The translations under genes were made by a program, and so were the position numbers. Shown here one piece after another: positions 1-64,000 of a stretch of DNA of 64,000 nucleotides. Source of the stretch: an uncultured Myxococcales bacterium (lineage in GTDB: Bacteria; Myxococcota_A; UBA9042); the NCBI GenBank assembly GCA_903842345.1, contig CAIMLR010000047.1:62001-126000 (forward strand), read 5' to 3'. The notes under the pieces are model-generated. The model worked only from the letters and a program-made list of their open reading frames with translations, had not been told where the DNA came from and searched no databases. Position 1 is the first letter of the stretch. Each line of letters starts with the position of its first letter.

Positions 1-441
1 CAAGTCTACGGTGCACGGGTCGCCGTCCTCACACGCGGTCGCGGACCACGGCAGATGCACGCAAGCGCCGCCGGCGTCGCACGTGTCCGTCGTACAGGCC
101 TTGCCGTCGTCGCATGCGCTGGCGTTGGTGCAGCCCACGTCCGGCGTCGCGTCGGCATCATCCGCGGCATCCGTGTCGACCGGCGCAATCGCGTCGGTCG
201 CCGCGCTGTCCAGTCCGGCATCCGTGGCCGCATCCGCCGCATCGACAGTCGTCTCCGCCGCATCAGGCGTCGCATCCGCCGCGGCGTCTGCCGCAACGTC
301 GGCGTCCGGGGCGGCTGCCGCATCAGCCAGATCGCCCCCGACTTGACTCAATCCGCAGGCTGACAGCGCTACACAAAGCAGCGCAACCGTTGCGGAATGC
401 GCCCATGCCACTGACCCTGCGACTGCGGAAAGTGCTCTCAT
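1..441 (-). CDS. Asp/Ala-linker lipoprotein with Cys-rich repeats (partial, C-terminus beyond window)
   Basis: Only the first 147 codons are present; the frame opens at an ATG at 441 and leaves the window at its left edge. The protein starts with a signal peptide ending in the lipobox L-S-A-C (Cys29), so it should be lipidated and surface or periplasm facing. Residues 33-101 are almost purely Asp, Ala, Thr and Val, an acidic low-complexity stalk. From about residue 104 a cysteine-rich module begins (CDDGKACTTDTC, then CEDGDPCTVD) of the kind common in myxobacterial surface proteins; the same module sits in the amidase at 10790. It is divergent from the phosphatase at 579. Binding partner and function are unknown. 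A lipoprotein is clear; the fate of the missing part is not. Confidence 0.8.
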   Translation of the reverse strand, partial: MRALSAVAGSVAWAHSATVALLCVALSACGLSQVGGDLADAAAAPDADVAADAAADATPDAAETTVDAADAATDAGLDSAATDAIAPVDTDAADDADATPDVGCTNASACDDGKACTTDTCDAGGACVHLPWSATACEDGDPCTVDL

Positions 442-578
442 AGCGCGCAATCTTGCAGCGTTCGCGGCTGAAACGGAAGCCCCTTTGCGGCCCGCGCGAA
501 ATCCGCGTTCTACCGCTGGACGCGCTTCTCCCTTTGCCGCAAAATGGGCTACCCCTATGCGGGTTGAGTTTGAGGGGC

Positions 579-1502
579 ATGTCCACAGTCGCGGTCGTTG
601 ATATCGGTTCCAACTCGGTCTGCTTGCTCGTGGCGCGCCGCGAGGCGAACGGCCAGGTGACGATCCTGGACAAGTTGAAGGACACGCCCCGGCTGCGCGA
701 TGAGATCGACGCGGACGGCCAGCTCTCCGAGATCGGCGCGGCGCGCACGCTCGCGGCGCTGCGGCTGTTTGCCCAAGTGATCGGCCAGCACAATGCGCGG
801 GTCCGCGTGGTGGCGACGGCGGCGCTGCGGGCGGCCAAGAACGCGCAGGACTTCATCGATCGCGCCGAGCGGGAAGCCGGGCTGCGGGTGGAAATCGTCA
901 CGGGCGACGAGGAGGCGCGGCTGGCGTTCCTCGGCGCGCTGTCCGGGCTCGGCGAATTGGACGGCGAGACGCTGGTGGCGGACGTCGGTGGCGGCTCGAC
1001 TGAACTGGTGCTCGGCATCGATGGCCGCGCAGTGCAGACGATGAGTGAGCCGCTGGGTGCGCTGACCGTGACCCGCGATTGGCTGGGTCCGGACCCGGTT
1101 TCGCCCGCAGCCGTGGCGCACGCTCGGGCGGAGATTCGCGCGATGTTGGCGCCCGTCGTGGGCGCGTTCCGCAATCGGCCCCACCTGCGCGCGGTCGCGA
1201 CGTCCGGGACGATCCAGCGGGTGGCGCGCATCGCGTGCGTGCAAGCCGGCGATCCGCGCGTGGACGTGCACGGCCTCCATTTGACCGCGCCGGCGCTGCG
1301 CCACGTCACGACCACGCTGCAAGCCGCGCCGACGCTGGCGGACCGACTGCGCATTCCCGGGATGGACGCAAGCCGGGCGGACATCCTGCTCGGCGGTACG
1401 TTGATCTATGAAGGCCTGACGGATCTGCTGGACCTGCCGCAGTGGACGGTGTCGATGGCCGGGCTGCGGATGGGCGTGATCTACGAGTTGCTGGGGCAAT
1501 AG
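579..1502 (+). CDS. Ppx/GppA family phosphatase, short form
   Basis: A 307-residue member of the exopolyphosphatase/guanosine pentaphosphate phosphatase family, in the ASKHA fold. The phosphate-1 loop is DIGSNS (residues 8-13) and the phosphate-2 loop is DVGGGSTE (135-142), both intact. Family members hydrolyse polyphosphate or pppGpp in the cytoplasm. It is much shorter than E. coli Ppx (about 510 residues): the C-terminal HD-like domain is absent, so only the two catalytic subdomains remain. The frame is open further upstream to 453, but the ATG at 579 directly begins the conserved N-terminus and has GAGGGG just ahead. Ends tail to tail with aat, 6 bases apart. Substrate cannot be assigned from sequence. 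Confidence 0.88.
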   Translation: MSTVAVVDIGSNSVCLLVARREANGQVTILDKLKDTPRLRDEIDADGQLSEIGAARTLAALRLFAQVIGQHNARVRVVATAALRAAKNAQDFIDRAEREAGLRVEIVTGDEEARLAFLGALSGLGELDGETLVADVGGGSTELVLGIDGRAVQTMSEPLGALTVTRDWLGPDPVSPAAVAHARAEIRAMLAPVVGAFRNRPHLRAVATSGTIQRVARIACVQAGDPRVDVHGLHLTAPALRHVTTTLQAAPTLADRLRIPGMDASRADILLGGTLIYEGLTDLLDLPQWTVSMAGLRMGVIYELLGQ

Positions 1503-1508
1503 GCGAAG

Positions 1509-2222
1509 TTACACGACCGGCCCGTGCTCCAATTCCGCATCCAAGCGCCACGGTCCGGGCGGAAAGGGCATCGCGACCGCGCGCGCAACCTCCGCCAGAA
1601 ACGCGTTCCGCGGCATCATCTGCGCGCCCAGAGCCGCCAGGTGCGGCGTCTCCACCTGCGCGTCCAGCAGCGTAAAGCCCCAGCGCGCCAATTGCTGGCA
1701 CAGCGTCGCGAGCGCGATCTTGCTGGCGTCGTCGGCACGCGCGAACATCGATTCGCCGCAGAACATCCCGCCGATCGCGAGGCCATAGAGCCCGCCGACG
1801 AGGCGCCCATCGAGCCACGCCTCCGCGCAATGCGCCCAGCCGCGGCGATGCAGTTCCGTAAACGAAGTGCGCAGCTCCGGCGTCAACCACGTGCCATCCT
1901 GGCCTGGCCGCGGCGCTTCCTGGCACCCCTGAATAACCTGGGCAAACGCGGTGTCGAGGCGAATCTCATAGGGCCGCTTGCGGATGGCTTTGGCCAGCGA
2001 CCGGTTGATGCGCACTTCCGCCGGTCGGAGCACAAAGCGATCGGGCGGCGAGTGCCACAGCAGCGGATAGCCCTCGCACGGCCAGGGAAAAATGCCGTGG
2101 GCGTAGGCCGAGAGCAGGCGCTCAGGCCGCACATCGCCGCCAACCGCCACGACGCCTGACGGATCCGCGCCGCGCGGGTCCGGGAACGCCATGTTGTCTG
2201 GATGAAGGCGATAGACCGGCAT
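1509..2222 (-). CDS. aat: Leucyl/phenylalanyl-tRNA--protein transferase
   Basis: A 237-residue protein matching Aat over its length. It transfers Leu or Phe from aminoacyl-tRNA to proteins with N-terminal Arg or Lys, tagging them for the ClpS/ClpAP N-end-rule pathway in the cytoplasm. Visible family signatures are GIFPW (43-47), the following W-H-S-P-x-x-R, and the C-terminal block GGLYG...FCGESMF...ASK. Length is typical. It lies 9 bases downstream of the lipoprotein gene 2232-3296 on the same strand and may be co-transcribed with it. No clpS or clpA is present in the window. Confidence 0.95.
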   Translation of the reverse strand: MPVYRLHPDNMAFPDPRGADPSGVVAVGGDVRPERLLSAYAHGIFPWPCEGYPLLWHSPPDRFVLRPAEVRINRSLAKAIRKRPYEIRLDTAFAQVIQGCQEAPRPGQDGTWLTPELRTSFTELHRRGWAHCAEAWLDGRLVGGLYGLAIGGMFCGESMFARADDASKIALATLCQQLARWGFTLLDAQVETPHLAALGAQMMPRNAFLAEVARAVAMPFPPGPWRLDAELEHGPVV

Positions 2223-2231
2223 CGGGTGCGG

Positions 2232-3296
2232 CTACTTGGCCGGCGCCCGCCACGCGACGAGGAACTTCTGCGCGGCTTTCTGGGTCGTTTCCACGTTCTT
2301 GCGGTTCGGATCCTTGGGGCCGCGCTCGTCTTTCGGCGTCTTCTCATAGCGGTCGTAGCCCGCCTCGATGGCCTTGAGCGACGCGTCCACCGCGTTGAAG
2401 AACCCGTCAAATTCCGCCTTCTGCTTCGCGTCCGCGGCCACGCTGGCAAGGCGCGCGCGATCCTGCTGCAGGCGCTTGCGCGGGATCGCCACCCACGTGC
2501 GCAGGGCCGTCAGCTTGGGCATGTCGTAGCCTTCCCAGGACTTGTTGGCAAAGCGGTCGTACGCACCCAGGAAGTCGTCCACGAGCCAGCCGTAGTTGTC
2601 CACCAGCTGCGCCTTGAACGCCGCCGCGTCCATCGCCTTGGCCACCACGGTCGGATCGTCGTCCGGTAGCGTGCCGTCCGGCCATTCCGCGATCAGCCCC
2701 GCGGCCTTGTCCACGTCCATGCCCACCGCGCGCACGCGGTCGGCGCTCGTCTTGGCCAGGTCCGTCACCAACTGAATCTCCGGCGCGCCCACCTTCTTGG
2801 TCATGAACGAGAACACGCGGAAGAACTCCAGCTGCTCCATGCCGCTGGCGATGAAGCGATCCAGCTGCGCGTTCTTGCCCGTGTGCTCCAGCGCCAGATT
2901 GCGGAGAATCTTCAGCGGTCCGCGCTTCTTCTTCTCCGGGCTGCCGTCCATGCACACTTCGTCCATCTCGGTGATGCTGACGAATTCCACGTTGCGGCGG
3001 CGCATCTTGTCGAACTGGAACGGCACCAGGTACTCGTTGCGGCACGTCTGCAAGTCCGCCTCGGCCAGCTTGACCTGTTCCTTGATGGCCGCCGCCCACG
3101 TATGCGCGATCTCCGCGGGCTTTTCCTCCGGCACCGCCTCAATCTTGCCGATGTCCAACTCCAGCCGCTGCGGCTTGGAAAACGCCTGGGCCATCGGGTC
3201 GTTCTTGTCCATCGGCTTCTTGTCGCAGGCGCTCGCCAGCGCAGCCAAGGTCAGGCAGACGGAAAGATTGCGGGAAAAACGGCGCATCGGCTTCAT
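2232..3296 (-). CDS. Putative lipoprotein of unknown function (DUF3829-like)
   Basis: A 354-residue protein with a signal peptide and lipobox (A-S-A-C, Cys24). The mature part is predicted mainly helical and charged, with repeated Asp/Lys-rich helices and an R-N-x-Y-L element near residue 85; this loosely resembles YiiG/DUF3829 lipoproteins, but the likeness is weak. The ATG at 3296 was chosen because GGAG lies 6 bases upstream; an in-frame TTG at 3308 overlaps that ribosome-binding site. It precedes aat by 9 bases. No enzymatic motif is visible, so no function is assigned. Confidence 0.7.
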   Translation of the reverse strand: MKPMRRFSRNLSVCLTLAALASACDKKPMDKNDPMAQAFSKPQRLELDIGKIEAVPEEKPAEIAHTWAAAIKEQVKLAEADLQTCRNEYLVPFQFDKMRRRNVEFVSITEMDEVCMDGSPEKKKRGPLKILRNLALEHTGKNAQLDRFIASGMEQLEFFRVFSFMTKKVGAPEIQLVTDLAKTSADRVRAVGMDVDKAAGLIAEWPDGTLPDDDPTVVAKAMDAAAFKAQLVDNYGWLVDDFLGAYDRFANKSWEGYDMPKLTALRTWVAIPRKRLQQDRARLASVAADAKQKAEFDGFFNAVDASLKAIEAGYDRYEKTPKDERGPKDPNRKNVETTQKAAQKFLVAWRAPAK

Positions 3297-3373
3297 CGCG
3301 GACTCCAAAGTAGAGGAGACGCGTTGTCGTCTGGACCGCTGGTGCTGTCAAGGGAGCCGCCGCGGCGGGCGTT

Positions 3374-4456
3374 CTACTTGCCCGCGGGGACGGGCTTGGG
3401 AATCGCCGTCGTGCCAATGTGCGCGAGCTGCGAGGTCTTGAAGCTGAACAGATCGCCACCCACGGCCCAGGCGCCGCCGGTCGGATCGACGAAGACGGCG
3501 TGGAATTGCTGCGTGGCGAGCGGCGCGGCGACGTCGTTGCTCCACGTGCCGTCGGTCGCGCGGCGCCACACGCTGTAGCCGACGCTGATTGCGCTGCCGT
3601 CGGCGTTCACGAAGACGCCGTTGAGCGGGTCCAATCCGGGCACGGACTTGCGCGTCCACTTGGTTCCGTCGTGCTCGACGATCACGCCCGACGCGTCGCC
3701 GCCGACCGCCACGCACAGGCCGCCGTTGCAGTTGCCGGTCAGGAGCTTGCTGGGGGCGATGGCGCTGCCGTCCGCGGCGACCGGGACCTCATCAGCCCAT
3801 TTGCTGCCGTCCCAGTGGAGGATGTGGCCGTTCATGCCGCAGATGAAGAGGTCCTTGGGGCCGCGGGCAAAGACCTTGAACCACGCGGTGGTGTTCCAGC
3901 CCGCCGGCAAGTCCTTGGGCGCGGCCCAGTAGCTGCCGTCAAAGTGCCAGATGACGCCGCATGCGAGGTTGTCGTGGCAATCTGCCGCCTCGCCGCCGAC
4001 CGCCCATACGTCGGTCTCCGAGAACGCCTGGATGCCCCAAAGCTGGGTTTTGGTCGGAATCGTCTGGCGGGTGAACACCTGGTCGAGCTTGCTCCAGCGG
4101 ATGACGAGGCCATCGGTGCCGGCCATCCACAGGACGTCCTTTTCGCCGCCGGTGATCCACCACAGCGTCCCGACGACCTTGGGCAGGATCAGCCGGTGCC
4201 AGCCCGTTCCGTCCCAGTTGAGAATGGTCGGCGCTGACGTGGGCGACGCTTCCTGCGCGCCGCCGACCATCCAGATGTCGTTCTCAGACGAGCCCCACAC
4301 GGAGAGCAGCGCCCCGGGAATGCCAACTTCCTTGGCGAGGTAGTCGCCGTCAAAGACCATCTCCCATGCCTGGATTTTCGCCTCGGGCTCCGAGCTGCAA
4401 GCGGGCAAAGTCAGCGCGGTGAGCGAGAGGAGCAGGGGCAAAATCGTATGACGCAT
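3374..4456 (-). CDS. Lipoprotein with WD/Kelch-like beta-propeller repeats
   Basis: A 360-residue lipoprotein (lipobox L-P-A-C). The mature part is built of about six or seven repeats of roughly 45-50 residues containing a W-D/H-x-G-x-x-W strand and a D-V/I-W-A/M-V-G-G strand, the pattern of propellers often seen in myxobacterial surface proteins. Such propellers usually bind ligands or proteins; no catalytic residues are evident. The start at 4456 has AAGGAG 6 bases upstream; the frame is open further up to 4564. It is divergent from the NHL lipoprotein at 4692, so three propeller lipoproteins lie together. Two cysteine pairs (around residues 175-183 and 265-271) may form disulfides. Confidence 0.75.
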   Translation of the reverse strand: MRHTILPLLLSLTALTLPACSSEPEAKIQAWEMVFDGDYLAKEVGIPGALLSVWGSSENDIWMVGGAQEASPTSAPTILNWDGTGWHRLILPKVVGTLWWITGGEKDVLWMAGTDGLVIRWSKLDQVFTRQTIPTKTQLWGIQAFSETDVWAVGGEAADCHDNLACGVIWHFDGSYWAAPKDLPAGWNTTAWFKVFARGPKDLFICGMNGHILHWDGSKWADEVPVAADGSAIAPSKLLTGNCNGGLCVAVGGDASGVIVEHDGTKWTRKSVPGLDPLNGVFVNADGSAISVGYSVWRRATDGTWSNDVAAPLATQQFHAVFVDPTGGAWAVGGDLFSFKTSQLAHIGTTAIPKPVPAGK

Positions 4457-4486
4457 GGGCATCTCCTTGTCAGGCGGCGCAGCATA

Positions 4487-4595
4487 GCCGATTGGTTGCC
4501 GCTTGTCCGCCCGGAGTTCAAGTGGCTGCAACATCCAGCAATGGTTGACGAACTGTGTCAGCATTTTTCACTTGCGCGGCCGCTGCCGATTGGTT
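4487..4595. repeat. 11-bp direct repeat GCCGATTGGTT in a divergent promoter region
   Basis: GCCGATTGGTT occurs at 4487-4497 and again at 4585-4595, 98 bases apart, inside the 235-base gap between two divergent propeller lipoprotein genes. Its placement suggests paired regulator sites, but no known operator is recognised. A TTGACG element at 4545-4550 lies between the copies, without a convincing -10 box. Apart from this the gap holds nothing I can name. Confidence 0.3.
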
Positions 4596-4691
4596 AGCGT
4601 CATCGGGTGGACAACGTGGACCGATTCGGTCCTGTTCAGCATGGGCGGCATGGGGCACGCCGATGTTTGGATCGTGTCCGGGGGTTGGGGT

Positions 4692-6011
4692 ATGCATCAG
4701 AGCAAGTGGTTTCGCGGACTCGCGATCGGCGTGTGGGCGGCGAGCGCAACGGGTTGCCAGACGACCCAACCCACGGCCAGCGACACGTGCGCGAGCGCGA
4801 CGAGCGGCAGCATCTGCACCGTCGTCGGCGACGGCACCAAGGGCTACGACGGCGGCGGGCTGCACCGGCTGGACAGTTGGCTCTACTTCCCGGTCGACCT
4901 TGCGTTTGACAGCAAGAACACGCTGTACCTGCTGGACTGGAACAACCACCGCGTGCGCCGCGTTGATCCGGACGACTCGCTGGAGACCGTCATGGGCACG
5001 GAAGATCCAGGCGATGGCGATCCCGGCAAGAAGGACCTCACGCCTGCGGGCGCGCCGGGCCTGACGGTTGCGCTGAATCACCCGTCCGATCTGTTTTTTG
5101 CCACGCAGGACACGCCGGTCGCCAAGGCTGGCGATCTCGTCCTCGACGCGTGGCACAACCACCGTCTGCGCACCTGGACCCCCGCGAGCGGGCTTGTGCA
5201 CGTGACGTGCGGCCAGAACCCGGGCTTCTACGGCGACGGCAAGCCCGTTGGCCTCACCACGATGTTCAACCAGCCGAGCAAGGTCATCCAGGACAAGGAT
5301 GGCAACACGTACCTGATCGACATGCGCAACTGGCGGATCCGCAAGATCGCCAAGGACGGCATGGTCAGCAGCGTCGCGGGCAACGGCAAGCCAGGCGCAG
5401 TCGCTGACGACACGACGGCGTTGGCCGCGCTCAAGTCTTCGTTCCTGTTCTTCTTTCCTGGCGAGTGGTCCAACCCGGAGAATCCGGGCGGCGGCTTGGA
5501 AATCAGCGCGGACGGCAAGACCCTCTACATCGCTGACACCGAGAATCACCGCATCCGTGCGCTGGATTTGACCGCCGGCACGCTCGCCACCATCGCCGGC
5601 AGCGGCCCGTCGGGCTGCGTCGACATCCCCAAGAACGCCACGGGCTGCGCCAATGACAACCTGAATCCGCCGCAGAAGGGCGATTTTGCCGGCGACAACG
5701 GCCCCGCGACAGCCGCGCGCTTGAACGAGCCGCATGACCTCGCGTTCGGCCCGGACGGTCGCCTCTATTTCGCGGACACCGGCAACAACCGGATCCGCGC
5801 GATCGACCTGAAGACTGGCATCATCACCACGGTCGCCGGCAGCGGCAAGGCGCCCGACGGCGTCAAGCCCTTTGCCGCCAGCGATTTGGGCGACGGCGGA
5901 TCGGCGCTCAACGCGGCGCTCAACCACCCGGAAGGCATCACGTTTGACAAGAACGGCACGCTCTACATCGCCGATACGTACAACCAGCGGATTCGCAAGG
6001 TCGTGAAGTAG
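4692..6011 (+). CDS. NHL-repeat beta-propeller lipoprotein
   Basis: A 439-residue protein with a signal peptide and lipobox A-T-G-C (Cys22). The mature region consists of NHL repeats, with strands of the type L-N-x-P-x-D-L-x-x-D-x-x-G-x-L-Y-I-A-D-T-x-N-x-R-I-R-x-V seen at least five times (for example near residues 75-85, 210-222, 280-292, 355-367 and 425-437). NHL propellers bind proteins, carbohydrates or RNA; on a lipoprotein an extracytoplasmic binding role is likely. The frame is open back to 4503, but the ATG at 4692 begins the signal peptide. It is 53 bases upstream of a similar gene, probably a tandem duplicate. Confidence 0.85.
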   Translation: MHQSKWFRGLAIGVWAASATGCQTTQPTASDTCASATSGSICTVVGDGTKGYDGGGLHRLDSWLYFPVDLAFDSKNTLYLLDWNNHRVRRVDPDDSLETVMGTEDPGDGDPGKKDLTPAGAPGLTVALNHPSDLFFATQDTPVAKAGDLVLDAWHNHRLRTWTPASGLVHVTCGQNPGFYGDGKPVGLTTMFNQPSKVIQDKDGNTYLIDMRNWRIRKIAKDGMVSSVAGNGKPGAVADDTTALAALKSSFLFFFPGEWSNPENPGGGLEISADGKTLYIADTENHRIRALDLTAGTLATIAGSGPSGCVDIPKNATGCANDNLNPPQKGDFAGDNGPATAARLNEPHDLAFGPDGRLYFADTGNNRIRAIDLKTGIITTVAGSGKAPDGVKPFAASDLGDGGSALNAALNHPEGITFDKNGTLYIADTYNQRIRKVVK

Positions 6012-6064
6012 GCCGGAGGCTTGTCCTTCGCCACGCACACCCCCGTCCCCAACATGAGGTCGAG

Positions 6065-7438
6065 ATGAAGAACCTGAAGAACACCGCTTGGTTGATGATG
6101 CTCGCGACGGGCGCATGCCAGACGGCCACGCCGGTCAGCAGCAACGAGCCGCCGAGCTGCAGCGGTCAGTCCCATTGCATCACAACCGTCGTCGGCACGG
6201 GCCAGGCGGCTTTTGGCGACGACAACGTGCTCGGCTGGCAGAGCCCGCTCTACTCGCCACAGGACGGCGTCGTCGACGGCAAGGGGATGCTTTACTACAT
6301 CGATTGGAACAACCACCGCATCCGGACGTGGGATCCCAAGTCCGGCCTGACCACGACCATCGCGGGCACGGGCGAGCTGGGCGACCTGGGCGGCGGCGAG
6401 CCGGCCATCGACGGCCGCATGAACCATCCGACCGGCCTCGCGTTTGCCGCCAACGGCGATTTGCTTGTTGCGGCATGGCACAACAGCAAGATCAAGCGCA
6501 TCAACATGCAGACCGGCATCCTGGACGACATCTGCGGCACGGGCGCGCGGGCCTTCGCGGGCGACGGCGTCGTGGGCGGCGCGATGAAGGCGAAGCTCGA
6601 TTTGCCCGCCGCCGTGGCGCTCGACACCCAGGGCAACATGTACATCGCCGATCAGGCCAACCAGCGGATTCGCAAAGTTGATTCGCAGGACACGATCACG
6701 ACCGTCGTCGGCGACAACTGGTGGACCGACACCGGCCGCCAGACCGGCAAGCCGTGCGTCGACGCCAGCGGCAACTACACGAACTGCACGACCAAAGTCC
6801 TCGTGAGCAAGGACAAAGCGGTGTGGATGTACGACAGCGGCGCGGACACCGTCGGCCATGCGCAGACCGACGCGACCGGCGCGCCCGTTCCGTATACCGG
6901 CGCGATTCCGATTCCTGACCTCATCGGCGGCTACAGCGGCGACGGCGGTCCCGCCCTCAGCGCGCACATCCAGAGCCCCAAGACCCAAGCGGCCGTGCCC
7001 GCCGGGCGCATCGTGCTCGACACGACCAGGTCGTGGCTCTACATCGCGGACACCGGCAACAACTGCGTGCGCGTTGTCGATTTGACCTCCGGCATCATCA
7101 ACACGTTCGCCGGCACCTGCGGCGGCGACAAAGCCGGCTACGCGGGCGACGGCGGCGATGCCAAGGCCGCGCAGCTCAATCAGCCATCGGACGTTGATCT
7201 CTTCGCCGACGGCAGCCTGCTCATCGCCGACAAGGAAAACCACTGCATGCGCAAGGTCGGCACGGACGGCAAGATCAGCACGTTCGCCGGCAAGTGCGGC
7301 CAGATCGGCTTCTCCGGCGACGGCGGCGACGCCAACGCCGCGCTTCTCAATCGCCCGTACGGCGCCGCCATCGGCCCCGACGGCACGGTCTACGTCCACG
7401 ACACGCACAACCACCGCGTCCGCGTCGTGACCAAGTAG
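6065..7438 (+). CDS. NHL-repeat beta-propeller lipoprotein, tandem paralogue
   Basis: A 457-residue lipoprotein (lipobox T-G-A-C, Cys18) with six or so NHL repeats; strands such as Y-I-D-W-N-N-H-R-I-R, Y-I-A-D-Q-A-N-Q-R-I-R, Y-I-A-D-T-G-N-N-C-V-R and Y-V-H-D-T-H-N-H-R-V-R are clear. A ribosome-binding site GAGGTCGAG precedes the ATG at 6065. It shares architecture and several repeat sequences with the gene at 4692 and is probably expressed with it. An insert around residues 215-300 interrupts the propeller between repeats and carries two cysteines. No enzymatic residues are visible. Confidence 0.85.
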   Translation: MKNLKNTAWLMMLATGACQTATPVSSNEPPSCSGQSHCITTVVGTGQAAFGDDNVLGWQSPLYSPQDGVVDGKGMLYYIDWNNHRIRTWDPKSGLTTTIAGTGELGDLGGGEPAIDGRMNHPTGLAFAANGDLLVAAWHNSKIKRINMQTGILDDICGTGARAFAGDGVVGGAMKAKLDLPAAVALDTQGNMYIADQANQRIRKVDSQDTITTVVGDNWWTDTGRQTGKPCVDASGNYTNCTTKVLVSKDKAVWMYDSGADTVGHAQTDATGAPVPYTGAIPIPDLIGGYSGDGGPALSAHIQSPKTQAAVPAGRIVLDTTRSWLYIADTGNNCVRVVDLTSGIINTFAGTCGGDKAGYAGDGGDAKAAQLNQPSDVDLFADGSLLIADKENHCMRKVGTDGKISTFAGKCGQIGFSGDGGDANAALLNRPYGAAIGPDGTVYVHDTHNHRVRVVTK

Positions 7439-7529
7439 GCGCGCGAATCGTCCGTCGCGCACCCGGCTCTGAACGTGTACACTGCGCCGCGCGCTGCTGG
7501 CGCGTCCTGTTCAACTGAGGTGAGCGTTC

Positions 7530-8381
7530 ATGTCGATTTCGAGTCAGTCGTCCCTGCCGGCCTGGACCGGTACTCCGTCCTACATCGCCGATGAGTCGCT
7601 GCAGGCCATCGTCAACGTCGCTGTCGGACTCGGTCGGCCGTTGCTGGTCAAGGGCGAGCCGGGCACGGGCAAGACCCTGCTGGCGTACGCGGTGGCAGAA
7701 GGCCTGAAACTGCCGCTGCTGACGTGGCACATCAAGTCGACGACCCGCGCCCAGGACGGCCTCTACCTGTACGACACGGTCGCGCGGCTGAACGACTCGC
7801 GTTTTGGCGACAACAACGTCCGCGACATCGCGCAGTACATCAAGCTCGGGCCGCTGGGCGAAGCGTTTGAGCGCAGCCAAAAAGGCGAGCGCGTGGTGCT
7901 GCTTATCGACGAGATCGACAAGGCGGACATTGAGTTTCCCAACGACTTGCTGCACGAACTCGACGCGATGCGCTTCACGATTGCGGAGACCGGCCGCGAG
8001 ATCCGCGCGTCGCTGCGGCCGATCGTGCTGATTACGTCCAACGCCGAAAAGGAGCTGCCTGACGCGTTCCTGCGCCGCTGCGTGTTCCACTACATCGAAT
8101 TTCCGGAGGAGACGCAGCTCGCGCGGATCTGCCGCGTGCACCATCCGGACGTCGACGAGAAGTTGCTGGCGGCGGCGCTGCGGCGGTTCGTGCAGATTCG
8201 CGCGGTTCAGGACCTGCGCAAGAAGCCGACGACGTCGGAGCTGATTGATTGGCTGGCCAGCCTGCGGCTCTCCGGGATCGATGCGGCCAAGCTGGAGGCC
8301 ACGCTGCCCTTCGCGGGCGTGCTGTTGAAGCAGGAAAACGACGCGCAGCGCGTGTTTCGTGCCACGCTGCCGCGGCGCTAG
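7530..8381 (+). CDS. MoxR-family AAA+ ATPase
   Basis: A 283-residue AAA+ ATPase of the MoxR group. Walker A is GEPGTGKT (42-49), Walker B is LLIDEIDKAD (124-133), and a sensor-1 region follows (I-T-S-N-A-E-K-E-L-P-D-A-F-L-R-R). MoxR ATPases act with von Willebrand factor A partners as chaperones that insert cofactors or remodel protein complexes in the cytoplasm. Here the partner is the next gene, 9 bases downstream, giving the common MoxR plus CoxE-like VWA pair. The client is unknown. A TACACT sequence at 7478-7483 could be a -10 box, but no -35 box is apparent. Confidence 0.92.
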   Translation: MSISSQSSLPAWTGTPSYIADESLQAIVNVAVGLGRPLLVKGEPGTGKTLLAYAVAEGLKLPLLTWHIKSTTRAQDGLYLYDTVARLNDSRFGDNNVRDIAQYIKLGPLGEAFERSQKGERVVLLIDEIDKADIEFPNDLLHELDAMRFTIAETGREIRASLRPIVLITSNAEKELPDAFLRRCVFHYIEFPEETQLARICRVHHPDVDEKLLAAALRRFVQIRAVQDLRKKPTTSELIDWLASLRLSGIDAAKLEATLPFAGVLLKQENDAQRVFRATLPRR

Positions 8382-8390
8382 GAAACCGGC

Positions 8391-9623
8391 ATGTTTGAAG
8401 GCTTCCACTCCGTTCTGCGGCTCGCGGGCCTGAAAGTCGGCGTCGGCGAATGGCTGACGGTGACGCAGGCGCTTGACACGGGCCTCATCGGGCCGTCGCT
8501 CAAAGAGTTCTACAGCACGACGCGCGCGCTTGTGTGCCGCGATGAAGCGGACTACGACAAGTTCGATCAGGCTTTTGCCGCGTATTTTCAAGGTGCCCAG
8601 CTGCCGACGCCTGTGGCGCAGATGCTGCAGTCTTGGCTGGACAACCCGCTGAGCAAGCCGCCGCTGTCGCCCGAGGAGCTGGCGGCGCTGCCGGAGTACG
8701 ATTTGGAGCAGCTGCGCAAGCTGTATGAGGAGCGGCTCAAGGAGCAGACGGAGCGGCACGACGGCGGTTCGCATTGGATCGGCACGGGCGGGACGAGTCC
8801 GTTTGGCCAGGGCGGCGAGCATCCGTCGGGCATGCGCGTGGGCGAGGGGGCGAGCGGGCGCGGCCAGGCGATCGCGACGGCGCGCGCGCGGCGGTTCCGC
8901 AACTACCGGGATGACGTTGTGCTGGACACGCGGCAGTTGGCGGTGGCGGTGCGGCGGCTGCGGCGACTGGAGCGCAAGAGTCGCCGGCTTGAACTGGACA
9001 TGCCGGAGACGATTCGCAAGACGGCGGCCAACGGCGGTGACATCGAGATCGTCGAGAGGCCGGAGCGGCGCAACCAGGCGCGCGTGGTGCTGCTGCTCGA
9101 TGCCGGCGGATCGATGGACCCGCACGTGCGCAGCGTGCAGGCGTTCTTCTCGGCGATGAAGCAGGGCGGCGGGCTGCGCGAGGTGGAGGCGTTCTACTTC
9201 CACAATTGCGTCTACGGCGAGGTGTACAGCGACATGGCGCTGCTGAAGAAGAAGCCGCTGGCGGAGCTGACGCGGAGCGTGCCGCCCAACACGAACTTGG
9301 TGATGGTCGGCGATGCGTGGATGGCGCCGCGCGAGCTATTTTCTCCTTATGGCTCAATCGAGTATGGCACAACAGATGAAGTGCCAGGTATCGATCGGCT
9401 GCGCGATCTGGCCGCAGCGTTCCCCAAGCGCGTCTGGCTGAATCCAATCCCTGAGAATTACTGGGGAGAGTCGACGATTCGGGCCGTTGCGGAGGTGATG
9501 CCGATGTTGCCGATGACCGTCGAGGGAATGGTTGCGGCAGTTCAGGTTCTATTGGGACGGGGCGAGCGCGTTGCGAAGCGCACGCCAAAGCGGCCTTGGC
9601 CGAGTCCTCAGGAGATTTTTTGA
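8391..9623 (+). CDS. CoxE-like VWA domain protein, partner of the MoxR ATPase
   Basis: A 410-residue protein with an N-terminal helical region (1-120), an Arg-rich basic region (160-210) and a C-terminal von Willebrand A domain. The metal-ion-dependent adhesion site D-A-G-G-S-M-D (237-243) keeps the D-x-G-x-S core. It belongs to the uncharacterised CoxE/VWA group that is nearly always found beside a MoxR ATPase, as here. CoxE proteins help mature metal-containing enzymes in some bacteria, but no such enzyme is encoded next to this pair. The gene is followed 80 bases later by a degenerate ApbE-like gene on the same strand. Confidence 0.88.
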   Translation: MFEGFHSVLRLAGLKVGVGEWLTVTQALDTGLIGPSLKEFYSTTRALVCRDEADYDKFDQAFAAYFQGAQLPTPVAQMLQSWLDNPLSKPPLSPEELAALPEYDLEQLRKLYEERLKEQTERHDGGSHWIGTGGTSPFGQGGEHPSGMRVGEGASGRGQAIATARARRFRNYRDDVVLDTRQLAVAVRRLRRLERKSRRLELDMPETIRKTAANGGDIEIVERPERRNQARVVLLLDAGGSMDPHVRSVQAFFSAMKQGGGLREVEAFYFHNCVYGEVYSDMALLKKKPLAELTRSVPPNTNLVMVGDAWMAPRELFSPYGSIEYGTTDEVPGIDRLRDLAAAFPKRVWLNPIPENYWGESTIRAVAEVMPMLPMTVEGMVAAVQVLLGRGERVAKRTPKRPWPSPQEIF

Positions 9624-9703
9624 CGGCGGCGGCGGGCGCGTCCTCGACAAGCACCCGTGGCTCCGTCATCCTGCAATGGCTTTTTGCTCTGGAAGTGCGC
9701 CGT

Positions 9704-10762
9704 ATGAACATGAAACACACGTGTCTGACCGCCGTCCTCCTGACGTGGCCGCAACTTGTCGTTGCCCAGCCGCAGCCCGCGCCCGCGGCTGCACCGGCGG
9801 TCGCTCCGGAAGACGTCGACCAAGTGGAGGAAGCGCGGCTGATCCACGGCGTGCAAGCCTCCGTGCGCGTGTACAGCAAGGACGCCGCGGCGGGGCGAGC
9901 GGCGGCTCAGGCGGCGATGAATGAAATCGCGCGGATCTACGACAAGTACGACCTGCACACCCGTGACTCGGAAGCGACCGCGATCAACAGCGCGGCTGGA
10001 ACGGAAGAAGTCCTTGTGAGCGAGGAGACGTTTCAGCTCCTGACCCGCATGCTGGACCTTTGCCGTCGGTCCAATGGCGCTTATGATCCGACGGTTGCAT
10101 CGTATGACTTCTTGTGGAACTTTTCGATTCGGCCGTTTGTTCGCCCGCTCGCTGATGAAATTGCCGGTCGACGCAAAATGATCGGCTGCGACAAGGTGAT
10201 CCTCAAGCCGGTCCAGCACGCGGTGCGGACGGCGACTCCCGGGACGCGCATCACGTTTGCCGGTGTCCTGCACGGCTTTGCCCTGGAGCGAACGTCAGAA
10301 GTGCTGCGCAAGGCCGGGCTCAACGACTTCCGCATCCGCATTGGCAACGATCAGTTCGCGCAGGGCCGCGTGGGCACCCGCCACTGGTTCACGGCCGCGC
10401 CCAATACGCGCAAGCCCGAGGACGAGCCCATGCAGGTCTACCTGACGAGCCAGGCGGCCATGACGGTGTCCGACAGCGACCACTTTGTCCTGCGCAACGG
10501 CAAGCGGTACCACGATGGCCTGGATCCGCGGACGGGCATGCCGGCCGAGGGGACGGTGCAGGCGACCGTCATTGGCTCGGATCCGACGATGGCCGGCGCG
10601 ATGGCGCACGCGCTGCTGGTGCTGGGGCCCAAGGCTGGACTGGCGATGCTGGCGCACGACAAGCAGGCGGAAGGCTTTGTTGTCGACGCGACGGGCAAGA
10701 TTTTCGTGTCGCCGGCGATGACCGAGTACGCGCACCTGCCGGCGAAAATGCCGGTCGAATAG
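9704..10762 (+). CDS. Degenerate ApbE-like (FAD:protein FMN transferase family) secreted protein
   Basis: A 352-residue protein with a signal peptide (cleavage near A-Q-P) and an ApbE fold. Clear family blocks are Y-D-P-T-V-x(5)-L-W near residues 126-137 and H-D-G-L-D-P-R-T-G-M-P near 268. ApbE enzymes attach FMN to Thr or Ser in exported flavoproteins. Here several normally invariant sites have changed: the G-x-x-K-G loop reads G-V-L-H-G, the G-G-D loop reads G-N-D, and the C-terminal D-A-x-A-T block reads G-A-M-A-H. The protein may therefore have lost transferase activity or use another ligand. The ATG at 9704 has GGAAG upstream; a second ATG lies at 9710. Confidence 0.75.
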   Translation: MNMKHTCLTAVLLTWPQLVVAQPQPAPAAAPAVAPEDVDQVEEARLIHGVQASVRVYSKDAAAGRAAAQAAMNEIARIYDKYDLHTRDSEATAINSAAGTEEVLVSEETFQLLTRMLDLCRRSNGAYDPTVASYDFLWNFSIRPFVRPLADEIAGRRKMIGCDKVILKPVQHAVRTATPGTRITFAGVLHGFALERTSEVLRKAGLNDFRIRIGNDQFAQGRVGTRHWFTAAPNTRKPEDEPMQVYLTSQAAMTVSDSDHFVLRNGKRYHDGLDPRTGMPAEGTVQATVIGSDPTMAGAMAHALLVLGPKAGLAMLAHDKQAEGFVVDATGKIFVSPAMTEYAHLPAKMPVE

Positions 10763-10789
10763 CCGCCAATCGCGCCGGAGCTGCGGGTC

Positions 10790-11863
10790 ATGTTCTTGAA
10801 ACGCCATGCGATTTTGTTGCTCCTCGGGTTGCCGGCGTGCGTCGATGGGCTGCCGGAAGCGCCGGGCAACGCTGCGGGTTTTGCCACGTCGACTGCGGCG
10901 CTCACGACGGCCGAATATCCGCTGGCGACGTGGAGCGCGAGCCCGAATTTCGACGTGATGTCGCGCAAGCCGCCGGACGTGACGGTCATCGTCATCCACA
11001 CGACCGAGGGCACGTACGCAAGTGCAATCAACTGGTTTGAATCGACCGCCTCGCAGGTCTCCGCGCACTACTTGATCTCCAAGACGGGGGAAATCACCCA
11101 GATGGTGCTGGAGAAGGACAAGGCGTGGCACGTCAAGGCGGCCAACAGCTACACAATCGGCATCGAGCATGAAGGGATGATCGAGGACCCGAATTGGGTG
11201 ACCGAGCCGATGCTGGATGCGAGCGCGCAGCTGTGCTGCTACCTGTTGAAGAAGTGGCAGCTGCCCGCGACCAAGGACCACGTGATGGGGCACGTGGATT
11301 TGCCGGGGCAGACGCACAAGGACCCCGGCGCGTATTGGCCGTGGGACAAGTACATGACCAAGGTGCAGGCGTGCATGGGGCCCGTCGTCCCGTCATGCGG
11401 CACGTGCGACGACAAGAACCCGTGCACCATCGACACGTGCGTCGCGGCGACGTGCCAACACGCCAACGCCGAGGGCGCTTGCGACGACGGCGATGCCTGC
11501 ACAGTCGGCGACTACTGTGCGCAGGGACTGTGTCTCGCCGGCGCGAACACGGGCTGCGGCGCGGATGGCGCGGGATCGGCGGATGCGGACGCTGCGCCTG
11601 ACACCGCCGCATTGGACGCAAAGCCGGCGTCAGATGCCGATGGCGGCGATCCGAACCAGCACATTCCGTACGATGCGACGGCGCAGGCCAGTGACACGGC
11701 CGCGCTCGCGGGGGACGATGCCGGCTCGGTCGCCCCGGCGGCCAGCGCCCCGCAATCGGCAGCGAGTGGCTGTCAGGCCGGAGCCGGTGGCAACGCGTCG
11801 CCGATCGCCCTTGTCGCGCTCGCGATCCTCGGCCTGTGGCGTCTGGCGCGACGCCGGGCATGA
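10790..11863 (+). CDS. Surface N-acetylmuramoyl-L-alanine amidase with Cys-rich repeats and MYXO-CTERM-like tail
   Basis: A 357-residue protein. The signal peptide ends at L-P-A-C (Cys17), so it may be a lipoprotein. Residues 40-195 form an Amidase_2 domain with the zinc ligands H70 (V-I-H-T), H168 (G-H-V-D) and D178 (K-D-P-G), the same 10-residue H-to-D spacing as AmpD. It should cleave the amide bond between MurNAc and the stem peptide. Two Cys-rich repeats (203-257) and an Asp/Ala linker follow. The last 30 residues start with Cys328 and hold a hydrophobic helix and R-L-A-R-R-R, like MYXO-CTERM sorting tails. The stop overlaps the start of the TonB-like gene. Confidence 0.88.
   Translation: MFLKRHAILLLLGLPACVDGLPEAPGNAAGFATSTAALTTAEYPLATWSASPNFDVMSRKPPDVTVIVIHTTEGTYASAINWFESTASQVSAHYLISKTGEITQMVLEKDKAWHVKAANSYTIGIEHEGMIEDPNWVTEPMLDASAQLCCYLLKKWQLPATKDHVMGHVDLPGQTHKDPGAYWPWDKYMTKVQACMGPVVPSCGTCDDKNPCTIDTCVAATCQHANAEGACDDGDACTVGDYCAQGLCLAGANTGCGADGAGSADADAAPDTAALDAKPASDADGGDPNQHIPYDATAQASDTAALAGDDAGSVAPAASAPQSAASGCQAGAGGNASPIALVALAILGLWRLARRRA
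11771..11860 (+). other. MYXO-CTERM-like C-terminal sorting tail of the amidase
   Basis: The final 30 codons of the amidase encode an isolated Cys (328), a Gly/Ala-rich spacer, a helix of about 12 hydrophobic residues (I-A-L-V-A-L-A-I-L-G-L-W) and a terminal cluster R-L-A-R-R-R. This is the three-part layout of MYXO-CTERM tails, which in myxobacteria are processed so that the Cys becomes a membrane anchor. The family match is by eye. Confidence 0.6.
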
Positions 11864-12603
11864 CGGTGCCCGTGGATCGCAACCTCCTGATTGGCTTTGC
11901 AGTGGCGTTGGCGTTGACCGCGCTTCTGGCGTTGGGCGTGCGCAGCATGCCGTTGCCCGCGTTCCGGCCACACCTTGTGGCGCCACCGGAAGCGCGGGCG
12001 TCCTCCGCGTGGGCTGAACCGCGCGACGTCGACTGGCGACCGCGCGCGGCGCAAAAAGCCCCGGAAACCGCGCAAGCCCCGGCACCTGCTGCCGCACCAA
12101 TGGCGGCTGTCCGCCCGCGCGCAAGTGTCGACAAACCGGCATCTGCGGGCGGCGTGCCAGTCCAGGTCGCGCCGGCGGGCGCAGTTGCCGTCCCTGCTGC
12201 TCCGGTCGCGCCCGGCGTCGCGGGTCCCGGTCCGCTCGCTGCTGCACCGGCCGGACCGGGCGCCTCCGGCGAAGGCCACGCCGCTGTGGCCGCCGGTGCT
12301 GGCGATGCCGTCTATGGTCCCGGTGACGTCGATGTGCCGCCCGCGCCGCTGGCCATGTCGCAGCCGCCGTTTCCCTCGGCTGCGCAGAAGCTTGGACTCG
12401 CCGCCGAGGTCCTGCTGACGCTGATCATTGAAACGGACGGTCACGTCTCCCACCTCGACGCACACTGTGGCGACTGCGATCCGAGCTTTCTCCGCGCCAC
12501 GCGGGAGACCGCGCGCACCTGGCGGTTTGCCCCCGCGCGCCTGCATGGCCAGCCCGTGCGCGCGCGCTTGGAGCACCGCATTCACTTTGAGCTGGACGAG
12601 TAA
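11860..12603 (+). CDS. TonB family protein
   Basis: A 247-residue protein with one N-terminal membrane helix (about residues 8-25), a long Ala/Pro/Val-rich periplasmic linker (30-155) and a C-terminal TonB domain of about 80 residues containing L-I-I-E-T-D-G-H-V, a R-A-T-R-E-T-A-R-T-W-R-F-A-P-A block and a final beta strand. TonB proteins span the periplasm and pass energy from ExbBD to outer-membrane receptors. The TonB domain carries an unusual C-G-D-C motif. The start at 11860 overlaps the amidase stop codon (ATGA), which implies translational coupling. No exbB or exbD lies nearby. A TonB-dependent receptor is at 38410. Confidence 0.82.
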   Translation: MTVPVDRNLLIGFAVALALTALLALGVRSMPLPAFRPHLVAPPEARASSAWAEPRDVDWRPRAAQKAPETAQAPAPAAAPMAAVRPRASVDKPASAGGVPVQVAPAGAVAVPAAPVAPGVAGPGPLAAAPAGPGASGEGHAAVAAGAGDAVYGPGDVDVPPAPLAMSQPPFPSAAQKLGLAAEVLLTLIIETDGHVSHLDAHCGDCDPSFLRATRETARTWRFAPARLHGQPVRARLEHRIHFELDE

Positions 12604-12609
12604 CGCCTG

Positions 12610-13758
12610 ATGGAATTGCGCATCAACGAGAGTCTCGCGGCGATCGACGCCGAAGCCTGGGACGCGCTTGTCGGCGCGCACTGGCCGTTCCTCGAGCACG
12701 CTTTCCTCTACGGCCTGGAGCTGACGCGCTGCGTCGGGGGCGATTCCGGCTGGCAGCCGCTGCCGTTGACCCTGTACGACGGCGATGCGCTGGTTGGCGC
12801 GGTGCCGCTGTACGTGCGCACGGACTCCTATGGCGAGTTCATCTTTGACTGGGCCTGGGCGGATTTCTACCACCGCAACGGCGCGCCGTACTATCCCAAA
12901 CTGACCGTTGCGCCGCCGTTTACGCCCGCCACCGGGCCGCGCCTGTTGGTGCACCCGCAGCACGCCGATCCGGATCGGCTGCGCCTGCTGCTGGCGGAAG
13001 GCATCGAGGCGGTGGGCGCGCGGGTCGGCGCGTCGGGCGCGCACGTGCTGTTTTGCGAGCCGCACGAGGCGGAGCTGCTGGCGCAGCGCGGTTGGATTGC
13101 CCGCAAGACGGTCCAGACGGCGTGGAAAAACCCGGGCTGGCCGACCTTTGAGGCGTTCCTGGAGACGCTGCGGGCGCCGGCGCGCAAGGATATCCGCAAG
13201 GAGCGGCGCAAAGTGGCGGAGCTCGGGCTGGCGATTCAAACCGTGCGCGGCGACGAGCTGGACGACGCAGGCTGGAAGGCGCTCCGGCGGTTCTACGAGA
13301 ACAACGTCGCGCGGCACGGCGCGGAGGCGTACCTGACACCGGCGTTTTTTGAGCATTTGCAGCGTCATTTGCCACATCGCATTGTCGCATCCATGGCCAA
13401 GGAATCAGGGGAATTTATCGCGGGAACGCTGAGCCTGCAAAAGGGCCAGCATCTGTACGGCCGCTACTGGGGCTGCGACGTGGATCGGCCGTTCCTGCAT
13501 TTTGAGCTGGCGTTCTACCAGCTGATGGACGCGTGCATCGCCAACGGCTGGACGCATTTTGAGCCGGGCGCGGGCGGCGGCCACAAGATCAACCGCGGGA
13601 TGCTGCCGGTCCTCGTGGACAGCGCGCATTGGCTCGCCCATCCGGCGTTCCGGCAGGTCATCGCCGATCACGTCGCCGGTGAGCGCACGGCGATGGCGGA
13701 GCACCTCGACGACATGGCGATGCGCGCGACGACAAAGCGGGACGGCCTGATTTCATGA
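12610..13758 (+). CDS. FemAB-like/GNAT-fold acyltransferase (DUF482, COG3146 type)
   Basis: A 382-residue cytoplasmic protein of the FemAB-like family with a double GNAT fold. Characteristic segments are an aromatic N-terminal block (W-P-F-L-E-H-A-F-L), an F-D-W-A-W-A-D-F-Y segment, Y-Y-P-K-L-x-V-A-P-P-F-T-P-A-T-G-P-R-L-L near residues 96-115, and a C-terminal H-L-Y-G-R-Y-W-G and F-E-P-G-A-G-G-x-H-K-I-N-R-G block. Relatives are annotated as predicted N-acyltransferases with no proven substrate; a role in envelope amino-acyl transfer is only suggested by FemAB homology. It follows the TonB-like gene by 6 bases. Confidence 0.85.
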   Translation: MELRINESLAAIDAEAWDALVGAHWPFLEHAFLYGLELTRCVGGDSGWQPLPLTLYDGDALVGAVPLYVRTDSYGEFIFDWAWADFYHRNGAPYYPKLTVAPPFTPATGPRLLVHPQHADPDRLRLLLAEGIEAVGARVGASGAHVLFCEPHEAELLAQRGWIARKTVQTAWKNPGWPTFEAFLETLRAPARKDIRKERRKVAELGLAIQTVRGDELDDAGWKALRRFYENNVARHGAEAYLTPAFFEHLQRHLPHRIVASMAKESGEFIAGTLSLQKGQHLYGRYWGCDVDRPFLHFELAFYQLMDACIANGWTHFEPGAGGGHKINRGMLPVLVDSAHWLAHPAFRQVIADHVAGERTAMAEHLDDMAMRATTKRDGLIS

Positions 13759-13760
13759 CG

Positions 13761-13777
13761 CCGACGTTATGCGTCGG
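13761..13777. promoter_or_regulatory. Small inverted repeat with nearby -10-like box upstream of the Kazal lipoprotein
   Basis: CCGACG (13761-13766) and CGTCGG (13772-13777) form a 6-bp perfect dyad with a 5-base loop. TATCCT at 13792-13797 resembles a -10 box and lies 50 bases before the ATG at 13848. No T-run follows the dyad, so it is not a good terminator; an operator is possible. Weak call. Confidence 0.25.
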
Positions 13778-13847
13778 ATCCGACTTTCTGTTATCCTGCC
13801 AGCTGCACGGTTTCCGGCATTTTGGGCTGGATGCGCGAGGAGTTCGT

Positions 13848-14960
13848 ATGAAGCAGCATTCTTTGCGGATTGGTTTTGCGTGCCTGATGGCGCTCGTCGT
13901 GGCGGCGTGTGGGACGACCACGGGCGGCGGCGCGACGACGGATGCGGAATCCGGGACGGACGCGGCCGTGGACGACGCGGTCGGCACCGACGCGGCGGCT
14001 GGCGACATTGCTGCGGATGTGACGGGCGTTGCCGATACCGCCGCCGATACCGGCGATGTGGCGGTGGCGGACGTGAAGCCCGGCGACGCTGCGCCGGATG
14101 TTGCCGGTGACGCCGCCGCGGATGTTGCCCTTGACGCGATTGGCCCCGTCGGCTGCGGCGGCAAGACCAATGTCGTCTGCGCGCCTGGGCAGTACTGCGC
14201 GGCGCCCGATGGCCAGTGCGGCGGCGTCGGCACGTGCACGGTCAAACCGCTGGCGTGCGACATGATTTACGCGCCCGTCTGCGGCTGTGACGGCAAGGAC
14301 TACAGCAACGCGTGCGTCGCGGCGGGCCAGGGCGTCACCGTCCAATTCACCGGCACCTGCGCGACGGACAACACCTGCGGCGGGTTCATCGGCAAGACGT
14401 GCCCCAAAGGCGACTTCTGCGATCCGTCGGGCTGCGGCTTTGACATGACCGGCGTTTGCGTCGTGATTCCAACTGGCTGCCCCAAGAACCTCGCGCCGGT
14501 CTGCGGCTGCGACGGCAACACGTACGGCAACGACTGCATGCGCCAGGTCGCCGGCGTCGGCAAGGCGTCCGACGGCAATTGCGCCAAGCCCGGCGACTGC
14601 AACATCGGCGACAACACCGGCTGCGCGAAGGGCCAGTTCTGCAAGTCGCCGTTCGCCGGCCAATGCAGCGGCGTGGGCGCGTGCGCGGTGATTCCGCAGA
14701 TCTGCCCGATGATCTTCATGCCCGTCTGCGGCTGTGACGGCAAGGACTACGACAACGACTGCGGCGCCAACGCCGGTGGCACCAACGCAGCCAGCAACGG
14801 CGCCTGTGCGCCCGACAATTGCGTCACAACCAAGGATTGCACCGGCGGTCTCGCATGCAAGGCTGGCGTTTGTGGCGCGTGTCCGGGCATCATGTGCACC
14901 GCAATCGCGTGCCCGCAGGGCCAGGTCAAAGACCAGTGCTGCGCCTGCTACACGCCGTAG
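13848..14960 (+). CDS. Lipoprotein with Asp/Ala stalk and three Kazal-type domains
   Basis: A 370-residue protein: signal peptide with lipobox V-A-A-C, an acidic Asp/Ala/Val stalk (about 25-100), three tandem repeats of about 75 residues and a short Cys-rich tail. Each repeat ends in a Kazal-like domain with the signature P-V-C-G-C-D-G-K/N-x-Y-x-N-x-C and is preceded by a conserved C-x(3)-G-Q/D-F/Y-C element. Kazal domains inhibit serine proteases by inserting a reactive loop; whether these inhibit anything is not shown by sequence. GAGGAG lies 6 bases before the ATG at 13848, although the frame is open from 13755. It is followed by the rhodanese gene after 23 bases. Confidence 0.85.
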   Translation: MKQHSLRIGFACLMALVVAACGTTTGGGATTDAESGTDAAVDDAVGTDAAAGDIAADVTGVADTAADTGDVAVADVKPGDAAPDVAGDAAADVALDAIGPVGCGGKTNVVCAPGQYCAAPDGQCGGVGTCTVKPLACDMIYAPVCGCDGKDYSNACVAAGQGVTVQFTGTCATDNTCGGFIGKTCPKGDFCDPSGCGFDMTGVCVVIPTGCPKNLAPVCGCDGNTYGNDCMRQVAGVGKASDGNCAKPGDCNIGDNTGCAKGQFCKSPFAGQCSGVGACAVIPQICPMIFMPVCGCDGKDYDNDCGANAGGTNAASNGACAPDNCVTTKDCTGGLACKAGVCGACPGIMCTAIACPQGQVKDQCCACYTP

Positions 14961-14983
14961 GCCGGACCAGAACGGAGAGAACG

Positions 14984-15268
14984 ATGGATGACATTCGGAT
15001 TGACCAGCAGACGGCGCATCGTCTGGTGGCAGAAGGCGCCAAGCTGATCGATGTGCGCACGCACGACGAGAACGCCGGTGGCGCGCTGCCGGGCGCGATA
15101 AACGTGCCGGTGCAGGTGATTGGCGAAGAAATCGACAAGTACGCCAAGCCGGACGAGACGATTGTGCTGTACTGCCGCTCCGGCGGTCGCAGCGACATGG
15201 CCGCGCGGATCCTGCGCAGCATGGGCTACAGCAAAGCCTACAACATGGGCGGCATCCACGAGTGGTGA
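14984..15268 (+). CDS. Single-domain rhodanese (sulfurtransferase)
   Basis: A 94-residue single rhodanese domain similar in size to GlpE/PspE. The active-site loop is C-R-S-G-G-R (Cys64 first), a standard six-residue loop for thiosulfate or persulfide transfer. There is no signal peptide, so it acts in the cytoplasm. The ATG at 14984 has GGAGAG upstream. The stop codon is 3 bases before the carF-like start, so the two are almost certainly translated from one message. Sulfur acceptor unknown. Confidence 0.9.
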   Translation: MDDIRIDQQTAHRLVAEGAKLIDVRTHDENAGGALPGAINVPVQVIGEEIDKYAKPDETIVLYCRSGGRSDMAARILRSMGYSKAYNMGGIHEW

Positions 15269-15271
15269 TTG

Positions 15272-15997
15272 ATGGTTGAGAATGGGCACCCGCTCCCGGC
15301 GGGCGGCATGACGCCGCACCGGGCTTTTGAAATCATTGGCATTGCGACTTTCGCATCGCTGGAACTGTGGCTGGTCGTCCGCCTCGCGCACGCGACGTCG
15401 TCCGAGGCGGCGGCGTTGACGCTGCTGATGGCGGCGCTTGTTGGCTACGTCGCGGCGGATTTTGGCAGCGGCATGGCGCATTGGCTTTTTGACCGCTACG
15501 GCACGGAGCAGACGCCGGTTGTGGGGCAGAACTTCATCAAGCCGTTTCGCGAGCACCACGTCGATCCCAAGGGCATGACGCTGCACGATTTTGTCGAGAC
15601 CAACGGCAACAATTGCATCGCCACTGCGCCAATCGTCGCGATGGGACTGACAGCGGATTTGACGACGCTCCACGGCATCTTTGCCGCGACGTTCTGTGCG
15701 TCGATCTCGCTCTTCGTCTTTGGCACCAACCAGTTCCACAAGTGGTCCCACGAGGATCGCCTGCCGGGCTGGGTGCAGGGCCTGCAGCGCGCGCACATCA
15801 TCCTCGGCGTGAAGCACCATGACGTGCACCACACCGCGCCGTTTGACCGCTACTACTGCATTACCAGCGGCATGCTGAACCCGCTGCTGACGCGCATCCA
15901 GTTCTTTCCGCGCCTGGAGTCGCTGATTTTCCGCGTGACGGGCGTGCGCGCGGGCCAGAGCGACGCCGCCTACGTGGCGACGCGCAACGCTTCCTGA
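15272..15997 (+). CDS. carF: CarF/TMEM189-type plasmanylethanolamine desaturase
   Basis: A 241-residue membrane protein with all signatures of the TMEM189/CarF family: D-F-G-S-G-M-A-H-W (63-71), P-F-R-E-H-H-x-D-P (91-99), H-D-F-x-E-T-N-G (105-112), N-Q-F-H-K-W-S-H (153-160) and H-H-D-V-H-H-T-A-P-F-D-x-Y-Y-C-I-T (182-198). These histidines bind the di-iron centre. In Myxococcus xanthus CarF and in human PEDS1 the enzyme makes the vinyl-ether bond of plasmalogens, and CarF is needed for the singlet-oxygen and light response. The ATG at 15272 directly follows a TTG that also fits the frame. No other ether-lipid gene is in the window. Confidence 0.93.
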   Translation: MVENGHPLPAGGMTPHRAFEIIGIATFASLELWLVVRLAHATSSEAAALTLLMAALVGYVAADFGSGMAHWLFDRYGTEQTPVVGQNFIKPFREHHVDPKGMTLHDFVETNGNNCIATAPIVAMGLTADLTTLHGIFAATFCASISLFVFGTNQFHKWSHEDRLPGWVQGLQRAHIILGVKHHDVHHTAPFDRYYCITSGMLNPLLTRIQFFPRLESLIFRVTGVRAGQSDAAYVATRNAS

Positions 15998-16009
15998 AGT
16001 CGTCCAGGG

Positions 16010-18427
16010 TCATTTCTGCCGCGCCCAGCGCTGTCGCACGACCTTGCTGATCTCCAGACACGTCAGCGGAATCACCGCCGCGCCCAGCGCCAGCGCGGAA
16101 TCCAGCCACGGCACTGCGCCAATCCCAAACAGCCGCTGCGTGAACGGCACGTGCTGGATGGCCACCTGCACCGCCAGTGATCCCAGCACAACGGCGAGAA
16201 GCCGCGGATTCGACCGCAGACCCAGCTGCCAGAACGGCCGCGTCCGGCTCCGCGCCGCCAGGGCCCGCAGCGTCTCCGCGACGACGAGCGTTGAGAACGC
16301 CAGGTTGCGCGCCTCCGCCAGCGGATGGTGGGTCAGCGCCTGCACGAAGATTCCCAGCGTGACGGTCGTTTCCAGCAGCGCGATGCTGACGATGGTCCGC
16401 CATTCAGGACGCCCGAGGATGGGCGCGTCAGGCCGGCGCGGCGGTCGATCCAGCACGCCCGGCTCTACCGGTTCCATGACGAGCACCAACGCCGGCAGGC
16501 CGTCCGTCACCAGGTTGATCCACAGCAATTGCAGCGGGAGGAGCGGCATCGGGAAGCCGAGCACCGCCGCGCCCAGCATCAGCAGCAGCTCGCCGAGGTT
16601 GCCGGACAACAGGTAAATCAGCGTCTTGGTGATGTTGTCCTGGATGCCGCGACCCTCAGAAATCGCCGCGACGATGCTGGCGAAGTTGTCGTCCATCAGC
16701 ACCATGTCCGCCGCCTCGCGCGAGACGTCCGTCCCGTTCTTGCCCATCGCGATGCCGATGTGCGCTTCCCGCAGCGCCGGCGCGTCGTTCACGCCATCGC
16801 CGGTCATCGCGACTATCGCGCCCTTGGCTTTCCACTCGCCGATGATGCGGAGCTTGTCCGCCGGCGTCGCGCGCGCGTGGACAATGCCATCCGGGCTCTC
16901 CGCCGCGTCGAGGATGAACATCTCGCGGGCGATGGCGTGCGCCGTCGTCGCGTTGTCGCCGGTGATCATGACGGTGCGAATCCCGGCGCTCTTGGCCGCC
17001 GCGACGGCCTTGATCGCTTCTGGGCGCGGCGGATCCGCCAGACCGATGAGGCCGATCAGCCGCAAACCGCGCTCCTCCGGGCCCTGACCCGTCGCGACCG
17101 CCAGCACGCGCAGGCCGTCGGCCGCCAACCGTTGCGCCGCCGCATCCGCACCTTCCGTGCCTTCCGTGCACAGCGGAATCACCGACTCCGGCGCACCTTT
17201 CACGTAGAGCGTCCCGTCCGCGCGGTGAATCGCCATCCGCCGCCGCACGCTGTCAAACGGCGTCTCCGCCTGGCGCGGATTGGCGGCTTCAATCGCCATG
17301 CGGTGATGACCGTCCGCCGCAGCCGCTTCCAGCAGCGCCACTTCCGTTGGGTCGCCCACGCTCCTGGCCTTGCCGTTCGCGTCGTCCGGCTGCCAATCGG
17401 CATTGCAGCAGGCCGCGGCAGCGTGCAGCAGCGCGGAGCGATCCGGGGCCCACACGTCGCGGACGCGCATCTCGCCAGCGGTCAACGTGCCGGTCTTGTC
17501 GGTGCAAATCACCGTTGCGCTGCCCAGCGTCTCCACGGCCGCGAGCCGCCGGACCAGCACTTGCCGCGCGGCCATGCGCTTGACGCCGACGGCCAGCGCG
17601 ATCGTCACGATGGCCGGCAATCCTTCCGGGACCGCCGCCACCGCCAAGGACACCGCGAGCATGAGCACTTCCAGCGGCGGCAAGCCGCGCAGGAGGCCCA
17701 GCACCGCGACAATCGCCACGATGCCCAGGCACAGCCACACGAGCGACCGCCCGACCCGCTCCAAGCGCGCCTGCAGCGGCGTCTGCTCGACCGTCACCGT
17801 GCCGAGCAGGTGCGCGATCTTGCCGAGCTCGGTCTGCCCGCCCGTGGCCGTCACTTCCGCGAGCGCGGTGCCCGTCGCGACGGCTGTGCCCAAATACACG
17901 TGGTCGTGGCGTTCAGCCAGCGGCGCGTTGGGCGGGCAGGGCTCGGTCTGCTTGGCGACCGGCTGGCTCTCGCCCGTCAGCGCGCTCTCGATGGTCTGGA
18001 GTTGCGCCGCCTCGCGCAAGAGCGCATCCGCCGGCACCGTATCGCCCGCCTCCAGCACAAGCAGGTCGCCGACGACGATCGCCTCGGCCTCCACAGTCTG
18101 CAGCCGACCGTCGCGCCGCACCCGCGCCTTGGGCGCCGTCATCGCCCGCAGCGCCAGCACGGCGCGCTCCGCAGCGTATTCCTGACGAAAGCCGACCCAC
18201 GCATTGAGGATGAGGATGCAGCCGATGGCGATTGCGTCGCCCGTCTCCCCGAGGATGACCGAGACGACGCACGCGACGAGGAGCAGCCAAACGATGAGGC
18301 TGCGAAACTGCGCAAGGACAAACGTCCACCACGGCGTGGCGGCTTGCCGCTTGATTTCATTGCGTCCGTACTGTCGCAAGCGCGCGGCGGCTTCAGCAGA
18401 AGTGAGACCCGTGTTCCAAGCTGGCAT
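16010..18427 (-). CDS. P2-type cation-transporting ATPase (Ca2+-ATPase-like)
   Basis: An 805-residue P-type ATPase in the inner membrane. Motifs in order: actuator L-T-G-E-S (150-154), P-E-G-L-P in M4 (267-271), phosphorylation site D-K-T-G-T (Asp310), M-T-G-D-G-V-N-D-A-P hinge, and the M6 motif N-L-V-T-D-G-L-P-A. The M4 P-E-G-L-P, M5 G-N-L-G-E and M6 N-L-V-T-D residues match calcium pumps of the SERCA/PMR1 type, so Ca2+ or Mn2+ export is most likely. The ATG at 18427 begins the typical cation-ATPase N-terminal domain; an in-frame TTG at 18463 is possible. Ends 12 bases from the convergent carF. Confidence 0.93.
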   Translation of the reverse strand: MPAWNTGLTSAEAAARLRQYGRNEIKRQAATPWWTFVLAQFRSLIVWLLLVACVVSVILGETGDAIAIGCILILNAWVGFRQEYAAERAVLALRAMTAPKARVRRDGRLQTVEAEAIVVGDLLVLEAGDTVPADALLREAAQLQTIESALTGESQPVAKQTEPCPPNAPLAERHDHVYLGTAVATGTALAEVTATGGQTELGKIAHLLGTVTVEQTPLQARLERVGRSLVWLCLGIVAIVAVLGLLRGLPPLEVLMLAVSLAVAAVPEGLPAIVTIALAVGVKRMAARQVLVRRLAAVETLGSATVICTDKTGTLTAGEMRVRDVWAPDRSALLHAAAACCNADWQPDDANGKARSVGDPTEVALLEAAAADGHHRMAIEAANPRQAETPFDSVRRRMAIHRADGTLYVKGAPESVIPLCTEGTEGADAAAQRLAADGLRVLAVATGQGPEERGLRLIGLIGLADPPRPEAIKAVAAAKSAGIRTVMITGDNATTAHAIAREMFILDAAESPDGIVHARATPADKLRIIGEWKAKGAIVAMTGDGVNDAPALREAHIGIAMGKNGTDVSREAADMVLMDDNFASIVAAISEGRGIQDNITKTLIYLLSGNLGELLLMLGAAVLGFPMPLLPLQLLWINLVTDGLPALVLVMEPVEPGVLDRPPRRPDAPILGRPEWRTIVSIALLETTVTLGIFVQALTHHPLAEARNLAFSTLVVAETLRALAARSRTRPFWQLGLRSNPRLLAVVLGSLAVQVAIQHVPFTQRLFGIGAVPWLDSALALGAAVIPLTCLEISKVVRQRWARQK

Positions 18428-18493
18428 GGCACCGTCTTTCTGGACAAAACGCCCGGCGCTCAAGATAGCCGCATTGGCCGCGCTCGCTCGCGG

Positions 18494-19234
18494 TCATTTG
18501 CCCAAAACGACGATGACCCACGCGTCGTAGAGCGCATGCGTCCAGGCCGCGACCGCGAAACCGCGCGTCAGGAACAGCGTGGCGAACAGCATGCCGGAGA
18601 CCGTGCGGAAGACGAACGAGGTCAGCGCAAAGGGTTCGCCGAGGTAGTGCGCCAGCGCAAAGACGACGCTGGAGACGACAACGAGCGTCGCGAGACGCAG
18701 CGACGGCCGCTGCCAATCCTTGCCCAGCCACAGCAGCGCCACCAGGCCGATGCCGCCGAGCCGGAAGAACAGCTCCTCGTGCAGACCCGCGCCCGCGCTC
18801 ACGATCAGGCCCGCGACGAGGCCAAAATGCCGCGCGCCTTGCGGGTCGGTCGCCAGCCCGAGCAGCGAACGCGTGGCCATCGACGACAGCATGCCCGTGA
18901 TGAACGCGTAGAGCAGGCACTCGCCGAGGAGGGGCAGCAGCCACTGCGGATTCAGGCGATTCTGCCGCCGGAGCCAGAAGAAGAGGCCGATGTCCGCGAG
19001 CGCGAGGAAGCCGTAAAAGCCGATGTAGACGGCCGTCGGGTTGCTCGCGTGCGACATGAGCGTGTAGAGGCCGCTTGAGACGAGATCGACGCCGTTGCGC
19101 GCCTCCGGCACGAGCGTGATTCCCGCGCCGTAGAACAACAGCAGCGGCAGGGTCAGCACCGCCGACTGCGTACCGCCCGCGGAGTGGCGAAAGTAGTTGC
19201 CAAGCGCGCTCTGGGTCTTCGCAAGCACGGCCAT
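18494..19234 (-). CDS. CPBP-family intramembrane metalloprotease
   Basis: A 246-residue protein with about seven membrane helices. The CAAX protease/bacteriocin-processing (Rce1-like) motifs are H-E-E-L-F-F-R (E153, E154, R158), a second motif around H196 (F-A-L-A-H-Y) and H233 in the last helix. Family members cleave or bind within the membrane; natural substrates are mostly unknown. It sits between the metallophosphoesterase and the P-type ATPase on the same strand, with gaps of 9 and 66 bases. No bacteriocin gene is nearby. Confidence 0.88.
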   Translation of the reverse strand: MAVLAKTQSALGNYFRHSAGGTQSAVLTLPLLLFYGAGITLVPEARNGVDLVSSGLYTLMSHASNPTAVYIGFYGFLALADIGLFFWLRRQNRLNPQWLLPLLGECLLYAFITGMLSSMATRSLLGLATDPQGARHFGLVAGLIVSAGAGLHEELFFRLGGIGLVALLWLGKDWQRPSLRLATLVVVSSVVFALAHYLGEPFALTSFVFRTVSGMLFATLFLTRGFAVAAWTHALYDAWVIVVLGK

Positions 19235-19243
19235 CGGCGTTCC

Positions 19244-20263
19244 TTACAGCAGAATCGCGTTCTTGCCGGCCATTGCCTTGGTCAGCAAATCCTGATGCTC
19301 CAGCTCAAACTGGGCGTTCTCGGCGCTCCAGCGCATCGACGAAATCGCGTGGATGCCGTGCGCGTCGATGTCCAGGATGTTGAAGCGCGCCAGATCGCGG
19401 CCCTTCTTGGTCCAGGTCGACGAACCGCAGCCGAGGACCGGGATGTCGCCGCCCAGGTCTTCGATCTCGGACTGGATGAGCGTCTGCTCGTCGATCCGGT
19501 CCGTCGTCGCGTCTGCCATGGCCTTGCGCGCGGGCAGGTGGCCCTGATGCGGATGGTGCGTGTGGCCGTGCAGCACCGCCGTCGCGCGGATCTCATGCAT
19601 CACGCGGGAGAACGCCTTGCGGTCGACAAGCGAGGCCACGTACTCCGCCGCGCCGATCCGGTGGTGGAGGTTGTGGTGCACGAGGCAGAGCCGCACCGTG
19701 ACTCCCGGCGGCTCTTCCGCCACCAGCTGCCGCAACCGGTCGAGCTGATGGCGACCGACGTGGCCGAACGCCAGCAGCGGCGGGGTCGGAATCGCGCTCG
19801 ACATGCCGTAGATCCGCACGTGCGGCGCCGGGGCGCGCATGAACGGGTAGTGCAGCCGCCCCTTGGTCAGCGCCGAATGGTGCTCGTCGGCGTCATCGAC
19901 AAGGTACGGGCCAAACCACTTCTCAAAACGGTGGTGCCGCAGCGCGCCGCGCGTGTACATGTCGTGATTGCCGGGAATGACGGTCACGAAACTCGGTGGG
20001 CCGATCCGCTGCACGACCTCCAGCACGCGCTTGAACTCGGAGTCGAGCGCGAGGTTGGTCAAATCACCCGTCAGAATCACATGGTCAATGTCGCCAGCGG
20101 CAAGCCGATCGGCCAACTTCTCCGCCAGCGACACCGGATGCGCGTTGCGCCGCATGCCCGCGAGGTTCATCGCACCTGTCACACGTTTGTTGAGAAACTG
20201 GTGCCACTGCGTGCCCGCCAGATCCAGCACGTGCAAATCCGATATGTGGGCGATTCTCAGCAC
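19244..20263 (-). CDS. Calcineurin-like metallophosphoesterase
   Basis: A 339-residue cytoplasmic protein with all five phosphoesterase motifs: I-S-D-L-H (D9, H11), G-D-L-T-N, G-N-H-D, a H-H-N-L-H segment and G-H-T-H-H-P-H. Two metal ions at this site hydrolyse phosphoesters. The extended spacing and C-terminus are like the cyclic nucleotide or UDP-sugar phosphoesterase group, but substrate cannot be decided. It lies 18 bases after the aminotransferase gene and 9 before the CPBP protease gene, so the block 21472-16010 looks like one transcript. Confidence 0.88.
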   Translation of the reverse strand: MLRIAHISDLHVLDLAGTQWHQFLNKRVTGAMNLAGMRRNAHPVSLAEKLADRLAAGDIDHVILTGDLTNLALDSEFKRVLEVVQRIGPPSFVTVIPGNHDMYTRGALRHHRFEKWFGPYLVDDADEHHSALTKGRLHYPFMRAPAPHVRIYGMSSAIPTPPLLAFGHVGRHQLDRLRQLVAEEPPGVTVRLCLVHHNLHHRIGAAEYVASLVDRKAFSRVMHEIRATAVLHGHTHHPHQGHLPARKAMADATTDRIDEQTLIQSEIEDLGGDIPVLGCGSSTWTKKGRDLARFNILDIDAHGIHAISSMRWSAENAQFELEHQDLLTKAMAGKNAILL

Positions 20264-20281
20264 TTTTTCAGGTCCTTGCGG

Positions 20282-21472
20282 TCAAAGAGACCGGCCAGCG
20301 CGCAGGCGTTCCAGCGACTTGTTGAGCCGCTCGATGGCGAGCACAACTTGATCTTCCGGGACAGAAGTATAGCAGATTCGTGCGAAGCTCTCAAAATCAC
20401 GGCCAAAAGCGTCGCCGGGGCTGATGCAGACGCCTTCGCGGAGCAGCTCCTGGATCCAGTCGATCATCGGCTTCCCGTTCAATTCCTTGGTGAAATCGGG
20501 GAAGACGTAGCCGCCGCCGTCGGCGTTGCCAAAGTCCGCCTGCAGGGTGTTGCGCACGATTGTCGCAACGCGGGCGTAGGCTGCTTTGGTCTCCGCGATC
20601 CACGGTCCGCCTTCCTGAATCGCGCCCAAGGCCGCGTACTGACAGATAATCGGCACGCTGTAGATCTGGTGGGTGCTGACGCGGCGGGCGACATCGAGCC
20701 AGGACGTGTCGCCGACCAGGAAGCCGGTGCGCAGGCCGGCCAGCGCGTAGCTCTTGGACGTCGTGAAGATCGACGCCGTGCGCTTGGCCATGCCCGGCTC
20801 GTTGGCCAGCCAAGGATGTGGCGTGTTGTCGTAGATGTAGTGGTGATAGGCCTCGTCGGCGATCGTCCACAGGTCGTTCTTGACCGCGAACGCTGCCGTT
20901 TCGGAGACCTGCGCGGCGGACAGGACGGTGCCGCACGGATTGTTCGGCGTGCAGACGTAGAGCGCCACGGTCCGCTCGGTCATGTACGGCTGGAGCAGTT
21001 GCGCGACGGGAACCCCTTTGCGAATGCCGGGATAGAAGGGCACTTCAACCGGCACCGCGCCGAGCGACGTGATCATGCCCTTGATGAGCGGCCAGTACGG
21101 CGCGCACACGAGGACCTCATCGCCGGGCTGCAGCCACGTCTGGAGCGCCACGTTGATGGCCTGCGAACCGCCCGCCGTCACTTGGACATTGTCGGCCGCG
21201 ACGCCGGTAAACCCATCATCGGAGCAGCGTTGCGCGACGGCCGCGCGGAGTTCTTCCAGGCCCCACGGGTTGGAGTAGGCGTACGCCTTGGTCTTGGGCA
21301 GTTTCTGCGCCGCGCGATCGATGTGGGCCGCCGCACACGGTTCGCGGTACGTATCGCCGAGCTGCAGCGGAATTGGCGGCGCGGGCAGCAGTTTGAACTG
21401 CGCAGTCAGGGTCGAAAACACGGAAGGACGCAGGGAATTCGCGTTGGGCGAGGAGATGGGAAACTTTGGCAT
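20282..21472 (-). CDS. Class I/II PLP-dependent aminotransferase
   Basis: A 396-residue fold-type I aminotransferase. Signature parts are Y-S-N-P-W-G near 67 for substrate and cofactor, T-P-N-N-P-C-G-T (175-182), D-E-A-Y (206-209) and the PLP lysine in T-S-K-S-Y-A-L-A-G-L-R-T-G-F (Lys240). It transfers an amino group between an amino acid and a 2-oxo acid in the cytoplasm; aspartate, alanine or aromatic specificity cannot be chosen by eye. The start at 21472 has only a weak ribosome-binding site, and the frame is open to 21661, so the true start could be somewhat upstream. Confidence 0.9.
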   Translation of the reverse strand: MPKFPISSPNANSLRPSVFSTLTAQFKLLPAPPIPLQLGDTYREPCAAAHIDRAAQKLPKTKAYAYSNPWGLEELRAAVAQRCSDDGFTGVAADNVQVTAGGSQAINVALQTWLQPGDEVLVCAPYWPLIKGMITSLGAVPVEVPFYPGIRKGVPVAQLLQPYMTERTVALYVCTPNNPCGTVLSAAQVSETAAFAVKNDLWTIADEAYHHYIYDNTPHPWLANEPGMAKRTASIFTTSKSYALAGLRTGFLVGDTSWLDVARRVSTHQIYSVPIICQYAALGAIQEGGPWIAETKAAYARVATIVRNTLQADFGNADGGGYVFPDFTKELNGKPMIDWIQELLREGVCISPGDAFGRDFESFARICYTSVPEDQVVLAIERLNKSLERLRAGRSL

Positions 21473-21587
21473 GGCGGCAAACTCAAACACGCGGCGAAGA
21501 GCGGCCGCGATGGTAAAGGGCTGGAAATTGTTGGCAAAAGTCGAAGTCTTCGGGCCTTGGGTCGCGCGCGGCGGCAGGCAGTCCCGG

Positions 21588-21616
21588 TTGACAAGACGGC
21601 AGTCTCGCACTACCAC
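21588..21616 (+). promoter_or_regulatory. Possible sigma-70-type promoter for yfgM-bamB
   Basis: TTGACA at 21588-21593 is followed after 17 bases by TACCAC (21611-21616). The -35 box is perfect and the -10 box matches three of six. It lies 78 bases before the YfgM-like start, in the 221-base gap that separates it from the divergent aminotransferase; the rest of that gap shows nothing I can name. Confidence 0.4.
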
Positions 21617-21693
21617 ACGCGGCCTGCAAATCCTGAACGGCGCGACCGGAACCATCCGCAACGCCCATCGGGAGAGCCCATCGGAGTTATCAC

Positions 21694-22512
21694 ATGGCGA
21701 CCATTCGGCGACCGCGCAAGACCAAGAAAGAGCAACACATCGAGTTGATTGCGCCTGAGATTGTTGAAGAAAAGCTCTGGTCGCTGAGCGAATGGGTGGA
21801 AGCGCACTGGAAGCCGGTCCTCGGCGGCATCGGCGCTGTGACCGTGATTTGGGGCGGCATTGGCGTTGCCAACCTGATCGCGGAGTCGCGCGCCAACACG
21901 CGGGCTGACGCGACGAGCATCGTGTTCCAGCTTGCCAGCAAGTCCGTCGTGCCGCCGCAGGAAGAGCCCAAGGCCGCGGAAGGCGATGCGCCCAAGGACG
22001 AAGCCAAGAAGAAGCCGCCGGTCAAGGACTCGTTTGACTCGGAGAAGGCCCGTGCGGATGCCGTCCTTGCCGCCGGCAAGGTCGATGATGATGCCGTTGC
22101 GCCCTGGGTGAACGTCGTCGTGGGCAGCGCGAAGGCGACAAATGGCGATTACGCAGCGCAACTCGCGGCCGTTGACGCCGCACTCGCGAAGGCCGCTGGC
22201 CAGCCGCTGGAAGGTCCGTTGCACCAGCAGCGCGCGGTTGCGCTCGCGGGCCTCGGCAAATCGGCGGAAGCCGCTGCGGAATGGGCGACCGTTGCCAAAT
22301 TGTCCGTGTGGCCGTTTGAGAAGGCGCTGGCGCAACTGCGTACGGGCGACCTGTTCAACGCGTCGCTGGGCTCCAAGGCGGCTGACGCGGCCAAGGCCAA
22401 GGCGGCGTATGAAGAAGCCGTCAAGTTGGCGCGTCCGGGCGACAAGGATCCGCCCGCTGGCGGCCTCGCGTGGGTGGTTGCGGACGCGCGCGCCAAGCTG
22501 GCGAGCCTCTGA
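21694..22512 (+). CDS. YfgM-like inner-membrane protein with TPR-like periplasmic domain
   Basis: A 272-residue protein with a basic cytoplasmic N-terminus, one membrane helix (about 41-60), a charged Pro/Lys/Glu linker (85-110) and Ala-rich helical repeats resembling tetratricopeptides (115-265). This is the layout of E. coli YfgM, a periplasm-facing helper of the SecYEG translocon and chaperone network. In E. coli yfgM is followed by bamB; here too a BamB-like gene follows with a TGATG overlap, which strongly supports the call. GGAG lies 7 bases before the ATG. Confidence 0.8.
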   Translation: MATIRRPRKTKKEQHIELIAPEIVEEKLWSLSEWVEAHWKPVLGGIGAVTVIWGGIGVANLIAESRANTRADATSIVFQLASKSVVPPQEEPKAAEGDAPKDEAKKKPPVKDSFDSEKARADAVLAAGKVDDDAVAPWVNVVVGSAKATNGDYAAQLAAVDAALAKAAGQPLEGPLHQQRAVALAGLGKSAEAAAEWATVAKLSVWPFEKALAQLRTGDLFNASLGSKAADAAKAKAAYEEAVKLARPGDKDPPAGGLAWVVADARAKLASL

Positions 22513-23687
22513 TGCAGGTGAACAAGTTGCGGCTGGCGTTGGTCGCGCAGAGCTTGGCGGCCCTGTTGCTGCCCATTGCGGCCAACGCCCATGACATGCA
22601 GGTGCTGTGGCGCGCGCAGATGGCGACGCCCGCACCCATGGCGTGGAAGCCGCGCGAACACGGCGGCGTCGTGCTGTCGCCGCACGGCACGTGGCTGTAT
22701 GCGGCGTCGGCGACTGGCCTGCGCGCGTACGTTGCAGGTTCGGGCGAGGAACTGTGGACCGCGCTGACGACGGAGCGGATCGACAGTCGGCCGGTCGTCG
22801 ACAATGGCGCGGCGTATGCGGTGACGCGTGCGGGCGCCGTGTACGCGTTTGACGCGGTGACGGGGCACGCGCTGTGGCCGGAGCCGAGCCGTCTGCAGGC
22901 CGCGGTCCAGGCGCCGTTGGCGGCAGATGCGCAGCGGCTCTACGTTTCCGCGGATCCCGGAGCGATCGTGGCGCTCAATCGCGCGACCGGCAAGCCGGAA
23001 TGGCGCTACAACGCGGAAGTGACGCGCGAGTTCCTCATTGAAGGCCAGTCCGGCGTGCTGACGGGCGGTTCGCTGGTGTTTGCCGGCATGCCCGGTGGCA
23101 AGCTCGTCGCGCTGGGCGCCCGCGACGGCGGTCTGACCTGGCAGGTTGACCTGTCCCGCCCGAGCCGCAGTCCGTACGCGGATGTGGACACGACGCCCGT
23201 GCTCATCAAGCGGCCGGCGATCGCCGACGACAAGCAGCCTGGCGATTGGCTGCTGGCGGCGAGCCATTCGGGCGGCCTGTATGCGCTGCGGGCGGCCGAT
23301 GGTCATCAGGTGTGGCATTGCGACGTGGAAGGCATGGGGCCGCCGCTGGTGCATGGCAATGAAGTCTACGTCATCGCGGCGACGGGCACGCTCTACGTCG
23401 TTGACTTGACGACCGGCGCGGTGCTGCACAGCCACCGACTGCCGGGCAATCCGTCGGGTTACCTCGCGTGGTCGGATCTGGACGGCGGAACGCTGCTGAT
23501 CCCGACGGAGCAGGGCATGGACGCCGTGCGCGCGACGACGGGTGTGGCGGTTGCGCGGGCGATGCTGGAATGGGGCTTCACGGCCGTGCCGCAGGTCATC
23601 GGCGACCGCGCGTTTGCGGTCTCCAACGGCGGAATCCTGTATGCTTTGGCGATGCACAACGCGCAAGGCGTGCGTTTGGGCCAGTAG
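22512..23687 (+). CDS. BamB-like PQQ-repeat beta-propeller protein
   Basis: A 391-residue periplasmic protein with a signal peptide (cleavage after A-N-A) and about eight PQQ-type propeller blades, seen as repeats of the type L-Y-A-L-x-A-x-D-G-x-x-x-W. The segment Y-A-D-V-D-T-T-P-V (residues 220-229) matches the conserved D-V-D-x-T-P-V strand of BamB, the scaffold lipoprotein of the outer-membrane beta-barrel assembly machine. Unlike E. coli BamB it has no lipobox cysteine, so it would be soluble. The start codon overlaps the yfgM stop. Identity as the functional BamB is likely but not certain. Confidence 0.75.
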   Translation: MQVNKLRLALVAQSLAALLLPIAANAHDMQVLWRAQMATPAPMAWKPREHGGVVLSPHGTWLYAASATGLRAYVAGSGEELWTALTTERIDSRPVVDNGAAYAVTRAGAVYAFDAVTGHALWPEPSRLQAAVQAPLAADAQRLYVSADPGAIVALNRATGKPEWRYNAEVTREFLIEGQSGVLTGGSLVFAGMPGGKLVALGARDGGLTWQVDLSRPSRSPYADVDTTPVLIKRPAIADDKQPGDWLLAASHSGGLYALRAADGHQVWHCDVEGMGPPLVHGNEVYVIAATGTLYVVDLTTGAVLHSHRLPGNPSGYLAWSDLDGGTLLIPTEQGMDAVRATTGVAVARAMLEWGFTAVPQVIGDRAFAVSNGGILYALAMHNAQGVRLGQ

Positions 23688-23715
23688 CCGGAAAGTGACG
23701 CGAAACGGGGACCTG

Positions 23716-24882
23716 ATGCGCAGACTTGTCATCCTTCTGGCGGCGATCATCGCCGGCTGCAGCGGCAAAACCGCAACGACCGGCACGACCGGCGACGCCG
23801 TGATTGGCCTTGGCGCCGACGTCACCGCGACCACGGACACGGTCGGCGACGCCAAGAACGGCGACATCGAAGCCGTCAAGTGCGTCGGTCCCACCGAGAA
23901 ACACGTCTGCGACACCTTTGACGAATGCGCCAGCGGCGAGTATTGCGACCCGTGCAGCAAGACCTGCAAGAAGTCCCGCACGGTCTGCGATCCCTGCTCG
24001 GTCGATTCCGAGTGCGCGGGTGCGGAGAACGGCTCCATCTGCATTCCGTACGACAAGGGCGGCAACTTCTGCGGTCAGGCGTGCGTCGGCGACGCGGGCT
24101 GCCCCAAGGCGTTCACGTGCAAGGCGGTCACCGGCAGCGCGAGCATGCAATGCGTGCCCAAGGCGGGCTCATGCGCGCCCGGATCGGGCCTGTGCAAAGT
24201 GGACACCGACTGTCCGTTCCAGTTCATCTGCAACGCGGAATACGGCGCGTGCGTCAAAGGCTGCACCGCCGATCTCGCGTGCCCGCAGCCCGTTGACGCG
24301 CCGACCGTTTGCTCGCTTGGCCACTGCGTCTCCCCGTGCACCGCGGACCCCGACTGCGCGCCGCTCAGCACCGACGCCAAGTGCGTGGATCAGCACTGCA
24401 AGATTCCGGGCGGCTGCATCAGTTCCGCGGAATGCGCCAAGGAGCAGCACTGCGTGCTCGTCGCGCACAAATGCTACCCCGGCTGCGAAATCGACTCGGA
24501 ATGCCAGGACGCCGGCCTGAAATGCGACAGCGGCAAGTGCGTGGTCAAGGGCTGCACCAAGAACTTTGAGTGCTCCTTTGGCAAGATCTGCAACCCCGGC
24601 AGCGGCTTGTGCGAAGACCCGACGTTGCCGTACTGCGGCCCGTGTGACGACCAGGATCAGGACGTCAAGGCTTGCGGCGGCAAGCCGGCGCTCTGCGGCA
24701 AGACCAAGGACAGCGCGGGCGCTGAACACGGTCCGTATTGCTTCCTGCCGTGTTCTGAGGACCCGACCGGCCCGTGCCCGCAAGGCTACGGCTGCCAGGA
24801 AGTCAAAGATGACAAAGGCGTCGTGCAGGCCAAGGTCTGTTTCCGCCAATGCCAGTACCAACCCCAAGCGACCACGCCCTGA
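23716..24882 (+). CDS. Cysteine-rich lipoprotein with tandem disulfide modules
   Basis: A 388-residue lipoprotein (lipobox I-A-G-C, Cys15). A short Asp/Thr/Gly linker (18-55) leads into a long region with more than 40 cysteines in repeats of the type C-x(2)-D-x-E/D-C-x(6)-C-x(4)-G-x-C. Similar EGF- or Dickkopf-like modules are frequent in predatory and fruiting deltaproteobacteria and are taken to be extracellular binding stalks. GGGGA precedes the ATG at 23716. It follows bamB by 28 bases and may be co-transcribed. No catalytic motif is seen. Confidence 0.78.
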   Translation: MRRLVILLAAIIAGCSGKTATTGTTGDAVIGLGADVTATTDTVGDAKNGDIEAVKCVGPTEKHVCDTFDECASGEYCDPCSKTCKKSRTVCDPCSVDSECAGAENGSICIPYDKGGNFCGQACVGDAGCPKAFTCKAVTGSASMQCVPKAGSCAPGSGLCKVDTDCPFQFICNAEYGACVKGCTADLACPQPVDAPTVCSLGHCVSPCTADPDCAPLSTDAKCVDQHCKIPGGCISSAECAKEQHCVLVAHKCYPGCEIDSECQDAGLKCDSGKCVVKGCTKNFECSFGKICNPGSGLCEDPTLPYCGPCDDQDQDVKACGGKPALCGKTKDSAGAEHGPYCFLPCSEDPTGPCPQGYGCQEVKDDKGVVQAKVCFRQCQYQPQATTP

Positions 24883-24945
24883 CAAGCGTGTTACGCAAGG
24901 CTCGCGGCCATGACAGCGCCGTGACTTTCGCCTTTTCAACCCGCG

Positions 24946-24951
24946 TATAGT
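24946..24951 (+). promoter_or_regulatory. Possible -10 box for the heme operon
   Basis: TATAGT at 24946-24951 is a five-of-six match to the sigma-70 -10 box, 48 bases before the hemE start. No good TTGACA-like sequence lies 16-18 bases upstream (GACTTT at 24923-24928), so the promoter may need an activator or be misread. Confidence 0.35.
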
Positions 24952-24998
24952 TCCACCGTCGACGCGATTTGCGGCGTGTCTGCGTGAGAGAGTACAAA

Positions 24999-26066
24999 AT
25001 GAATAATTCAGGTTTGATTGCCAAGCCCCTCGCGGCTGGCGAAATGTCTTGTCGTTCCCGAATGATGGCCGCGCTGGCCAACCAGCCTGTGGACCGGCCA
25101 CCCCTTTGGCTCATGCGCCAAGCGGGGCGCTACCTCCCGGAGTACCGTGCTGTCCGCAAGGATCACACGTTCCTGGAGATGGTCCACACGCCGGAGCTGG
25201 CGATGGAAGTCACGCTCCAGCCGTTGCGTCGCTTCGGCATGGACGCGGCGATTCTCTTCAGCGACATCCTGACGATTCCGGAAGCCATGGGCCAAAACGT
25301 CCAGTTTCCAGAAGGTGGGCCGATCCTCGGTCCGGTGGTGCGCACTGAAGCGGACGTCGCGCGGCTGACGACGAACACGGCGGAGCGCCTTGGCTACGTC
25401 GGCGACGCGCTGCGGCTCATCCGCGCGGAGCTTCCGAACCACGCGTTGCTGGGCTTCTCCGGCGCGCCGTTCACGCTGGCCTGCTACATGATTGAAGGCA
25501 AGGGCAGCCGGCAGTTTGAACACATCAAGGCGATGATGTGGCAGGCGCCGGAGCTGCTGAAGAAGCTGCTGGACAAGCTGGCCGACGCCGTCATCGACTA
25601 CCTGTCGATGCAGCTCGACGCCGGCGCGGATGCCGTTCAGCTGTTTGACACGTGGGCGAGTGAACTGCGCGCGGCCGATTACGACGCCGTCGTGCGGCCA
25701 TCGACTGAGCGCATCGTCAAGGCGATCCAGGCGCGCGGCGGCAAGATCATCGTGTTTGCCCGTCACAGCGGACCGCTGCTGGAAAGTTCGCTCAAGCTCG
25801 GCGCGGACGCGCTTGGCCTGGATGGCCGCATCGAAATGGCGGCCGTGCGCAAGATCGCGCCCAACGCGGTACTGCAAGGCAATCTCGATCCGATCGAGCT
25901 GTTTGCCCCGGCTGCGCACATTGAGCGGCGCGTGCAGGAAATGCACGCGGCGACGGGTGGTCACGGCTGGATCGCCAACCTCGGCCATGGCTGCATTCCG
26001 GAAACGCCGATCGCGGGCGTGGAAGCGTTCGTGTCGTCGGTGCAAGCGCTCAAGGCTGTGCCATGA
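24999..26066 (+). CDS. hemE: Uroporphyrinogen decarboxylase
   Basis: A 355-residue protein matching HemE over its length. It removes four carboxyl groups from uroporphyrinogen III to give coproporphyrinogen III in the cytoplasm. The substrate-binding signature R-Q-A-G-R-Y-L-P-E-Y-R (40-50) and the catalytic Asp in F-S-D-I-L (Asp89) are present, as are the G-F-S-G-A-P-F-T block and the closing G-N-L-D-P segment. The ATG at 24999 has GAGAG upstream and is preferred over an in-frame TTG at 24969. Its stop overlaps the start of the protoporphyrinogen oxidase gene (ATGA). Confidence 0.97.
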   Translation: MNNSGLIAKPLAAGEMSCRSRMMAALANQPVDRPPLWLMRQAGRYLPEYRAVRKDHTFLEMVHTPELAMEVTLQPLRRFGMDAAILFSDILTIPEAMGQNVQFPEGGPILGPVVRTEADVARLTTNTAERLGYVGDALRLIRAELPNHALLGFSGAPFTLACYMIEGKGSRQFEHIKAMMWQAPELLKKLLDKLADAVIDYLSMQLDAGADAVQLFDTWASELRAADYDAVVRPSTERIVKAIQARGGKIIVFARHSGPLLESSLKLGADALGLDGRIEMAAVRKIAPNAVLQGNLDPIELFAPAAHIERRVQEMHAATGGHGWIANLGHGCIPETPIAGVEAFVSSVQALKAVP

Positions 26067-27508
26067 ATTCGCCGGCTGCTGAAACTGTCGACGTCGCAAT
26101 CGTCGGCGGCGGAATCACTGGCCTCGCAGCGGCCTGGGCGGCGCACAAACGCGGTCTGCGGGTCAAACTGCTGGAAGCGCGCGGCACGGTCGGCGGCAAG
26201 ATCCGGAGTGAGCACAGGGACGGCTACCTCTTTGAATGGGGGCCCAACAGCTTTCTCGGCTCGGCAACGACGATTTGGCAGCTCGTCGAGGATCTGAAGC
26301 TGGAAGGTGAGCTCATCGCGGGCCTGCCGCCGGGGGATCGCTTCATTTACCGCAACCGTCTGGCGCGTCGACTGCCGAGCGGTCCGGGCGATTTCTTCAA
26401 GAACAACGACTTCATGACGCTCTCGGGCAAATTGCGCATGATGTGCGAGCCGTTCGTCTTTGGCGACGCGCGCGAGACCGACACGCTGCTTGATTTTGCC
26501 CGTCGGCGCCTGGGTCCGGAGGCGGCGCAGTACCTGGTCGCGCCGTTCGTGTCAGGCATTTACGCCGGGGACGCGGAGCAATTGGGCGCGCGCGATTCGT
26601 TTCCGCAGCTCTGGCAGTGGGAATACGAGGCGGGAAGCGTCGTCATGGGCGCGCTCCTCGGCGGCAAGAAGCGCGCCAAGGCCAAGGACGACAAGCCAAA
26701 ACGCCGCGGCATGTTCAACTTCAAGAATGGCCTGGGCACGCTGCCGTTCGCGATCGCCGCCGCGCTGCCCCCGGACAGCGTGCGGACTGCGACCGTTGTC
26801 AATGAAGTGACAGGCAACCCGGATCAGACCTGGACGCTGCACTGCCACGCGACAAAGGACGAGGCGGCGACTTTTGAGGTGCGCGCCAAGCGTGTGATCC
26901 TCGCCGCGCCGCCGAAGATCGCCGCGCAGGTGCTGCCGCAGGATCCCGCGCTGGCGGCCGTGCGCGCGGCGCTGATGGACGTGCAGCTCTGCCGCGTCGC
27001 CGTTGTGCACTATGGCGGCGAGGACAAGTCGCACGTTGCGCCCAAGGGCTTTGGCATGTTGATTCCGCCGGGTGAAGGGCTGCGGACGCTGGGAATCCTG
27101 TTTCCGTCCAGCGTGTTTCCCGGTCGCGCGCCGGAAGGCCACTACCTGCACAGCGGTTTCCTCGGCGGCGCACGCGATCCCGATGCCGCGGAACTCCCTG
27201 ACGAGAAACTGCTTTCACTGGTCCAGCGGGCCCAGGAGCAGGCGTTCCCGCAGACTGCGGGCGACGCGCTCACGCGCGATTTCAGTCAGGTCATTCGCTG
27301 GCACGATGCCATCCCGCAATACCGGGTTGGCCATCGCGATCGCATGACGCAAGCCCGCGAGACGCTGCATCAGGCCATGCCTGGCGTGACGCTCGCCGGC
27401 AACTATCTGGACGGCATCAGCGTCAACGACTCCGCTGCGTCAGGCATCGCGGCGGTGGATCGATTGTTCGCTGACAACAGCCTTGTGACCGCGCGGAGGT
27501 CCACATGA
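26063..27508 (+). CDS. hemY: Protoporphyrinogen oxidase (HemY/HemG-eukaryotic type)
   Basis: A 481-residue FAD-dependent oxidase. The dinucleotide-binding loop is V-A-I-V-G-G-G-I-T-G-L (11-21), followed by E-A-R-G-T-V-G-G-K-I and W-G-P-N-S-F, which bind FAD; the C-terminal G-N-Y-L-D-G-I-S-V-N-D block closes the fold. It converts protoporphyrinogen IX (or coproporphyrinogen III in related HemY) to the porphyrin using oxygen. Myxococcus xanthus has a well studied enzyme of this class. It overlaps hemE at the start and hemA at the end by ATGA junctions, so the three are translationally coupled. A Lys/Arg-rich insert lies near residues 198-216. Confidence 0.93.
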   Translation: MNSPAAETVDVAIVGGGITGLAAAWAAHKRGLRVKLLEARGTVGGKIRSEHRDGYLFEWGPNSFLGSATTIWQLVEDLKLEGELIAGLPPGDRFIYRNRLARRLPSGPGDFFKNNDFMTLSGKLRMMCEPFVFGDARETDTLLDFARRRLGPEAAQYLVAPFVSGIYAGDAEQLGARDSFPQLWQWEYEAGSVVMGALLGGKKRAKAKDDKPKRRGMFNFKNGLGTLPFAIAAALPPDSVRTATVVNEVTGNPDQTWTLHCHATKDEAATFEVRAKRVILAAPPKIAAQVLPQDPALAAVRAALMDVQLCRVAVVHYGGEDKSHVAPKGFGMLIPPGEGLRTLGILFPSSVFPGRAPEGHYLHSGFLGGARDPDAAELPDEKLLSLVQRAQEQAFPQTAGDALTRDFSQVIRWHDAIPQYRVGHRDRMTQARETLHQAMPGVTLAGNYLDGISVNDSAASGIAAVDRLFADNSLVTARRST

Positions 27509-28845
27509 TGCATCGAGTCGCTAGACGCCAGCCGGGCCGCCAGATTGCTGGCGACGCCGATGTGCCGCTTGTCGTCGCTGGCTGCGATTTTCGCGTCGCA
27601 TCGGCGACGTGGCGCAACCGCTTGCTCCTGGACGGCGAGCAACGCGCGGAGCTCACGCGGGCGCTGGGTGAAGCGTGCGACGCCCAAGGTCTCGTCGTAC
27701 TGGAAACGTGCAATCGCGTGGAGTGGATCGTCGCGTCGAAGTCGCCGCGCTGGGCCGGAGAGCTGCTGCGGGCGCAGATGGTCGATCGCTGGATGACGTC
27801 CGGCAATGACGGCGCGCATGTGCGGCAATTGCCAGCGCCGTACGTCTACACGGGCCGTTCCGCGGTGCAGCACCTGCTGCGCGTGGCCGTTGGCCTGGAA
27901 TCCTTTGTGCTGGGTGAGCGCGAGATCGCCGGGCAGTTGAACCGCGCGCTGATGGGCGCTCGCCAGGCGGGCCACGCTTCCGGGTATCACAACGCGCTGC
28001 AGACGGCGGTTGGCCGCACCGTGCGCAAGGTCCAGCGCCTGACGCATTGGCGGCACCACACGCGCGGCGTGCACGGGCTGGCGATGGAGGCGGCGCGCCG
28101 TCACCTGCCGCACCTGCCGCACCACGAGAAGCACACGGTCGGCGTGTTGGGCATGGGCGAGATCGGTCGCAAGGCGTCGGCGGTGCTGGCGCAAGCGGGC
28201 CAGTTCAAGGTCCTGCACATCAACCGCACGGTCCCGCCGGAGAAGGCCGGCGACTGGCTGCCGTACGCCAACCTCGCGGAGATCCTGCCCACGCTGGACG
28301 CGCTTGTCGTCGCCACGGGCGCGCGCGTGCCGACGGTGGATTTTGACCTGCTGCCGCACCGGACCAAGCCGCTGCTCGTCATCGATCTGGGCGCGCCGCA
28401 TCAGGTGCATTTCACGCGCGATCTCGATCCAGGTGAACCGTCGATTCATTGCATCGATCTGGATGACCTGCTGGCGGAGCCCGCGGCCTCGCCGAACCTG
28501 AGCGAATTGCCGACGGTGCAGGAGCTGGTGGACGAAGGCGTGCGGGAATTCCTGCTGGAATGCCGCAAACGCGAGTTGGCCGGCCTGCTGCGTGCCGCGC
28601 ACGACGCGTATGACCGCCATGGGTATGAGTTGCTGCCGGCGCTCATCGACACGGAGCTGGCGGAGCTGCCCGAAGAGCAGCGGCGGCGCATTGAGGCATC
28701 CGTCCGCGGATTGTTGCGTGACATGACGCGCGAGTTCGTGCATCACGTGGAAGCAGCGGCAGATTCCGGGCGCAAGCCGGACAGTGAAGCGCTCGCCCCC
28801 GTTCGCATCGACGCGGACGCGGACGTTGTTTTGCCCGCTGGCTGA
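27505..28845 (+). CDS. hemA: Glutamyl-tRNA reductase
   Basis: A 446-residue protein catalysing the first step of C5-pathway heme synthesis: reduction of glutamyl-tRNA to glutamate-1-semialdehyde. The nucleophilic cysteine is Cys69 in E-T-C-N-R-V-E; G-L-E-S-F-V-L-G-E-x-E-I-x-G-Q and the NADPH loop G-M-G-E-I-G are present. The catalytic Cys lies about 19 residues later than in E. coli, because of an N-terminal extension of mostly polar residues. It begins within the stop of the preceding oxidase gene. The usual partner hemL is not in the window. The C-terminal dimerisation domain is complete. Confidence 0.95.
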   Translation: MMHRVARRQPGRQIAGDADVPLVVAGCDFRVASATWRNRLLLDGEQRAELTRALGEACDAQGLVVLETCNRVEWIVASKSPRWAGELLRAQMVDRWMTSGNDGAHVRQLPAPYVYTGRSAVQHLLRVAVGLESFVLGEREIAGQLNRALMGARQAGHASGYHNALQTAVGRTVRKVQRLTHWRHHTRGVHGLAMEAARRHLPHLPHHEKHTVGVLGMGEIGRKASAVLAQAGQFKVLHINRTVPPEKAGDWLPYANLAEILPTLDALVVATGARVPTVDFDLLPHRTKPLLVIDLGAPHQVHFTRDLDPGEPSIHCIDLDDLLAEPAASPNLSELPTVQELVDEGVREFLLECRKRELAGLLRAAHDAYDRHGYELLPALIDTELAELPEEQRRRIEASVRGLLRDMTREFVHHVEAAADSGRKPDSEALAPVRIDADADVVLPAG

Positions 28846-28873
28846 TTCGCTCGACCGCACGGAGATCCTGCCC

Positions 28874-29836
28874 ATGTCAGTTGCGCCGACCCTGTCGCCG
28901 GAAATTCTGGCCCAGCAGCTCATGATGCGCAAAGCCACGCGCGCCTCCTTGACCGTGGCGGTGAGCCTGATCGCGATCAAAGCCGCCGCCTGGTGGTGGA
29001 CGGACGCGGTGAGCATGCTCGCCAGCTTGCTGGATTCCACGACGGATGCGCTGGCCTCGGGCGTGACGCTCGTCGCCGTGCACGCTTCCTTGGAGCCGGC
29101 CGACGAGGAACACCGCTTTGGCCACGGCAAGCTGGAGCCGCTGGCTGGGCTGGCGCAGTCCGTGCTCGTCCTCTGCAGCGCGATCTGGCTGGCCGTGTCC
29201 GCCGTGCAGCGCCTGCGCAATCCGCAGCCGATCACGATGGGCGTCGTCGGGATCGCGGTCATGCTCATCGCCTCGGCTGCCACGCTCTTTCTTGTCCGCT
29301 ACCAGCGCAGGGTCTCGGCTGCGACGCGATCGACGGCGGTCAACGCCGATCGCCTCCACTATGAATCTGACCTGTTGATGAACGCCGTCGTCATCGTTTC
29401 GCTCGCCGCGTCGTCGTGGCTGGGCTGGCAGATGCTGGACCCGCTGCTGGGCATGTGCGTGGCGGTGCTGGTCGCCCGATCGGCGTGGCAAATCGCTTGG
29501 GATTCCGTGCAATTGCTCATGGATCGTGAGTTTCCGGATTCAGAACGCCACGTGTTGGTCGAGGCAGTGCTGGCGCATCCGGAGGTCCGCGGCATCCACG
29601 ATCTGCGGACGCGCCGTTCGGGAACGCTGGCGTTCGTGCAGTTCCACATTGAACTCGACGCGGAGATGTCGTTGCGGCGGGCGCACGTCGTGACCGACGC
29701 GATTGAAGCGGCGCTGCGCGAGGCGTATCCGCACGCGGAAATCCTGATTCACGTCGATCCGGAAGGTCATCCGGCCGAAGGTCCGCGGCTCATGCGCGAG
29801 AGTGAACAGATTGCCGCGAGTCCCGCGCAGTCCTGA
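28874..29836 (+). CDS. Cation diffusion facilitator (FieF/YiiP-type)
   Basis: A 320-residue inner-membrane transporter with about six helices and a cytoplasmic C-terminal domain. Metal-site residues are visible in D-S-T-T-D-A (helix 2) and H-Y-E-S-D (helix 5), with the loop H-R-F-G-H-G-K-L-E between. The family exports Zn2+, Fe2+ or Cd2+ in exchange for protons; the D-x(3)-D plus H-x(3)-D arrangement suits zinc or iron. GGAG lies 9 bases before the ATG at 28874. It follows hemA by 28 bases, so it may serve metal balance alongside heme synthesis; that link is inference. Confidence 0.92.
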   Translation: MSVAPTLSPEILAQQLMMRKATRASLTVAVSLIAIKAAAWWWTDAVSMLASLLDSTTDALASGVTLVAVHASLEPADEEHRFGHGKLEPLAGLAQSVLVLCSAIWLAVSAVQRLRNPQPITMGVVGIAVMLIASAATLFLVRYQRRVSAATRSTAVNADRLHYESDLLMNAVVIVSLAASSWLGWQMLDPLLGMCVAVLVARSAWQIAWDSVQLLMDREFPDSERHVLVEAVLAHPEVRGIHDLRTRRSGTLAFVQFHIELDAEMSLRRAHVVTDAIEAALREAYPHAEILIHVDPEGHPAEGPRLMRESEQIAASPAQS

Positions 29837-29971
29837 TCCGCGGTGGCGCCGCGGCGGATCCGGAACCAGACCTGGCATCGACGCGCGCGTCTTGTCCCGC
29901 ACCGCTGCGACGGGTACGCTCGCAGGCCAAGGCGGCGCCAGCAGGGCGTGCGCCGGAAGGAATGATCGCCG

Positions 29972-30682
29972 ATGGTGAGGATGGGGACGAAAAGCGGGAG
30001 ACAGGCACTCGTGGTGAGCCTCCTGTTGGTGGCGGCGATGTTGCCGGCTTGCCGCGGTTCGCACGCACGGGCGCGCACGCACGTGGCCGAGGCGTCCATC
30101 CAACCGCGCGTGGAGCGGTTCAACCAAATCAAAGCTGCGCCGGCGAGCGCGGCGACGGATGCGCCGGAACACGTGACGCGGACTGCGGCGGACGATTTGC
30201 CGTGCCATGCGACCGCGACGTGGCTGCGGGACGTCCTGCCGGCGGAGGAGAACGCCGCGGACTGGGATCGGCCGCTGGACAAATGGACGCGCGATCGCGC
30301 TGTGTCGCTGCTCCTGACTGCGGATCGCGTGCGTGGACCGGCGGTTGGCGCCAAGGGCCGTGTTCCGCCACAAGTGTGGGCGATGGTTGAACTGTCGCGC
30401 CAGCCAGACCTGGCGTGCGACGCGGCATGGATCCTCAAGCGGGCGCCGCTGCCGGGGCGGATCTACGCGTTGGGCGCCCTGTGGCTTGGCGATCGCCCGC
30501 ATTTCCTGACCTTGTCTGTTGATTATGCCGAGTTGCCCGCGCCCGTGCCGGTGACTTTTGGCCTGATTGACGCGGAAGTGCGCGCTTCCGATCTCGTTTC
30601 GCGCATCCGCACCGGCGAACTGCCGGAAGCGTGGCGGCAGGCGACGGAGCCCCTCTCCGCCGAAGATGAATCCGAGCCGTAG
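29972..30682 (+). CDS. Putative lipoprotein of unknown function
   Basis: A 236-residue protein with a signal peptide and lipobox L-P-A-C (Cys27). The mature part has no recognisable domain; it contains two cysteines (around residues 77 and 149), an Arg/Trp-rich centre and a beta-rich C-terminus. The start could be ATG 29972 or ATG 29981, both close to a weak GGAAGG. It stands alone, 135 bases after the CDF gene and 187 before the next start. I do not recognise the family. Confidence 0.6.
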   Translation: MVRMGTKSGRQALVVSLLLVAAMLPACRGSHARARTHVAEASIQPRVERFNQIKAAPASAATDAPEHVTRTAADDLPCHATATWLRDVLPAEENAADWDRPLDKWTRDRAVSLLLTADRVRGPAVGAKGRVPPQVWAMVELSRQPDLACDAAWILKRAPLPGRIYALGALWLGDRPHFLTLSVDYAELPAPVPVTFGLIDAEVRASDLVSRIRTGELPEAWRQATEPLSAEDESEP

Positions 30683-30869
30683 CCAAATCCCGACCGCGCC
30701 TGTGTCCGGCGTGTAAAATTCTGAACGCCGCATGGTTTTTCGCGCACGACGGGTGACACCTTTGGCCGGAATCCGCATCCTATTGGAGCGTGCGCAAAGT
30801 CCGCATGGCAGGATCAACTTTCACTGGGGCCCCGCGCCGACGATTCGCCGCCCGCCTCTTGAGGTTCCG

Positions 30870-31595
30870 ATGCGTTCCCGAATCCTTCGCTTGGTGTTTG
30901 CGCCCTCCTTGTTGCTCGCCGTCACCGCCGCGCCGATGGCCGCGTTGGCCGTTGGCGCTTCGATCTCGCCGTACGCGGCGATCCACCAGCGGGCGCAGCA
31001 GGCGTTCCGCGCGCTCCAGACCCGCACGCCGCAGGCTGAGGCCGAGTGGCAGTCCAACCAGCCGGGCATTCACATGCTCCTCGGCCTCGATGAGCCGCTC
31101 ATCGGTGCGACGCCGGCCTTGCGCGGGGACGGCTTTCTCCGCGCCAATGAGGCGCTCATCGGCGTGCCGGCCGCGCAATTGCGCGCGATCGAGCCAAGCG
31201 TGAGCCGTCAGCGGACCGTCCTGCGCTACCAACAGATGGTGCGCGTGGGCGACAAGGAACTGCGTGTGCTCGACGGCGAGGTGACGCTGACGTTTGACAA
31301 CGCCAACGGCCATCTTCTGCGCGTCGTGAGCGCCGCGATGCCGGTCCTGCACATCGTCCCGGGCGCGTTGACGCGCGAGGAAGCGGTGGTCAAGGCCCAA
31401 GCGGCGAGCGCGGGTTCGACCTTTGGCCGTGGCAATGCCCAGTCAGCGGAAGAGGCAGTGATCGCGCGTGCCCAGGGCGCCCGCCATGTGTGGATCGTGC
31501 ACGTGCCCGGTGCGTCGCTCAAGGACCTGCGGACGCTCGCCGTGGACGCCCAGACGGGCGCCGTGACCCGGATGCCCAACCGCGTGATGGACTAG
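30870..31595 (+). CDS. Secreted FTP/PepSY-type propeptide protein (fungalysin/thermolysin propeptide without protease)
   Basis: A 241-residue exported protein (signal peptide, no lipobox). Residues 85-150 match the fungalysin/thermolysin propeptide (FTP) pattern, with L-R-Y-Q-Q-M-V-R-V-G-D-K-E-L-R-V-L-D-G-E and a closing G-H-L-L-R-V-V strand; residues 160-235 resemble the PepSY part that follows FTP in M4/M36 precursors. In normal precursors this region folds and inhibits the protease in cis. Here the gene ends after the propeptide and the protease is a separate gene 56 bases downstream. It probably acts in trans as folding helper or inhibitor. GAGG precedes the ATG at 30870; an upstream ATG at 30732 is less likely. 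Confidence 0.72.
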   Translation: MRSRILRLVFAPSLLLAVTAAPMAALAVGASISPYAAIHQRAQQAFRALQTRTPQAEAEWQSNQPGIHMLLGLDEPLIGATPALRGDGFLRANEALIGVPAAQLRAIEPSVSRQRTVLRYQQMVRVGDKELRVLDGEVTLTFDNANGHLLRVVSAAMPVLHIVPGALTREEAVVKAQAASAGSTFGRGNAQSAEEAVIARAQGARHVWIVHVPGASLKDLRTLAVDAQTGAVTRMPNRVMD

Positions 31596-31651
31596 TCGCC
31601 ACCGCATTCGCGCCTTCCGAATCTTTCAGGCCCCTGTACCCCGAGGACTGC

Positions 31652-33373
31652 ATGTTTTCTCTCCTTCGAATCCGCTCCCGCGCCGCTCTCACGTTCGTCG
31701 GCGGCGTCGCCTGCTTCAGCCTCGGCGCATGCGGCGCGACGCCAGCCAGCGACGGCAATGGCGCGGCAAATGGCGTTGTTGGCGGCGAGGATGCCGCGTT
31801 GACCGGCGATGCCGCCGATGACGCCGCGGGCGACACCGGTCCGGTGAACAAGCTCGATCAGGCGAAGATCTACGTCAGCGATCCCAAGACGGATGCGCTC
31901 AAGACCACGCTTGTGACGCTCACGCACCCGACGGACCCGGACGGCCACTTGATCGGCGACTTTGCCTCCGTGTCGAACTGCCTGCAGCAGGACGGCGGCG
32001 CGCCGCTGAAATTCAACGGCTTTGAAGTGGGCGCGCTGTGCCTCGAGACGCCGACCGCGACGCGGGATGCCGACCAGAGCTACCTGAGCATCGTGCCGCC
32101 CGGCGACGACAGTGATCCGGAGGACAAGTTCGCCGAGCTGATGATGTACTACCACGTCAATCAGATTCACGACTTCTATCAGGATGGCTTTGACCTCGCG
32201 CTCAAGCACAACCCCATCGAGGCGCTCGTCAACGTCACGCTCAACAGCACCATCAACATGGGCGGCGGCACGGGCTGGCAGGGTTTCCCCAACGCGGCGT
32301 TCATGCCGCCGGAAGCGTTCACGGCCTACGGTTTGCCCAAGAAAGCCAATGGCGCCATTGTGTTTGGCCAGTATCAGTCAACTGATTTCTCCTACGACGC
32401 GTCGGTCATCTACCACGAATACACCCACGCGATGGTCGGCACGACGCGGCTCTCCGGCGTGCTCGTCGACGCCTTTGGCCTGGACAACCTGCCCGGCGCG
32501 ATGAATGAAGGCTTCGCCGATTACTTCTCCTGCTCGCGCCGCGACAGCCCGATCATCGGGCCGTATGCGCTGACGTTCCAGGGCGATTTCTACGTGCGCG
32601 ACCTCAGCTCCGGCCGCAAGTTCCCGGACGATTTGACGAGCGAGGCGCACGCCGACGGCAAGATCATCGGCTCGACGCTTTGGGAGATCCGCGGCGCGCT
32701 CGGCCAGCAGCAGGCGGACCAGATCATCCTGAACGCGCTGCAGAGCTTCAACGCGTCGACCAACCTCTACGGCGCCGGCAAGCTGATCCTGTCCGAAGCC
32801 AAGAAGGTGGACGCGGCGACCGGCACGACCGTCAACACCATCCTCAAGGCGCACGGCATCCTGAGCAGCGAGCGCGCCAAGGCGTGGGCGAAATTCTCCG
32901 TTCAGACGTCCGCTGAGCAGGTGCCGATCGCGATTGCCGGCACGGATCAGGTGCCGGCGGGTTCCGGCCTGAACGACGGCGTGCCGGGCTATTTCCAGTT
33001 TGTCGTCAAGGATATCCCCGCTGGCACGCAGGGCGTGACGCTCGCGTGGCGCGCGCAGGCGGGCCAGGGCGGCGGACTGACCGGCGGCGGTGGCGGCGCG
33101 CCTGACGTGCAGTTGGCCGTCAAGAAAGACGCGCTCGTGATGATTGGCACCAACCAGACCGAGGCCGACGCGATCGTGACCGGCAAGGCCAATGCTGCGT
33201 TCGGCAAGAGCTTTCAATCCGTCACGTTGACCGGGGCGTGCCTGCCGGCCAGCGGCGGCAAGCTGTACATCATGCTCCTGAACAAGGGCACGAGCGGCGA
33301 CGTCACGGATACCGACATCCAATTTGTCAGCGACGCTTCCAAGTCGCTCAACGTGGTGACCTGTGCAAAATAA
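31652..33373 (+). CDS. Fungalysin-like (M36/M4) zinc metalloprotease lipoprotein lacking its propeptide
   Basis: A 573-residue lipoprotein (lipobox L-G-A-C, Cys27) with a short Asp/Ala/Gly linker (30-64). The catalytic domain has H-E-Y-T-H (His255, Glu256, His259) and the third ligand in N-E-G-F-A-D (Glu286), the gluzincin pattern of thermolysin and fungalysin, plus an upstream Y-Y-H-V-N-Q-I-H-D-F-Y block typical of M36. There is no FTP or PepSY region; these lie in the preceding gene. A C-terminal beta domain (about 440-570) resembles pre-peptidase or binding domains. GAGGA precedes the ATG. It should be a cell-surface endopeptidase. The stop overlaps the next gene's GTG start by 11 bases. 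Confidence 0.87.
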   Translation: MFSLLRIRSRAALTFVGGVACFSLGACGATPASDGNGAANGVVGGEDAALTGDAADDAAGDTGPVNKLDQAKIYVSDPKTDALKTTLVTLTHPTDPDGHLIGDFASVSNCLQQDGGAPLKFNGFEVGALCLETPTATRDADQSYLSIVPPGDDSDPEDKFAELMMYYHVNQIHDFYQDGFDLALKHNPIEALVNVTLNSTINMGGGTGWQGFPNAAFMPPEAFTAYGLPKKANGAIVFGQYQSTDFSYDASVIYHEYTHAMVGTTRLSGVLVDAFGLDNLPGAMNEGFADYFSCSRRDSPIIGPYALTFQGDFYVRDLSSGRKFPDDLTSEAHADGKIIGSTLWEIRGALGQQQADQIILNALQSFNASTNLYGAGKLILSEAKKVDAATGTTVNTILKAHGILSSERAKAWAKFSVQTSAEQVPIAIAGTDQVPAGSGLNDGVPGYFQFVVKDIPAGTQGVTLAWRAQAGQGGGLTGGGGGAPDVQLAVKKDALVMIGTNQTEADAIVTGKANAAFGKSFQSVTLTGACLPASGGKLYIMLLNKGTSGDVTDTDIQFVSDASKSLNVVTCAK

Positions 33374-34553
33374 GAACAACCAGCGGTTTCTTGCCGCCTT
33401 GTGCTGCGCCGCCTTCGCGGCGGCTTGCGGCGGCACGACGACTGCCACCGTCGGCGCTGCCGTGGACGACGCTGCTGGCGCCGGTGATGCCGAACTGACC
33501 GCGGATGCTGATGCGTTGGCGGTGGGCACGGACGCGACGGCTACCGAGGATGCCGATGCGGCAGCCCCCGGAACCGATGCCGTCGCCGATGCCGGAACGG
33601 ATGCGGCTGCGGGAACCGACGCGCTTGCCGATGTCGCGCCGGTTGACGCAACGGCGCCGGACACCGCGGGCGGGCCGATCGCTGACCCCAACGTGGACGG
33701 ACCGTACAAGTTTGCAGAATTGGATGACAAACCCAAGTTGGCCACGGGCGACACGGTCGCGATCCACTGCGCCTATCCGACCGGCGGACCGTCCGCTGGC
33801 CCCTATCCGGTCATCGTCGTCGCGCACGGCTTCCAACTGACGCCGGACAAGTACTACGGCTACGTGCGGCGCTTGGCGTCGTTTGGCTATGTCGCGATGA
33901 CCGTCGACTTTCCGACCAGCTTCTTTGGCAATGACAATCCGCAGGAAGCCAAGGATCTCGCGGCTGCGCTCGACTGGGCAGCCAACAAGGGCGGCGTCCT
34001 CGCCGGCAAAGTCGACGACAAGAACGCCGGCGTCTGCGGGCACTCGCTCGGCGGCAAGGTCGCCTTCCTCGCCACGACGATTGAGCCGCGCTTCAAGGCC
34101 GCCATCGGCCTGGATCCCGTCGACGGCGGCGGTCCAACCGGTTGCAATCCGCCGCAGTGTGTCGACGTGACGGACGCGATCGGCAAGCTCGCCATCCCGT
34201 CCGGCTTTGTTGGCGAGACGACCGATTCCTCAGGCGGCATGCAGCCCTGCGCGCCCAAGATGAACAACTTTGAGACGTTCTACACCGCTGTGCCGGGCCC
34301 GTCGTTCAAGGTCACCGTCAACGGCGCCAATCACATGAGCTTCCTCGACGACACCAACGGCTGCCTCGCGTGTGGCTTCTGCAACCCGGCTACGCTCTCG
34401 CAGGCCAAAGTGACCGACCTTTCGCGTTCGTACGTCGTGGCGTTCTTTGAGCGCAACCTGCGCGGCATCCAAGCGTACGACGACTACCTGACCGGTGCGA
34501 CGGCCCAGGCGCGCTACGTGACCACCGGCATGGCGACAATCGAGAGCAAGTAG
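33363..34553 (+). CDS. Alpha/beta-hydrolase lipoprotein with Asp/Ala stalk (dienelactone hydrolase/chlorophyllase-like)
   Basis: A 396-residue lipoprotein (A-A-A-C, Cys22) with a very long Asp/Ala/Thr stalk (25-103). The hydrolase domain has V-V-A-H-G-F (oxyanion region), nucleophile elbow G-H-S-L-G-G (Ser228) and a late N-H-M-S-F segment that supplies the catalytic His. This pattern resembles PET-hydrolase/chlorophyllase-like esterases. Extra cysteines near 250-256 and 338-345 suggest disulfides, fitting an extracellular enzyme. The start is a GTG at 33363 inside the end of the protease gene, so the two are probably coupled. Substrate unknown. Confidence 0.82.
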   Translation: MQNKNNQRFLAALCCAAFAAACGGTTTATVGAAVDDAAGAGDAELTADADALAVGTDATATEDADAAAPGTDAVADAGTDAAAGTDALADVAPVDATAPDTAGGPIADPNVDGPYKFAELDDKPKLATGDTVAIHCAYPTGGPSAGPYPVIVVAHGFQLTPDKYYGYVRRLASFGYVAMTVDFPTSFFGNDNPQEAKDLAAALDWAANKGGVLAGKVDDKNAGVCGHSLGGKVAFLATTIEPRFKAAIGLDPVDGGGPTGCNPPQCVDVTDAIGKLAIPSGFVGETTDSSGGMQPCAPKMNNFETFYTAVPGPSFKVTVNGANHMSFLDDTNGCLACGFCNPATLSQAKVTDLSRSYVVAFFERNLRGIQAYDDYLTGATAQARYVTTGMATIESK

Positions 34554-34559
34554 CCGCGC

Positions 34560-36104
34560 CTACGGGGCGACGGGCGCGCGCATCACCCACGTCACAAGGT
34601 GCAGCACGGACGCCAGCGGCAACGCCGAGGCCTCCAACCGCAGGCCATGCGTGTCGCGGCGGACGGCGGCCGACAGCGGCTCAAACCCCGCCAGCTTCTT
34701 CAGCCAGCCTTCGCCCGCCAGTTCCGCGGCATGCGGCGCCGTCGGCCGAAAGACCAGACCGAGCACGACATCGCCGTCGAGATTCGCCGTATCCGCCATC
34801 GGCTTGGGCTGGTGCAGCGCGCGTTCCGCTGCGGCAATGGACGGCGCCACGATGAGCGTATCCGCCACGCGCACGACGACAAGCGGCGGCGCCAGCAATT
34901 GCCAGCCCGCGTGCCCTGCGATTTGCGCCGCGCGGACCGGCTTGCCGCGCTGCACGCCTTGCTGCGCGAGGTGCGTCAGCGCGGCATCCGCCACGGCGCC
35001 ATCGCGCACGGCCAGCAACGCGAGCCACGGGACCGGCGTGTCCGCCGTCGCCGGCGCGCTCAGGTCCAGCGCCAGGACCGCTTGGCCCGACAGCGCGCGC
35101 TCCAGTTGCGTCCAGTCCAGCCCGGTCATCGCCAGCATGCCCAGCCGGGTGCTCGCCAGTCCCAGGCGCGCCTCCAGCCATTGCGGCGGCAGCCACGTCA
35201 TCAGGCCATCAAACAGCTCCTGCAGGTTCAGGGACACGCGCAGCGCCAGCACGCCATCGTCCGGCAGGTGATCGCTGAACTTCTGCTTGGGCGGCCCGTT
35301 GCCAAAGATCTGCCGCAGGGACTCAACGCCTTCACTGGATAGCACCAGGCGGCCAGCCACGCGCTCAGGCGCAATCACCAGCGCGAGCCCGCGCACACGC
35401 TGCGCGACATGCTCGAGGGTGGCGAGCTTGTTGCCCTCGAACTGCGGCTTCAGCAGGGCAAGCAGGCCGTCCGCGTGGGCATAGAACGCGGTGCGCGGCC
35501 CCGTGGGCATGTCGGCAAAAGCCGCGCGGAGCACGGGATCGCGGTCGAGCTTGGGACCTTCAGCCGCCGTCCAGGTCGCCGCCGGCGCCAGCGCGCTGGG
35601 CAGGGCGGCCACGGACCACTGGGCGAACGCCTGCCACTTCAGCGCATCCGCCTTGGCGAGCTTGGGCGGACCACCGGCGATCCAGAAGAACGGCGTCGGC
35701 ATCGCACCGGTCGCGCCGCGGGCATCCAGCGTCATTGCGAGGCCGCGCTCCGGGTCCATTCCGGCCTTTTGCCAATCCGCTGCGCTCCTCGGGTCAAAGC
35801 CAAGCGCCGCGCGCCGGACATCGGGCGACAGCAGCGGCGCCAGGTTGCGCTTTTCCTCGTCGGACAAGCCCGCAGCGGCGCGATCAAGCTCCTGCAACCA
35901 GCGATCAGGCGACTCCATCGCAATGAAGCCAACCGTGTCGTGCGCTGAAAGCTGTTCGGCGACGTGCGGCGTCTGTGGCGCGGAATGCCAGAGAAATGCC
36001 GCGATCGCTGCAATAATCGCGCCTGCGAGTGCGGCGAGCGCGACCTTGCGGCGGGGCTGTGTCGGACCTTTTCTGCGCGCCGGAACGTTCATCGTGCCTC
36101 CCAT
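34560..36104 (-). CDS. Membrane-anchored protein of unknown function (DUF3352-like)
   Basis: A 514-residue protein with a basic N-terminus (R-R-K, P-R-R-K), one membrane helix (about 20-40) and a large periplasmic region of alternating helices and strands. The opening of the exported part (A-H-D-T-V-G-F-I-A-M-E-S-P-D-R-W) resembles DUF3352 proteins of myxobacteria and cyanobacteria, whose role is unknown. GGAGG lies 5 bases before the ATG at 36104; a second ATG at 36092 also has a good site. It ends 6 bases from the convergent hydrolase gene. Confidence 0.68.
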   Translation of the reverse strand: MGGTMNVPARRKGPTQPRRKVALAALAGAIIAAIAAFLWHSAPQTPHVAEQLSAHDTVGFIAMESPDRWLQELDRAAAGLSDEEKRNLAPLLSPDVRRAALGFDPRSAADWQKAGMDPERGLAMTLDARGATGAMPTPFFWIAGGPPKLAKADALKWQAFAQWSVAALPSALAPAATWTAAEGPKLDRDPVLRAAFADMPTGPRTAFYAHADGLLALLKPQFEGNKLATLEHVAQRVRGLALVIAPERVAGRLVLSSEGVESLRQIFGNGPPKQKFSDHLPDDGVLALRVSLNLQELFDGLMTWLPPQWLEARLGLASTRLGMLAMTGLDWTQLERALSGQAVLALDLSAPATADTPVPWLALLAVRDGAVADAALTHLAQQGVQRGKPVRAAQIAGHAGWQLLAPPLVVVRVADTLIVAPSIAAAERALHQPKPMADTANLDGDVVLGLVFRPTAPHAAELAGEGWLKKLAGFEPLSAAVRRDTHGLRLEASALPLASVLHLVTWVMRAPVAP

Positions 36105-36211
36105 GGGTTCCTCCTAGCACTCCGGACGGCGTCGCGGCAAGCGCGGTGATTGGCGAACGCAGCAAACACAGCTAGTCTCCGCCTTGTGTGGGATCGCTTG
36201 TGGGAGGGGCT

Positions 36212-37279
36212 GTGTCGAGTTTTGACCAGAATCCGGATTTGCTGGAGCGCTACGCTGAGTTGCAGGGCGCCCGCATTCTCGTGGTCGACGACAACCAGTC
36301 GATACGCATCGTCGTGCGGCGTTACCTGCAGAAATGCGGCGTCCACATCACCGAGGCGAGCAACGGCGAGGAGGCTGTGGAAATGGCGCTGCGGGATCAG
36401 CCTGAGCTGATCCTGATGGACGTCGACATGCCGGTGATGAACGGCCTGACCGCCTGCCGGATTCTGCGCACGCACGCATCCACGCGGTTTACGCCGCTGA
36501 TCTTTCTGACGGGCCGCGATGACGAGGAGCGCCACATTGAGGCGCTGTCGGTCGGCGGCGACGACTTCATGCCCAAGCCGTTCACGCCGCCGGTGCTCGT
36601 CGCGCGGATTGCCAATCTTGTGCACCGGCACCGCGCGGAGCGGGAAGTCGACCGCTTGCTGCGGCTTGTGCGCCAGTACGTTTCCCAGCCGGTGCGGGAA
36701 GGTCGGGCGTCGGCTGAAATCGAGACGGTAGAGGCGACGATCCTGTTCTCCGATCTGCGCGGATTCACGGCGACGAGCCTGCACGAAGATCCGACGATGG
36801 TCTTTCGCGCCATCAGCGCCGTACTCGCCACCCAGACGGAAATGGTCGTGCGCCACGGCGGCTACGTCGACAAGTTCAGCGGCGACGGCATGCTCGCGGT
36901 CTTCGAGGGTCCCAACAACGCTGCGGAAGCCTGCCGCGCGGCCCAGGAAATCGTCGCCTGGGCGAGCACGTTCGAGGGCATCTCGTTCTGGAGCCCGCCG
37001 CCCATCGGCATCGGCATTCACTACGGCATGTTCCTCCGCGGCGATCTCGGCGGGGACAGCCAGCGCGAGTACACCGTCATTGGCAGCACGGTGAACATCG
37101 CGGCGCGCTTGTGCGGCGTTGCCAAAGCCTTGGAAGTCATCGTGTCTGACGCCGTGCGCGAGCGCTTCATCGGCGATTTGCACTGCGGCGAACCCGAGTA
37201 CGTCAACCTCAAAGGCCTCTCCGATCAAGCGCGCATCTACCGGCTCGCGGGCGAAGGCGCGGTCGGCAGCGCGACCTGA
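36212..37279 (+). CDS. Response regulator--class III nucleotide cyclase fusion
   Basis: A 355-residue cytoplasmic protein. Residues 20-140 form a receiver domain with acidic pocket V-D-D (25-27), phosphoacceptor Asp70 and a conserved Lys in M-P-K-P-F. Residues 170-350 form a class III adenylate/guanylate cyclase domain with metal ligands Asp181 (F-S-D-L-R-G-F) and Asp225 (S-G-D-G-M), Lys221 for the purine, and V-N-I-A-A-R-L supplying the transition-state Asn and Arg. It should make cAMP when phosphorylated. GTG at 36212 was chosen because GGGAGGGG stands just ahead. No histidine kinase is nearby. Its end overlaps the convergent gene by 43 bases. Confidence 0.9.
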   Translation: MSSFDQNPDLLERYAELQGARILVVDDNQSIRIVVRRYLQKCGVHITEASNGEEAVEMALRDQPELILMDVDMPVMNGLTACRILRTHASTRFTPLIFLTGRDDEERHIEALSVGGDDFMPKPFTPPVLVARIANLVHRHRAEREVDRLLRLVRQYVSQPVREGRASAEIETVEATILFSDLRGFTATSLHEDPTMVFRAISAVLATQTEMVVRHGGYVDKFSGDGMLAVFEGPNNAAEACRAAQEIVAWASTFEGISFWSPPPIGIGIHYGMFLRGDLGGDSQREYTVIGSTVNIAARLCGVAKALEVIVSDAVRERFIGDLHCGEPEYVNLKGLSDQARIYRLAGEGAVGSAT

Positions 37280-38274
37280 CACTGCGCGTGCCAAATCACC
37301 GGCAGCGCCATGTCCGAGAGCATCCAGAGCCCGCCGTCCGCCGCCCAACCCACCGCCTCGCCGTGCGGCTCATCGGGCTGCGGCCATCTCCGCCACGCGA
37401 CGCGCGTCAGACCCGCGCGGGCCAGATCCGCCGGACCAGCCAGCAGTTCGCCGATGTCCGCGACCAACACGCGGCCGTAGGTTCGCAGCGCCAGCGTCTT
37501 GCCGTTCGGGTGCAAGTCCGCCGCCGTCACGCGCAGCGCCTCGCCGTGATCCGCCAGCTCATCGCGCAGATTCAGCGTGCCGAGCAGCTCCACAAGCGGC
37601 TTGTCGCCCAGCGTGACGCGATAGACGTTGGATGTCGCGTCGTTGCGCTTGCTGAACAGAAGGACCCGCGTGTCCGGAAGCACCGCCATCGCCTCGATGT
37701 CCTCAGGGCCGTTGGGCAGCGCAAACGTGAAGATCTCGACCTCGCCCTTGACCTTCAGCGTCTCGTCCTCGCCGGGCGCGGGCAGGGCGTGCGGCTCTGG
37801 CCAGCGCAGGATGTGGAGTTCAGTGCGGTCGCTGTGATTGTCGCCCGTGTCCGCGAGGTAGAGGCAGGAGGCCGCCTGCGCGCTGCCGACCGTGCCGCAC
37901 GGGCCGATGGCGATGTCCTCCCAGTCCGTGCTTGGCACCTTCTTGAGCTTCCACGACGCCAGGCGCTTGCCGTTTGGCGCGATGGCGTAGACGCGCGCCT
38001 TGTTGCCGCTGTCGTTGTGCACCCACAGCACGTCGGGCAGCCGCCGGCTCGCCGCCACGCCGCTCAACTCCGCCAGCGCCGCATCCGTCGCCCGACCTGC
38101 CATCGCGACCTGCACGCTGGCGCACGGCGGCGCGAAGGTCAGCACCGGCGCGCTCGCACCCAAGGCGTGCGGCTCCGGCTGCGCGGCCGATTTATCCTTG
38201 GAATGGGCGTTCCTGCAGCCGGTCATCACGACCAACTGCGCCATCCATATCCACACTGCCAGATTCCGTCGCAT
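37237..38274 (-). CDS. Putative lipoprotein with WD-like/propeller features
   Basis: A 345-residue lipoprotein (lipobox M-T-G-C, Cys20). Near residue 75 it has L-W-V-H-N-D-S-G-N-K-A-R-V-Y-A-I and later D-W-E-D-I-A-I-G-P, a pair of motifs shared by a widespread family of secreted propeller-like proteins of unknown role; L-Y-L-A-D-T-G-D-N-H also suggests propeller blades. Disulfides are possible between cysteines near 49, 124, 135. GGAGG lies 7 bases before the ATG at 38274. The stop codon is inside the last 43 bases of the cyclase gene, an unusual tail-to-tail overlap. Confidence 0.72.
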   Translation of the reverse strand: MRRNLAVWIWMAQLVVMTGCRNAHSKDKSAAQPEPHALGASAPVLTFAPPCASVQVAMAGRATDAALAELSGVAASRRLPDVLWVHNDSGNKARVYAIAPNGKRLASWKLKKVPSTDWEDIAIGPCGTVGSAQAASCLYLADTGDNHSDRTELHILRWPEPHALPAPGEDETLKVKGEVEIFTFALPNGPEDIEAMAVLPDTRVLLFSKRNDATSNVYRVTLGDKPLVELLGTLNLRDELADHGEALRVTAADLHPNGKTLALRTYGRVLVADIGELLAGPADLARAGLTRVAWRRWPQPDEPHGEAVGWAADGGLWMLSDMALPVIWHAQCQVALPTAPSPASR

Positions 38275-38409
38275 GCCCGTGCCTCCGCTCGCCTGCCGCA
38301 AGCTTAGGCGCTCGCACGCGCGTGTCTACTGCCTCTCGTCCTGCGTTCAGGCTTGTGGCAGACTCCGGGCCCGGAGGCGCCCCTGCTGCAGCAATACCAC
38401 CGAAAGCTG

Positions 38410-40995
38410 ATGCTCGCGCTCCTTACCGCCTGGGCGCTGCCGGCTTTTGCCCAGGATGCGGAGGTCACGCCGCCCGAACTGCGGCATTTTGAGTCCGCGG
38501 CATGGCCCGTCGGCGAGCCGCACGCGCTGACCGCCGTTGTGCTGGAACTGCAAATCGACGCGTCAGGCCATGTCGCAGGCCTGACCGTGGTGGAGAGCGC
38601 GGGCGGCCAATTTGACCAAGCGGCGATGGCCGCGGCGCGCAAGCTGACGTTTCGGCCGGCGCTGCAGGGTGACAAGGCGGTGCCGGTGCGCATCCGCTTT
38701 CGCTACGGATTTGATCCGGACACCGATCACCGGCCGGTGGCGCCGTCGCTGGGGCGCTACGATCGCCGCGACGCGGAGCTCTCGCCGGCGGGCTTTGCGA
38801 GTGTCTCAGGACGCGTTCTGGAGCGCGGTACCGGGCGGCCGATTGCCGGCGCTCTCCTCGTCGCCCACGGTCCCAAGGGCGCGCGCGACGTTGAGCTGGT
38901 CAGCGACGGCGATGGTCGTTTCCGCTCCGGGCTGCTCGGGCCAGGATCGTGGACGTTGCAGCTGCCGGCGGGCGAGCACGAAGGTCAGACGCGCAAGCTG
39001 GAGGTCAAGGACGGCGAGACGGCCGAGCTGATTTTGCGCCTGCAGCGGGTTTCGGACGTGTATCGCGCGTCAGCCGAAGCGCCGCCCGCGCCCGGGGAGA
39101 TGACCCGGCGCTCGCTTTCCGCCGACGAAATCCAGAAAGTGCCGGGCGTCTATGGCGACGCGCTGAAGGTGGTCCAGAACCTGCCAGGCGTGTCGCGACC
39201 CGCGCCGCTGTCCGGCGACATCGTGGTTCGCGGCTCCGCGCCGTCGGAGACGCTGCTGGCGATTGAGGGCGTGCGCGTGCCCATCATTTACCATTTTGGC
39301 GGCCTGTATTCGGTCGTCAATACGGACATTCTGGAAGCGGTGGATTTCCTGCCGGGCGGGTATCCGGTCTCCTGGGGGCGGCAGCTGGGCGGTGTGCTCA
39401 ACGCGCGGCTGCGCACGCCGACGGACCAGCCGCGCTGGCACGGGTACCTCGAGGCCAACGCGTTCCACGTCGGGCTGTACCTGGAAGCGCCGCTTGGCCC
39501 GGACACGTCGCTGTCGATCGCCGGTCGTCGTTCACACATTGACGTGCTTCTGCCGTTGGTTCTTGGGCTTGTGGCGCCAAGCTCAAACATTCCATTCACA
39601 ATTGCCCCGCGATATTACGATTATCAGGTGAAATTCGATCACCGGTTCAGCAAACACACCTCGATGACCGTGCTTGGCTTGGGCTCGGACGACGCGCTCG
39701 CGCTGATCTCCAAGGATCCCATCGACGGCGTCGATCCCAATACGGCGGGCAAAATCTCCAGCGTCACCCGCTTCGCCGGCGGCATCGGGATCCTGCGTCA
39801 CGACGGCGGCGCGTGGACGTCCAAGACCACGCTGGGCGGTATCTGGGCGGAGTCGGACACGGCGATCGCCAAGCTCGTGCGGTTCAACCTGCAGGCGATG
39901 CAGCTGTCGCTCCGCCAGGACTTCACGTTCGGCAAAGGTCCGGTGCAACTGCGGACCGGCGCGGACGTGGAGCATCAACAGCTGTGGTTTGACGCCTATG
40001 CGCCGCTGGGGCGGACGACCGAGGAAGGCCCGGCGACGGACGGCTCCGCGGCGAACCAGGTCAGCACCTACATCAAGGACAAACTGCCGATGTTCTCCCC
40101 GGCGGCGTGGTTTGACATGGTGTGGAAGCCCGATGAGAAGTGGGAAATCGTGCCCGGCGTGCGGCTGGACGGCTATGTCGGCAATGCGTCGGACGTGACG
40201 CTGCTCCCGCGCTTCAATGTGCGGCGCAAGCTCAACGACCAGTGGCTGCTCAAAGCAGCGACCGGGATGACGTCGCAGCGGCCGCAGGTGTTCCAGATCG
40301 TCAACACGTTTGGCAATCCGTACCTGACGAGCCACAAGGCCTGGGAAATCGCGGTGGGCGCGGAGTGGGCGCCGACGAGCGCGGATACGGTCGACGTGCA
40401 GTTTTTTCACAAGCGGCTCTGGAACCTGACGGTGCTGGCGCCGGGGCTGTTCCCGACGGTGCCGTACGTCAACGGTGGGACGGGACAAGTCGTCGGCATG
40501 GAGCTGATGCTGCGCCACAAGATGTCTGGACGGTGGTTTGGCTGGCTGGCGTATACGCTCCAGCATGCGACGCGCGCGGATGGCCCGGGGCAGCCCGATC
40601 GGCTGTTCGATTGGGACCAGACGCACATCCTGACGACGGTGGCGAACTACAAGATCGGCGCGGGCTGGGAGATCGGCGGGCGGTTCCGGCTGGTGAGCGG
40701 CAATCCGTACACGCCGGTGGGCACGGCGATCTGGGATGAAAAGAGCGATTCCTGGAACGCCGTCGCGTCCAATTGCGTCAACTGCGCGCGCCTCCCGGCG
40801 TTTCACCAACTGGACGTGCGCATCGACAAGCGATTCACCTTCGACAGTTGGATGCTCAACGTCTACCTGGACGTGCAGAACGTCTACAACTACCGCAGCC
40901 CGGAAGACGTGACCTACAACTACAACTACACGCAGAGCATGTGGTTTTCCGGGCTGCCGATCATCCCTTCGCTCGGCGTGAAGGGCGAGTTCTGA
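38410..40995 (+). CDS. TonB-dependent receptor with N-terminal TonB domain
   Basis: An 861-residue outer-membrane protein. After the signal peptide, residues 17-101 form a TonB C-terminal domain (P-P-E-L, L-E-L-Q-I-D-A-S-G-H-V, F-D-Q-A-A-M-A-A-A-R-K-L-T-F-R-P-A). Residues 128-215 are a carboxypeptidase-regulatory-like beta domain (V-S-G-R-V-L-E-R-G-T-G-R-P-I-A-G-A), then a plug domain (about 225-345, D-I-V-V-R-G) and a 22-strand-type barrel to the C-terminus. TonB-dependent receptors import siderophores, vitamins or glycans; substrate is not visible. The energy-transducing domain on the receptor itself is unusual. GAAAG precedes the ATG at 38410. It is a single gene with no nearby exbBD. Confidence 0.88.
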   Translation: MLALLTAWALPAFAQDAEVTPPELRHFESAAWPVGEPHALTAVVLELQIDASGHVAGLTVVESAGGQFDQAAMAAARKLTFRPALQGDKAVPVRIRFRYGFDPDTDHRPVAPSLGRYDRRDAELSPAGFASVSGRVLERGTGRPIAGALLVAHGPKGARDVELVSDGDGRFRSGLLGPGSWTLQLPAGEHEGQTRKLEVKDGETAELILRLQRVSDVYRASAEAPPAPGEMTRRSLSADEIQKVPGVYGDALKVVQNLPGVSRPAPLSGDIVVRGSAPSETLLAIEGVRVPIIYHFGGLYSVVNTDILEAVDFLPGGYPVSWGRQLGGVLNARLRTPTDQPRWHGYLEANAFHVGLYLEAPLGPDTSLSIAGRRSHIDVLLPLVLGLVAPSSNIPFTIAPRYYDYQVKFDHRFSKHTSMTVLGLGSDDALALISKDPIDGVDPNTAGKISSVTRFAGGIGILRHDGGAWTSKTTLGGIWAESDTAIAKLVRFNLQAMQLSLRQDFTFGKGPVQLRTGADVEHQQLWFDAYAPLGRTTEEGPATDGSAANQVSTYIKDKLPMFSPAAWFDMVWKPDEKWEIVPGVRLDGYVGNASDVTLLPRFNVRRKLNDQWLLKAATGMTSQRPQVFQIVNTFGNPYLTSHKAWEIAVGAEWAPTSADTVDVQFFHKRLWNLTVLAPGLFPTVPYVNGGTGQVVGMELMLRHKMSGRWFGWLAYTLQHATRADGPGQPDRLFDWDQTHILTTVANYKIGAGWEIGGRFRLVSGNPYTPVGTAIWDEKSDSWNAVASNCVNCARLPAFHQLDVRIDKRFTFDSWMLNVYLDVQNVYNYRSPEDVTYNYNYTQSMWFSGLPIIPSLGVKGEF

Positions 40996-41082
40996 GCGGA
41001 CGGGGCGGTGCGCGCGCCGCGTGTGTGACATTTTTTCGCGGGCCGCGGCAAAAGTCGGCAGGACGCGAACACTCACCCGCGT

Positions 41083-41105
41083 CCCACCCGCGTTGACGGG
41101 GTGGG
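41083..41105. terminator. Possible stem-loop between convergent genes
   Basis: CCCACCC (41083-41089) and GGGTGGG (41099-41105) form a 7-bp GC-rich stem with a 9-base loop in the 128-base gap between the convergent receptor and AgmX-like genes. No T-run follows on either strand, so intrinsic termination is doubtful; the gap holds nothing else I can name. Confidence 0.3.
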
Positions 41106-41123
41106 CGACCCAAGCGCAGCCGC

Positions 41124-42881
41124 TCAATCCTTCTGCAGCAGGAACGTCTGGTTGAACGCCTTGGCCTCCACCAGGATCGGCAGCCCGCGAATCGCCCGGA
41201 ACTTGCCTTCGATGCACTCCGCCAGCCCGCCCTGCGCGCCGCTGACCTGGACGTCCGTGACGGTGCCGGCCGTGCCAACCGTGAAGTTGACGCGGATCTT
41301 GCCGCTGACGTCCGGATTGTCGCGCAGCGCGGCCTCGTAGCAGGCCTTGACGCTCTGGGCGCGGCTGGCGATCTTGCGGGCGATTTGGTCCTTCATGCCG
41401 TCGCCGTCGTCCGGTCCTTCCAGCGGCTTGAACGCGATCGGCTTGTCCACTTTGACGAGCGGCCGGGTCTTGATCACGTCGTCGTCCCGCGGCCCCAAGT
41501 CCGTCTTCTTCGCCACGATGCGCTCCACCGTCCGTCCCGCGCCCGGCATCCCCTCGATCACAAGCCCGGGGTGCCCCGGACCGCCCGTCACGTCCTCGGC
41601 TGGATTGCCAAAGCTCCTGGCCGCACGCGTCTCCGCCGCCGGATCCTCCTGAAACAGCTTCACTGAAGCGCCGGAACGGTCAAACAGCGCTTGGGCCACC
41701 GTGTTCTCGAGCGCCCGCGGGCTGCGTTCAGCCGGATCGCCCGCCGTGCGCGGCTGCGTGCGATCCAGATGCGCGTCCGCGCGTGCCTTCCGCGGCTCCG
41801 CGTGCGTGGGCGGCTCCAGCGGCGCGGGTTCATTCACCGGCTGCGGATCGCCGAGCGCCACCTTCGCGGGCGGCGGAACGATTTGCGGAATATCAATCTC
41901 AATCAGATGCGTGTCTGGCATTTCGTCAGGTGTCACTTTGCTCAGGAACTGCCCCTTGCTGCGCTCGTAGAGCAGCGATTGACCCACGAGCGCGCCCACG
42001 AGCAGCACGGCGGCGAGCAAGGACGTCGTCCAGATCGGTTCGTGCAGCAGCGGCGCCATCACGCGCTCCTGCCATGCGCGCGCGCGCGGCGCCGGCAACG
42101 TGACGGACTGCTTCACGACCTGAAACAGCAGCGTGTGGGCGCCCAGCGTGACGCGCCCTCGAGCGCCCAACCGCAGCGGACAGGTCAGCACACCGCGGTG
42201 CAGCGTGGCCAGGCCTTTGGCGAGCAGCTCGCTCTCGGCCATCGGCGTCGCCGCCAACGCCACGCGAAGCTCCTGCTTGATCGCGCGGCCTGCGGGCAGG
42301 GCGAGGGCAAAATCGCCGGCGCGGTTCCGGGTAAACGCCACCGGCGGCCCCTGGTAGTCGTCATCGGGCAGCACGATGTCCAGGTTCTTGTCGCAGCCCA
42401 CCGTTACGCGCCTGGCGTCGGCGAACGCGCGGTCAGAAATCAGCCGTTCGTCGTGCACGAGGCCAAGACGCAGGACGATTTGCTCGCGCGTCACCTGTGG
42501 CGCCACGTCCGCCTGGACGAATTGGAAAAGCAGGGTCAGGTCGCCGATCTGCAGCGAACCGCCCGGCACGTCATCGACCTGCAGCAGGCGGCGCCCGTCG
42601 ACGCGTTGGGGCTGCCGCGGCTCCGGCGCACCGCGCAGGCTCACGCACGCGTGCGGGTCCGCTGGCACAGTCAGGAAGTAGCGGCCGTCGTGCAGCGTGA
42701 GGAACTCGACGTGCTCCGGCGCCTCAGGACACTGCTTGGCCGAGAGCTGGATTGTCGACCCGGCGCGCAGGCCCACGCCCACATCGATGCGGCGGTCGAG
42801 AATCTCCTCATGGACGATCCGCCCGCGCCAGGCGATGCCGATGCGGACGTTGCGGGCTTGCGGGCTGGGCGTGCGGACCAT
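41124..42881 (-). CDS. FHA-like/TonB-like protein with AgmX/PglI C-terminal domain
   Basis: A 585-residue single-pass protein. The cytoplasmic part holds two beta-sandwich regions resembling degenerate FHA domains (10-125 and 130-260), a membrane helix spans about 283-304, and a Pro/Glu/Lys-rich periplasmic linker (310-490) leads to a C-terminal domain with R-A-Q-S-V-K-A-C-Y-E-x-A-L and G-K-I-R-V-N-F-T-V-G-T-A-G-T-V-T-D-V. That end matches the TonB-like AgmX/PglI C-terminal domain described from gliding motility genes of Myxococcus. GGAGG lies 5 bases before the ATG. It may link a cytoplasmic phosphopeptide signal to an outer-membrane partner, which is inference. Confidence 0.8.
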   Translation of the reverse strand: MVRTPSPQARNVRIGIAWRGRIVHEEILDRRIDVGVGLRAGSTIQLSAKQCPEAPEHVEFLTLHDGRYFLTVPADPHACVSLRGAPEPRQPQRVDGRRLLQVDDVPGGSLQIGDLTLLFQFVQADVAPQVTREQIVLRLGLVHDERLISDRAFADARRVTVGCDKNLDIVLPDDDYQGPPVAFTRNRAGDFALALPAGRAIKQELRVALAATPMAESELLAKGLATLHRGVLTCPLRLGARGRVTLGAHTLLFQVVKQSVTLPAPRARAWQERVMAPLLHEPIWTTSLLAAVLLVGALVGQSLLYERSKGQFLSKVTPDEMPDTHLIEIDIPQIVPPPAKVALGDPQPVNEPAPLEPPTHAEPRKARADAHLDRTQPRTAGDPAERSPRALENTVAQALFDRSGASVKLFQEDPAAETRAARSFGNPAEDVTGGPGHPGLVIEGMPGAGRTVERIVAKKTDLGPRDDDVIKTRPLVKVDKPIAFKPLEGPDDGDGMKDQIARKIASRAQSVKACYEAALRDNPDVSGKIRVNFTVGTAGTVTDVQVSGAQGGLAECIEGKFRAIRGLPILVEAKAFNQTFLLQKD

Positions 42882-42967
42882 CGGTTCCTCCGGGCCCGTG
42901 GAAATCGGCGGGCTGGAGGTTCGACGCGTGGCGGAATGGAAGGATCTGCACGGATGCGCCAGAGGGC

Positions 42968-43008
42968 AAAAACGCCAAAGGCGCCGGAGTTGCCCCCGAC
43001 GCCTTTGG
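42968..43008 (-). terminator. Rho-independent terminator of the glutamine synthetase gene
   Basis: On the minus strand CCAAAGGCG pairs with CGCCTTTGG, and the stem continues through a U-G wobble into CGG/CCG, giving about 13 base pairs around an 8-base loop GGGCAACT. It is followed by CG and five T residues. It starts 18 bases after the stop codon at 43026. This is a textbook intrinsic terminator. Confidence 0.88.
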
Positions 43009-43025
43009 TCAAACTCAACGGAAGC

Positions 43026-44030
43026 TTACAGCTTTTCGCGCGAGCACACCGTGTTGGTAATGAGGCGCGTGACGACGTACGGATCCATGTTGGCGCACGG
43101 GCGGCGATCTTCGATGTAGCCCTTGCCCTCGATGGCGACCTGCCACGGAATGCGCACCGACGCGCCGCGGTTCGACACACCGTACTTGAACTGCTTGTAG
43201 CTGCAGGTCTCGTGCTTGCCGGTCAGGCGATCCTCGATGCCGTCGCCGTAGTTGGCGATGTGCAGGTCATGCTCTTCACCGAGCGCCTTCGCGGCCGCTT
43301 CACACGCGACGATCGAGTCGCGCATCTTCTTGGTGGAGAAGTTGGTGTGCGCGCCCGCGCCGTTCCAATCGCCCTTGACCGGCTTGGGCGCCAGCGTGGC
43401 GGAAACGCCGTAGTTCTCAGCGATGCGATACAGCAGCCACCGGGCCACCCACATGTGATCTGAAATCGTCACCGGGTCCGCCGCGCCGATCTGGAATTCC
43501 CACTGCGCCGGCATCACTTCCGCGTTGATGCCTTCAAACATCAAGCCCGCATCCAGGCAAGCCTGCATGTGTTCTTCCACGATGTCGCGGCCGAACACTT
43601 CGTCCGAGCCGACGCCGCAGTAGTAGCCGAACTGCGGGGCGGGGAAACCGTTGTCCGGCCAGCCGAGCGGCTTGATGCCTTCAAAGAACGTGTATTCCTG
43701 CTCGATGCCGAACCACATCTCGTGCGCCTTGTACTTCTCCGCGACGCTGGTCAGCTTGGAGCGCGTGTTGGTCGAGTGCGGCGTCATGTCGATGTTGAGG
43801 ACTTCGCACAGCACCAGCTTGTCGTCACCGCCGCGGATCGGATCCGGGCACATGAAGACGGGCTTGAGCACGAGGTCAGAAGCGTGGCCTTCCGCCTGAT
43901 TGGTCGACGAGCCGTCAAAGCCCCAAATCGGCGGCTCTTTGCCTTTCTTGACGATTTTGGTCTTGCAACGCAGCTTCTGGGTCGGCTCCGCGCCGTCCAT
44001 CCAAATGTACTCAGCCTTGTAAACGCTCAC
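43026..44030 (-). CDS. glnII: Glutamine synthetase, type II (eukaryotic-type)
   Basis: A 334-residue GSII, much shorter than bacterial GSI (about 470). It joins ammonia to glutamate using ATP. Visible signatures are W-G-F-D-G-S-S-T (near 35-43), the metal-binding G-I-E-Q-E-Y and the ATP-binding K-P-V-x-G-D-W-N-G-A-G-A-H-T-N-F-S-T block, followed by N-R-G-A-S-V-R-I-P. The GTG at 44030 is chosen because AGGAGA lies just ahead; a TTG at 44063 is also in frame but sits inside an inverted repeat. GSII is known in rhizobia, actinomycetes and some proteobacteria. No glnB or glnE is near. Confidence 0.94.
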   Translation of the reverse strand: MSVYKAEYIWMDGAEPTQKLRCKTKIVKKGKEPPIWGFDGSSTNQAEGHASDLVLKPVFMCPDPIRGGDDKLVLCEVLNIDMTPHSTNTRSKLTSVAEKYKAHEMWFGIEQEYTFFEGIKPLGWPDNGFPAPQFGYYCGVGSDEVFGRDIVEEHMQACLDAGLMFEGINAEVMPAQWEFQIGAADPVTISDHMWVARWLLYRIAENYGVSATLAPKPVKGDWNGAGAHTNFSTKKMRDSIVACEAAAKALGEEHDLHIANYGDGIEDRLTGKHETCSYKQFKYGVSNRGASVRIPWQVAIEGKGYIEDRRPCANMDPYVVTRLITNTVCSREKL

Positions 44031-44048
44031 GGTGGTCTCCTGTTTGAC

Positions 44049-44063
44049 TTGTCCTGAGGACAA
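44049..44063. promoter_or_regulatory. Inverted repeat TTGTCC-TGA-GGACAA upstream of glnII
   Basis: A perfect 6-bp dyad with a 3-base centre lies 19 bases upstream of the glnII start codon, just ahead of the ribosome-binding site. The position suits a repressor operator or a translational control stem. No known regulator consensus is matched. Confidence 0.45.
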
Positions 44064-44081
44064 ATTCGGGCAGTGTTGGGG

Positions 44082-44140
44082 GCGACCTGTGTCGCGAGAC
44101 GGAAGCTAACAGCGTTATGTTTCTGAGTTGTGTCCAACTC
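44082..44140. promoter_or_regulatory. Two further dyads in the glnII leader/promoter region
   Basis: GCGAC (44082-44086) pairs with GTCGC (44091-44095), and GAGTTG (44125-44130) pairs with CAACTC (44135-44140), each with a 4-base loop. With the dyad at 44049 this makes three inverted repeats in the gap between glnII and the divergent zinc-ribbon gene. No sigma-54 or sigma-70 promoter could be placed with confidence. Confidence 0.3.
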
Positions 44141-44212
44141 CGTGACAAAGCTGTTTCTTGGCATGCCGCCATCCCGGCCGTAGCATAGGCGGCTTCAAAG
44201 GTGGTGCAACCC

Positions 44213-44647
44213 ATGACCGACGCTTTCGCCCCGCCACAGCAGCCTACTCCGCCTCTCAAGCGTCCGGCGGGAGATGAGCAAATTCGAGCTGTTGCAGTTG
44301 AAGTGCGCGGGCAGGGCGGCGTGACGTCGTCGGCCACGCTGCAGATCGCCTCGCTGACCGACCGCGCGCGATTCAAGCGGGCGACCAAGACTTCCGCGAT
44401 CCTTTTTGGCCTCGCCGTCGCCTGCCTACCCATTCCGCCGATCCACTGGGTGCTGGTTCCGGCCTTCCTGATCGCCGCGATCGTTTCCTTCTTTATCCGC
44501 ATCGGCACGGATGAGCTGCTGGATGGTCAGATCGCGTGTCCCAAATGCCAGGGCTCGTTTGAGCTCGAGTCGCAGCCGCCGTCCTGGCCGCTCGACCTGA
44601 CCTGTCACAAGTGCAAGGCGCAACTGACCGTCGCGCCGCTGCCGTAG
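44213..44647 (+). CDS. Small membrane protein with C-terminal zinc ribbon
   Basis: A 144-residue protein with a polar, Pro-rich N-terminus (1-55), two closely spaced membrane helices (about 62-77 and 79-97) and a C-terminal zinc ribbon with C-P-K-C and C-H-K-C. Its role is unknown; zinc ribbons next to membrane hairpins are common in small bacterial proteins that bind partners. ATG 44213 is preferred over an in-frame GTG at 44201. It is 18 bases upstream of ddl and probably shares its transcript. Confidence 0.72.
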   Translation: MTDAFAPPQQPTPPLKRPAGDEQIRAVAVEVRGQGGVTSSATLQIASLTDRARFKRATKTSAILFGLAVACLPIPPIHWVLVPAFLIAAIVSFFIRIGTDELLDGQIACPKCQGSFELESQPPSWPLDLTCHKCKAQLTVAPLP

Positions 44648-44665
44648 CCGTTTTTGAGGTTCCGC

Positions 44666-45694
44666 ATGACCAACCAACGTTTGCGCATCGCCGTGCTGCA
44701 CGGTGGGCCGTCCTCTGAGCACGACATTTCCGTTTGGAGTTCGCGCGGCGTGCTGCAAACGCTGCGCGCGGCGGGTCACGAGACGATCGCGGTTTTTGTC
44801 GATCGCAGCGGCCGTTGGCACCTCACGCCGTTGGGCGATTCCGGCCTGGTCGTCGGCGACGGCGTCGATTTCCTCAACGCGATCGGCAGCCTGCGCGGCC
44901 ATGTCGATCTCTGTTTCCTCGGGTTTCACGGCAACTACGGCGAGGACGGCAAGGTCCAGGCCGTGCTCGAACTCGCCGGGCTGCGCTACACCGGTTCTGG
45001 CGTGATGGCGAGCGCGCTGGCCATGGACAAGACCGTAGCGCGGCGCGTGTACGCGGGCGTGGGCCTGCCGATCGCCGGCGCGATGGAGTTGAGCACGGCG
45101 GGCCTCGGCACGTCCGGCGCGGCGCAGGTCGCCGCCAGGAAGCTGATCGCTGCGTTGGGCCTGCCGGTCGTCGTCAAAGTGCCGACGGGCGGGTCGAGCG
45201 TTGGCGTCGAGATTCCCCGCGACGAGGACGCGCTGGTGGCGAGCCTCGTGCGGCTGGGTGGCGACGCGCCGACGCTGCTGTGCGAGCAGTTTGTCAGCGG
45301 TGTGGAGATCACGGCGGCGGTGCTGGAGCGCGAGGACGGTTCGCTGGAGAGCCTGCCGATCGTCGAGATCGTGCCCAAGAGCGCGTTTTTTGACTACGAG
45401 TCCAAGTACCAGGCCGGGGGCAGCGAGGAGATTGTGCCAGCACGTATCTCGGCGGAGGCCACGGCGCAGGCCCAGCGCAACGGGGTGTTGGCGCACCGCG
45501 CGCTGGGCTGTGCGGGCTACTCGCGCACCGACCAGATCCTGCGGCCGGACGGTTCCTTGGTGCTGCTGGAAACCAACACGTTGCCGGGCCTGACGCCAGC
45601 GTCCCTCTTGCCCAAAGCGGCGGGCGCCGTGGACCTGAGCTATTCGGCGCTGTTGGACCGCGTGATCGCGGCGGGCCTGCGCACAGAACGCTGA
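44666..45694 (+). CDS. ddl: D-alanine--D-alanine ligase
   Basis: A 342-residue ATP-grasp ligase that makes the D-Ala-D-Ala end of the peptidoglycan stem. Family parts are G-G-P-S-S-E-H-D-I-S (13-22), H-G-N-Y-G-E-D-G-K-V-Q, Y-T-G-S-G-V-M-A-S-A-x-A-M-D-K, the ATP-binding P-T-G-G-S-S-V-G-V and the C-terminal metal-binding E-T-N-T-L-P-G-L-T-P. GAGG lies 6 bases before the ATG at 44666; a TTG at 44654 also fits. The H-G-N-Y-G-E-D variant of the usual H-G-x-x-G-E-D is acceptable. No mur gene is nearby. Confidence 0.93.
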   Translation: MTNQRLRIAVLHGGPSSEHDISVWSSRGVLQTLRAAGHETIAVFVDRSGRWHLTPLGDSGLVVGDGVDFLNAIGSLRGHVDLCFLGFHGNYGEDGKVQAVLELAGLRYTGSGVMASALAMDKTVARRVYAGVGLPIAGAMELSTAGLGTSGAAQVAARKLIAALGLPVVVKVPTGGSSVGVEIPRDEDALVASLVRLGGDAPTLLCEQFVSGVEITAAVLEREDGSLESLPIVEIVPKSAFFDYESKYQAGGSEEIVPARISAEATAQAQRNGVLAHRALGCAGYSRTDQILRPDGSLVLLETNTLPGLTPASLLPKAAGAVDLSYSALLDRVIAAGLRTER

Positions 45695-45727
45695 ACGCGA
45701 GAGGCGAGGCGTGTCGGGCGATTTCTG

Positions 45728-45757
45728 TTGACAAATTGCGCACTTTTGGGCCATCCT
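45728..45757 (+). promoter_or_regulatory. Possible promoter with perfect -35 box
   Basis: TTGACA at 45728-45733 lies 50 bases before the start of the small gene at 45784. About 17-18 bases downstream is CATCCT, a poor -10 match. The -35 box is convincing, the promoter as a whole is not. Confidence 0.3.
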
Positions 45758-45783
45758 CGCCGCCGAACCCGAGGTCGCCCAGC

Positions 45784-46197
45784 ATGCACCAGTCGATTGT
45801 GATTGATTCCGTCACGCCGTCCCTTCTTCAGGAAGGTGAGCCGATTCGCGTCTCGTTTTCTGTCGACCTGCCGGCCACGAGCGATGCCCGCGTCGTGACC
45901 GTGACCCTGCTGACCGACGATGCGCGCCTGCAGTTGGTTGAGCACGGTGGCGAAGATTCCCCGCCCGAGAAGCTGTTGCCGGCCCAGGCGGGCGTCAAGA
46001 TTTCCAAGACGATGACCGTGACCATCAGCCGCCGCAAGGGCCTTGTGGAAGACGCGTCGACCAAGCTGATGCCGAGCCCGCTGCGCATCCTGGCGCGGCT
46101 GAAGACCGACCGGAACGAGGCGCTTGGCTTTGCGTCGTCGCTGGAAGTGCTTGTGGCGGGGCTGCCGCGCAAGAACGAGACGAAGATCTTTTCCTAG
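45784..46197 (+). CDS. Small conserved-looking protein of unknown function, beta-rich
   Basis: A 137-residue protein without signal peptide or membrane helix. Alternating hydrophobic strands (S-I-V-I-D-S-V-T, I-R-V-S-F-S-V-D-L, V-V-T-V-T-L-L-T, L-E-V-L-V-A-G-L) suggest an immunoglobulin-like beta sandwich. It contains no cysteine and no recognisable catalytic motif. The frame is open from 45736; ATG 45784 has GAGG upstream. It stands between ddl and a convergent gene. I do not recognise the family. Confidence 0.6.
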   Translation: MHQSIVIDSVTPSLLQEGEPIRVSFSVDLPATSDARVVTVTLLTDDARLQLVEHGGEDSPPEKLLPAQAGVKISKTMTVTISRRKGLVEDASTKLMPSPLRILARLKTDRNEALGFASSLEVLVAGLPRKNETKIFS

Positions 46198-46200
46198 CGG

Positions 46201-47166
46201 CTACTTGCAGCGCACGGCCTGAAGCTGCGGCTTCCCCGCGCGATCAAACCACGCCATTCCAACTTGCTCCGCGCCCTTGGCCGCCAGCGCGCCCACGACC
46301 GCGCATGCGTCCGTAGCCGGCATCGTCGCGACGCTGAGGCCGCGGGCCAAGCTGCGTTCCAGCTTGCCGTCGTGCACCGCGATGGACGCGCGCTCCACCA
46401 ACGCGCTGGACGACATCGGCAGCACCGCGCAGCCCTCCGGCGTTGCCGCCAGCGGCGCGCCCGCCAGCACTTTGGCCACCAGCGCGCCATTCTTGACGAG
46501 CGACTTGCCCGCGGGATCCCGCAGCGGCGCCACCAACTCCACCGGCTTGGCCTTCTCCTGCCGCGCCAACATCAGCTCGATGCCCTTGCCCTGGGTCGGC
46601 CGCAGCGCGAGCGCGTCCAGCGCGGTCCCGGCGAGCTGAAGGTCGCCCAACACGTCGCCGGCGTCCTGATCGATGACCGTCAGCTGCAGACTCCCGTTGA
46701 GGAACTGCTTGTCGGGCGCCTGCGCCTCGACAACGAGCAGCAAATCGGCCGCGCGCGCCACGCCCACCAGCTTGCCTTGCGCCTCAAAGGAAACTTCCGC
46801 GCGGTTGGCCCGCGGGTCAATCGCCGCGATCCCGGTCGGATACACAAGCAGCGGCGGATCGCCCGGCAGGATGCTTCCGGGCACGAACTGTTCGGCGGGA
46901 ATCGCGCCCGGCGGCAGCGACACGGCGCCCACGCGCGCCCCGGTCTCGCCATTGCGCACATCGACCGTCCGCCGTGCGACCGTGGCCCCATTCAGCATCA
47001 CCTGACAGACGCGCGGCACGAGGATCAGGTCACCCTGACGCACCGGCGCGCCGTGGACGCAGCCGGGCAGCGCCGCCATGGGCGAGGATCCCGCCAAAGT
47101 CGCGCATTCAAGCGCGTGCACCGAGGGCGCAACGAGGAGCAACAGCGCGAGGGTAAACAGACGCAT
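46201..47166 (-). CDS. Secreted protein of unknown function
   Basis: A 321-residue protein with a clear signal peptide (L-A-L-L-L-L-V-A-P-S-V-H-A) and no lipobox. Six cysteines, four of them in the first 60 and last 60 residues of the mature chain, suggest disulfides and a periplasmic or extracellular home. Long stretches are Ala/Leu/Val-rich and beta-like, perhaps propeller blades, but no family motif is recognised. AAGGA stands 6 bases before the ATG. It lies 9 bases after the SDR gene on the same strand, so the two are likely co-expressed. Confidence 0.65.
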   Translation of the reverse strand: MRLFTLALLLLVAPSVHALECATLAGSSPMAALPGCVHGAPVRQGDLILVPRVCQVMLNGATVARRTVDVRNGETGARVGAVSLPPGAIPAEQFVPGSILPGDPPLLVYPTGIAAIDPRANRAEVSFEAQGKLVGVARAADLLLVVEAQAPDKQFLNGSLQLTVIDQDAGDVLGDLQLAGTALDALALRPTQGKGIELMLARQEKAKPVELVAPLRDPAGKSLVKNGALVAKVLAGAPLAATPEGCAVLPMSSSALVERASIAVHDGKLERSLARGLSVATMPATDACAVVGALAAKGAEQVGMAWFDRAGKPQLQAVRCK

Positions 47167-47175
47167 CAGGCTTCC

Positions 47176-47964
47176 TTACGGCTCGTTGGCCTTCTTCATC
47201 ATCGTGCCGGCGGCAAAGATCACCAAGCCGCGGTGCAGGACGGCGCTGAAAAACGCGTTCAGTTTGTTGATGATTCCCGGTATAATCGCCCGTTTTCGCT
47301 TGAACATCGCGTGGACGGCAATGTCCGCCACTTGCCGCGCGCTCAGGATCGACAGCGCCATCGCGCCCGGCGTCTTCGCCTCGGCGTGCTCGTTGAATTC
47401 GGTTGTCGTGATGCCCGGATACAGCGTCGTGACCGACACGCCGGTTCCCAGCAGCTCAAAACGCAGCGCCTCTGAGAACGCCAGCACGTACGACTTGGTC
47501 GCCGCATACGCAGACACGTACGGCGTGGGCAGGAACGCCGCCGCGGACGCAACCTGCAGGATGTACCCGTGGCCCTGCGCCACCATCGCGCGGCCAAACA
47601 GCTGCGTGAGGTGCGTGAGCGCGGTCATGTTGAGCGCGAACATCTTCTCGATGCGCGCCATGTCCATCTCCATGAACTTTCCGGCCATGCCAACGCCCGC
47701 GTTGTTGACGAGAATCGCCACGGACAGGTGCTGTGCCTGCACTTTGTCGTACAGCGACTGCGCCGCGCCCGCTTGCGCGAGATCGTGATTCAGGATGACA
47801 ACGTCGACCTTGTGCGCCGCGATCAGCGCCGCTTTCAGCTCCTCCAGCCGCTCCTTGCGCCGCGCGACGAGGATGATGGGATAGCCGCGCGCCGCGAGGT
47901 TGCGGGCGATCTCCACGCCGATGCCGCTGCTGGCACCGGTGACGAGGGCATAAGCTTGTTGCAT
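47176..47964 (-). CDS. Short-chain dehydrogenase/reductase (SDR)
   Basis: A 262-residue classical SDR with the NAD(P) loop T-G-A-S-S-G-I-G (9-16), N-N-A-G (87-90) and catalytic Ser140, Tyr153 and Lys157 (Y-A-A-T-K). Arg residues after beta-2 (A-R-R-K-E-R) favour NADPH. The A-R-R-K-E-R-L-E-E-L segment and the C-terminal hydrophobic tail resemble ketoacyl- or steroid-type reductases such as the DltE/YqjQ group. It is 16 bases downstream of a fatty acid hydroxylase-like gene, so lipid modification is a reasonable guess. Substrate unknown. Confidence 0.9.
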   Translation of the reverse strand: MQQAYALVTGASSGIGVEIARNLAARGYPIILVARRKERLEELKAALIAAHKVDVVILNHDLAQAGAAQSLYDKVQAQHLSVAILVNNAGVGMAGKFMEMDMARIEKMFALNMTALTHLTQLFGRAMVAQGHGYILQVASAAAFLPTPYVSAYAATKSYVLAFSEALRFELLGTGVSVTTLYPGITTTEFNEHAEAKTPGAMALSILSARQVADIAVHAMFKRKRAIIPGIINKLNAFFSAVLHRGLVIFAAGTMMKKANEP

Positions 47965-47980
47965 GGGGCCTTTGTGGCGG

Positions 47981-48934
47981 CTAGGCCGCCGCGCTTACCG
48001 GCTCAGGTGCGGGAGCGGCCGCGGGTTCAGCGCCCGTCATCGCGCGCTTCGTCGCGGGTCGCAATGGCTTGATGGGCAGCGAGATGCCGTGGTGGTGCAG
48101 GTAGTTGGATGAAAGGTCCCAGTTCTCATAGTACGTGCCAAACCAGCGATCCCACATCGAAAACGCCGCAGCGTGATTGATGAGATTGCCGCGCTTGCAG
48201 TGGTGGAACTTGTGCGCGTGGTTGTCCATGAAGATGTATTTGAGCCAGCCGATGTTGTACGTCACGCTCGTGTGGTCGGTCGCCTGGAGCGCGAGAATCA
48301 GCGCGTACGTCACCAGCGTTGGCCCCAGATCCATGCCCAGCAACCAGGAAATCACGATGAGGGACGGCTGGAACTGGCTGAGCGCGGTATCGACGAGCGA
48401 CGACTGATTGCCGCGCATGAAATCCAGTTCCGTCACAACGTGATGCGCGCCGTGCTTGAGGCGGTAGTAACGCAGGATCGGGGCGCTGCCGACGCTGTGG
48501 CTCATCAGCCGGTGGATGGTGTAGTACGCAGCGTCGGTGCCCAGCGTCGCGATCGCGATCAGCCACCAGTTGTTGTACAGCTTGCCCCAGAGCGGCACGT
48601 GGGCAAGCGCCCACCAACCGAGCGTGACGAAGCCGCCGCCGACGGCGACGCCTTTGACGAAGACCATGAAGATGCCGTCCCACAGCTCTTTGCGGGTTGG
48701 CTTGGGAAGTTCAATGGATGCGCCGTGTTTCTCCGCCCAGACCGTCAAAGCGGCAAAGACGACCGACACGACCATGAAGACGCGAAAGGCGTTCCACGGG
48801 GTCACGCCGAGGATCGCGAGCGCGATCACGTACGTGATGGGCGAGCCGAGGTGGCCAAAGATGCCGTAGACCAGACCGGTCTTCTGCTCCTTGGGCACGT
48901 CAGGCATCTTGGTGACGACAAAAGTCTGGGCCAT
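47981..48934 (-). CDS. Fatty acid hydroxylase/sterol desaturase superfamily protein
   Basis: A 317-residue membrane protein with at least five helices and the three histidine clusters of the di-iron superfamily: H-R-L-M-S-H, H-G-A-H-H and H-A-H-K-F-H-H. Members hydroxylate or desaturate lipids and carotenoids using oxygen. The C-terminus carries an Ala/Pro-rich tail. Two ATG codons, 48940 and 48934, are close; AGGA spacing favours 48934. It heads a three-gene minus-strand block with the SDR and a secreted protein. The lipid substrate is not shown by sequence. Confidence 0.88.
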   Translation of the reverse strand: MAQTFVVTKMPDVPKEQKTGLVYGIFGHLGSPITYVIALAILGVTPWNAFRVFMVVSVVFAALTVWAEKHGASIELPKPTRKELWDGIFMVFVKGVAVGGGFVTLGWWALAHVPLWGKLYNNWWLIAIATLGTDAAYYTIHRLMSHSVGSAPILRYYRLKHGAHHVVTELDFMRGNQSSLVDTALSQFQPSLIVISWLLGMDLGPTLVTYALILALQATDHTSVTYNIGWLKYIFMDNHAHKFHHCKRGNLINHAAAFSMWDRWFGTYYENWDLSSNYLHHHGISLPIKPLRPATKRAMTGAEPAAAPAPEPVSAAA

Positions 48935-49104
48935 GTTCATCCTGAAGGTGATTCAGCGCGCGGGATTGCCACCTGCTGATGGTGCATGACGCCCAGCGCG
49001 CCCGTCAAATGGACTTCTTGTGAATTCCGCGCGATCTTGCCCGTCTGCAAGTCGTCGCGTCCGGACTTTGCACGCCCCGCAGACCGTGCCAAGCTTGCCC
49101 AGCG

Positions 49105-49239
49105 ATGCGCCTTGACCGTTTCAAACCTGCTCCGCTTGAACTGGACCCGCCCGGCGCCCGTACCTGGATCGTCGCGCTTGCGCTTGCGGCGCTGGCGACG
49201 AGCTGCCTGGCCTGGGGGCTCTACCTGTGGGTGCGCTGA
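49105..49239 (+). CDS. 44-residue single-pass membrane peptide
   Basis: A short frame encoding a polar N-terminus (M-R-L-D-R-F-K-P-A-P-L-E-L-D-P-P-G-A-R) followed by one hydrophobic helix of about 20 residues and a final W-V-R. Codon third positions are mostly G or C, as in neighbouring genes, and the stop is one base before the ATG of the next membrane protein gene, which suggests coupling. The ribosome-binding site is weak. It may be a small subunit or regulator of the next protein. Real but unproven. Confidence 0.5.
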   Translation: MRLDRFKPAPLELDPPGARTWIVALALAALATSCLAWGLYLWVR

Positions 49240-49240
49240 G

Positions 49241-50167
49241 ATGACGCGAACGTCCCAGCGCGAAATGCGCGCCAACGCTGAACTGCATTCCCGTGCGGGC
49301 CTGATCGCCAGCGAGTACAGCCTGATTGGCCTGGGCGCCGCGACGCTGCTTGTGACGCTGCTTCTGCTCCTGCTGCCGGATTTTGCCGACCTGCAGCTCC
49401 TGCGTCCCGGTCTGGCGGCGAGCGCGGGGCTGCTGGGCTGCGGCGCGGCAATCAGCGTCGTGGGGCGGTGGCTGGATCTGGGCGGTTCACGGCGGCACGT
49501 CCAGCTCTCCCGGCTGTGGTGGCCGTTGATGACGTGCGCGCTCCTCGGCGCGTCCGGCAGCCTGCTGGGCCTGCATCGCGCCGGGCAAATTCGGGAGACT
49601 GCGGAGCACGTGCTGTGGCCGACGCCGCTGTTGGGGCTGTTCATCGCGCTCGGGGCCTTGGCGATCGTGACGCTTGCGGTGCTCGGGCTGCGCGCGCTGC
49701 TGGCCGTCGATGCCGGGGCGCCGTTGCCGCTCGTGCAGCTCTGGCAGGCGACGACCCATTGCCTTCTGGGCGGCCTCGGGCTCGTGGCACTCATCGGGTT
49801 TTCCGCGGACACGCTCCCGCGGGCGCTGCAGGTGTATTTGGCTACCGCGATTTCCGTGATGTGCGGCCACGCTGCACTTTCTGCCACGGTGCTGCTGCAC
49901 AGTTCGCGGCGGACCCTGCGCGGCGTGCGCGCGGCCGGTTTGCGGGTGCAGCTGCTGGAGCGCGGGCACGCGCTGGCGTCGGCGACGCTGCTGTTGGGCA
50001 TCGTCGTGCCCGGCTTGATGGTGCTCGCGCACCTGCTCCTGAGCCGCGATCTGCCGTTGATGCCCGCGTGTTTCATCGTCGCGCTCTCCAACCACGCCAT
50101 GCGCTATGCTTTTGTGCTCCTGCCGCTCCATGCGCCGCTGCCGAGCCTTGTGTCGCATGCCGCGTAG
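49241..50167 (+). CDS. Integral membrane protein of unknown function
   Basis: A 308-residue protein with about seven or eight hydrophobic helices and short loops. No transporter, enzyme or heme-binding signature stands out; a few His residues (near 17, 85, 166, 208) lie at helix ends. The frame is open from 48986, but the ATG at 49241, one base after the small membrane ORF, is the plausible start. The pairing with a tiny membrane protein recalls respiratory or transporter small subunits, without further support. Confidence 0.68.
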   Translation: MTRTSQREMRANAELHSRAGLIASEYSLIGLGAATLLVTLLLLLLPDFADLQLLRPGLAASAGLLGCGAAISVVGRWLDLGGSRRHVQLSRLWWPLMTCALLGASGSLLGLHRAGQIRETAEHVLWPTPLLGLFIALGALAIVTLAVLGLRALLAVDAGAPLPLVQLWQATTHCLLGGLGLVALIGFSADTLPRALQVYLATAISVMCGHAALSATVLLHSSRRTLRGVRAAGLRVQLLERGHALASATLLLGIVVPGLMVLAHLLLSRDLPLMPACFIVALSNHAMRYAFVLLPLHAPLPSLVSHAA

Positions 50168-50177
50168 CTTGCGCCCC

Positions 50178-50205
50178 TTGACAGCCGGCTCATGCGTCCT
50201 AGTCT
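50178..50205 (+). promoter_or_regulatory. Likely promoter of groES-groEL
   Basis: TTGACA (50178-50183) is followed after 16 bases by TAGTCT (50200-50205). The C-C-C-C-T-T-G-A-C context also fits heat-shock sigma-32-type -35 boxes of proteobacteria. It lies about 100 bases before the groES start. No CIRCE operator is seen in between; only a 6-bp dyad GGCGAG/CTCGCC (50228-50264) is present. Confidence 0.5.
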
Positions 50206-50306
50206 GAGGCCGCTGCTGGCGACATGTGGCGAGTTCACTCTTCACTGTTCTTGCGCATCTCGCCGTCAACCCACCTCGTCTCAAGTAGATTGGAGCCCAA
50301 GGAATC

Positions 50307-50594
50307 ATGAGCATTACACCGCTGTTCGATCGGATTGTCGTCAAGCGCGCTGAAGGTGAAGAGAAGTCGTCAGGCGGCATCTTTCTCCCCGACGCCGCCC
50401 AGGAAAAACGCCAGGAAGGCATCGTGATTTCCGTCGGCAAGGGCCGCGTCAACGAAGATGGCACCCAGTTTCCGCTGGAATTGAAGGGCGGCGAGCGCGT
50501 GCTCTTCGGCAAGTACGCCGGCAATGAGGTCAAGCTGGAAGGCGAGACCGTGCTGCTGATGCGCGAAGACGAGATCCTCGCCGTTCTCGACTAG
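50307..50594 (+). CDS. groES: Co-chaperonin GroES
   Basis: A 95-residue GroES of normal length. It caps GroEL as a heptamer. The mobile loop (E-E-K-S-S-G-G-I-F-L-P) that contacts GroEL and the G-G-E-R-V-L-F-G-K-Y-A-G core are present. AAGGA lies 4 bases before the ATG. groEL follows after 55 bases. Confidence 0.97.
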   Translation: MSITPLFDRIVVKRAEGEEKSSGGIFLPDAAQEKRQEGIVISVGKGRVNEDGTQFPLELKGGERVLFGKYAGNEVKLEGETVLLMREDEILAVLD

Positions 50595-50631
50595 TCGTTC
50601 GAATTCATCACTATTTTCAAGTTGAAACTGA

Positions 50632-52335
<1,704 letters not shown>

Positions 52336-52362
52336 TCCTGTCCCGGCAGCGGATGTTTCTGG

Positions 52363-52400
52363 CGACGGCGGTTGGGCAACTGACCGCCGTCGGCGTTTTT
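52363..52400 (+). terminator. Rho-independent terminator of groES-groEL
   Basis: CGACGGCGGT (52363-52372) and ACCGCCGTCG (52383-52392) form a perfect 10-bp stem around the loop TGGGCAACTG, followed by GCG and five T residues (52396-52400). It begins 27 bases after the groEL stop and lies before the convergent AEC gene. Confidence 0.9.
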
Positions 52401-52418
52401 GCGACCTGCGCGCGGCGG

Positions 52419-53399
52419 CTACATCGCGACCCAGCGCAAGAGCCCGTCCAGCACCGGCACCGTCACGAGCCCCGCGAGTGTCGACGCGAACACAACTTGC
52501 GTCGCCAGGTCCACGTCCCCGCCGTAGCGGTCGCAGAACGCACCGCAACTCACCGCCGCGGGCATCCCGGCGATCAGCGCCGCGACGTGGACCGGGATCG
52601 GCGCCATGCGCAGCCCCGCGCGTTGCGTCGCCGCGAGCGCCAGCACCATCAGCAGCGGCGTCAGGAGCAGCCGACCTGCCAGCACGCCCACGATGGGCCG
52701 GGTCAGCCGGAGGCCCCGCTCCGCCGCGCCCGCGAGTTGGCCACCCGTCACCAGCATGGACAGCGGCACCGTCAGCGACGCGACCATCTCCAGCGCGCTG
52801 AAACCGTTGCGCAGCACGAGCGTCGCGCCCGTCGCCGCGCCGACGCCTTTGGCCCACGACGCGACCGGCGCATTGGCCAGCAAGAGCAGCACGCTCGCCG
52901 CGGTCGCCACCAGCCCGGGATTCATCAGCAGCTTCAGCGTTGACGGCGTATCCGCGGCGTTGCGCGCCAGTCGCCACACGCACAGGGTCCACAGCAGCGC
53001 CTGCGCGCCGATGTTCATCAGCAGCACCGCCTGCGTGCCCGCCGCGCCAAACAGCGCCTGGGCAATCGGCAGCGGCAGGAAAGTCCAGTTGCTCAGCGCG
53101 ACGAGAAAAATGACGGTCGGCTGCTGGAGCTTGGGGGCCACGAACGGCGCCAGCGCGCTTCCCACCAGCTGGCCAGCGAGGATGAAGCCCGCGCCCAGCA
53201 GCGGCACGTACCACTGTTGCAGCAGCACGGCTTGGTCCATCGTCTTGAGGACTTGCGTGAAGATCAGCGCCGGGAACGTCACGTCGATGATGAGGCGACC
53301 CAGCGCGGACGTCGATTCCGCCGACAGGTAGCCCCGCCGCCGCGCCAGCCAGCCGACGAGAATCACCAGGAACATTTGCGCGCTGACTTGCAGGATCAT
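52419..53399 (-). CDS. AEC family permease (auxin efflux carrier-like)
   Basis: A 326-residue inner-membrane protein with about ten helices in two five-helix halves. The N-terminal half has the family pattern L-V-x-L-G-W-x-A-x-R-x-G-Y-L and L-x-x-L-I-x-x-V-T-F-P-A-L-I-F; the second half carries V-T-G-G-Q-L and I-A-G-M-P-A-A-V near the end. Members move organic acids or auxin-like compounds. The ATG at 53399 lacks a good ribosome-binding site; the frame is open to 53468. It ends 18 bases from the groEL terminator. Confidence 0.87.
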   Translation of the reverse strand: MILQVSAQMFLVILVGWLARRRGYLSAESTSALGRLIIDVTFPALIFTQVLKTMDQAVLLQQWYVPLLGAGFILAGQLVGSALAPFVAPKLQQPTVIFLVALSNWTFLPLPIAQALFGAAGTQAVLLMNIGAQALLWTLCVWRLARNAADTPSTLKLLMNPGLVATAASVLLLLANAPVASWAKGVGAATGATLVLRNGFSALEMVASLTVPLSMLVTGGQLAGAAERGLRLTRPIVGVLAGRLLLTPLLMVLALAATQRAGLRMAPIPVHVAALIAGMPAAVSCGAFCDRYGGDVDLATQVVFASTLAGLVTVPVLDGLLRWVAM

Positions 53400-53534
53400 G
53401 GGCTTGAAGGCGACACGCGGGTCGCGGCGCGGACCTTCCCACTGGGCAGTCCGGGTGTCAACGCGCATCCGCTGCGGGCGGCGCGCATCAAACCTCCTAA
53501 GCTGACAGAAAGGACAGCGACGCGTGGGGCGGTG

Positions 53535-54449
53535 ATGTGGCTGCGGACTTCAATGATTCTGGTGCTTCTGGCCGCTGGGTCGGGCTGCGGTATTACCGTT
53601 CCGGCCAATGGTCAGGTGACGGAGCCGTTCTGGCTCGATGGCCACGCGGGCGATGGCTACGGCGGTGATGCAGGCGCGGGTCTGGATGGCGGCGCGAGCG
53701 CTGGCACGGACGGGGTCCTGCCGGGCGCGGATGCGACGTCGACGGCGGACGGGCAGGGGCCGTCGAGCGAGTATTTCGTCTTCTGGAACCAGGCGCGCGT
53801 GTTGGCCCACAACGCTGCGCCGTTTGGCGCGGAGTGGCAGCCGAGCCGGACGACGACGTTGGGCGTGATGCGGATCGACTGGCTCGGCAACAAGGGGCAG
53901 GCATGGATGGTGCCGTGCGCGGTGCACAGCAACGAGGTCGCGTCGAGCACGCTGACCTACCCGTCGGCCTTCATCGACGCACTGGCTGAAGGGCCATTCC
54001 CGATGCAGCGCGACGGCGCGACGCTGACGCTGCCGGGCAAGACGCAATGGCTGGGGATGCTGGCGGGCTACGTGGGCGACATGCCCGATCCGGGCGACGG
54101 CAACCATCCCGCGCTGACGGACCCGGACGCGGACGGGCATCCCGGAGCGACGATCTTCATCAACATGCCGTTCTTTGGCGATCAGGCGATCTACGTGGCG
54201 GAGCGGGCGACGACGAAGTGGACGACGCAGCGCGCGGCGGACGGTTCCGCGGTCGCGTTGCCCTTGACCGACGGCGTCAAGGTCACGGTCGGGGCGACGG
54301 AGTCGATCCTGGTGGCGGCAAACCAGGACAAGGCGCTGCCCGATGAGCCGCCCGAGGAGCTGCGGCTGACGCCGACGACTGCCGCGACCGGGTGCATGGC
54401 GCTGATGGCGGCGCCCGCGCAGTTCACGGGCATCAGCTGGCCGCCGTAG
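53535..54449 (+). CDS. Lipoprotein with Asp/Gly-rich linker, unknown function
   Basis: A 304-residue lipoprotein (G-S-G-C, Cys18) with an Asp/Gly/Ala linker (about 32-75). The rest is a beta-rich domain with several Trp residues and a D-P-D-A-D-G-H-P-G-A-T-I-F-I segment that resembles calcium-binding Asp-rich loops. Two cysteines (near 120 and 293) may pair. No family was recognised. The frame is open from 53217, but the ATG at 53535 starts the signal peptide. It is divergent from the AEC gene and converges on thiO, 3 bases apart. Confidence 0.68.
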   Translation: MWLRTSMILVLLAAGSGCGITVPANGQVTEPFWLDGHAGDGYGGDAGAGLDGGASAGTDGVLPGADATSTADGQGPSSEYFVFWNQARVLAHNAAPFGAEWQPSRTTTLGVMRIDWLGNKGQAWMVPCAVHSNEVASSTLTYPSAFIDALAEGPFPMQRDGATLTLPGKTQWLGMLAGYVGDMPDPGDGNHPALTDPDADGHPGATIFINMPFFGDQAIYVAERATTKWTTQRAADGSAVALPLTDGVKVTVGATESILVAANQDKALPDEPPEELRLTPTTAATGCMALMAAPAQFTGISWPP

Positions 54450-54452
54450 CGG

Positions 54453-55556
54453 TCAGGGCCGGAACGCCGCCAAGTTCAGCCTTTGCCGCAGTCCCAGCAC
54501 CGCATTGACGGTCACGTCCGCCGTCACCGGCGTCAGCAGGATCCCGTTGCGGTGATGGCCGCTGGCGAAAACCAGCCCTGCGACGTCGCGGTGCGGTCCC
54601 AGCAGCGGCAGGCCATCGTGCGATTGCGGCCGCAGCCCGCTCCAATGGTCCAGAACGCGCGCGTCCGTCAGCGCGGGCACGAACTCCAGCGCCAGACTCA
54701 GCAGCCACTGCATGCCGCCCGCCGTCACGCGCTTGTCGTAGCCAATCGCCTCGCTCGTCGCGCCCACGACAACCCGACCATCGGCGCGCGGCACCACGTA
54801 CCCATGCCGTCCGCCGGAATGGCGACCCGCCAGCGTCGCGTGGAACTTCCGCTCGCCGGCGTGCAGCAGCAGCAGTTGCCCGTGCAGCGGTTGGATCGGC
54901 GTCCGGCGCGGCGCAAGCCCTGGCACCAGGTCCGTCCAAGCGCCTGCCGCGATGACCACCGCGTCCGCGTCCAGATGCTCCTTGTCGGTTTGCACGCCCG
55001 TCACGCGCTCGGCCATCGTCGCCACGCGCTGCACCGTCCGCCCGCTCAGGATCTGCGCGCCCGCCCGCGTCGCCGCCACCGCCAGCGCTTGGGCCAGGAG
55101 CGGCGGCTCGACTTGACCGTCGTCCGGCAAGAGCAGGGCGCCCAGGATCGCCGGTCCCAGCGCGGGCTCCATCTCGCGCGCCGTCTGCGCATCCAGCCAC
55201 TGGGCGCGCAGGCCTTGCGCTTGCATCCACTGCGCGCGTTGCTGCCGCACCGCCACTTCCGCGGGCGACGTGCACACTTCCAGCAGCCCGTGCTGCAGCA
55301 GGTTCACCGCCATGCCGCTTGCCGCCTGCAGTTCATCGGCAAAGCGCGGCCACAGCGCGCGACTCGCCAGGCACAGGTCCAACAGCGGCCCTGGCGCGTC
55401 ATTCTCCGTCTGCGCGCCCAGGATGCCCGCCGCCGCGCTCGACGCCTCCGCGCCCGGCAGCGCGCGCTCCAGCACCGTCACGCGGACGCCCGCCTGCGCG
55501 AGCCGCCACGCCGTTGCGCAGCCCATCACGCCCGCGCCAATAATCACGACATGCAT
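54453..55556 (-). CDS. thiO: Glycine oxidase/D-amino acid oxidase family (ThiO-type)
   Basis: A 367-residue FAD-dependent oxidase. The dinucleotide loop I-I-G-A-G-V-M-G (5-12) and E-R at the end of the second strand bind FAD; the late S-G-H-H-R-N-G-I-L-L-T-P block is the ThiO signature. It oxidises glycine to iminoglycine for the thiazole of thiamine, or other small amines in related enzymes. It follows the large acylase gene by 6 bases on the same strand. ThiS and ThiG, its usual partners, are not present, but a ThiF/MoeB-type gene is in the same block. Confidence 0.88.
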   Translation of the reverse strand: MHVVIIGAGVMGCATAWRLAQAGVRVTVLERALPGAEASSAAAGILGAQTENDAPGPLLDLCLASRALWPRFADELQAASGMAVNLLQHGLLEVCTSPAEVAVRQQRAQWMQAQGLRAQWLDAQTAREMEPALGPAILGALLLPDDGQVEPPLLAQALAVAATRAGAQILSGRTVQRVATMAERVTGVQTDKEHLDADAVVIAAGAWTDLVPGLAPRRTPIQPLHGQLLLLHAGERKFHATLAGRHSGGRHGYVVPRADGRVVVGATSEAIGYDKRVTAGGMQWLLSLALEFVPALTDARVLDHWSGLRPQSHDGLPLLGPHRDVAGLVFASGHHRNGILLTPVTADVTVNAVLGLRQRLNLAAFRP

Positions 55557-55562
55557 GTTCAG

Positions 55563-58500
55563 CTACGGCTTCAGCAGCTCGCGGCCCGTCGCGCCTTCAG
55601 CCACCGCGGACGGGGCGTAGCGCATCGGAATCGCCTTGTTGGCCAGCCACAGCTTGGCCTGGTCGGCGAACAGCGGATTGGGCGCGCCGCTCGGCAGCGA
55701 CGTCAGGCCCGATTGACCACCCGGCAGCACGTTGGCGCCATCGATCCAAGGCTTGCCGTCCTTCTTGCCCAGCGCCCACACCATGCGGAACACCGGCCCG
55801 GAGCCGTAATCCTCCGCGTTGATGCCGCCCGCAGCGTCCACCACAAACGCATCGCCACCGCGCGGGAACTGCTTGAGCCCCAGCCGCGGGTCGCCCGGCT
55901 TCAGGTTGTCCGCCAGCGGCAGCAGGTCCGGAGAAATCGCGAAGGCGTCCGTGATCGCCGAGTACTCCGGCTTGCTGCCCAGGAAAGACTTGAGAATCGA
56001 GTCAAAATGCACGCCGTGCCGCATGCCCCAGAGCCACTTGCTGTGATCGCTCGTCGCGAACCGCGCGTTCTCCGCCTCCAGGCCCTGCTTGAGCGCCATG
56101 AGCGCCACTTCCGTGCTCGTCTCGACCGGCGTCGTGTTCAGGATGTCAAAGAAGGCGCTCTCCTGCGTGTCCGGATTCCACGACGCCTGGCCCTTGGGAT
56201 TGCCCGGACCGCGGCCATCACGCAGGAAGGACAGCGCCCGCGTGTGCGCATCGCCGCCCCACGGTTCCCACACGTCCATCGGCTCGTCGTTGAACACGAG
56301 GTCCATGAAGTGGCCAAACCACGACGCGAAGATCGTCGTCGCCACCGCGTGTTCCAGCTCGCCAGCGGCGACCGTGTGGTAGAACGTCTCAACGCCCGAC
56401 AGCGCCGGCCAGCCCGCCGTCTGCCACGCCGTGATGCGCGCCTTGGCGTCATCCAGCTCCGTCGGCGTAATCGCGTTGTACAGATCCGCCAGCCGCTGTT
56501 CGGTCGCGGTCTTGGTCGGCTTGGCCGCCGCCGCCTTGCCGGCATCCATGGCATCCAGCAGGAACTGCGTCCAATCCGTGCCAGTCGGCGACTTGTTGCT
56601 CGCCTGCACCGCCTGCATCGCCGCGATATCGCCCGACTTCGCCGCGACGATCTGCTTGAGCGCGTCAGAAATCGTGCCCGCGCGGTAGCCATTGGCCCAC
56701 GGTCCGCCGATGTACCACTTGTCGTTGAACAGGTTGTTGTCGGTGGAGAGATTGCCCGGATCGTTGTTGGCCGTGACGATGAAGCCCTGGTCGGGATCAA
56801 TCGAATTCGGGTACTCGTCAAATGGCACGACGCACTGGATCGGGTCGTCCTGGTGCGTGTCGTCGACGCGGCCGTCGGCGAACTGCGGAATCGTGAAGCT
56901 GGGGTACTTGGTGCCGTCGATCAGCATCTTTGGGCTCGCGCCGGGCAGCCAGACCCCGTCCTTGTCGCGCGGGAGGTAGCTCCGGCAGGGCACGGCTTGA
57001 AAGCCCGTGTAGAACGCGTGGCCGTCGCTGTCCGCCGCGGCGATGTTCTGCGAGTAGCCCATCAAGTGCCGCGTGGCGTCGCGCAGTTCATAGACGTCGC
57101 TCGCGTGGCCAAAGCCGTCGACTGCGCCGATGAGGTCCGGGTTGAAAAGGCCGGTGAAGGCGAAGCTGATGGCGGTGATTTTGCCGTCGCCGTCGGTGTC
57201 TTTCGGGACGATCCATTTGCCGTCTACGTTGACGAGCGTTTCGCCCTTGGCCGGGACGTATTTCTCGTCGACGCTCGGGCCTTCAATGCCGTAGATCCAG
57301 CGATTGCCGCCGGTGATCCAGCGCGTGATCGTGACCGTGCGGCCGATCGATCCGAGCGCGGGGATGCTCGCGATTGTGTAGCTCTCGTCTACGTGGGAGA
57401 GCGCCACGTCCTTGCCCTGGAACTTGGTGGCGAGCGGCGCGCCGTTGGCGTCGAGCGTCAGTTCATCGCGGTACCAGTCGGTGATGTCGCCGACGAGCTG
57501 CGTCTGGTTCCACGCGACGTAGCCGTTGGTGCCGACCGCCTGGATCGGCAGGCCGGGAATCATGAGGCCGAGGGTGTGTTCCTTGCCGCCGCCGAAGACC
57601 TGGTCATCCAGGCCGATTTGGTAGAACAGGCTGGGCACGGACAGCGGCAGGTGGCCATCGCCCGACGCCAGCGCGCGTCCATCTTTGGTGCCCTTGGCCG
57701 AGAGCGACCACGCGTTGGAGCCAAAGCCGTTGGTGCGGTCATGGCCATTGCGCAGTTCACGCGCCACCGTCTTGTCGTGCAGCCGCGCCGCGAGTTCCTT
57801 GGGCAGCGCCTTGGGCAGGTTCTGCAGGCCGCCTGGCAGGTCCAGCGGCCGCCATTCCTTGGTCCCCGGCACTTTGCCCGGCTCCGTCTTGAGCACCGGC
57901 TTGCCGTTCATGTCCAGGCCAAGACCTGACGACGAGCTGACCGGCTTGATCGGCGCGACGTGGTTCTCAATGTCCGCGAGCGCGCCCTTGCTGCGCAGGT
58001 CCGCAAGCGCCTTGCCGGCAAAAGCGCCTTGCAGCGCCGCGAGGTGGTCGGTCCGGCCGATGTCGTCGGTCTCAAAGCCGAGGTTGTAGAAGATCGCCGC
58101 CGCCGCACCCGCAACCGCGCGCGCGTCCCACTTCTTCATGAGCGTCGCCGGCGTGCCGCCCAGCAAGCCGCCCGCGATGTCGATCTCCGACGGCACTTGC
58201 AGCTTGCCCGCCACCGCCATGTCGATGTAGTCGTTGATGCCCGCGGCAAAGCCGTCAAACACTTCCTTCTGCTCCGGTGTCAGGCGCTTGAGGATGTTGT
58301 CCGCGACGAACGCGCTGCCCGTTGCCCGCGCGTCCAGGTCCGTTGACAGCGCCGCGTCGCCCAGCAGCTCCGTCAGCGTGCCCAGGCCCAGCCGCCGCGC
58401 CAACTCCATGGAAAAGAAGCGATCGCGCGCGAGGATGAAGCCCGCCGCGTGCATCAAGTCCTTGCGATTGGCGGCGTAGATGTGCGCGACGTTGCTCTCG

Positions 58501-58760
58501 GTCCGCACGACCTGCACCGGCGCCGACAGGCCAGGCAGCTGGAACTCGTCCGTCTGTTTGATCCCGAGAATCGTCGCCTTTTCGGCCGCGGCCGGATCGG
58601 AGACATCCGCCGCCACATCGACCGCATCGGCCGCGGCATCCGCCACGTCATCCGTGCCGGCAATCGCGTCTGAATCCGTCGCCGTCGCCTTGGTGCCGCA
58701 CGCGGCAAACGTCACAAGCACGCCAGTCGCCAAAAGGCGCTGCAGAAAATGGATACGCAT
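55563..58760 (-). CDS. Penicillin acylase family N-terminal nucleophile hydrolase lipoprotein
   Basis: A 1065-residue lipoprotein (A-A-C, Cys21) with a short Asp/Ala linker (24-58). It shows the penicillin/AHL acylase layout: an alpha part, then G-S-N-A-W-S-L at Gly347-Ser348, where autocleavage would expose Ser348 as the nucleophile, then a beta part with G-D-G-H-L, G-L-M-I-P-G-L-P, V-A-W-N-Q-T and a late N-D-P-G/N-N-L block. Enzymes of this family cleave amide-linked acyl groups from beta-lactams, acyl-homoserine lactones or lipopeptides. It is larger than classic acylases (about 800). GGAG precedes the ATG. Sandwiched between another large hydrolase and thiO with gaps of 5 and 6 bases. Confidence 0.88.
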   Translation of the reverse strand: MRIHFLQRLLATGVLVTFAACGTKATATDSDAIAGTDDVADAAADAVDVAADVSDPAAAEKATILGIKQTDEFQLPGLSAPVQVVRTESNVAHIYAANRKDLMHAAGFILARDRFFSMELARRLGLGTLTELLGDAALSTDLDARATGSAFVADNILKRLTPEQKEVFDGFAAGINDYIDMAVAGKLQVPSEIDIAGGLLGGTPATLMKKWDARAVAGAAAAIFYNLGFETDDIGRTDHLAALQGAFAGKALADLRSKGALADIENHVAPIKPVSSSSGLGLDMNGKPVLKTEPGKVPGTKEWRPLDLPGGLQNLPKALPKELAARLHDKTVARELRNGHDRTNGFGSNAWSLSAKGTKDGRALASGDGHLPLSVPSLFYQIGLDDQVFGGGKEHTLGLMIPGLPIQAVGTNGYVAWNQTQLVGDITDWYRDELTLDANGAPLATKFQGKDVALSHVDESYTIASIPALGSIGRTVTITRWITGGNRWIYGIEGPSVDEKYVPAKGETLVNVDGKWIVPKDTDGDGKITAISFAFTGLFNPDLIGAVDGFGHASDVYELRDATRHLMGYSQNIAAADSDGHAFYTGFQAVPCRSYLPRDKDGVWLPGASPKMLIDGTKYPSFTIPQFADGRVDDTHQDDPIQCVVPFDEYPNSIDPDQGFIVTANNDPGNLSTDNNLFNDKWYIGGPWANGYRAGTISDALKQIVAAKSGDIAAMQAVQASNKSPTGTDWTQFLLDAMDAGKAAAAKPTKTATEQRLADLYNAITPTELDDAKARITAWQTAGWPALSGVETFYHTVAAGELEHAVATTIFASWFGHFMDLVFNDEPMDVWEPWGGDAHTRALSFLRDGRGPGNPKGQASWNPDTQESAFFDILNTTPVETSTEVALMALKQGLEAENARFATSDHSKWLWGMRHGVHFDSILKSFLGSKPEYSAITDAFAISPDLLPLADNLKPGDPRLGLKQFPRGGDAFVVDAAGGINAEDYGSGPVFRMVWALGKKDGKPWIDGANVLPGGQSGLTSLPSGAPNPLFADQAKLWLANKAIPMRYAPSAVAEGATGRELLKP

Positions 58761-58765
58761 GGGTT

Positions 58766-60916
58766 CTACTCCGGATTGCAGCCGTCGCCGCCGCAGAAGT
58801 CTTTGATTTCGCCAGTGTGGAAGAACCACAGGAGCTGGTCGTTGTGCGCGGTGAGGCCGTGCGCCCGATCGTGCGGATCGTCCAGGTAGCAGACCAGCTT
58901 GGTCGGGTCGGCGGTGGGACGGTCGTCGTTCTTGCATTCGTAGACCGGGAACTTGGGACAGTCGCTGGTTTGCGTGCAGGCGGGGCCGTATTCCGGGCCA
59001 GTGGGCCAGTTGCCGGGCTTGGCCCAGGAATTGCCAAAGCTGATGGAAACGAGGCCGGAGCCCGTCAGCGGATACTCCGTCTCCGTCAGGCCCCACACCG
59101 GCTTGCCGTAGTTCTTCATGACCTTGAAGCCGTTGTCGCCGCGCACGGTGATCTGGTCGGTCATCGGCGAGACCTGGAAGTCGCCCGGATGCGTGACGAT
59201 GAGCGCCTGATGCGCCTGCGTACCCGCCATCGGATCCTCGGAGATGTGGTGGACGTAGGAGACCGGGTCAACCGTGTCCCACAACAGCTGGATCATGGAG
59301 AGCAGGATGACCTGGTCGGTCACGTCCGGCCAGACGCCCTTCAGGATGGGGAAGAACGGGTCGCTGAAGTCCACGCTGCGGTGCAGCAACGTCGAGTAGT
59401 TGATGCCCGCCTGACCGAGTTGGCCGCGCTGGACGAAGGGCGACACCGCGAGCACGACCTGGCCGTAGATGCCGCCTTGCGAATTGCCGGCGTAGTAGAC
59501 GGGGATTTTGCCGCCGGCGTCCTTCACGAACTTCACGCCGTGGTTCTTCACGACGTCCAGCGCTTCAATGCGCTCACGCATCGCCAACTGCAGCAGCGTG
59601 TACTCCACGACGCCCGCGGTGACGCGCTCCGGCAGCGACGGCCAGTAGTTGAAATCGTTGAGCATCATCAGGATGCTCGGCTCATCCGCTTCTGACATGC
59701 CGATCATGTTGCACGCGAAGTAGATGAGATTGCGTTTGTTCATGTGCGGGCCGGCCCAGCCCTGGTAGATCTCATGGCCGGAGCCATCCAGGCCGTGGCC
59801 GTATTCGACGAGCTCCTGCGGCGTGCCCGCGACCGCGCTGCGCGGAATCCGCAGCCAAAACTCGGCGTCGTGCCAGCCATTCTGGGCGAGATTGCCGTCC
59901 ACGCCGTAGTGGAACTTGTACATCGGCAGGCCGTTGGGTCCGGCGTATTTCTCCATGAAATCAGGCGCATGGAACGTGCCCGTCACTTCAAACGCGATGT
60001 CCGCATTCTCCGCGACCGTGTTCTCCTTGACGCCCATCACGTTGATTTCCGGGCCCTTGTCGCCCACCGCCGCGAGCGCCTTGTCCCGCATCTCCAGCAT
60101 CCGGCCGTGCAGCGCCTCGTGGCTCGCGGTGTTGAAATCCCACGCCAACTGCAGCGTGTCCTTCTTGATGCCTTGCGCGTCCAGGATCGCAAACGTGTCG
60201 TCAAAGCGCGCCTGGCGTGCCGCGAGCGTCGTGCCCTTGGTGTTGCCCGCAACAAGCGCCTTGAACGCCGCCGACGGCGCGTAGACCTTGCCCGACGTGT
60301 CCTTCAAATTGCGCATCGCGATGATGTAGCGCGTGCCCTCGTGCAGCGTGACGCCTGCGCGCGTGAACAGGACGCGCTTGCTCAGGTCCGCGCCCTTGAC
60401 GGTCTTGTCGTTGACCGGCTGCAGGTCCAGTTCGTTGAAATTCGGCAACTGCTTGACGCTCTTGCCATCCGCCGCCACTTCCAGCCACACGATCGGCGCA
60501 TCGGGCTTCATCGACGGACCGAGATCGTTCTCATCCGCGAGCCCCGTCATGTCGATGTTCGGCCAAATCGTGAGGACGTGCGTGCCGACGTTGTACCCGT
60601 CCAGGCGCTTGTACGCGTCGGGCGTCAGTTGCGTGCCCGCGCCGCTCTTGGGCAAGGTCGTCGCGCCAAACGTCAGCGTGTAGCCGGTTTTGCGGCTCGC
60701 GTCCGCCTTCAGGTAGAGGTTGGACGGCCAGGGCAGCGAGCACGCCTCCGGCATCAACGGATCGCAGTCCGGGTTGCCGTAGTCGACGACCTGATCCGTG
60801 CCGTCTGCCGTCGCAGCGTCATCGGTCGTCGTCGTGGACGCGCTCTTGCCGCCACAGGCGGAAACCGCACAGACGGCGACAAAAATCCCCGAACGAAATA
60901 GCCATGATGTATGCAT
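58766..60916 (-). CDS. Large alpha/beta-hydrolase lipoprotein
   Basis: A 716-residue lipoprotein (V-S-A-C, Cys21) with a short Asp/Thr linker. A beta-rich N-terminal half with N-L-Y-L-K-A-D and P-N-I-D-M strands leads to a hydrolase core with E-Y-G-H-G-L-D-G-S-G (oxyanion loop) and nucleophile elbow G-N-S-Q-G-G (Ser479). The His near the C-terminus in A-H-N-D-Q could complete the triad. Myxobacterial relatives are annotated only as hydrolases. GGGAGG lies 6 bases before the ATG. The stop is 5 bases before the acylase gene, so both are co-expressed. Confidence 0.8.
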   Translation of the reverse strand: MHTSWLFRSGIFVAVCAVSACGGKSASTTTTDDAATADGTDQVVDYGNPDCDPLMPEACSLPWPSNLYLKADASRKTGYTLTFGATTLPKSGAGTQLTPDAYKRLDGYNVGTHVLTIWPNIDMTGLADENDLGPSMKPDAPIVWLEVAADGKSVKQLPNFNELDLQPVNDKTVKGADLSKRVLFTRAGVTLHEGTRYIIAMRNLKDTSGKVYAPSAAFKALVAGNTKGTTLAARQARFDDTFAILDAQGIKKDTLQLAWDFNTASHEALHGRMLEMRDKALAAVGDKGPEINVMGVKENTVAENADIAFEVTGTFHAPDFMEKYAGPNGLPMYKFHYGVDGNLAQNGWHDAEFWLRIPRSAVAGTPQELVEYGHGLDGSGHEIYQGWAGPHMNKRNLIYFACNMIGMSEADEPSILMMLNDFNYWPSLPERVTAGVVEYTLLQLAMRERIEALDVVKNHGVKFVKDAGGKIPVYYAGNSQGGIYGQVVLAVSPFVQRGQLGQAGINYSTLLHRSVDFSDPFFPILKGVWPDVTDQVILLSMIQLLWDTVDPVSYVHHISEDPMAGTQAHQALIVTHPGDFQVSPMTDQITVRGDNGFKVMKNYGKPVWGLTETEYPLTGSGLVSISFGNSWAKPGNWPTGPEYGPACTQTSDCPKFPVYECKNDDRPTADPTKLVCYLDDPHDRAHGLTAHNDQLLWFFHTGEIKDFCGGDGCNPE

Positions 60917-60985
60917 AGATGCCCTCCCGAGGCGGTAGCATCGTGCGATTGTCGCAACGTTGCAAGCCTCGGGCGGCCGCGGCGT

Positions 60986-62152
60986 TCAGTCCTGCGACAA
61001 ACTGCAGAAATGCTCATAGTCGATGAGCCCGGTGACCGTCGGGTTGGTGCCGCACAGCGGGCAATGCGGGTCGCGGCGGGTCTTCAGCTCGCGGAACTTC
61101 ATCTGCAGCGCGTCAAACGTCAGCAGGCGGCCCACCAGCGGGTTGCCCAGCGTCAGCACGTGCTTGATGGCCTCGATGGCCTGTGCGACGCCGACGATGC
61201 CCGGCAGCACGCCCAGCACGCCCGCTTCCGCGCACGAGGGCGCCATGCCCGGCGGCGGCGGTTCCGGGTACAGGCAGCGGTAGCAGGGCCCGTGATGCGG
61301 ACGGAACACGGTGACCTGGCCCTCAAAGCGGAAGATCGAGCCGTGCACATTGATCTTGTTCAAGAAATAGCACGCGTCGTTGACCAGATAACGGGTCGGG
61401 AAATTGTCGCAGCCGTCGATGATGATGTCGTATTCCTTGAACAGATCCAAGACGTTGGAGCTGTCCAGGCGGTACTGGTAGGTGTTGACCGTGATGTCCG
61501 AGTTGATGCCCTGGATCGCCTTCTTGGCCGATTCCACTTTGGGCGTGCCCACGCGATCTTCCGTGTGCAGCAACTGGCGCTGGAGGTTGGACATGTCGAC
61601 CGTATCGCCGTCGATGATGCCCAGCGTGCCGATGCCCGCCGCCGCGAGGTACATGGCCGTCGGACTACCGAGACCGCCCGCGCCGATGAGGAGCACCTTG
61701 GCGCCGAGGAGTTTGATCTGGCCTTCCTCGCCCACTTCCGGCATCAGCAGGTGCCGGCTGTAGCGCGCCAACTGGCTCTGCGTCAGCGACTTGCGCGTCT
61801 GCACCGGCAAACCGTGCTGCGCCCAGCGACCAAAACCACCGGCCATCGACTGCACGTTCGTGTAGCCCATCGACTCCAACGCCGCCGTCGCCAGCGCCGA
61901 TCGCACGCCACCCGCGCAGTACAGCACCAGCGGCGTCTCCGCGTCCGGCGCGACCTTGCCGATCCGCGATTCCAGGAAGCCGCGGCCGATCAGCTGCGCG
62001 GTCGGCACAAAGCCGTTCTCAATCTCGTCGCGCTCGCGCACATCGACGATCACCGTCGGATCGCCGGCCTGGATCAGACCGTGCACCGATTCCGGCGAGA
62101 TTTCCCGAACTTTGGCTTTGATCTTGGCGAGATGTTCCTGATACGAAGGCAT
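60986..62152 (-). CDS. Rhodanese--MoeB/ThiF adenylyltransferase fusion
   Basis: A 388-residue cytoplasmic protein. Residues 20-118 are a rhodanese domain with the persulfide loop C-A-G-G-V-R (Cys79). Residues 125-388 are a ubiquitin-activating E1-like domain with the ATP loop G-A-G-G-L-G-S-P (157-164), catalytic-region D-G-C-D-N-F-P-T-R, and two zinc-binding C-x-x-C pairs (C-Y-R-C and C-P-L-C). It adenylates a sulfur-carrier protein (MoaD, ThiS or CysO-like) and passes sulfur to it. The rhodanese is N-terminal, opposite to MoeZ and human MOCS3. GGAG precedes the ATG. The thiO gene in the same block hints at thiamine. Confidence 0.92.
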   Translation of the reverse strand: MPSYQEHLAKIKAKVREISPESVHGLIQAGDPTVIVDVRERDEIENGFVPTAQLIGRGFLESRIGKVAPDAETPLVLYCAGGVRSALATAALESMGYTNVQSMAGGFGRWAQHGLPVQTRKSLTQSQLARYSRHLLMPEVGEEGQIKLLGAKVLLIGAGGLGSPTAMYLAAAGIGTLGIIDGDTVDMSNLQRQLLHTEDRVGTPKVESAKKAIQGINSDITVNTYQYRLDSSNVLDLFKEYDIIIDGCDNFPTRYLVNDACYFLNKINVHGSIFRFEGQVTVFRPHHGPCYRCLYPEPPPPGMAPSCAEAGVLGVLPGIVGVAQAIEAIKHVLTLGNPLVGRLLTFDALQMKFRELKTRRDPHCPLCGTNPTVTGLIDYEHFCSLSQD

Positions 62153-62233
62153 CTTGACTCCAGGTTGGCCGGCAAGCGGTGACGGCGGGCGCGAAAGCGT
62201 AGCGGATGAGGGTGTCAGCGCAAGACCAAGGGC

Positions 62234-62734
62234 TCAGGGAGCCGATTGCGCCAGCATTTGTTCCAGCAACTGGAAACACTGGAACCAGCCCTGCTGCGTG
62301 GCGTCCTCGAGGACCTCCTGGCGCATGGGCACGTCAACGGCGGGCGTCGGGCTCAGGACGGTCAGCATCGCGCCGTTGGGATGCGCGGCGATCGCGAACT
62401 TCAGTTCGTCGTGTTCGGGTTCAGCCGGCGCCGCGTCCGCAGCGGGAATGACAACCTGCTGCGCGTCGGTCAGCGCCAGATCCGCCGCCGTCTGCACGGG
62501 CAACCAGCGCAGGGTCAGGCGATGCGGCGCGTCGAATTCGACCCAGATGCCCACGCGTTCCCACGGTTCGCCTTCCTCGTCGACCCAGGACGCGTGCACT
62601 TCGCCGCCCAGACGCGCGTCGCTGTCGCAGGCGTCGCAGAACCACTGCGCGAGGTTCTCGCCGGTCGTCAGGAGGGCAAACACCTGTTCAGGCGTGCCGG
62701 GCAGCGGACTGCGGATAATGACGGAACGTGGCAT
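62234..62734 (-). CDS. SRPBCC/AHSA1-type domain protein
   Basis: A 166-residue protein with the helix-grip fold of the START/Bet v 1 superfamily: opening I-x-x-P-L-P-G-T-P-E-Q-V-F-A-L-L-T-T-G-E-N-L-A-Q-W-F and a late W-F-x-C-F-x-L-L-E-Q helix. Such proteins bind hydrophobic ligands or assist Hsp90-like chaperones. GAGG lies about 10 bases before the ATG. It follows the NACHT-type gene by 18 bases. Ligand unknown. Confidence 0.82.
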   Translation of the reverse strand: MPRSVIIRSPLPGTPEQVFALLTTGENLAQWFCDACDSDARLGGEVHASWVDEEGEPWERVGIWVEFDAPHRLTLRWLPVQTAADLALTDAQQVVIPAADAAPAEPEHDELKFAIAAHPNGAMLTVLSPTPAVDVPMRQEVLEDATQQGWFQCFQLLEQMLAQSAP

Positions 62735-62752
62735 CGGCTTCTGTTTCCTCGG

Positions 62753-64000
62753 CTACTTGCCTTTCTTCTTCTTGGTCGGCTTGGCGCCCGGCTTGTCCTC
62801 AACCTTGATCGACGCGTCGTCGCTCTCCGCCGTCGGCAGCTTCACCGGCGCGATCGTCTCGCCCGGCACGCGGCCAAGCTGGTCCAGCAGATCGCCCGCG
62901 CAGTGGTCGACGATCGCCATCGCGCCCAACGACTTGTCCGCCGCGTCGATGACCGTCTTGCGCGCCGCGCCGACCGGCAAGCCCTGGTCGAACTGCTCGT
63001 AGATGTGCGCGGCATAGCCACCGCGGCGGCACAGTTCGACTGCAACCTGCGCGAGGCACTTTTGCACCGACGCCTGTCCAACGAGGAAGCCTGCGACTTC
63101 ATTGGATTCCAGCAGCGCCGTCCGGCTCGTGATCGCCGTGCAATCGTAGCGACCGCGCGGATCGTCCAGGTGCCCGGTCTTTTCCAGTTGCCCCGCGGTC
63201 CAGCGCGCGAGGAAAAGGTCCCCCACGGACTGGTTGTCAAAGTGGTGGTGAGCGTCCTCCGCGTCCGGCTTGAACAGCGAGGACTGCAGCAGCCGCTCGC
63301 AACTGGCCTGCCGCGTCTCCAACTTGCCCGTCGCCGCCGACACGCAATCGGGCAGGGTAATCGCGAGGTTGCGCTCGCCATTGTCCGGCGATTTCGCGGC
63401 GATGATGCGGTCGATTGTCGCGAGCGCCTCGCTCGGCAGCATGTCGACGCCCTGCATGTCCTTGAGCAGCTGCGCGGTCAGGAAATACGTGTAGACCTGC
63501 GCCCGGCTCGCCTGGAACTGCTTGAAATCCGGCGTGTTCAAATCCGACTGCGAGTTGCGCGCGAGCCGCTGGACCACTTGCAGATCGCGGTGCGTGGACA
63601 GGTGCGGGTAGTAGCACCGATCGCCGGTCGTGACCTTGCGGTCGATGCGATAGCGGCTCAGAAACGCGTCGAACTGCTTGCGATCGTTGGGATCGGGCAG
63701 GGCGCGCGCGATCGCGGCTTCCGTCTCCACGCAGGTCAGCTGCGGGAGTTCCAGGCGGCCGTCGACCGTCTTCAGGCCGTAGTTGCTCGTGAACACCGGC
63801 GGCCTGGTCATCACGACCGCCCGCGCCCGCGGGCTCACGCGCGTGACAAAGTCGTCGATCGCCGTCGCGATCGTCGGGCGCTGCAGCAGCGGCACTTCAT
63901 CGAGGGAATCAAGCACGACGACGTACAGCTGGTCGCCAACCGCCTGATTCAGCGCCGCTTCCGCGCCCGCCTTGATGTCCAGCCGGTTCTGCCGCGCCAG
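62753..64000 (-). CDS. NACHT-type STAND NTPase, C-terminal part (partial, N-terminus beyond window)
   Basis: The frame enters from the right edge and its last 415 codons are present. Near the edge is the NACHT Walker B strand L-Y-V-V-V-L-D-S-L-D-E-V-P, followed by a sensor-like V-V-M-T-R-P segment. Further on, H-F-D-N-Q-S-V-G-D-L-F-L-A-R-W resembles the winged-helix F-x-H-x-S-x-x-E-F-x-A-A element of NACHT proteins. Several cysteines (in G-D-R-C, P-D-C, A-S-C) and a terminal K-K-K-K-G-K cluster follow. NACHT NTPases sense ligands and oligomerise, some as phage-defence proteins; the effector end is not visible here. Calling GTG at 63916 a start would cut the Walker B, so the gene continues upstream. 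Confidence 0.75.
   Translation of the reverse strand: MARQNRLDIKAGAEAALNQAVGDQLYVVVLDSLDEVPLLQRPTIATAIDDFVTRVSPRARAVVMTRPPVFTSNYGLKTVDGRLELPQLTCVETEAAIARALPDPNDRKQFDAFLSRYRIDRKVTTGDRCYYPHLSTHRDLQVVQRLARNSQSDLNTPDFKQFQASRAQVYTYFLTAQLLKDMQGVDMLPSEALATIDRIIAAKSPDNGERNLAITLPDCVSAATGKLETRQASCERLLQSSLFKPDAEDAHHHFDNQSVGDLFLARWTAGQLEKTGHLDDPRGRYDCTAITSRTALLESNEVAGFLVGQASVQKCLAQVAVELCRRGGYAAHIYEQFDQGLPVGAARKTVIDAADKSLGAMAIVDHCAGDLLDQLGRVPGETIAPVKLPTAESDDASIKVEDKPGAKPTKKKKGK

What the first reader, a model, noticed from the sequence alone, without database searches (positions are those of the whole stretch)
30870..33373. Fungalysin split into a separate propeptide protein and a propeptide-less protease
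M36/M4 proteases are normally made as one precursor with FTP and PepSY regions before the catalytic domain. Here an exported FTP/PepSY-like protein (30870-31595) ends with its own stop, and 56 bases later a lipoprotein protease with H-E-Y-T-H and N-E-G-F-A-D begins with its own signal peptide and no propeptide. The propeptide would have to act in trans as chaperone or inhibitor. A frameshift is unlikely because the second gene has its own signal peptide, lipobox and acidic linker.
Basis: partly seen in the sequence, partly recalled or inferred. Interest (0 to 1): 0.62.

Follow-up and report, generated by a model that had tools for sequence, protein, structure and literature searches.

The report
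Two-gene zymogen: separately encoded protease propeptide
In a large group of myxobacteria-like bacteria, a thermolysin/fungalysin-type protein-cutting enzyme and the folding-and-safety domain that is normally part of the same chain are made as two separate exported proteins from neighbouring genes, apparently because the enzyme is anchored to the membrane by a lipid at the very end where that domain would otherwise sit.

Summary
P1 (30870-31595, Sec signal peptide) has no Pfam hit alone. Its family profile matches the thermolysin propeptide (E 1.7e-7) and the vibriolysin MCP-02 propeptide, and Pfam FTP and PepSY hit 7 and 6 of 18 members. Its AlphaFold2 model (pLDDT 87) finds YpeB, MCP-02 and fungalysin propeptides as the only significant PDB matches. 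P4 (31652-33373) is a complete M36/M4-like protease lipoprotein.
The split is not a local mutation. In the window's class, all 25 P4 loci with enough upstream sequence carry P1 next door as a separate gene, often overlapping by ATGA. It also occurs in three families outside the class. On a catalytic-domain tree the 35 split proteases form one group (92/91); the other side holds single-chain homologues that simply lack the P4 lipoprotein signal and acidic linker.
Added here: all 34 split proteases with a complete N-terminus are lipoproteins, whereas 16 of 18 Myxococcota single-chain relatives carry a MYXO-CTERM-like C-terminal anchor. Splitting would free the N-terminus for lipidation. A read-through single-chain model (pTM 0.85) places P1 confidently against P4. 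Chaperone/inhibitor action in trans is inferred, not shown.

The parts
30870..31595 (+). P1: separately encoded FTP-PepSY prodomain, Sec signal peptide, 241 aa, soluble periplasmic/exported
   Evidence: family profile hits thermolysin and MCP-02 propeptides; AF2 pLDDT 87; Foldseek top three = YpeB C-terminal domain, MCP-02 propeptide, fungalysin propeptide
31596..31651 (+). 56-base gap between the P1 stop and the P4 start; in many relatives this is an ATGA or TAATG overlap (translational coupling)
31652..31732 (+). P4 lipoprotein signal peptide, lipobox LGAC with Cys27 (codon 31730-31732)
   Evidence: (C27 invariant in 21 of 21)
31733..31852 (+). P4 acidic, low-complexity tether linker; absent from all single-chain homologues aligned
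31853..33370 (+). P4 mature part: thermolysin-fold catalytic domain (H255ExxH259, E286, H333 conserved) and a C-terminal beta-sandwich
33363..34553 (+). Downstream gene overlapping the end of P4: chlorophyllase/PETase-like alpha/beta-hydrolase lipoprotein; same layout in the genus only, not part of the conserved core

Best explanation
This is an ancient two-gene zymogen. P1 is the FTP-PepSY prodomain of a thermolysin-clan (M36/M4-like) metalloprotease, exported on its own. P4 is the protease, exported as an N-terminally lipidated lipoprotein. I propose that the two meet in the periplasm, that P1 templates folding of P4 and blocks its active site non-covalently, and that P1 is then displaced or degraded (by P4 or other proteases) at the outer membrane or cell surface, leaving an active membrane-tethered protease. 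The split is coupled to a change of anchor: single-chain relatives keep the propeptide at the N-terminus and are mostly held by a C-terminal MYXO-CTERM-type tail, whereas split proteases carry the lipid at the N-terminus, where a cleavable propeptide would take the anchor away with it. Shown here: homology of P1 to propeptides, completeness of the P4 active site, conservation and grouping of the split, and the anchor association. Inferred: physical complex, chaperone/inhibitor function, mode of activation, surface location.
For: P1 profile: 5a3y thermolysin propeptide E 1.7e-7 and 3nqy MCP-02 propeptide 4e-5; Pfam FTP in 7/18 and PepSY in 6/18 members. Fold: pLDDT 87.3; 5boi 5.6e-7, 3nqz_A 2.4e-6, 4k90_B 9.5e-5, nothing else below 1e-3. 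P4: M36 model above cut-off, hit in 20/21 relatives; invariant H255, E256, H259, E286, H333; aureolysin/thermolysin fold. Collinearity: in the fused Ignavibacteria M36 of L039 the P1 profile matches residues 121-283 and the P4 profile starts at 285. Co-occurrence: 24 of 25 P4 loci of the class with at least 500 bases upstream have P1 on the same strand by profile, and the 25th (L094) by a broadened profile, E 1.3e-7. Tree: split versus fused needs one change, support 92/91, 93% of bootstraps, shuffles average 16. Single-chain homologues have zero residues in the stretch holding the P4 signal peptide and linker. Anchor: 34/34 split proteases with a full N-terminus have a lipobox cysteine (30 by pattern, 4 by eye); 16/18 Myxococcota fused ones on the tree have a Cys-plus-hydrophobic C-terminal tail, TIGR03901 over cut-off in 4 of 10 scanned. 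Complex proxy: read-through of L022 (one TGA between the genes) gives pTM 0.85 with about 105 low-confidence residues, too high unless P1 is confidently placed on P4.
Against: No experiment. The structure proxy used a relative's read-through chain, and its alignment held naturally fused homologues, so AlphaFold2 may simply be recalling the known zymogen arrangement; coordinates and PAE were not available, so active-site coverage was not measured. The anchor association is perfect in counts on the split side but rests on a single evolutionary change. Three distant fused relatives (L104, L109, L114) have an N-terminal lipobox, and L114 shows no C-terminal tail. P1 evolves faster than P4, as propeptides usually do, but this also fits a looser role.
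Confidence: 0.8

Rival explanations
1. P1 keeps the propeptide fold but works only as a dedicated inhibitor/immunity partner that protects the cell from P4, like the co-operonic inhibitor emfourin of protealysin; P4 folds unaided.
For: Precedent for a thermolysin-clan protease with a separately encoded partner: emfourin/protealysin (PMC9505478) and RhpC/RhpP (PMC6490944). RhpP lacks the usual long propeptide.
Against: P1 is a homologue of propeptides that both fold and inhibit; emfourin/RhpC is not a propeptide homologue. P1 precedes the protease gene with frequent ATGA coupling, which fits a folding partner.
Confidence: 0.16
2. P1 is an FTP/PepSY-fold exported protein with some other role (as YpeB has in spore germination) and is only co-transcribed with P4.
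For: YpeB is the top fold match.
Against: Obligatory adjacency with P4 in every intact locus, and single-chain homologues with P1 and P4 fused in the same order.
Confidence: 0.03
3. The split is a frameshift, assembly error or local mutation of a normal single-chain protease.
For: Such broken genes do occur in metagenome-assembled genomes (e.g. L122; L096).
Against: The second gene has its own signal peptide and lipobox; the split is conserved across at least 11 family-level groups; purifying selection on both genes.
Confidence: 0.01

Closest known systems
Pre-pro-M36 fungalysins and pre-pro-M4 thermolysin-like proteases (FTP-PepSY propeptide in cis; solved complexes 3nqz and 4k90)
   Same: Homologous FTP-PepSY prodomain, homologous HExxH...E catalytic domain, same order
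   Different: Here the prodomain is a separate protein with its own stop and signal peptide, so there is no covalent zymogen and no autoprocessing of a pro-mature junction
Myxosortase-dependent M36 metallopeptidases (NCBIfam NF038112) and Myxococcus xanthus MepA, described as a MYXO-CTERM protein and an outer-membrane-vesicle protease (PMC11980579, PMC4158809)
   Same: Same phylum, same protease type, membrane-associated secreted protease
   Different: C-terminally anchored single-chain relatives versus N-terminal lipoprotein with a trans propeptide (single-chain layout tested here on homologues, not on MepA itself)
Protealysin-emfourin and RhpP-RhpC operons
   Same: Thermolysin-clan protease with an adjacent gene for a binding partner (inhibitor/chaperone)
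   Different: The partner is not a propeptide homologue and the proteases are not described as lipoproteins
Laboratory trans-complementation of thermolysin or Pseudomonas elastase propeptides (own knowledge, not looked up)
   Same: A prodomain of this family can act as a separate chain
   Different: Artificially split; here the split is natural and old

Membership tests
FTP-PepSY protease propeptides | Sequence similarity to FTP and PepSY models | tested here: met
   Not met for P0001 alone; met at family level: FTP 7/18, PepSY 6/18, 5a3y 1.7e-7
FTP-PepSY protease propeptides | Propeptide fold | tested here: met
   AF2 pLDDT 87 and Foldseek to 3nqz_A, 4k90_B, 5boi
FTP-PepSY protease propeptides | Covalent N-terminal part of the protease precursor | tested here: not met
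   Own stop, different frame, own signal peptide, conserved in relatives
FTP-PepSY protease propeptides | Assists folding and inhibits the protease | not testable with these tools
   Only a structural proxy: pTM 0.85 of the read-through chain
M36 fungalysin peptidases | Pfam PF02128 above the curated cut-off | tested here: met
   31 bits against 23.3; hit in 20/21 relatives
M36 fungalysin peptidases | HExxH, downstream Glu ligand, catalytic His | tested here: met
   H255, E256, H259, E286, H333 invariant in 21 sequences. Assignment between M36 and M4 is not sharp: by fold and profile aureolysin (M4) is closest
Myxosortase-dependent M36 peptidases (NF038112) | C-terminal MYXO-CTERM tail | tested here: not met
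   No C-terminal hydrophobic/basic tail in P4 or any split relative
Emfourin/RhpC inhibitors | Sequence membership of the partner protein | tested here: not met
   No Pfam or NCBIfam hit of P1 to any inhibitor family
Bacterial lipoproteins | Signal peptide with lipobox cysteine | tested here: met
   LGAC, C27 invariant in 21/21; lipidation itself not testable here

The most novel reading that the evidence does not exclude
P1 is not a one-use prodomain but a reusable, soluble regulatory subunit that can fold, silence and re-silence membrane-tethered P4, giving a reversible, dose-controlled protease instead of the irreversible covalent zymogen used elsewhere in this clan.
Probability: 0.25. Interest if true: 0.78.

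Novelty: new variant of a known kind. Interest (0 to 1): 0.62.

Why it matters
Propeptides of thermolysin-clan proteases are known as covalent, single-use intramolecular chaperones. A natural lineage that has kept them as separate genes across many families of a phylum shows that covalent linkage is dispensable in evolution. It suggests a simple reason (an N-terminal lipid anchor excludes an N-terminal cleavable propeptide) and supplies ready-made two-component systems for testing prodomain folding and inhibition in trans. It also means that annotation misses P1 (no Pfam hit for most members) and may call P4 propeptide-less.

Tried and rejected
Frameshift/assembly artefact: rejected by conservation and the second signal peptide. 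Loss of the myxosortase system as the cause of the anchor change: rejected, MYXO-CTERM matches are still present in the window's genome (7) and in all genomes of its class listed in that search. The downstream hydrolase as part of the unit: rejected, it is conserved only within the genus. P0001 alone against Pfam, NCBIfam and PDB: no useful hit, which is why family profiles were needed. Candidate further splits in families f32 and f33 (L119-L122): fused or frame-broken M4 genes, contig ends, or FTP-bearing frames without a partner identified; not shown to be split pairs of this type. A survey of the phylum of L039 could not be run (the tool needs a genome handle). Paper searches for a described natural split of an FTP/PepSY propeptide found none in the open-access library; most subscription papers were not searchable.

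Full report
What is there. P1 runs from 30870 to 31595 and is a 241-residue protein with a Sec signal peptide. P4 runs from 31652 to 33373, starts 56 bases after the P1 stop in another frame, and is a 573-residue lipoprotein (lipobox LGAC, Cys27), followed by an Asp/Ala-rich linker, a metalloprotease domain with HEYTH and NEGFAD, and a C-terminal beta-sandwich. The window lies in a 5.85 Mb, 50-contig genome whose named relatives are mostly Myxococcota genomes assembled from metagenomes.

Is P1 a propeptide? Alone it hits nothing useful. An alignment of 18 relatives (A1) settles it: the profile hits the thermolysin propeptide over positions 46-227 (E 1.7e-7) and the MCP-02 propeptide (4e-5), and single members hit Pfam FTP (7/18, best 6.6e-7) and PepSY (6/18). 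AlphaFold2 gave pLDDT 87.3, and Foldseek found only three significant PDB matches: YpeB C-terminal domain, MCP-02 propeptide and Aspergillus fungalysin propeptide.

Is P4 a complete protease? Pfam M36 scores above its cut-off and hits 20 of 21 relatives, with the thermolysin C-terminal domain model hitting 11 of them. His255, Glu256, His259, Glu286 and His333 are invariant. The profile and the fold match aureolysin and thermolysin best, so it sits between M36 and M4. No propeptide lies before the catalytic domain.

Is the split real and old? In the first class search P1 homologues lay directly upstream of a P4 as a separate gene (L017/L056 is the same layout at a contig edge). With the P4 profile, 25 P4 loci in the class have at least 500 bases upstream; 24 have P1 by profile (one of them, L096, is a relic without the catalytic core), and the remaining one (L094) by a broadened profile at E 1.3e-7; five other loci are at contig ends. 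Gaps are short, with many ATGA or TAATG overlaps. Split pairs also occur in three families outside the class, f30, f43 and f59. Both genes are under purifying selection.

Single-chain homologues exist in the same phylum (L099, L102, L103, L105, L108, L111, L117 and others) and in an Ignavibacteria genome (L039), with P1-like and P4-like parts in the same order and directly adjoining. In an alignment with a read-through of L022, single-chain proteins have no residues at all in the 80-position stretch that holds the P4 signal peptide and acidic linker. A tree of 54 catalytic domains (35 split, 19 fused) needs one change between the states, support 92/91, found in 93% of bootstrap trees. The root is not fixed, so the direction (split from fused) is inferred from the wide occurrence of the single-chain form.

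Why split? All 34 split proteases with a complete N-terminus have a lipobox cysteine (30 by pattern, 4 read by eye: L022, L027, L037, L062) and none has a C-terminal sorting tail; 16 of 18 Myxococcota single-chain relatives on the tree have a Cys-then-hydrophobic C-terminal tail and the two others a hydrophobic-basic tail. NCBIfam's MYXO-CTERM model is above its cut-off in 4 of 10 scanned. MYXO-CTERM tails are cleaved and sorted to the surface by myxosortase (PMC11980579). The window's genome still has MYXO-CTERM matches, so the change is not forced by loss of that system. My inference: a lipid on the N-terminus is incompatible with a cleavable N-terminal propeptide, and splitting resolves the conflict. 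This rests on one evolutionary event. Distant fused relatives L104, L109 and L114 do have an N-terminal lipobox, and L114 has no obvious C-terminal tail, so the rule is not absolute.

Do P1 and P4 bind? The tool folds single chains only. In L022 the two genes are in frame with one TGA between them, so the read-through (TGA read as W) was folded with 45 rows. This is a modelling device; nothing suggests that the organism reads the stop through. Mean pLDDT is 83.7 and pTM 0.85, with residues 236-314 disordered. The mature part of P4 makes up about 62% of the residues, so a pTM of 0.85 requires P1 to be placed confidently relative to it. Caveats: fused homologues were in the alignment, AlphaFold2 knows the zymogen structures, and no coordinates or PAE were returned, so active-site coverage was not measured.

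Mechanism. Both proteins cross the inner membrane by Sec. P1 helps P4 fold and keeps it silent non-covalently; P4 is lipidated and moves to the outer membrane; P1 is lost or degraded and the tethered protease becomes active. Propeptides of this clan stay bound after cleavage and prevent premature activation (discussion of PMC6490944). Folding, inhibition and location are inferred here.

What is known. Operons pairing an M4 protease with a separate inhibitor/chaperone are known (emfourin/protealysin; RhpC/RhpP), but those partners are not propeptides. No paper describing a natural FTP-PepSY/M36 split was found in the open-access library; that search is incomplete. Verdict: a real, conserved, new variant of a known kind.

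Noticed in passing
L096 (G043:C119:19583-20505): A relic of the pair: P1 fragments in two frames run directly into the C-terminal domain of P4 with the whole catalytic core missing; a deletion or a broken assembly in one genome of the same family.
   Followed up: partly
window 33363-34553 (+): Chlorophyllase/PETase-like alpha/beta-hydrolase lipoprotein (GTG start) overlaps the last 11 bases of the protease gene; conserved at this place only within the genus.
   Followed up: partly
L122:1867-3755 (+): An ordinary FTP-PepSY-M4 protease gene broken in the middle of the M4 catalytic domain by a frame change in one genome; not the same kind of split.
   Followed up: partly
window 32900-33370 (+): The C-terminal ~150 residues of P4 form a predicted beta-sandwich with only weak fold matches to carbohydrate-binding modules; role unknown.
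   Followed up: no
L104, L109, L114: Distant single-chain M4/M36-like proteases with an N-terminal lipobox in front of the propeptide; two of them also have a C-terminal MYXO-CTERM-like tail.
   Followed up: partly
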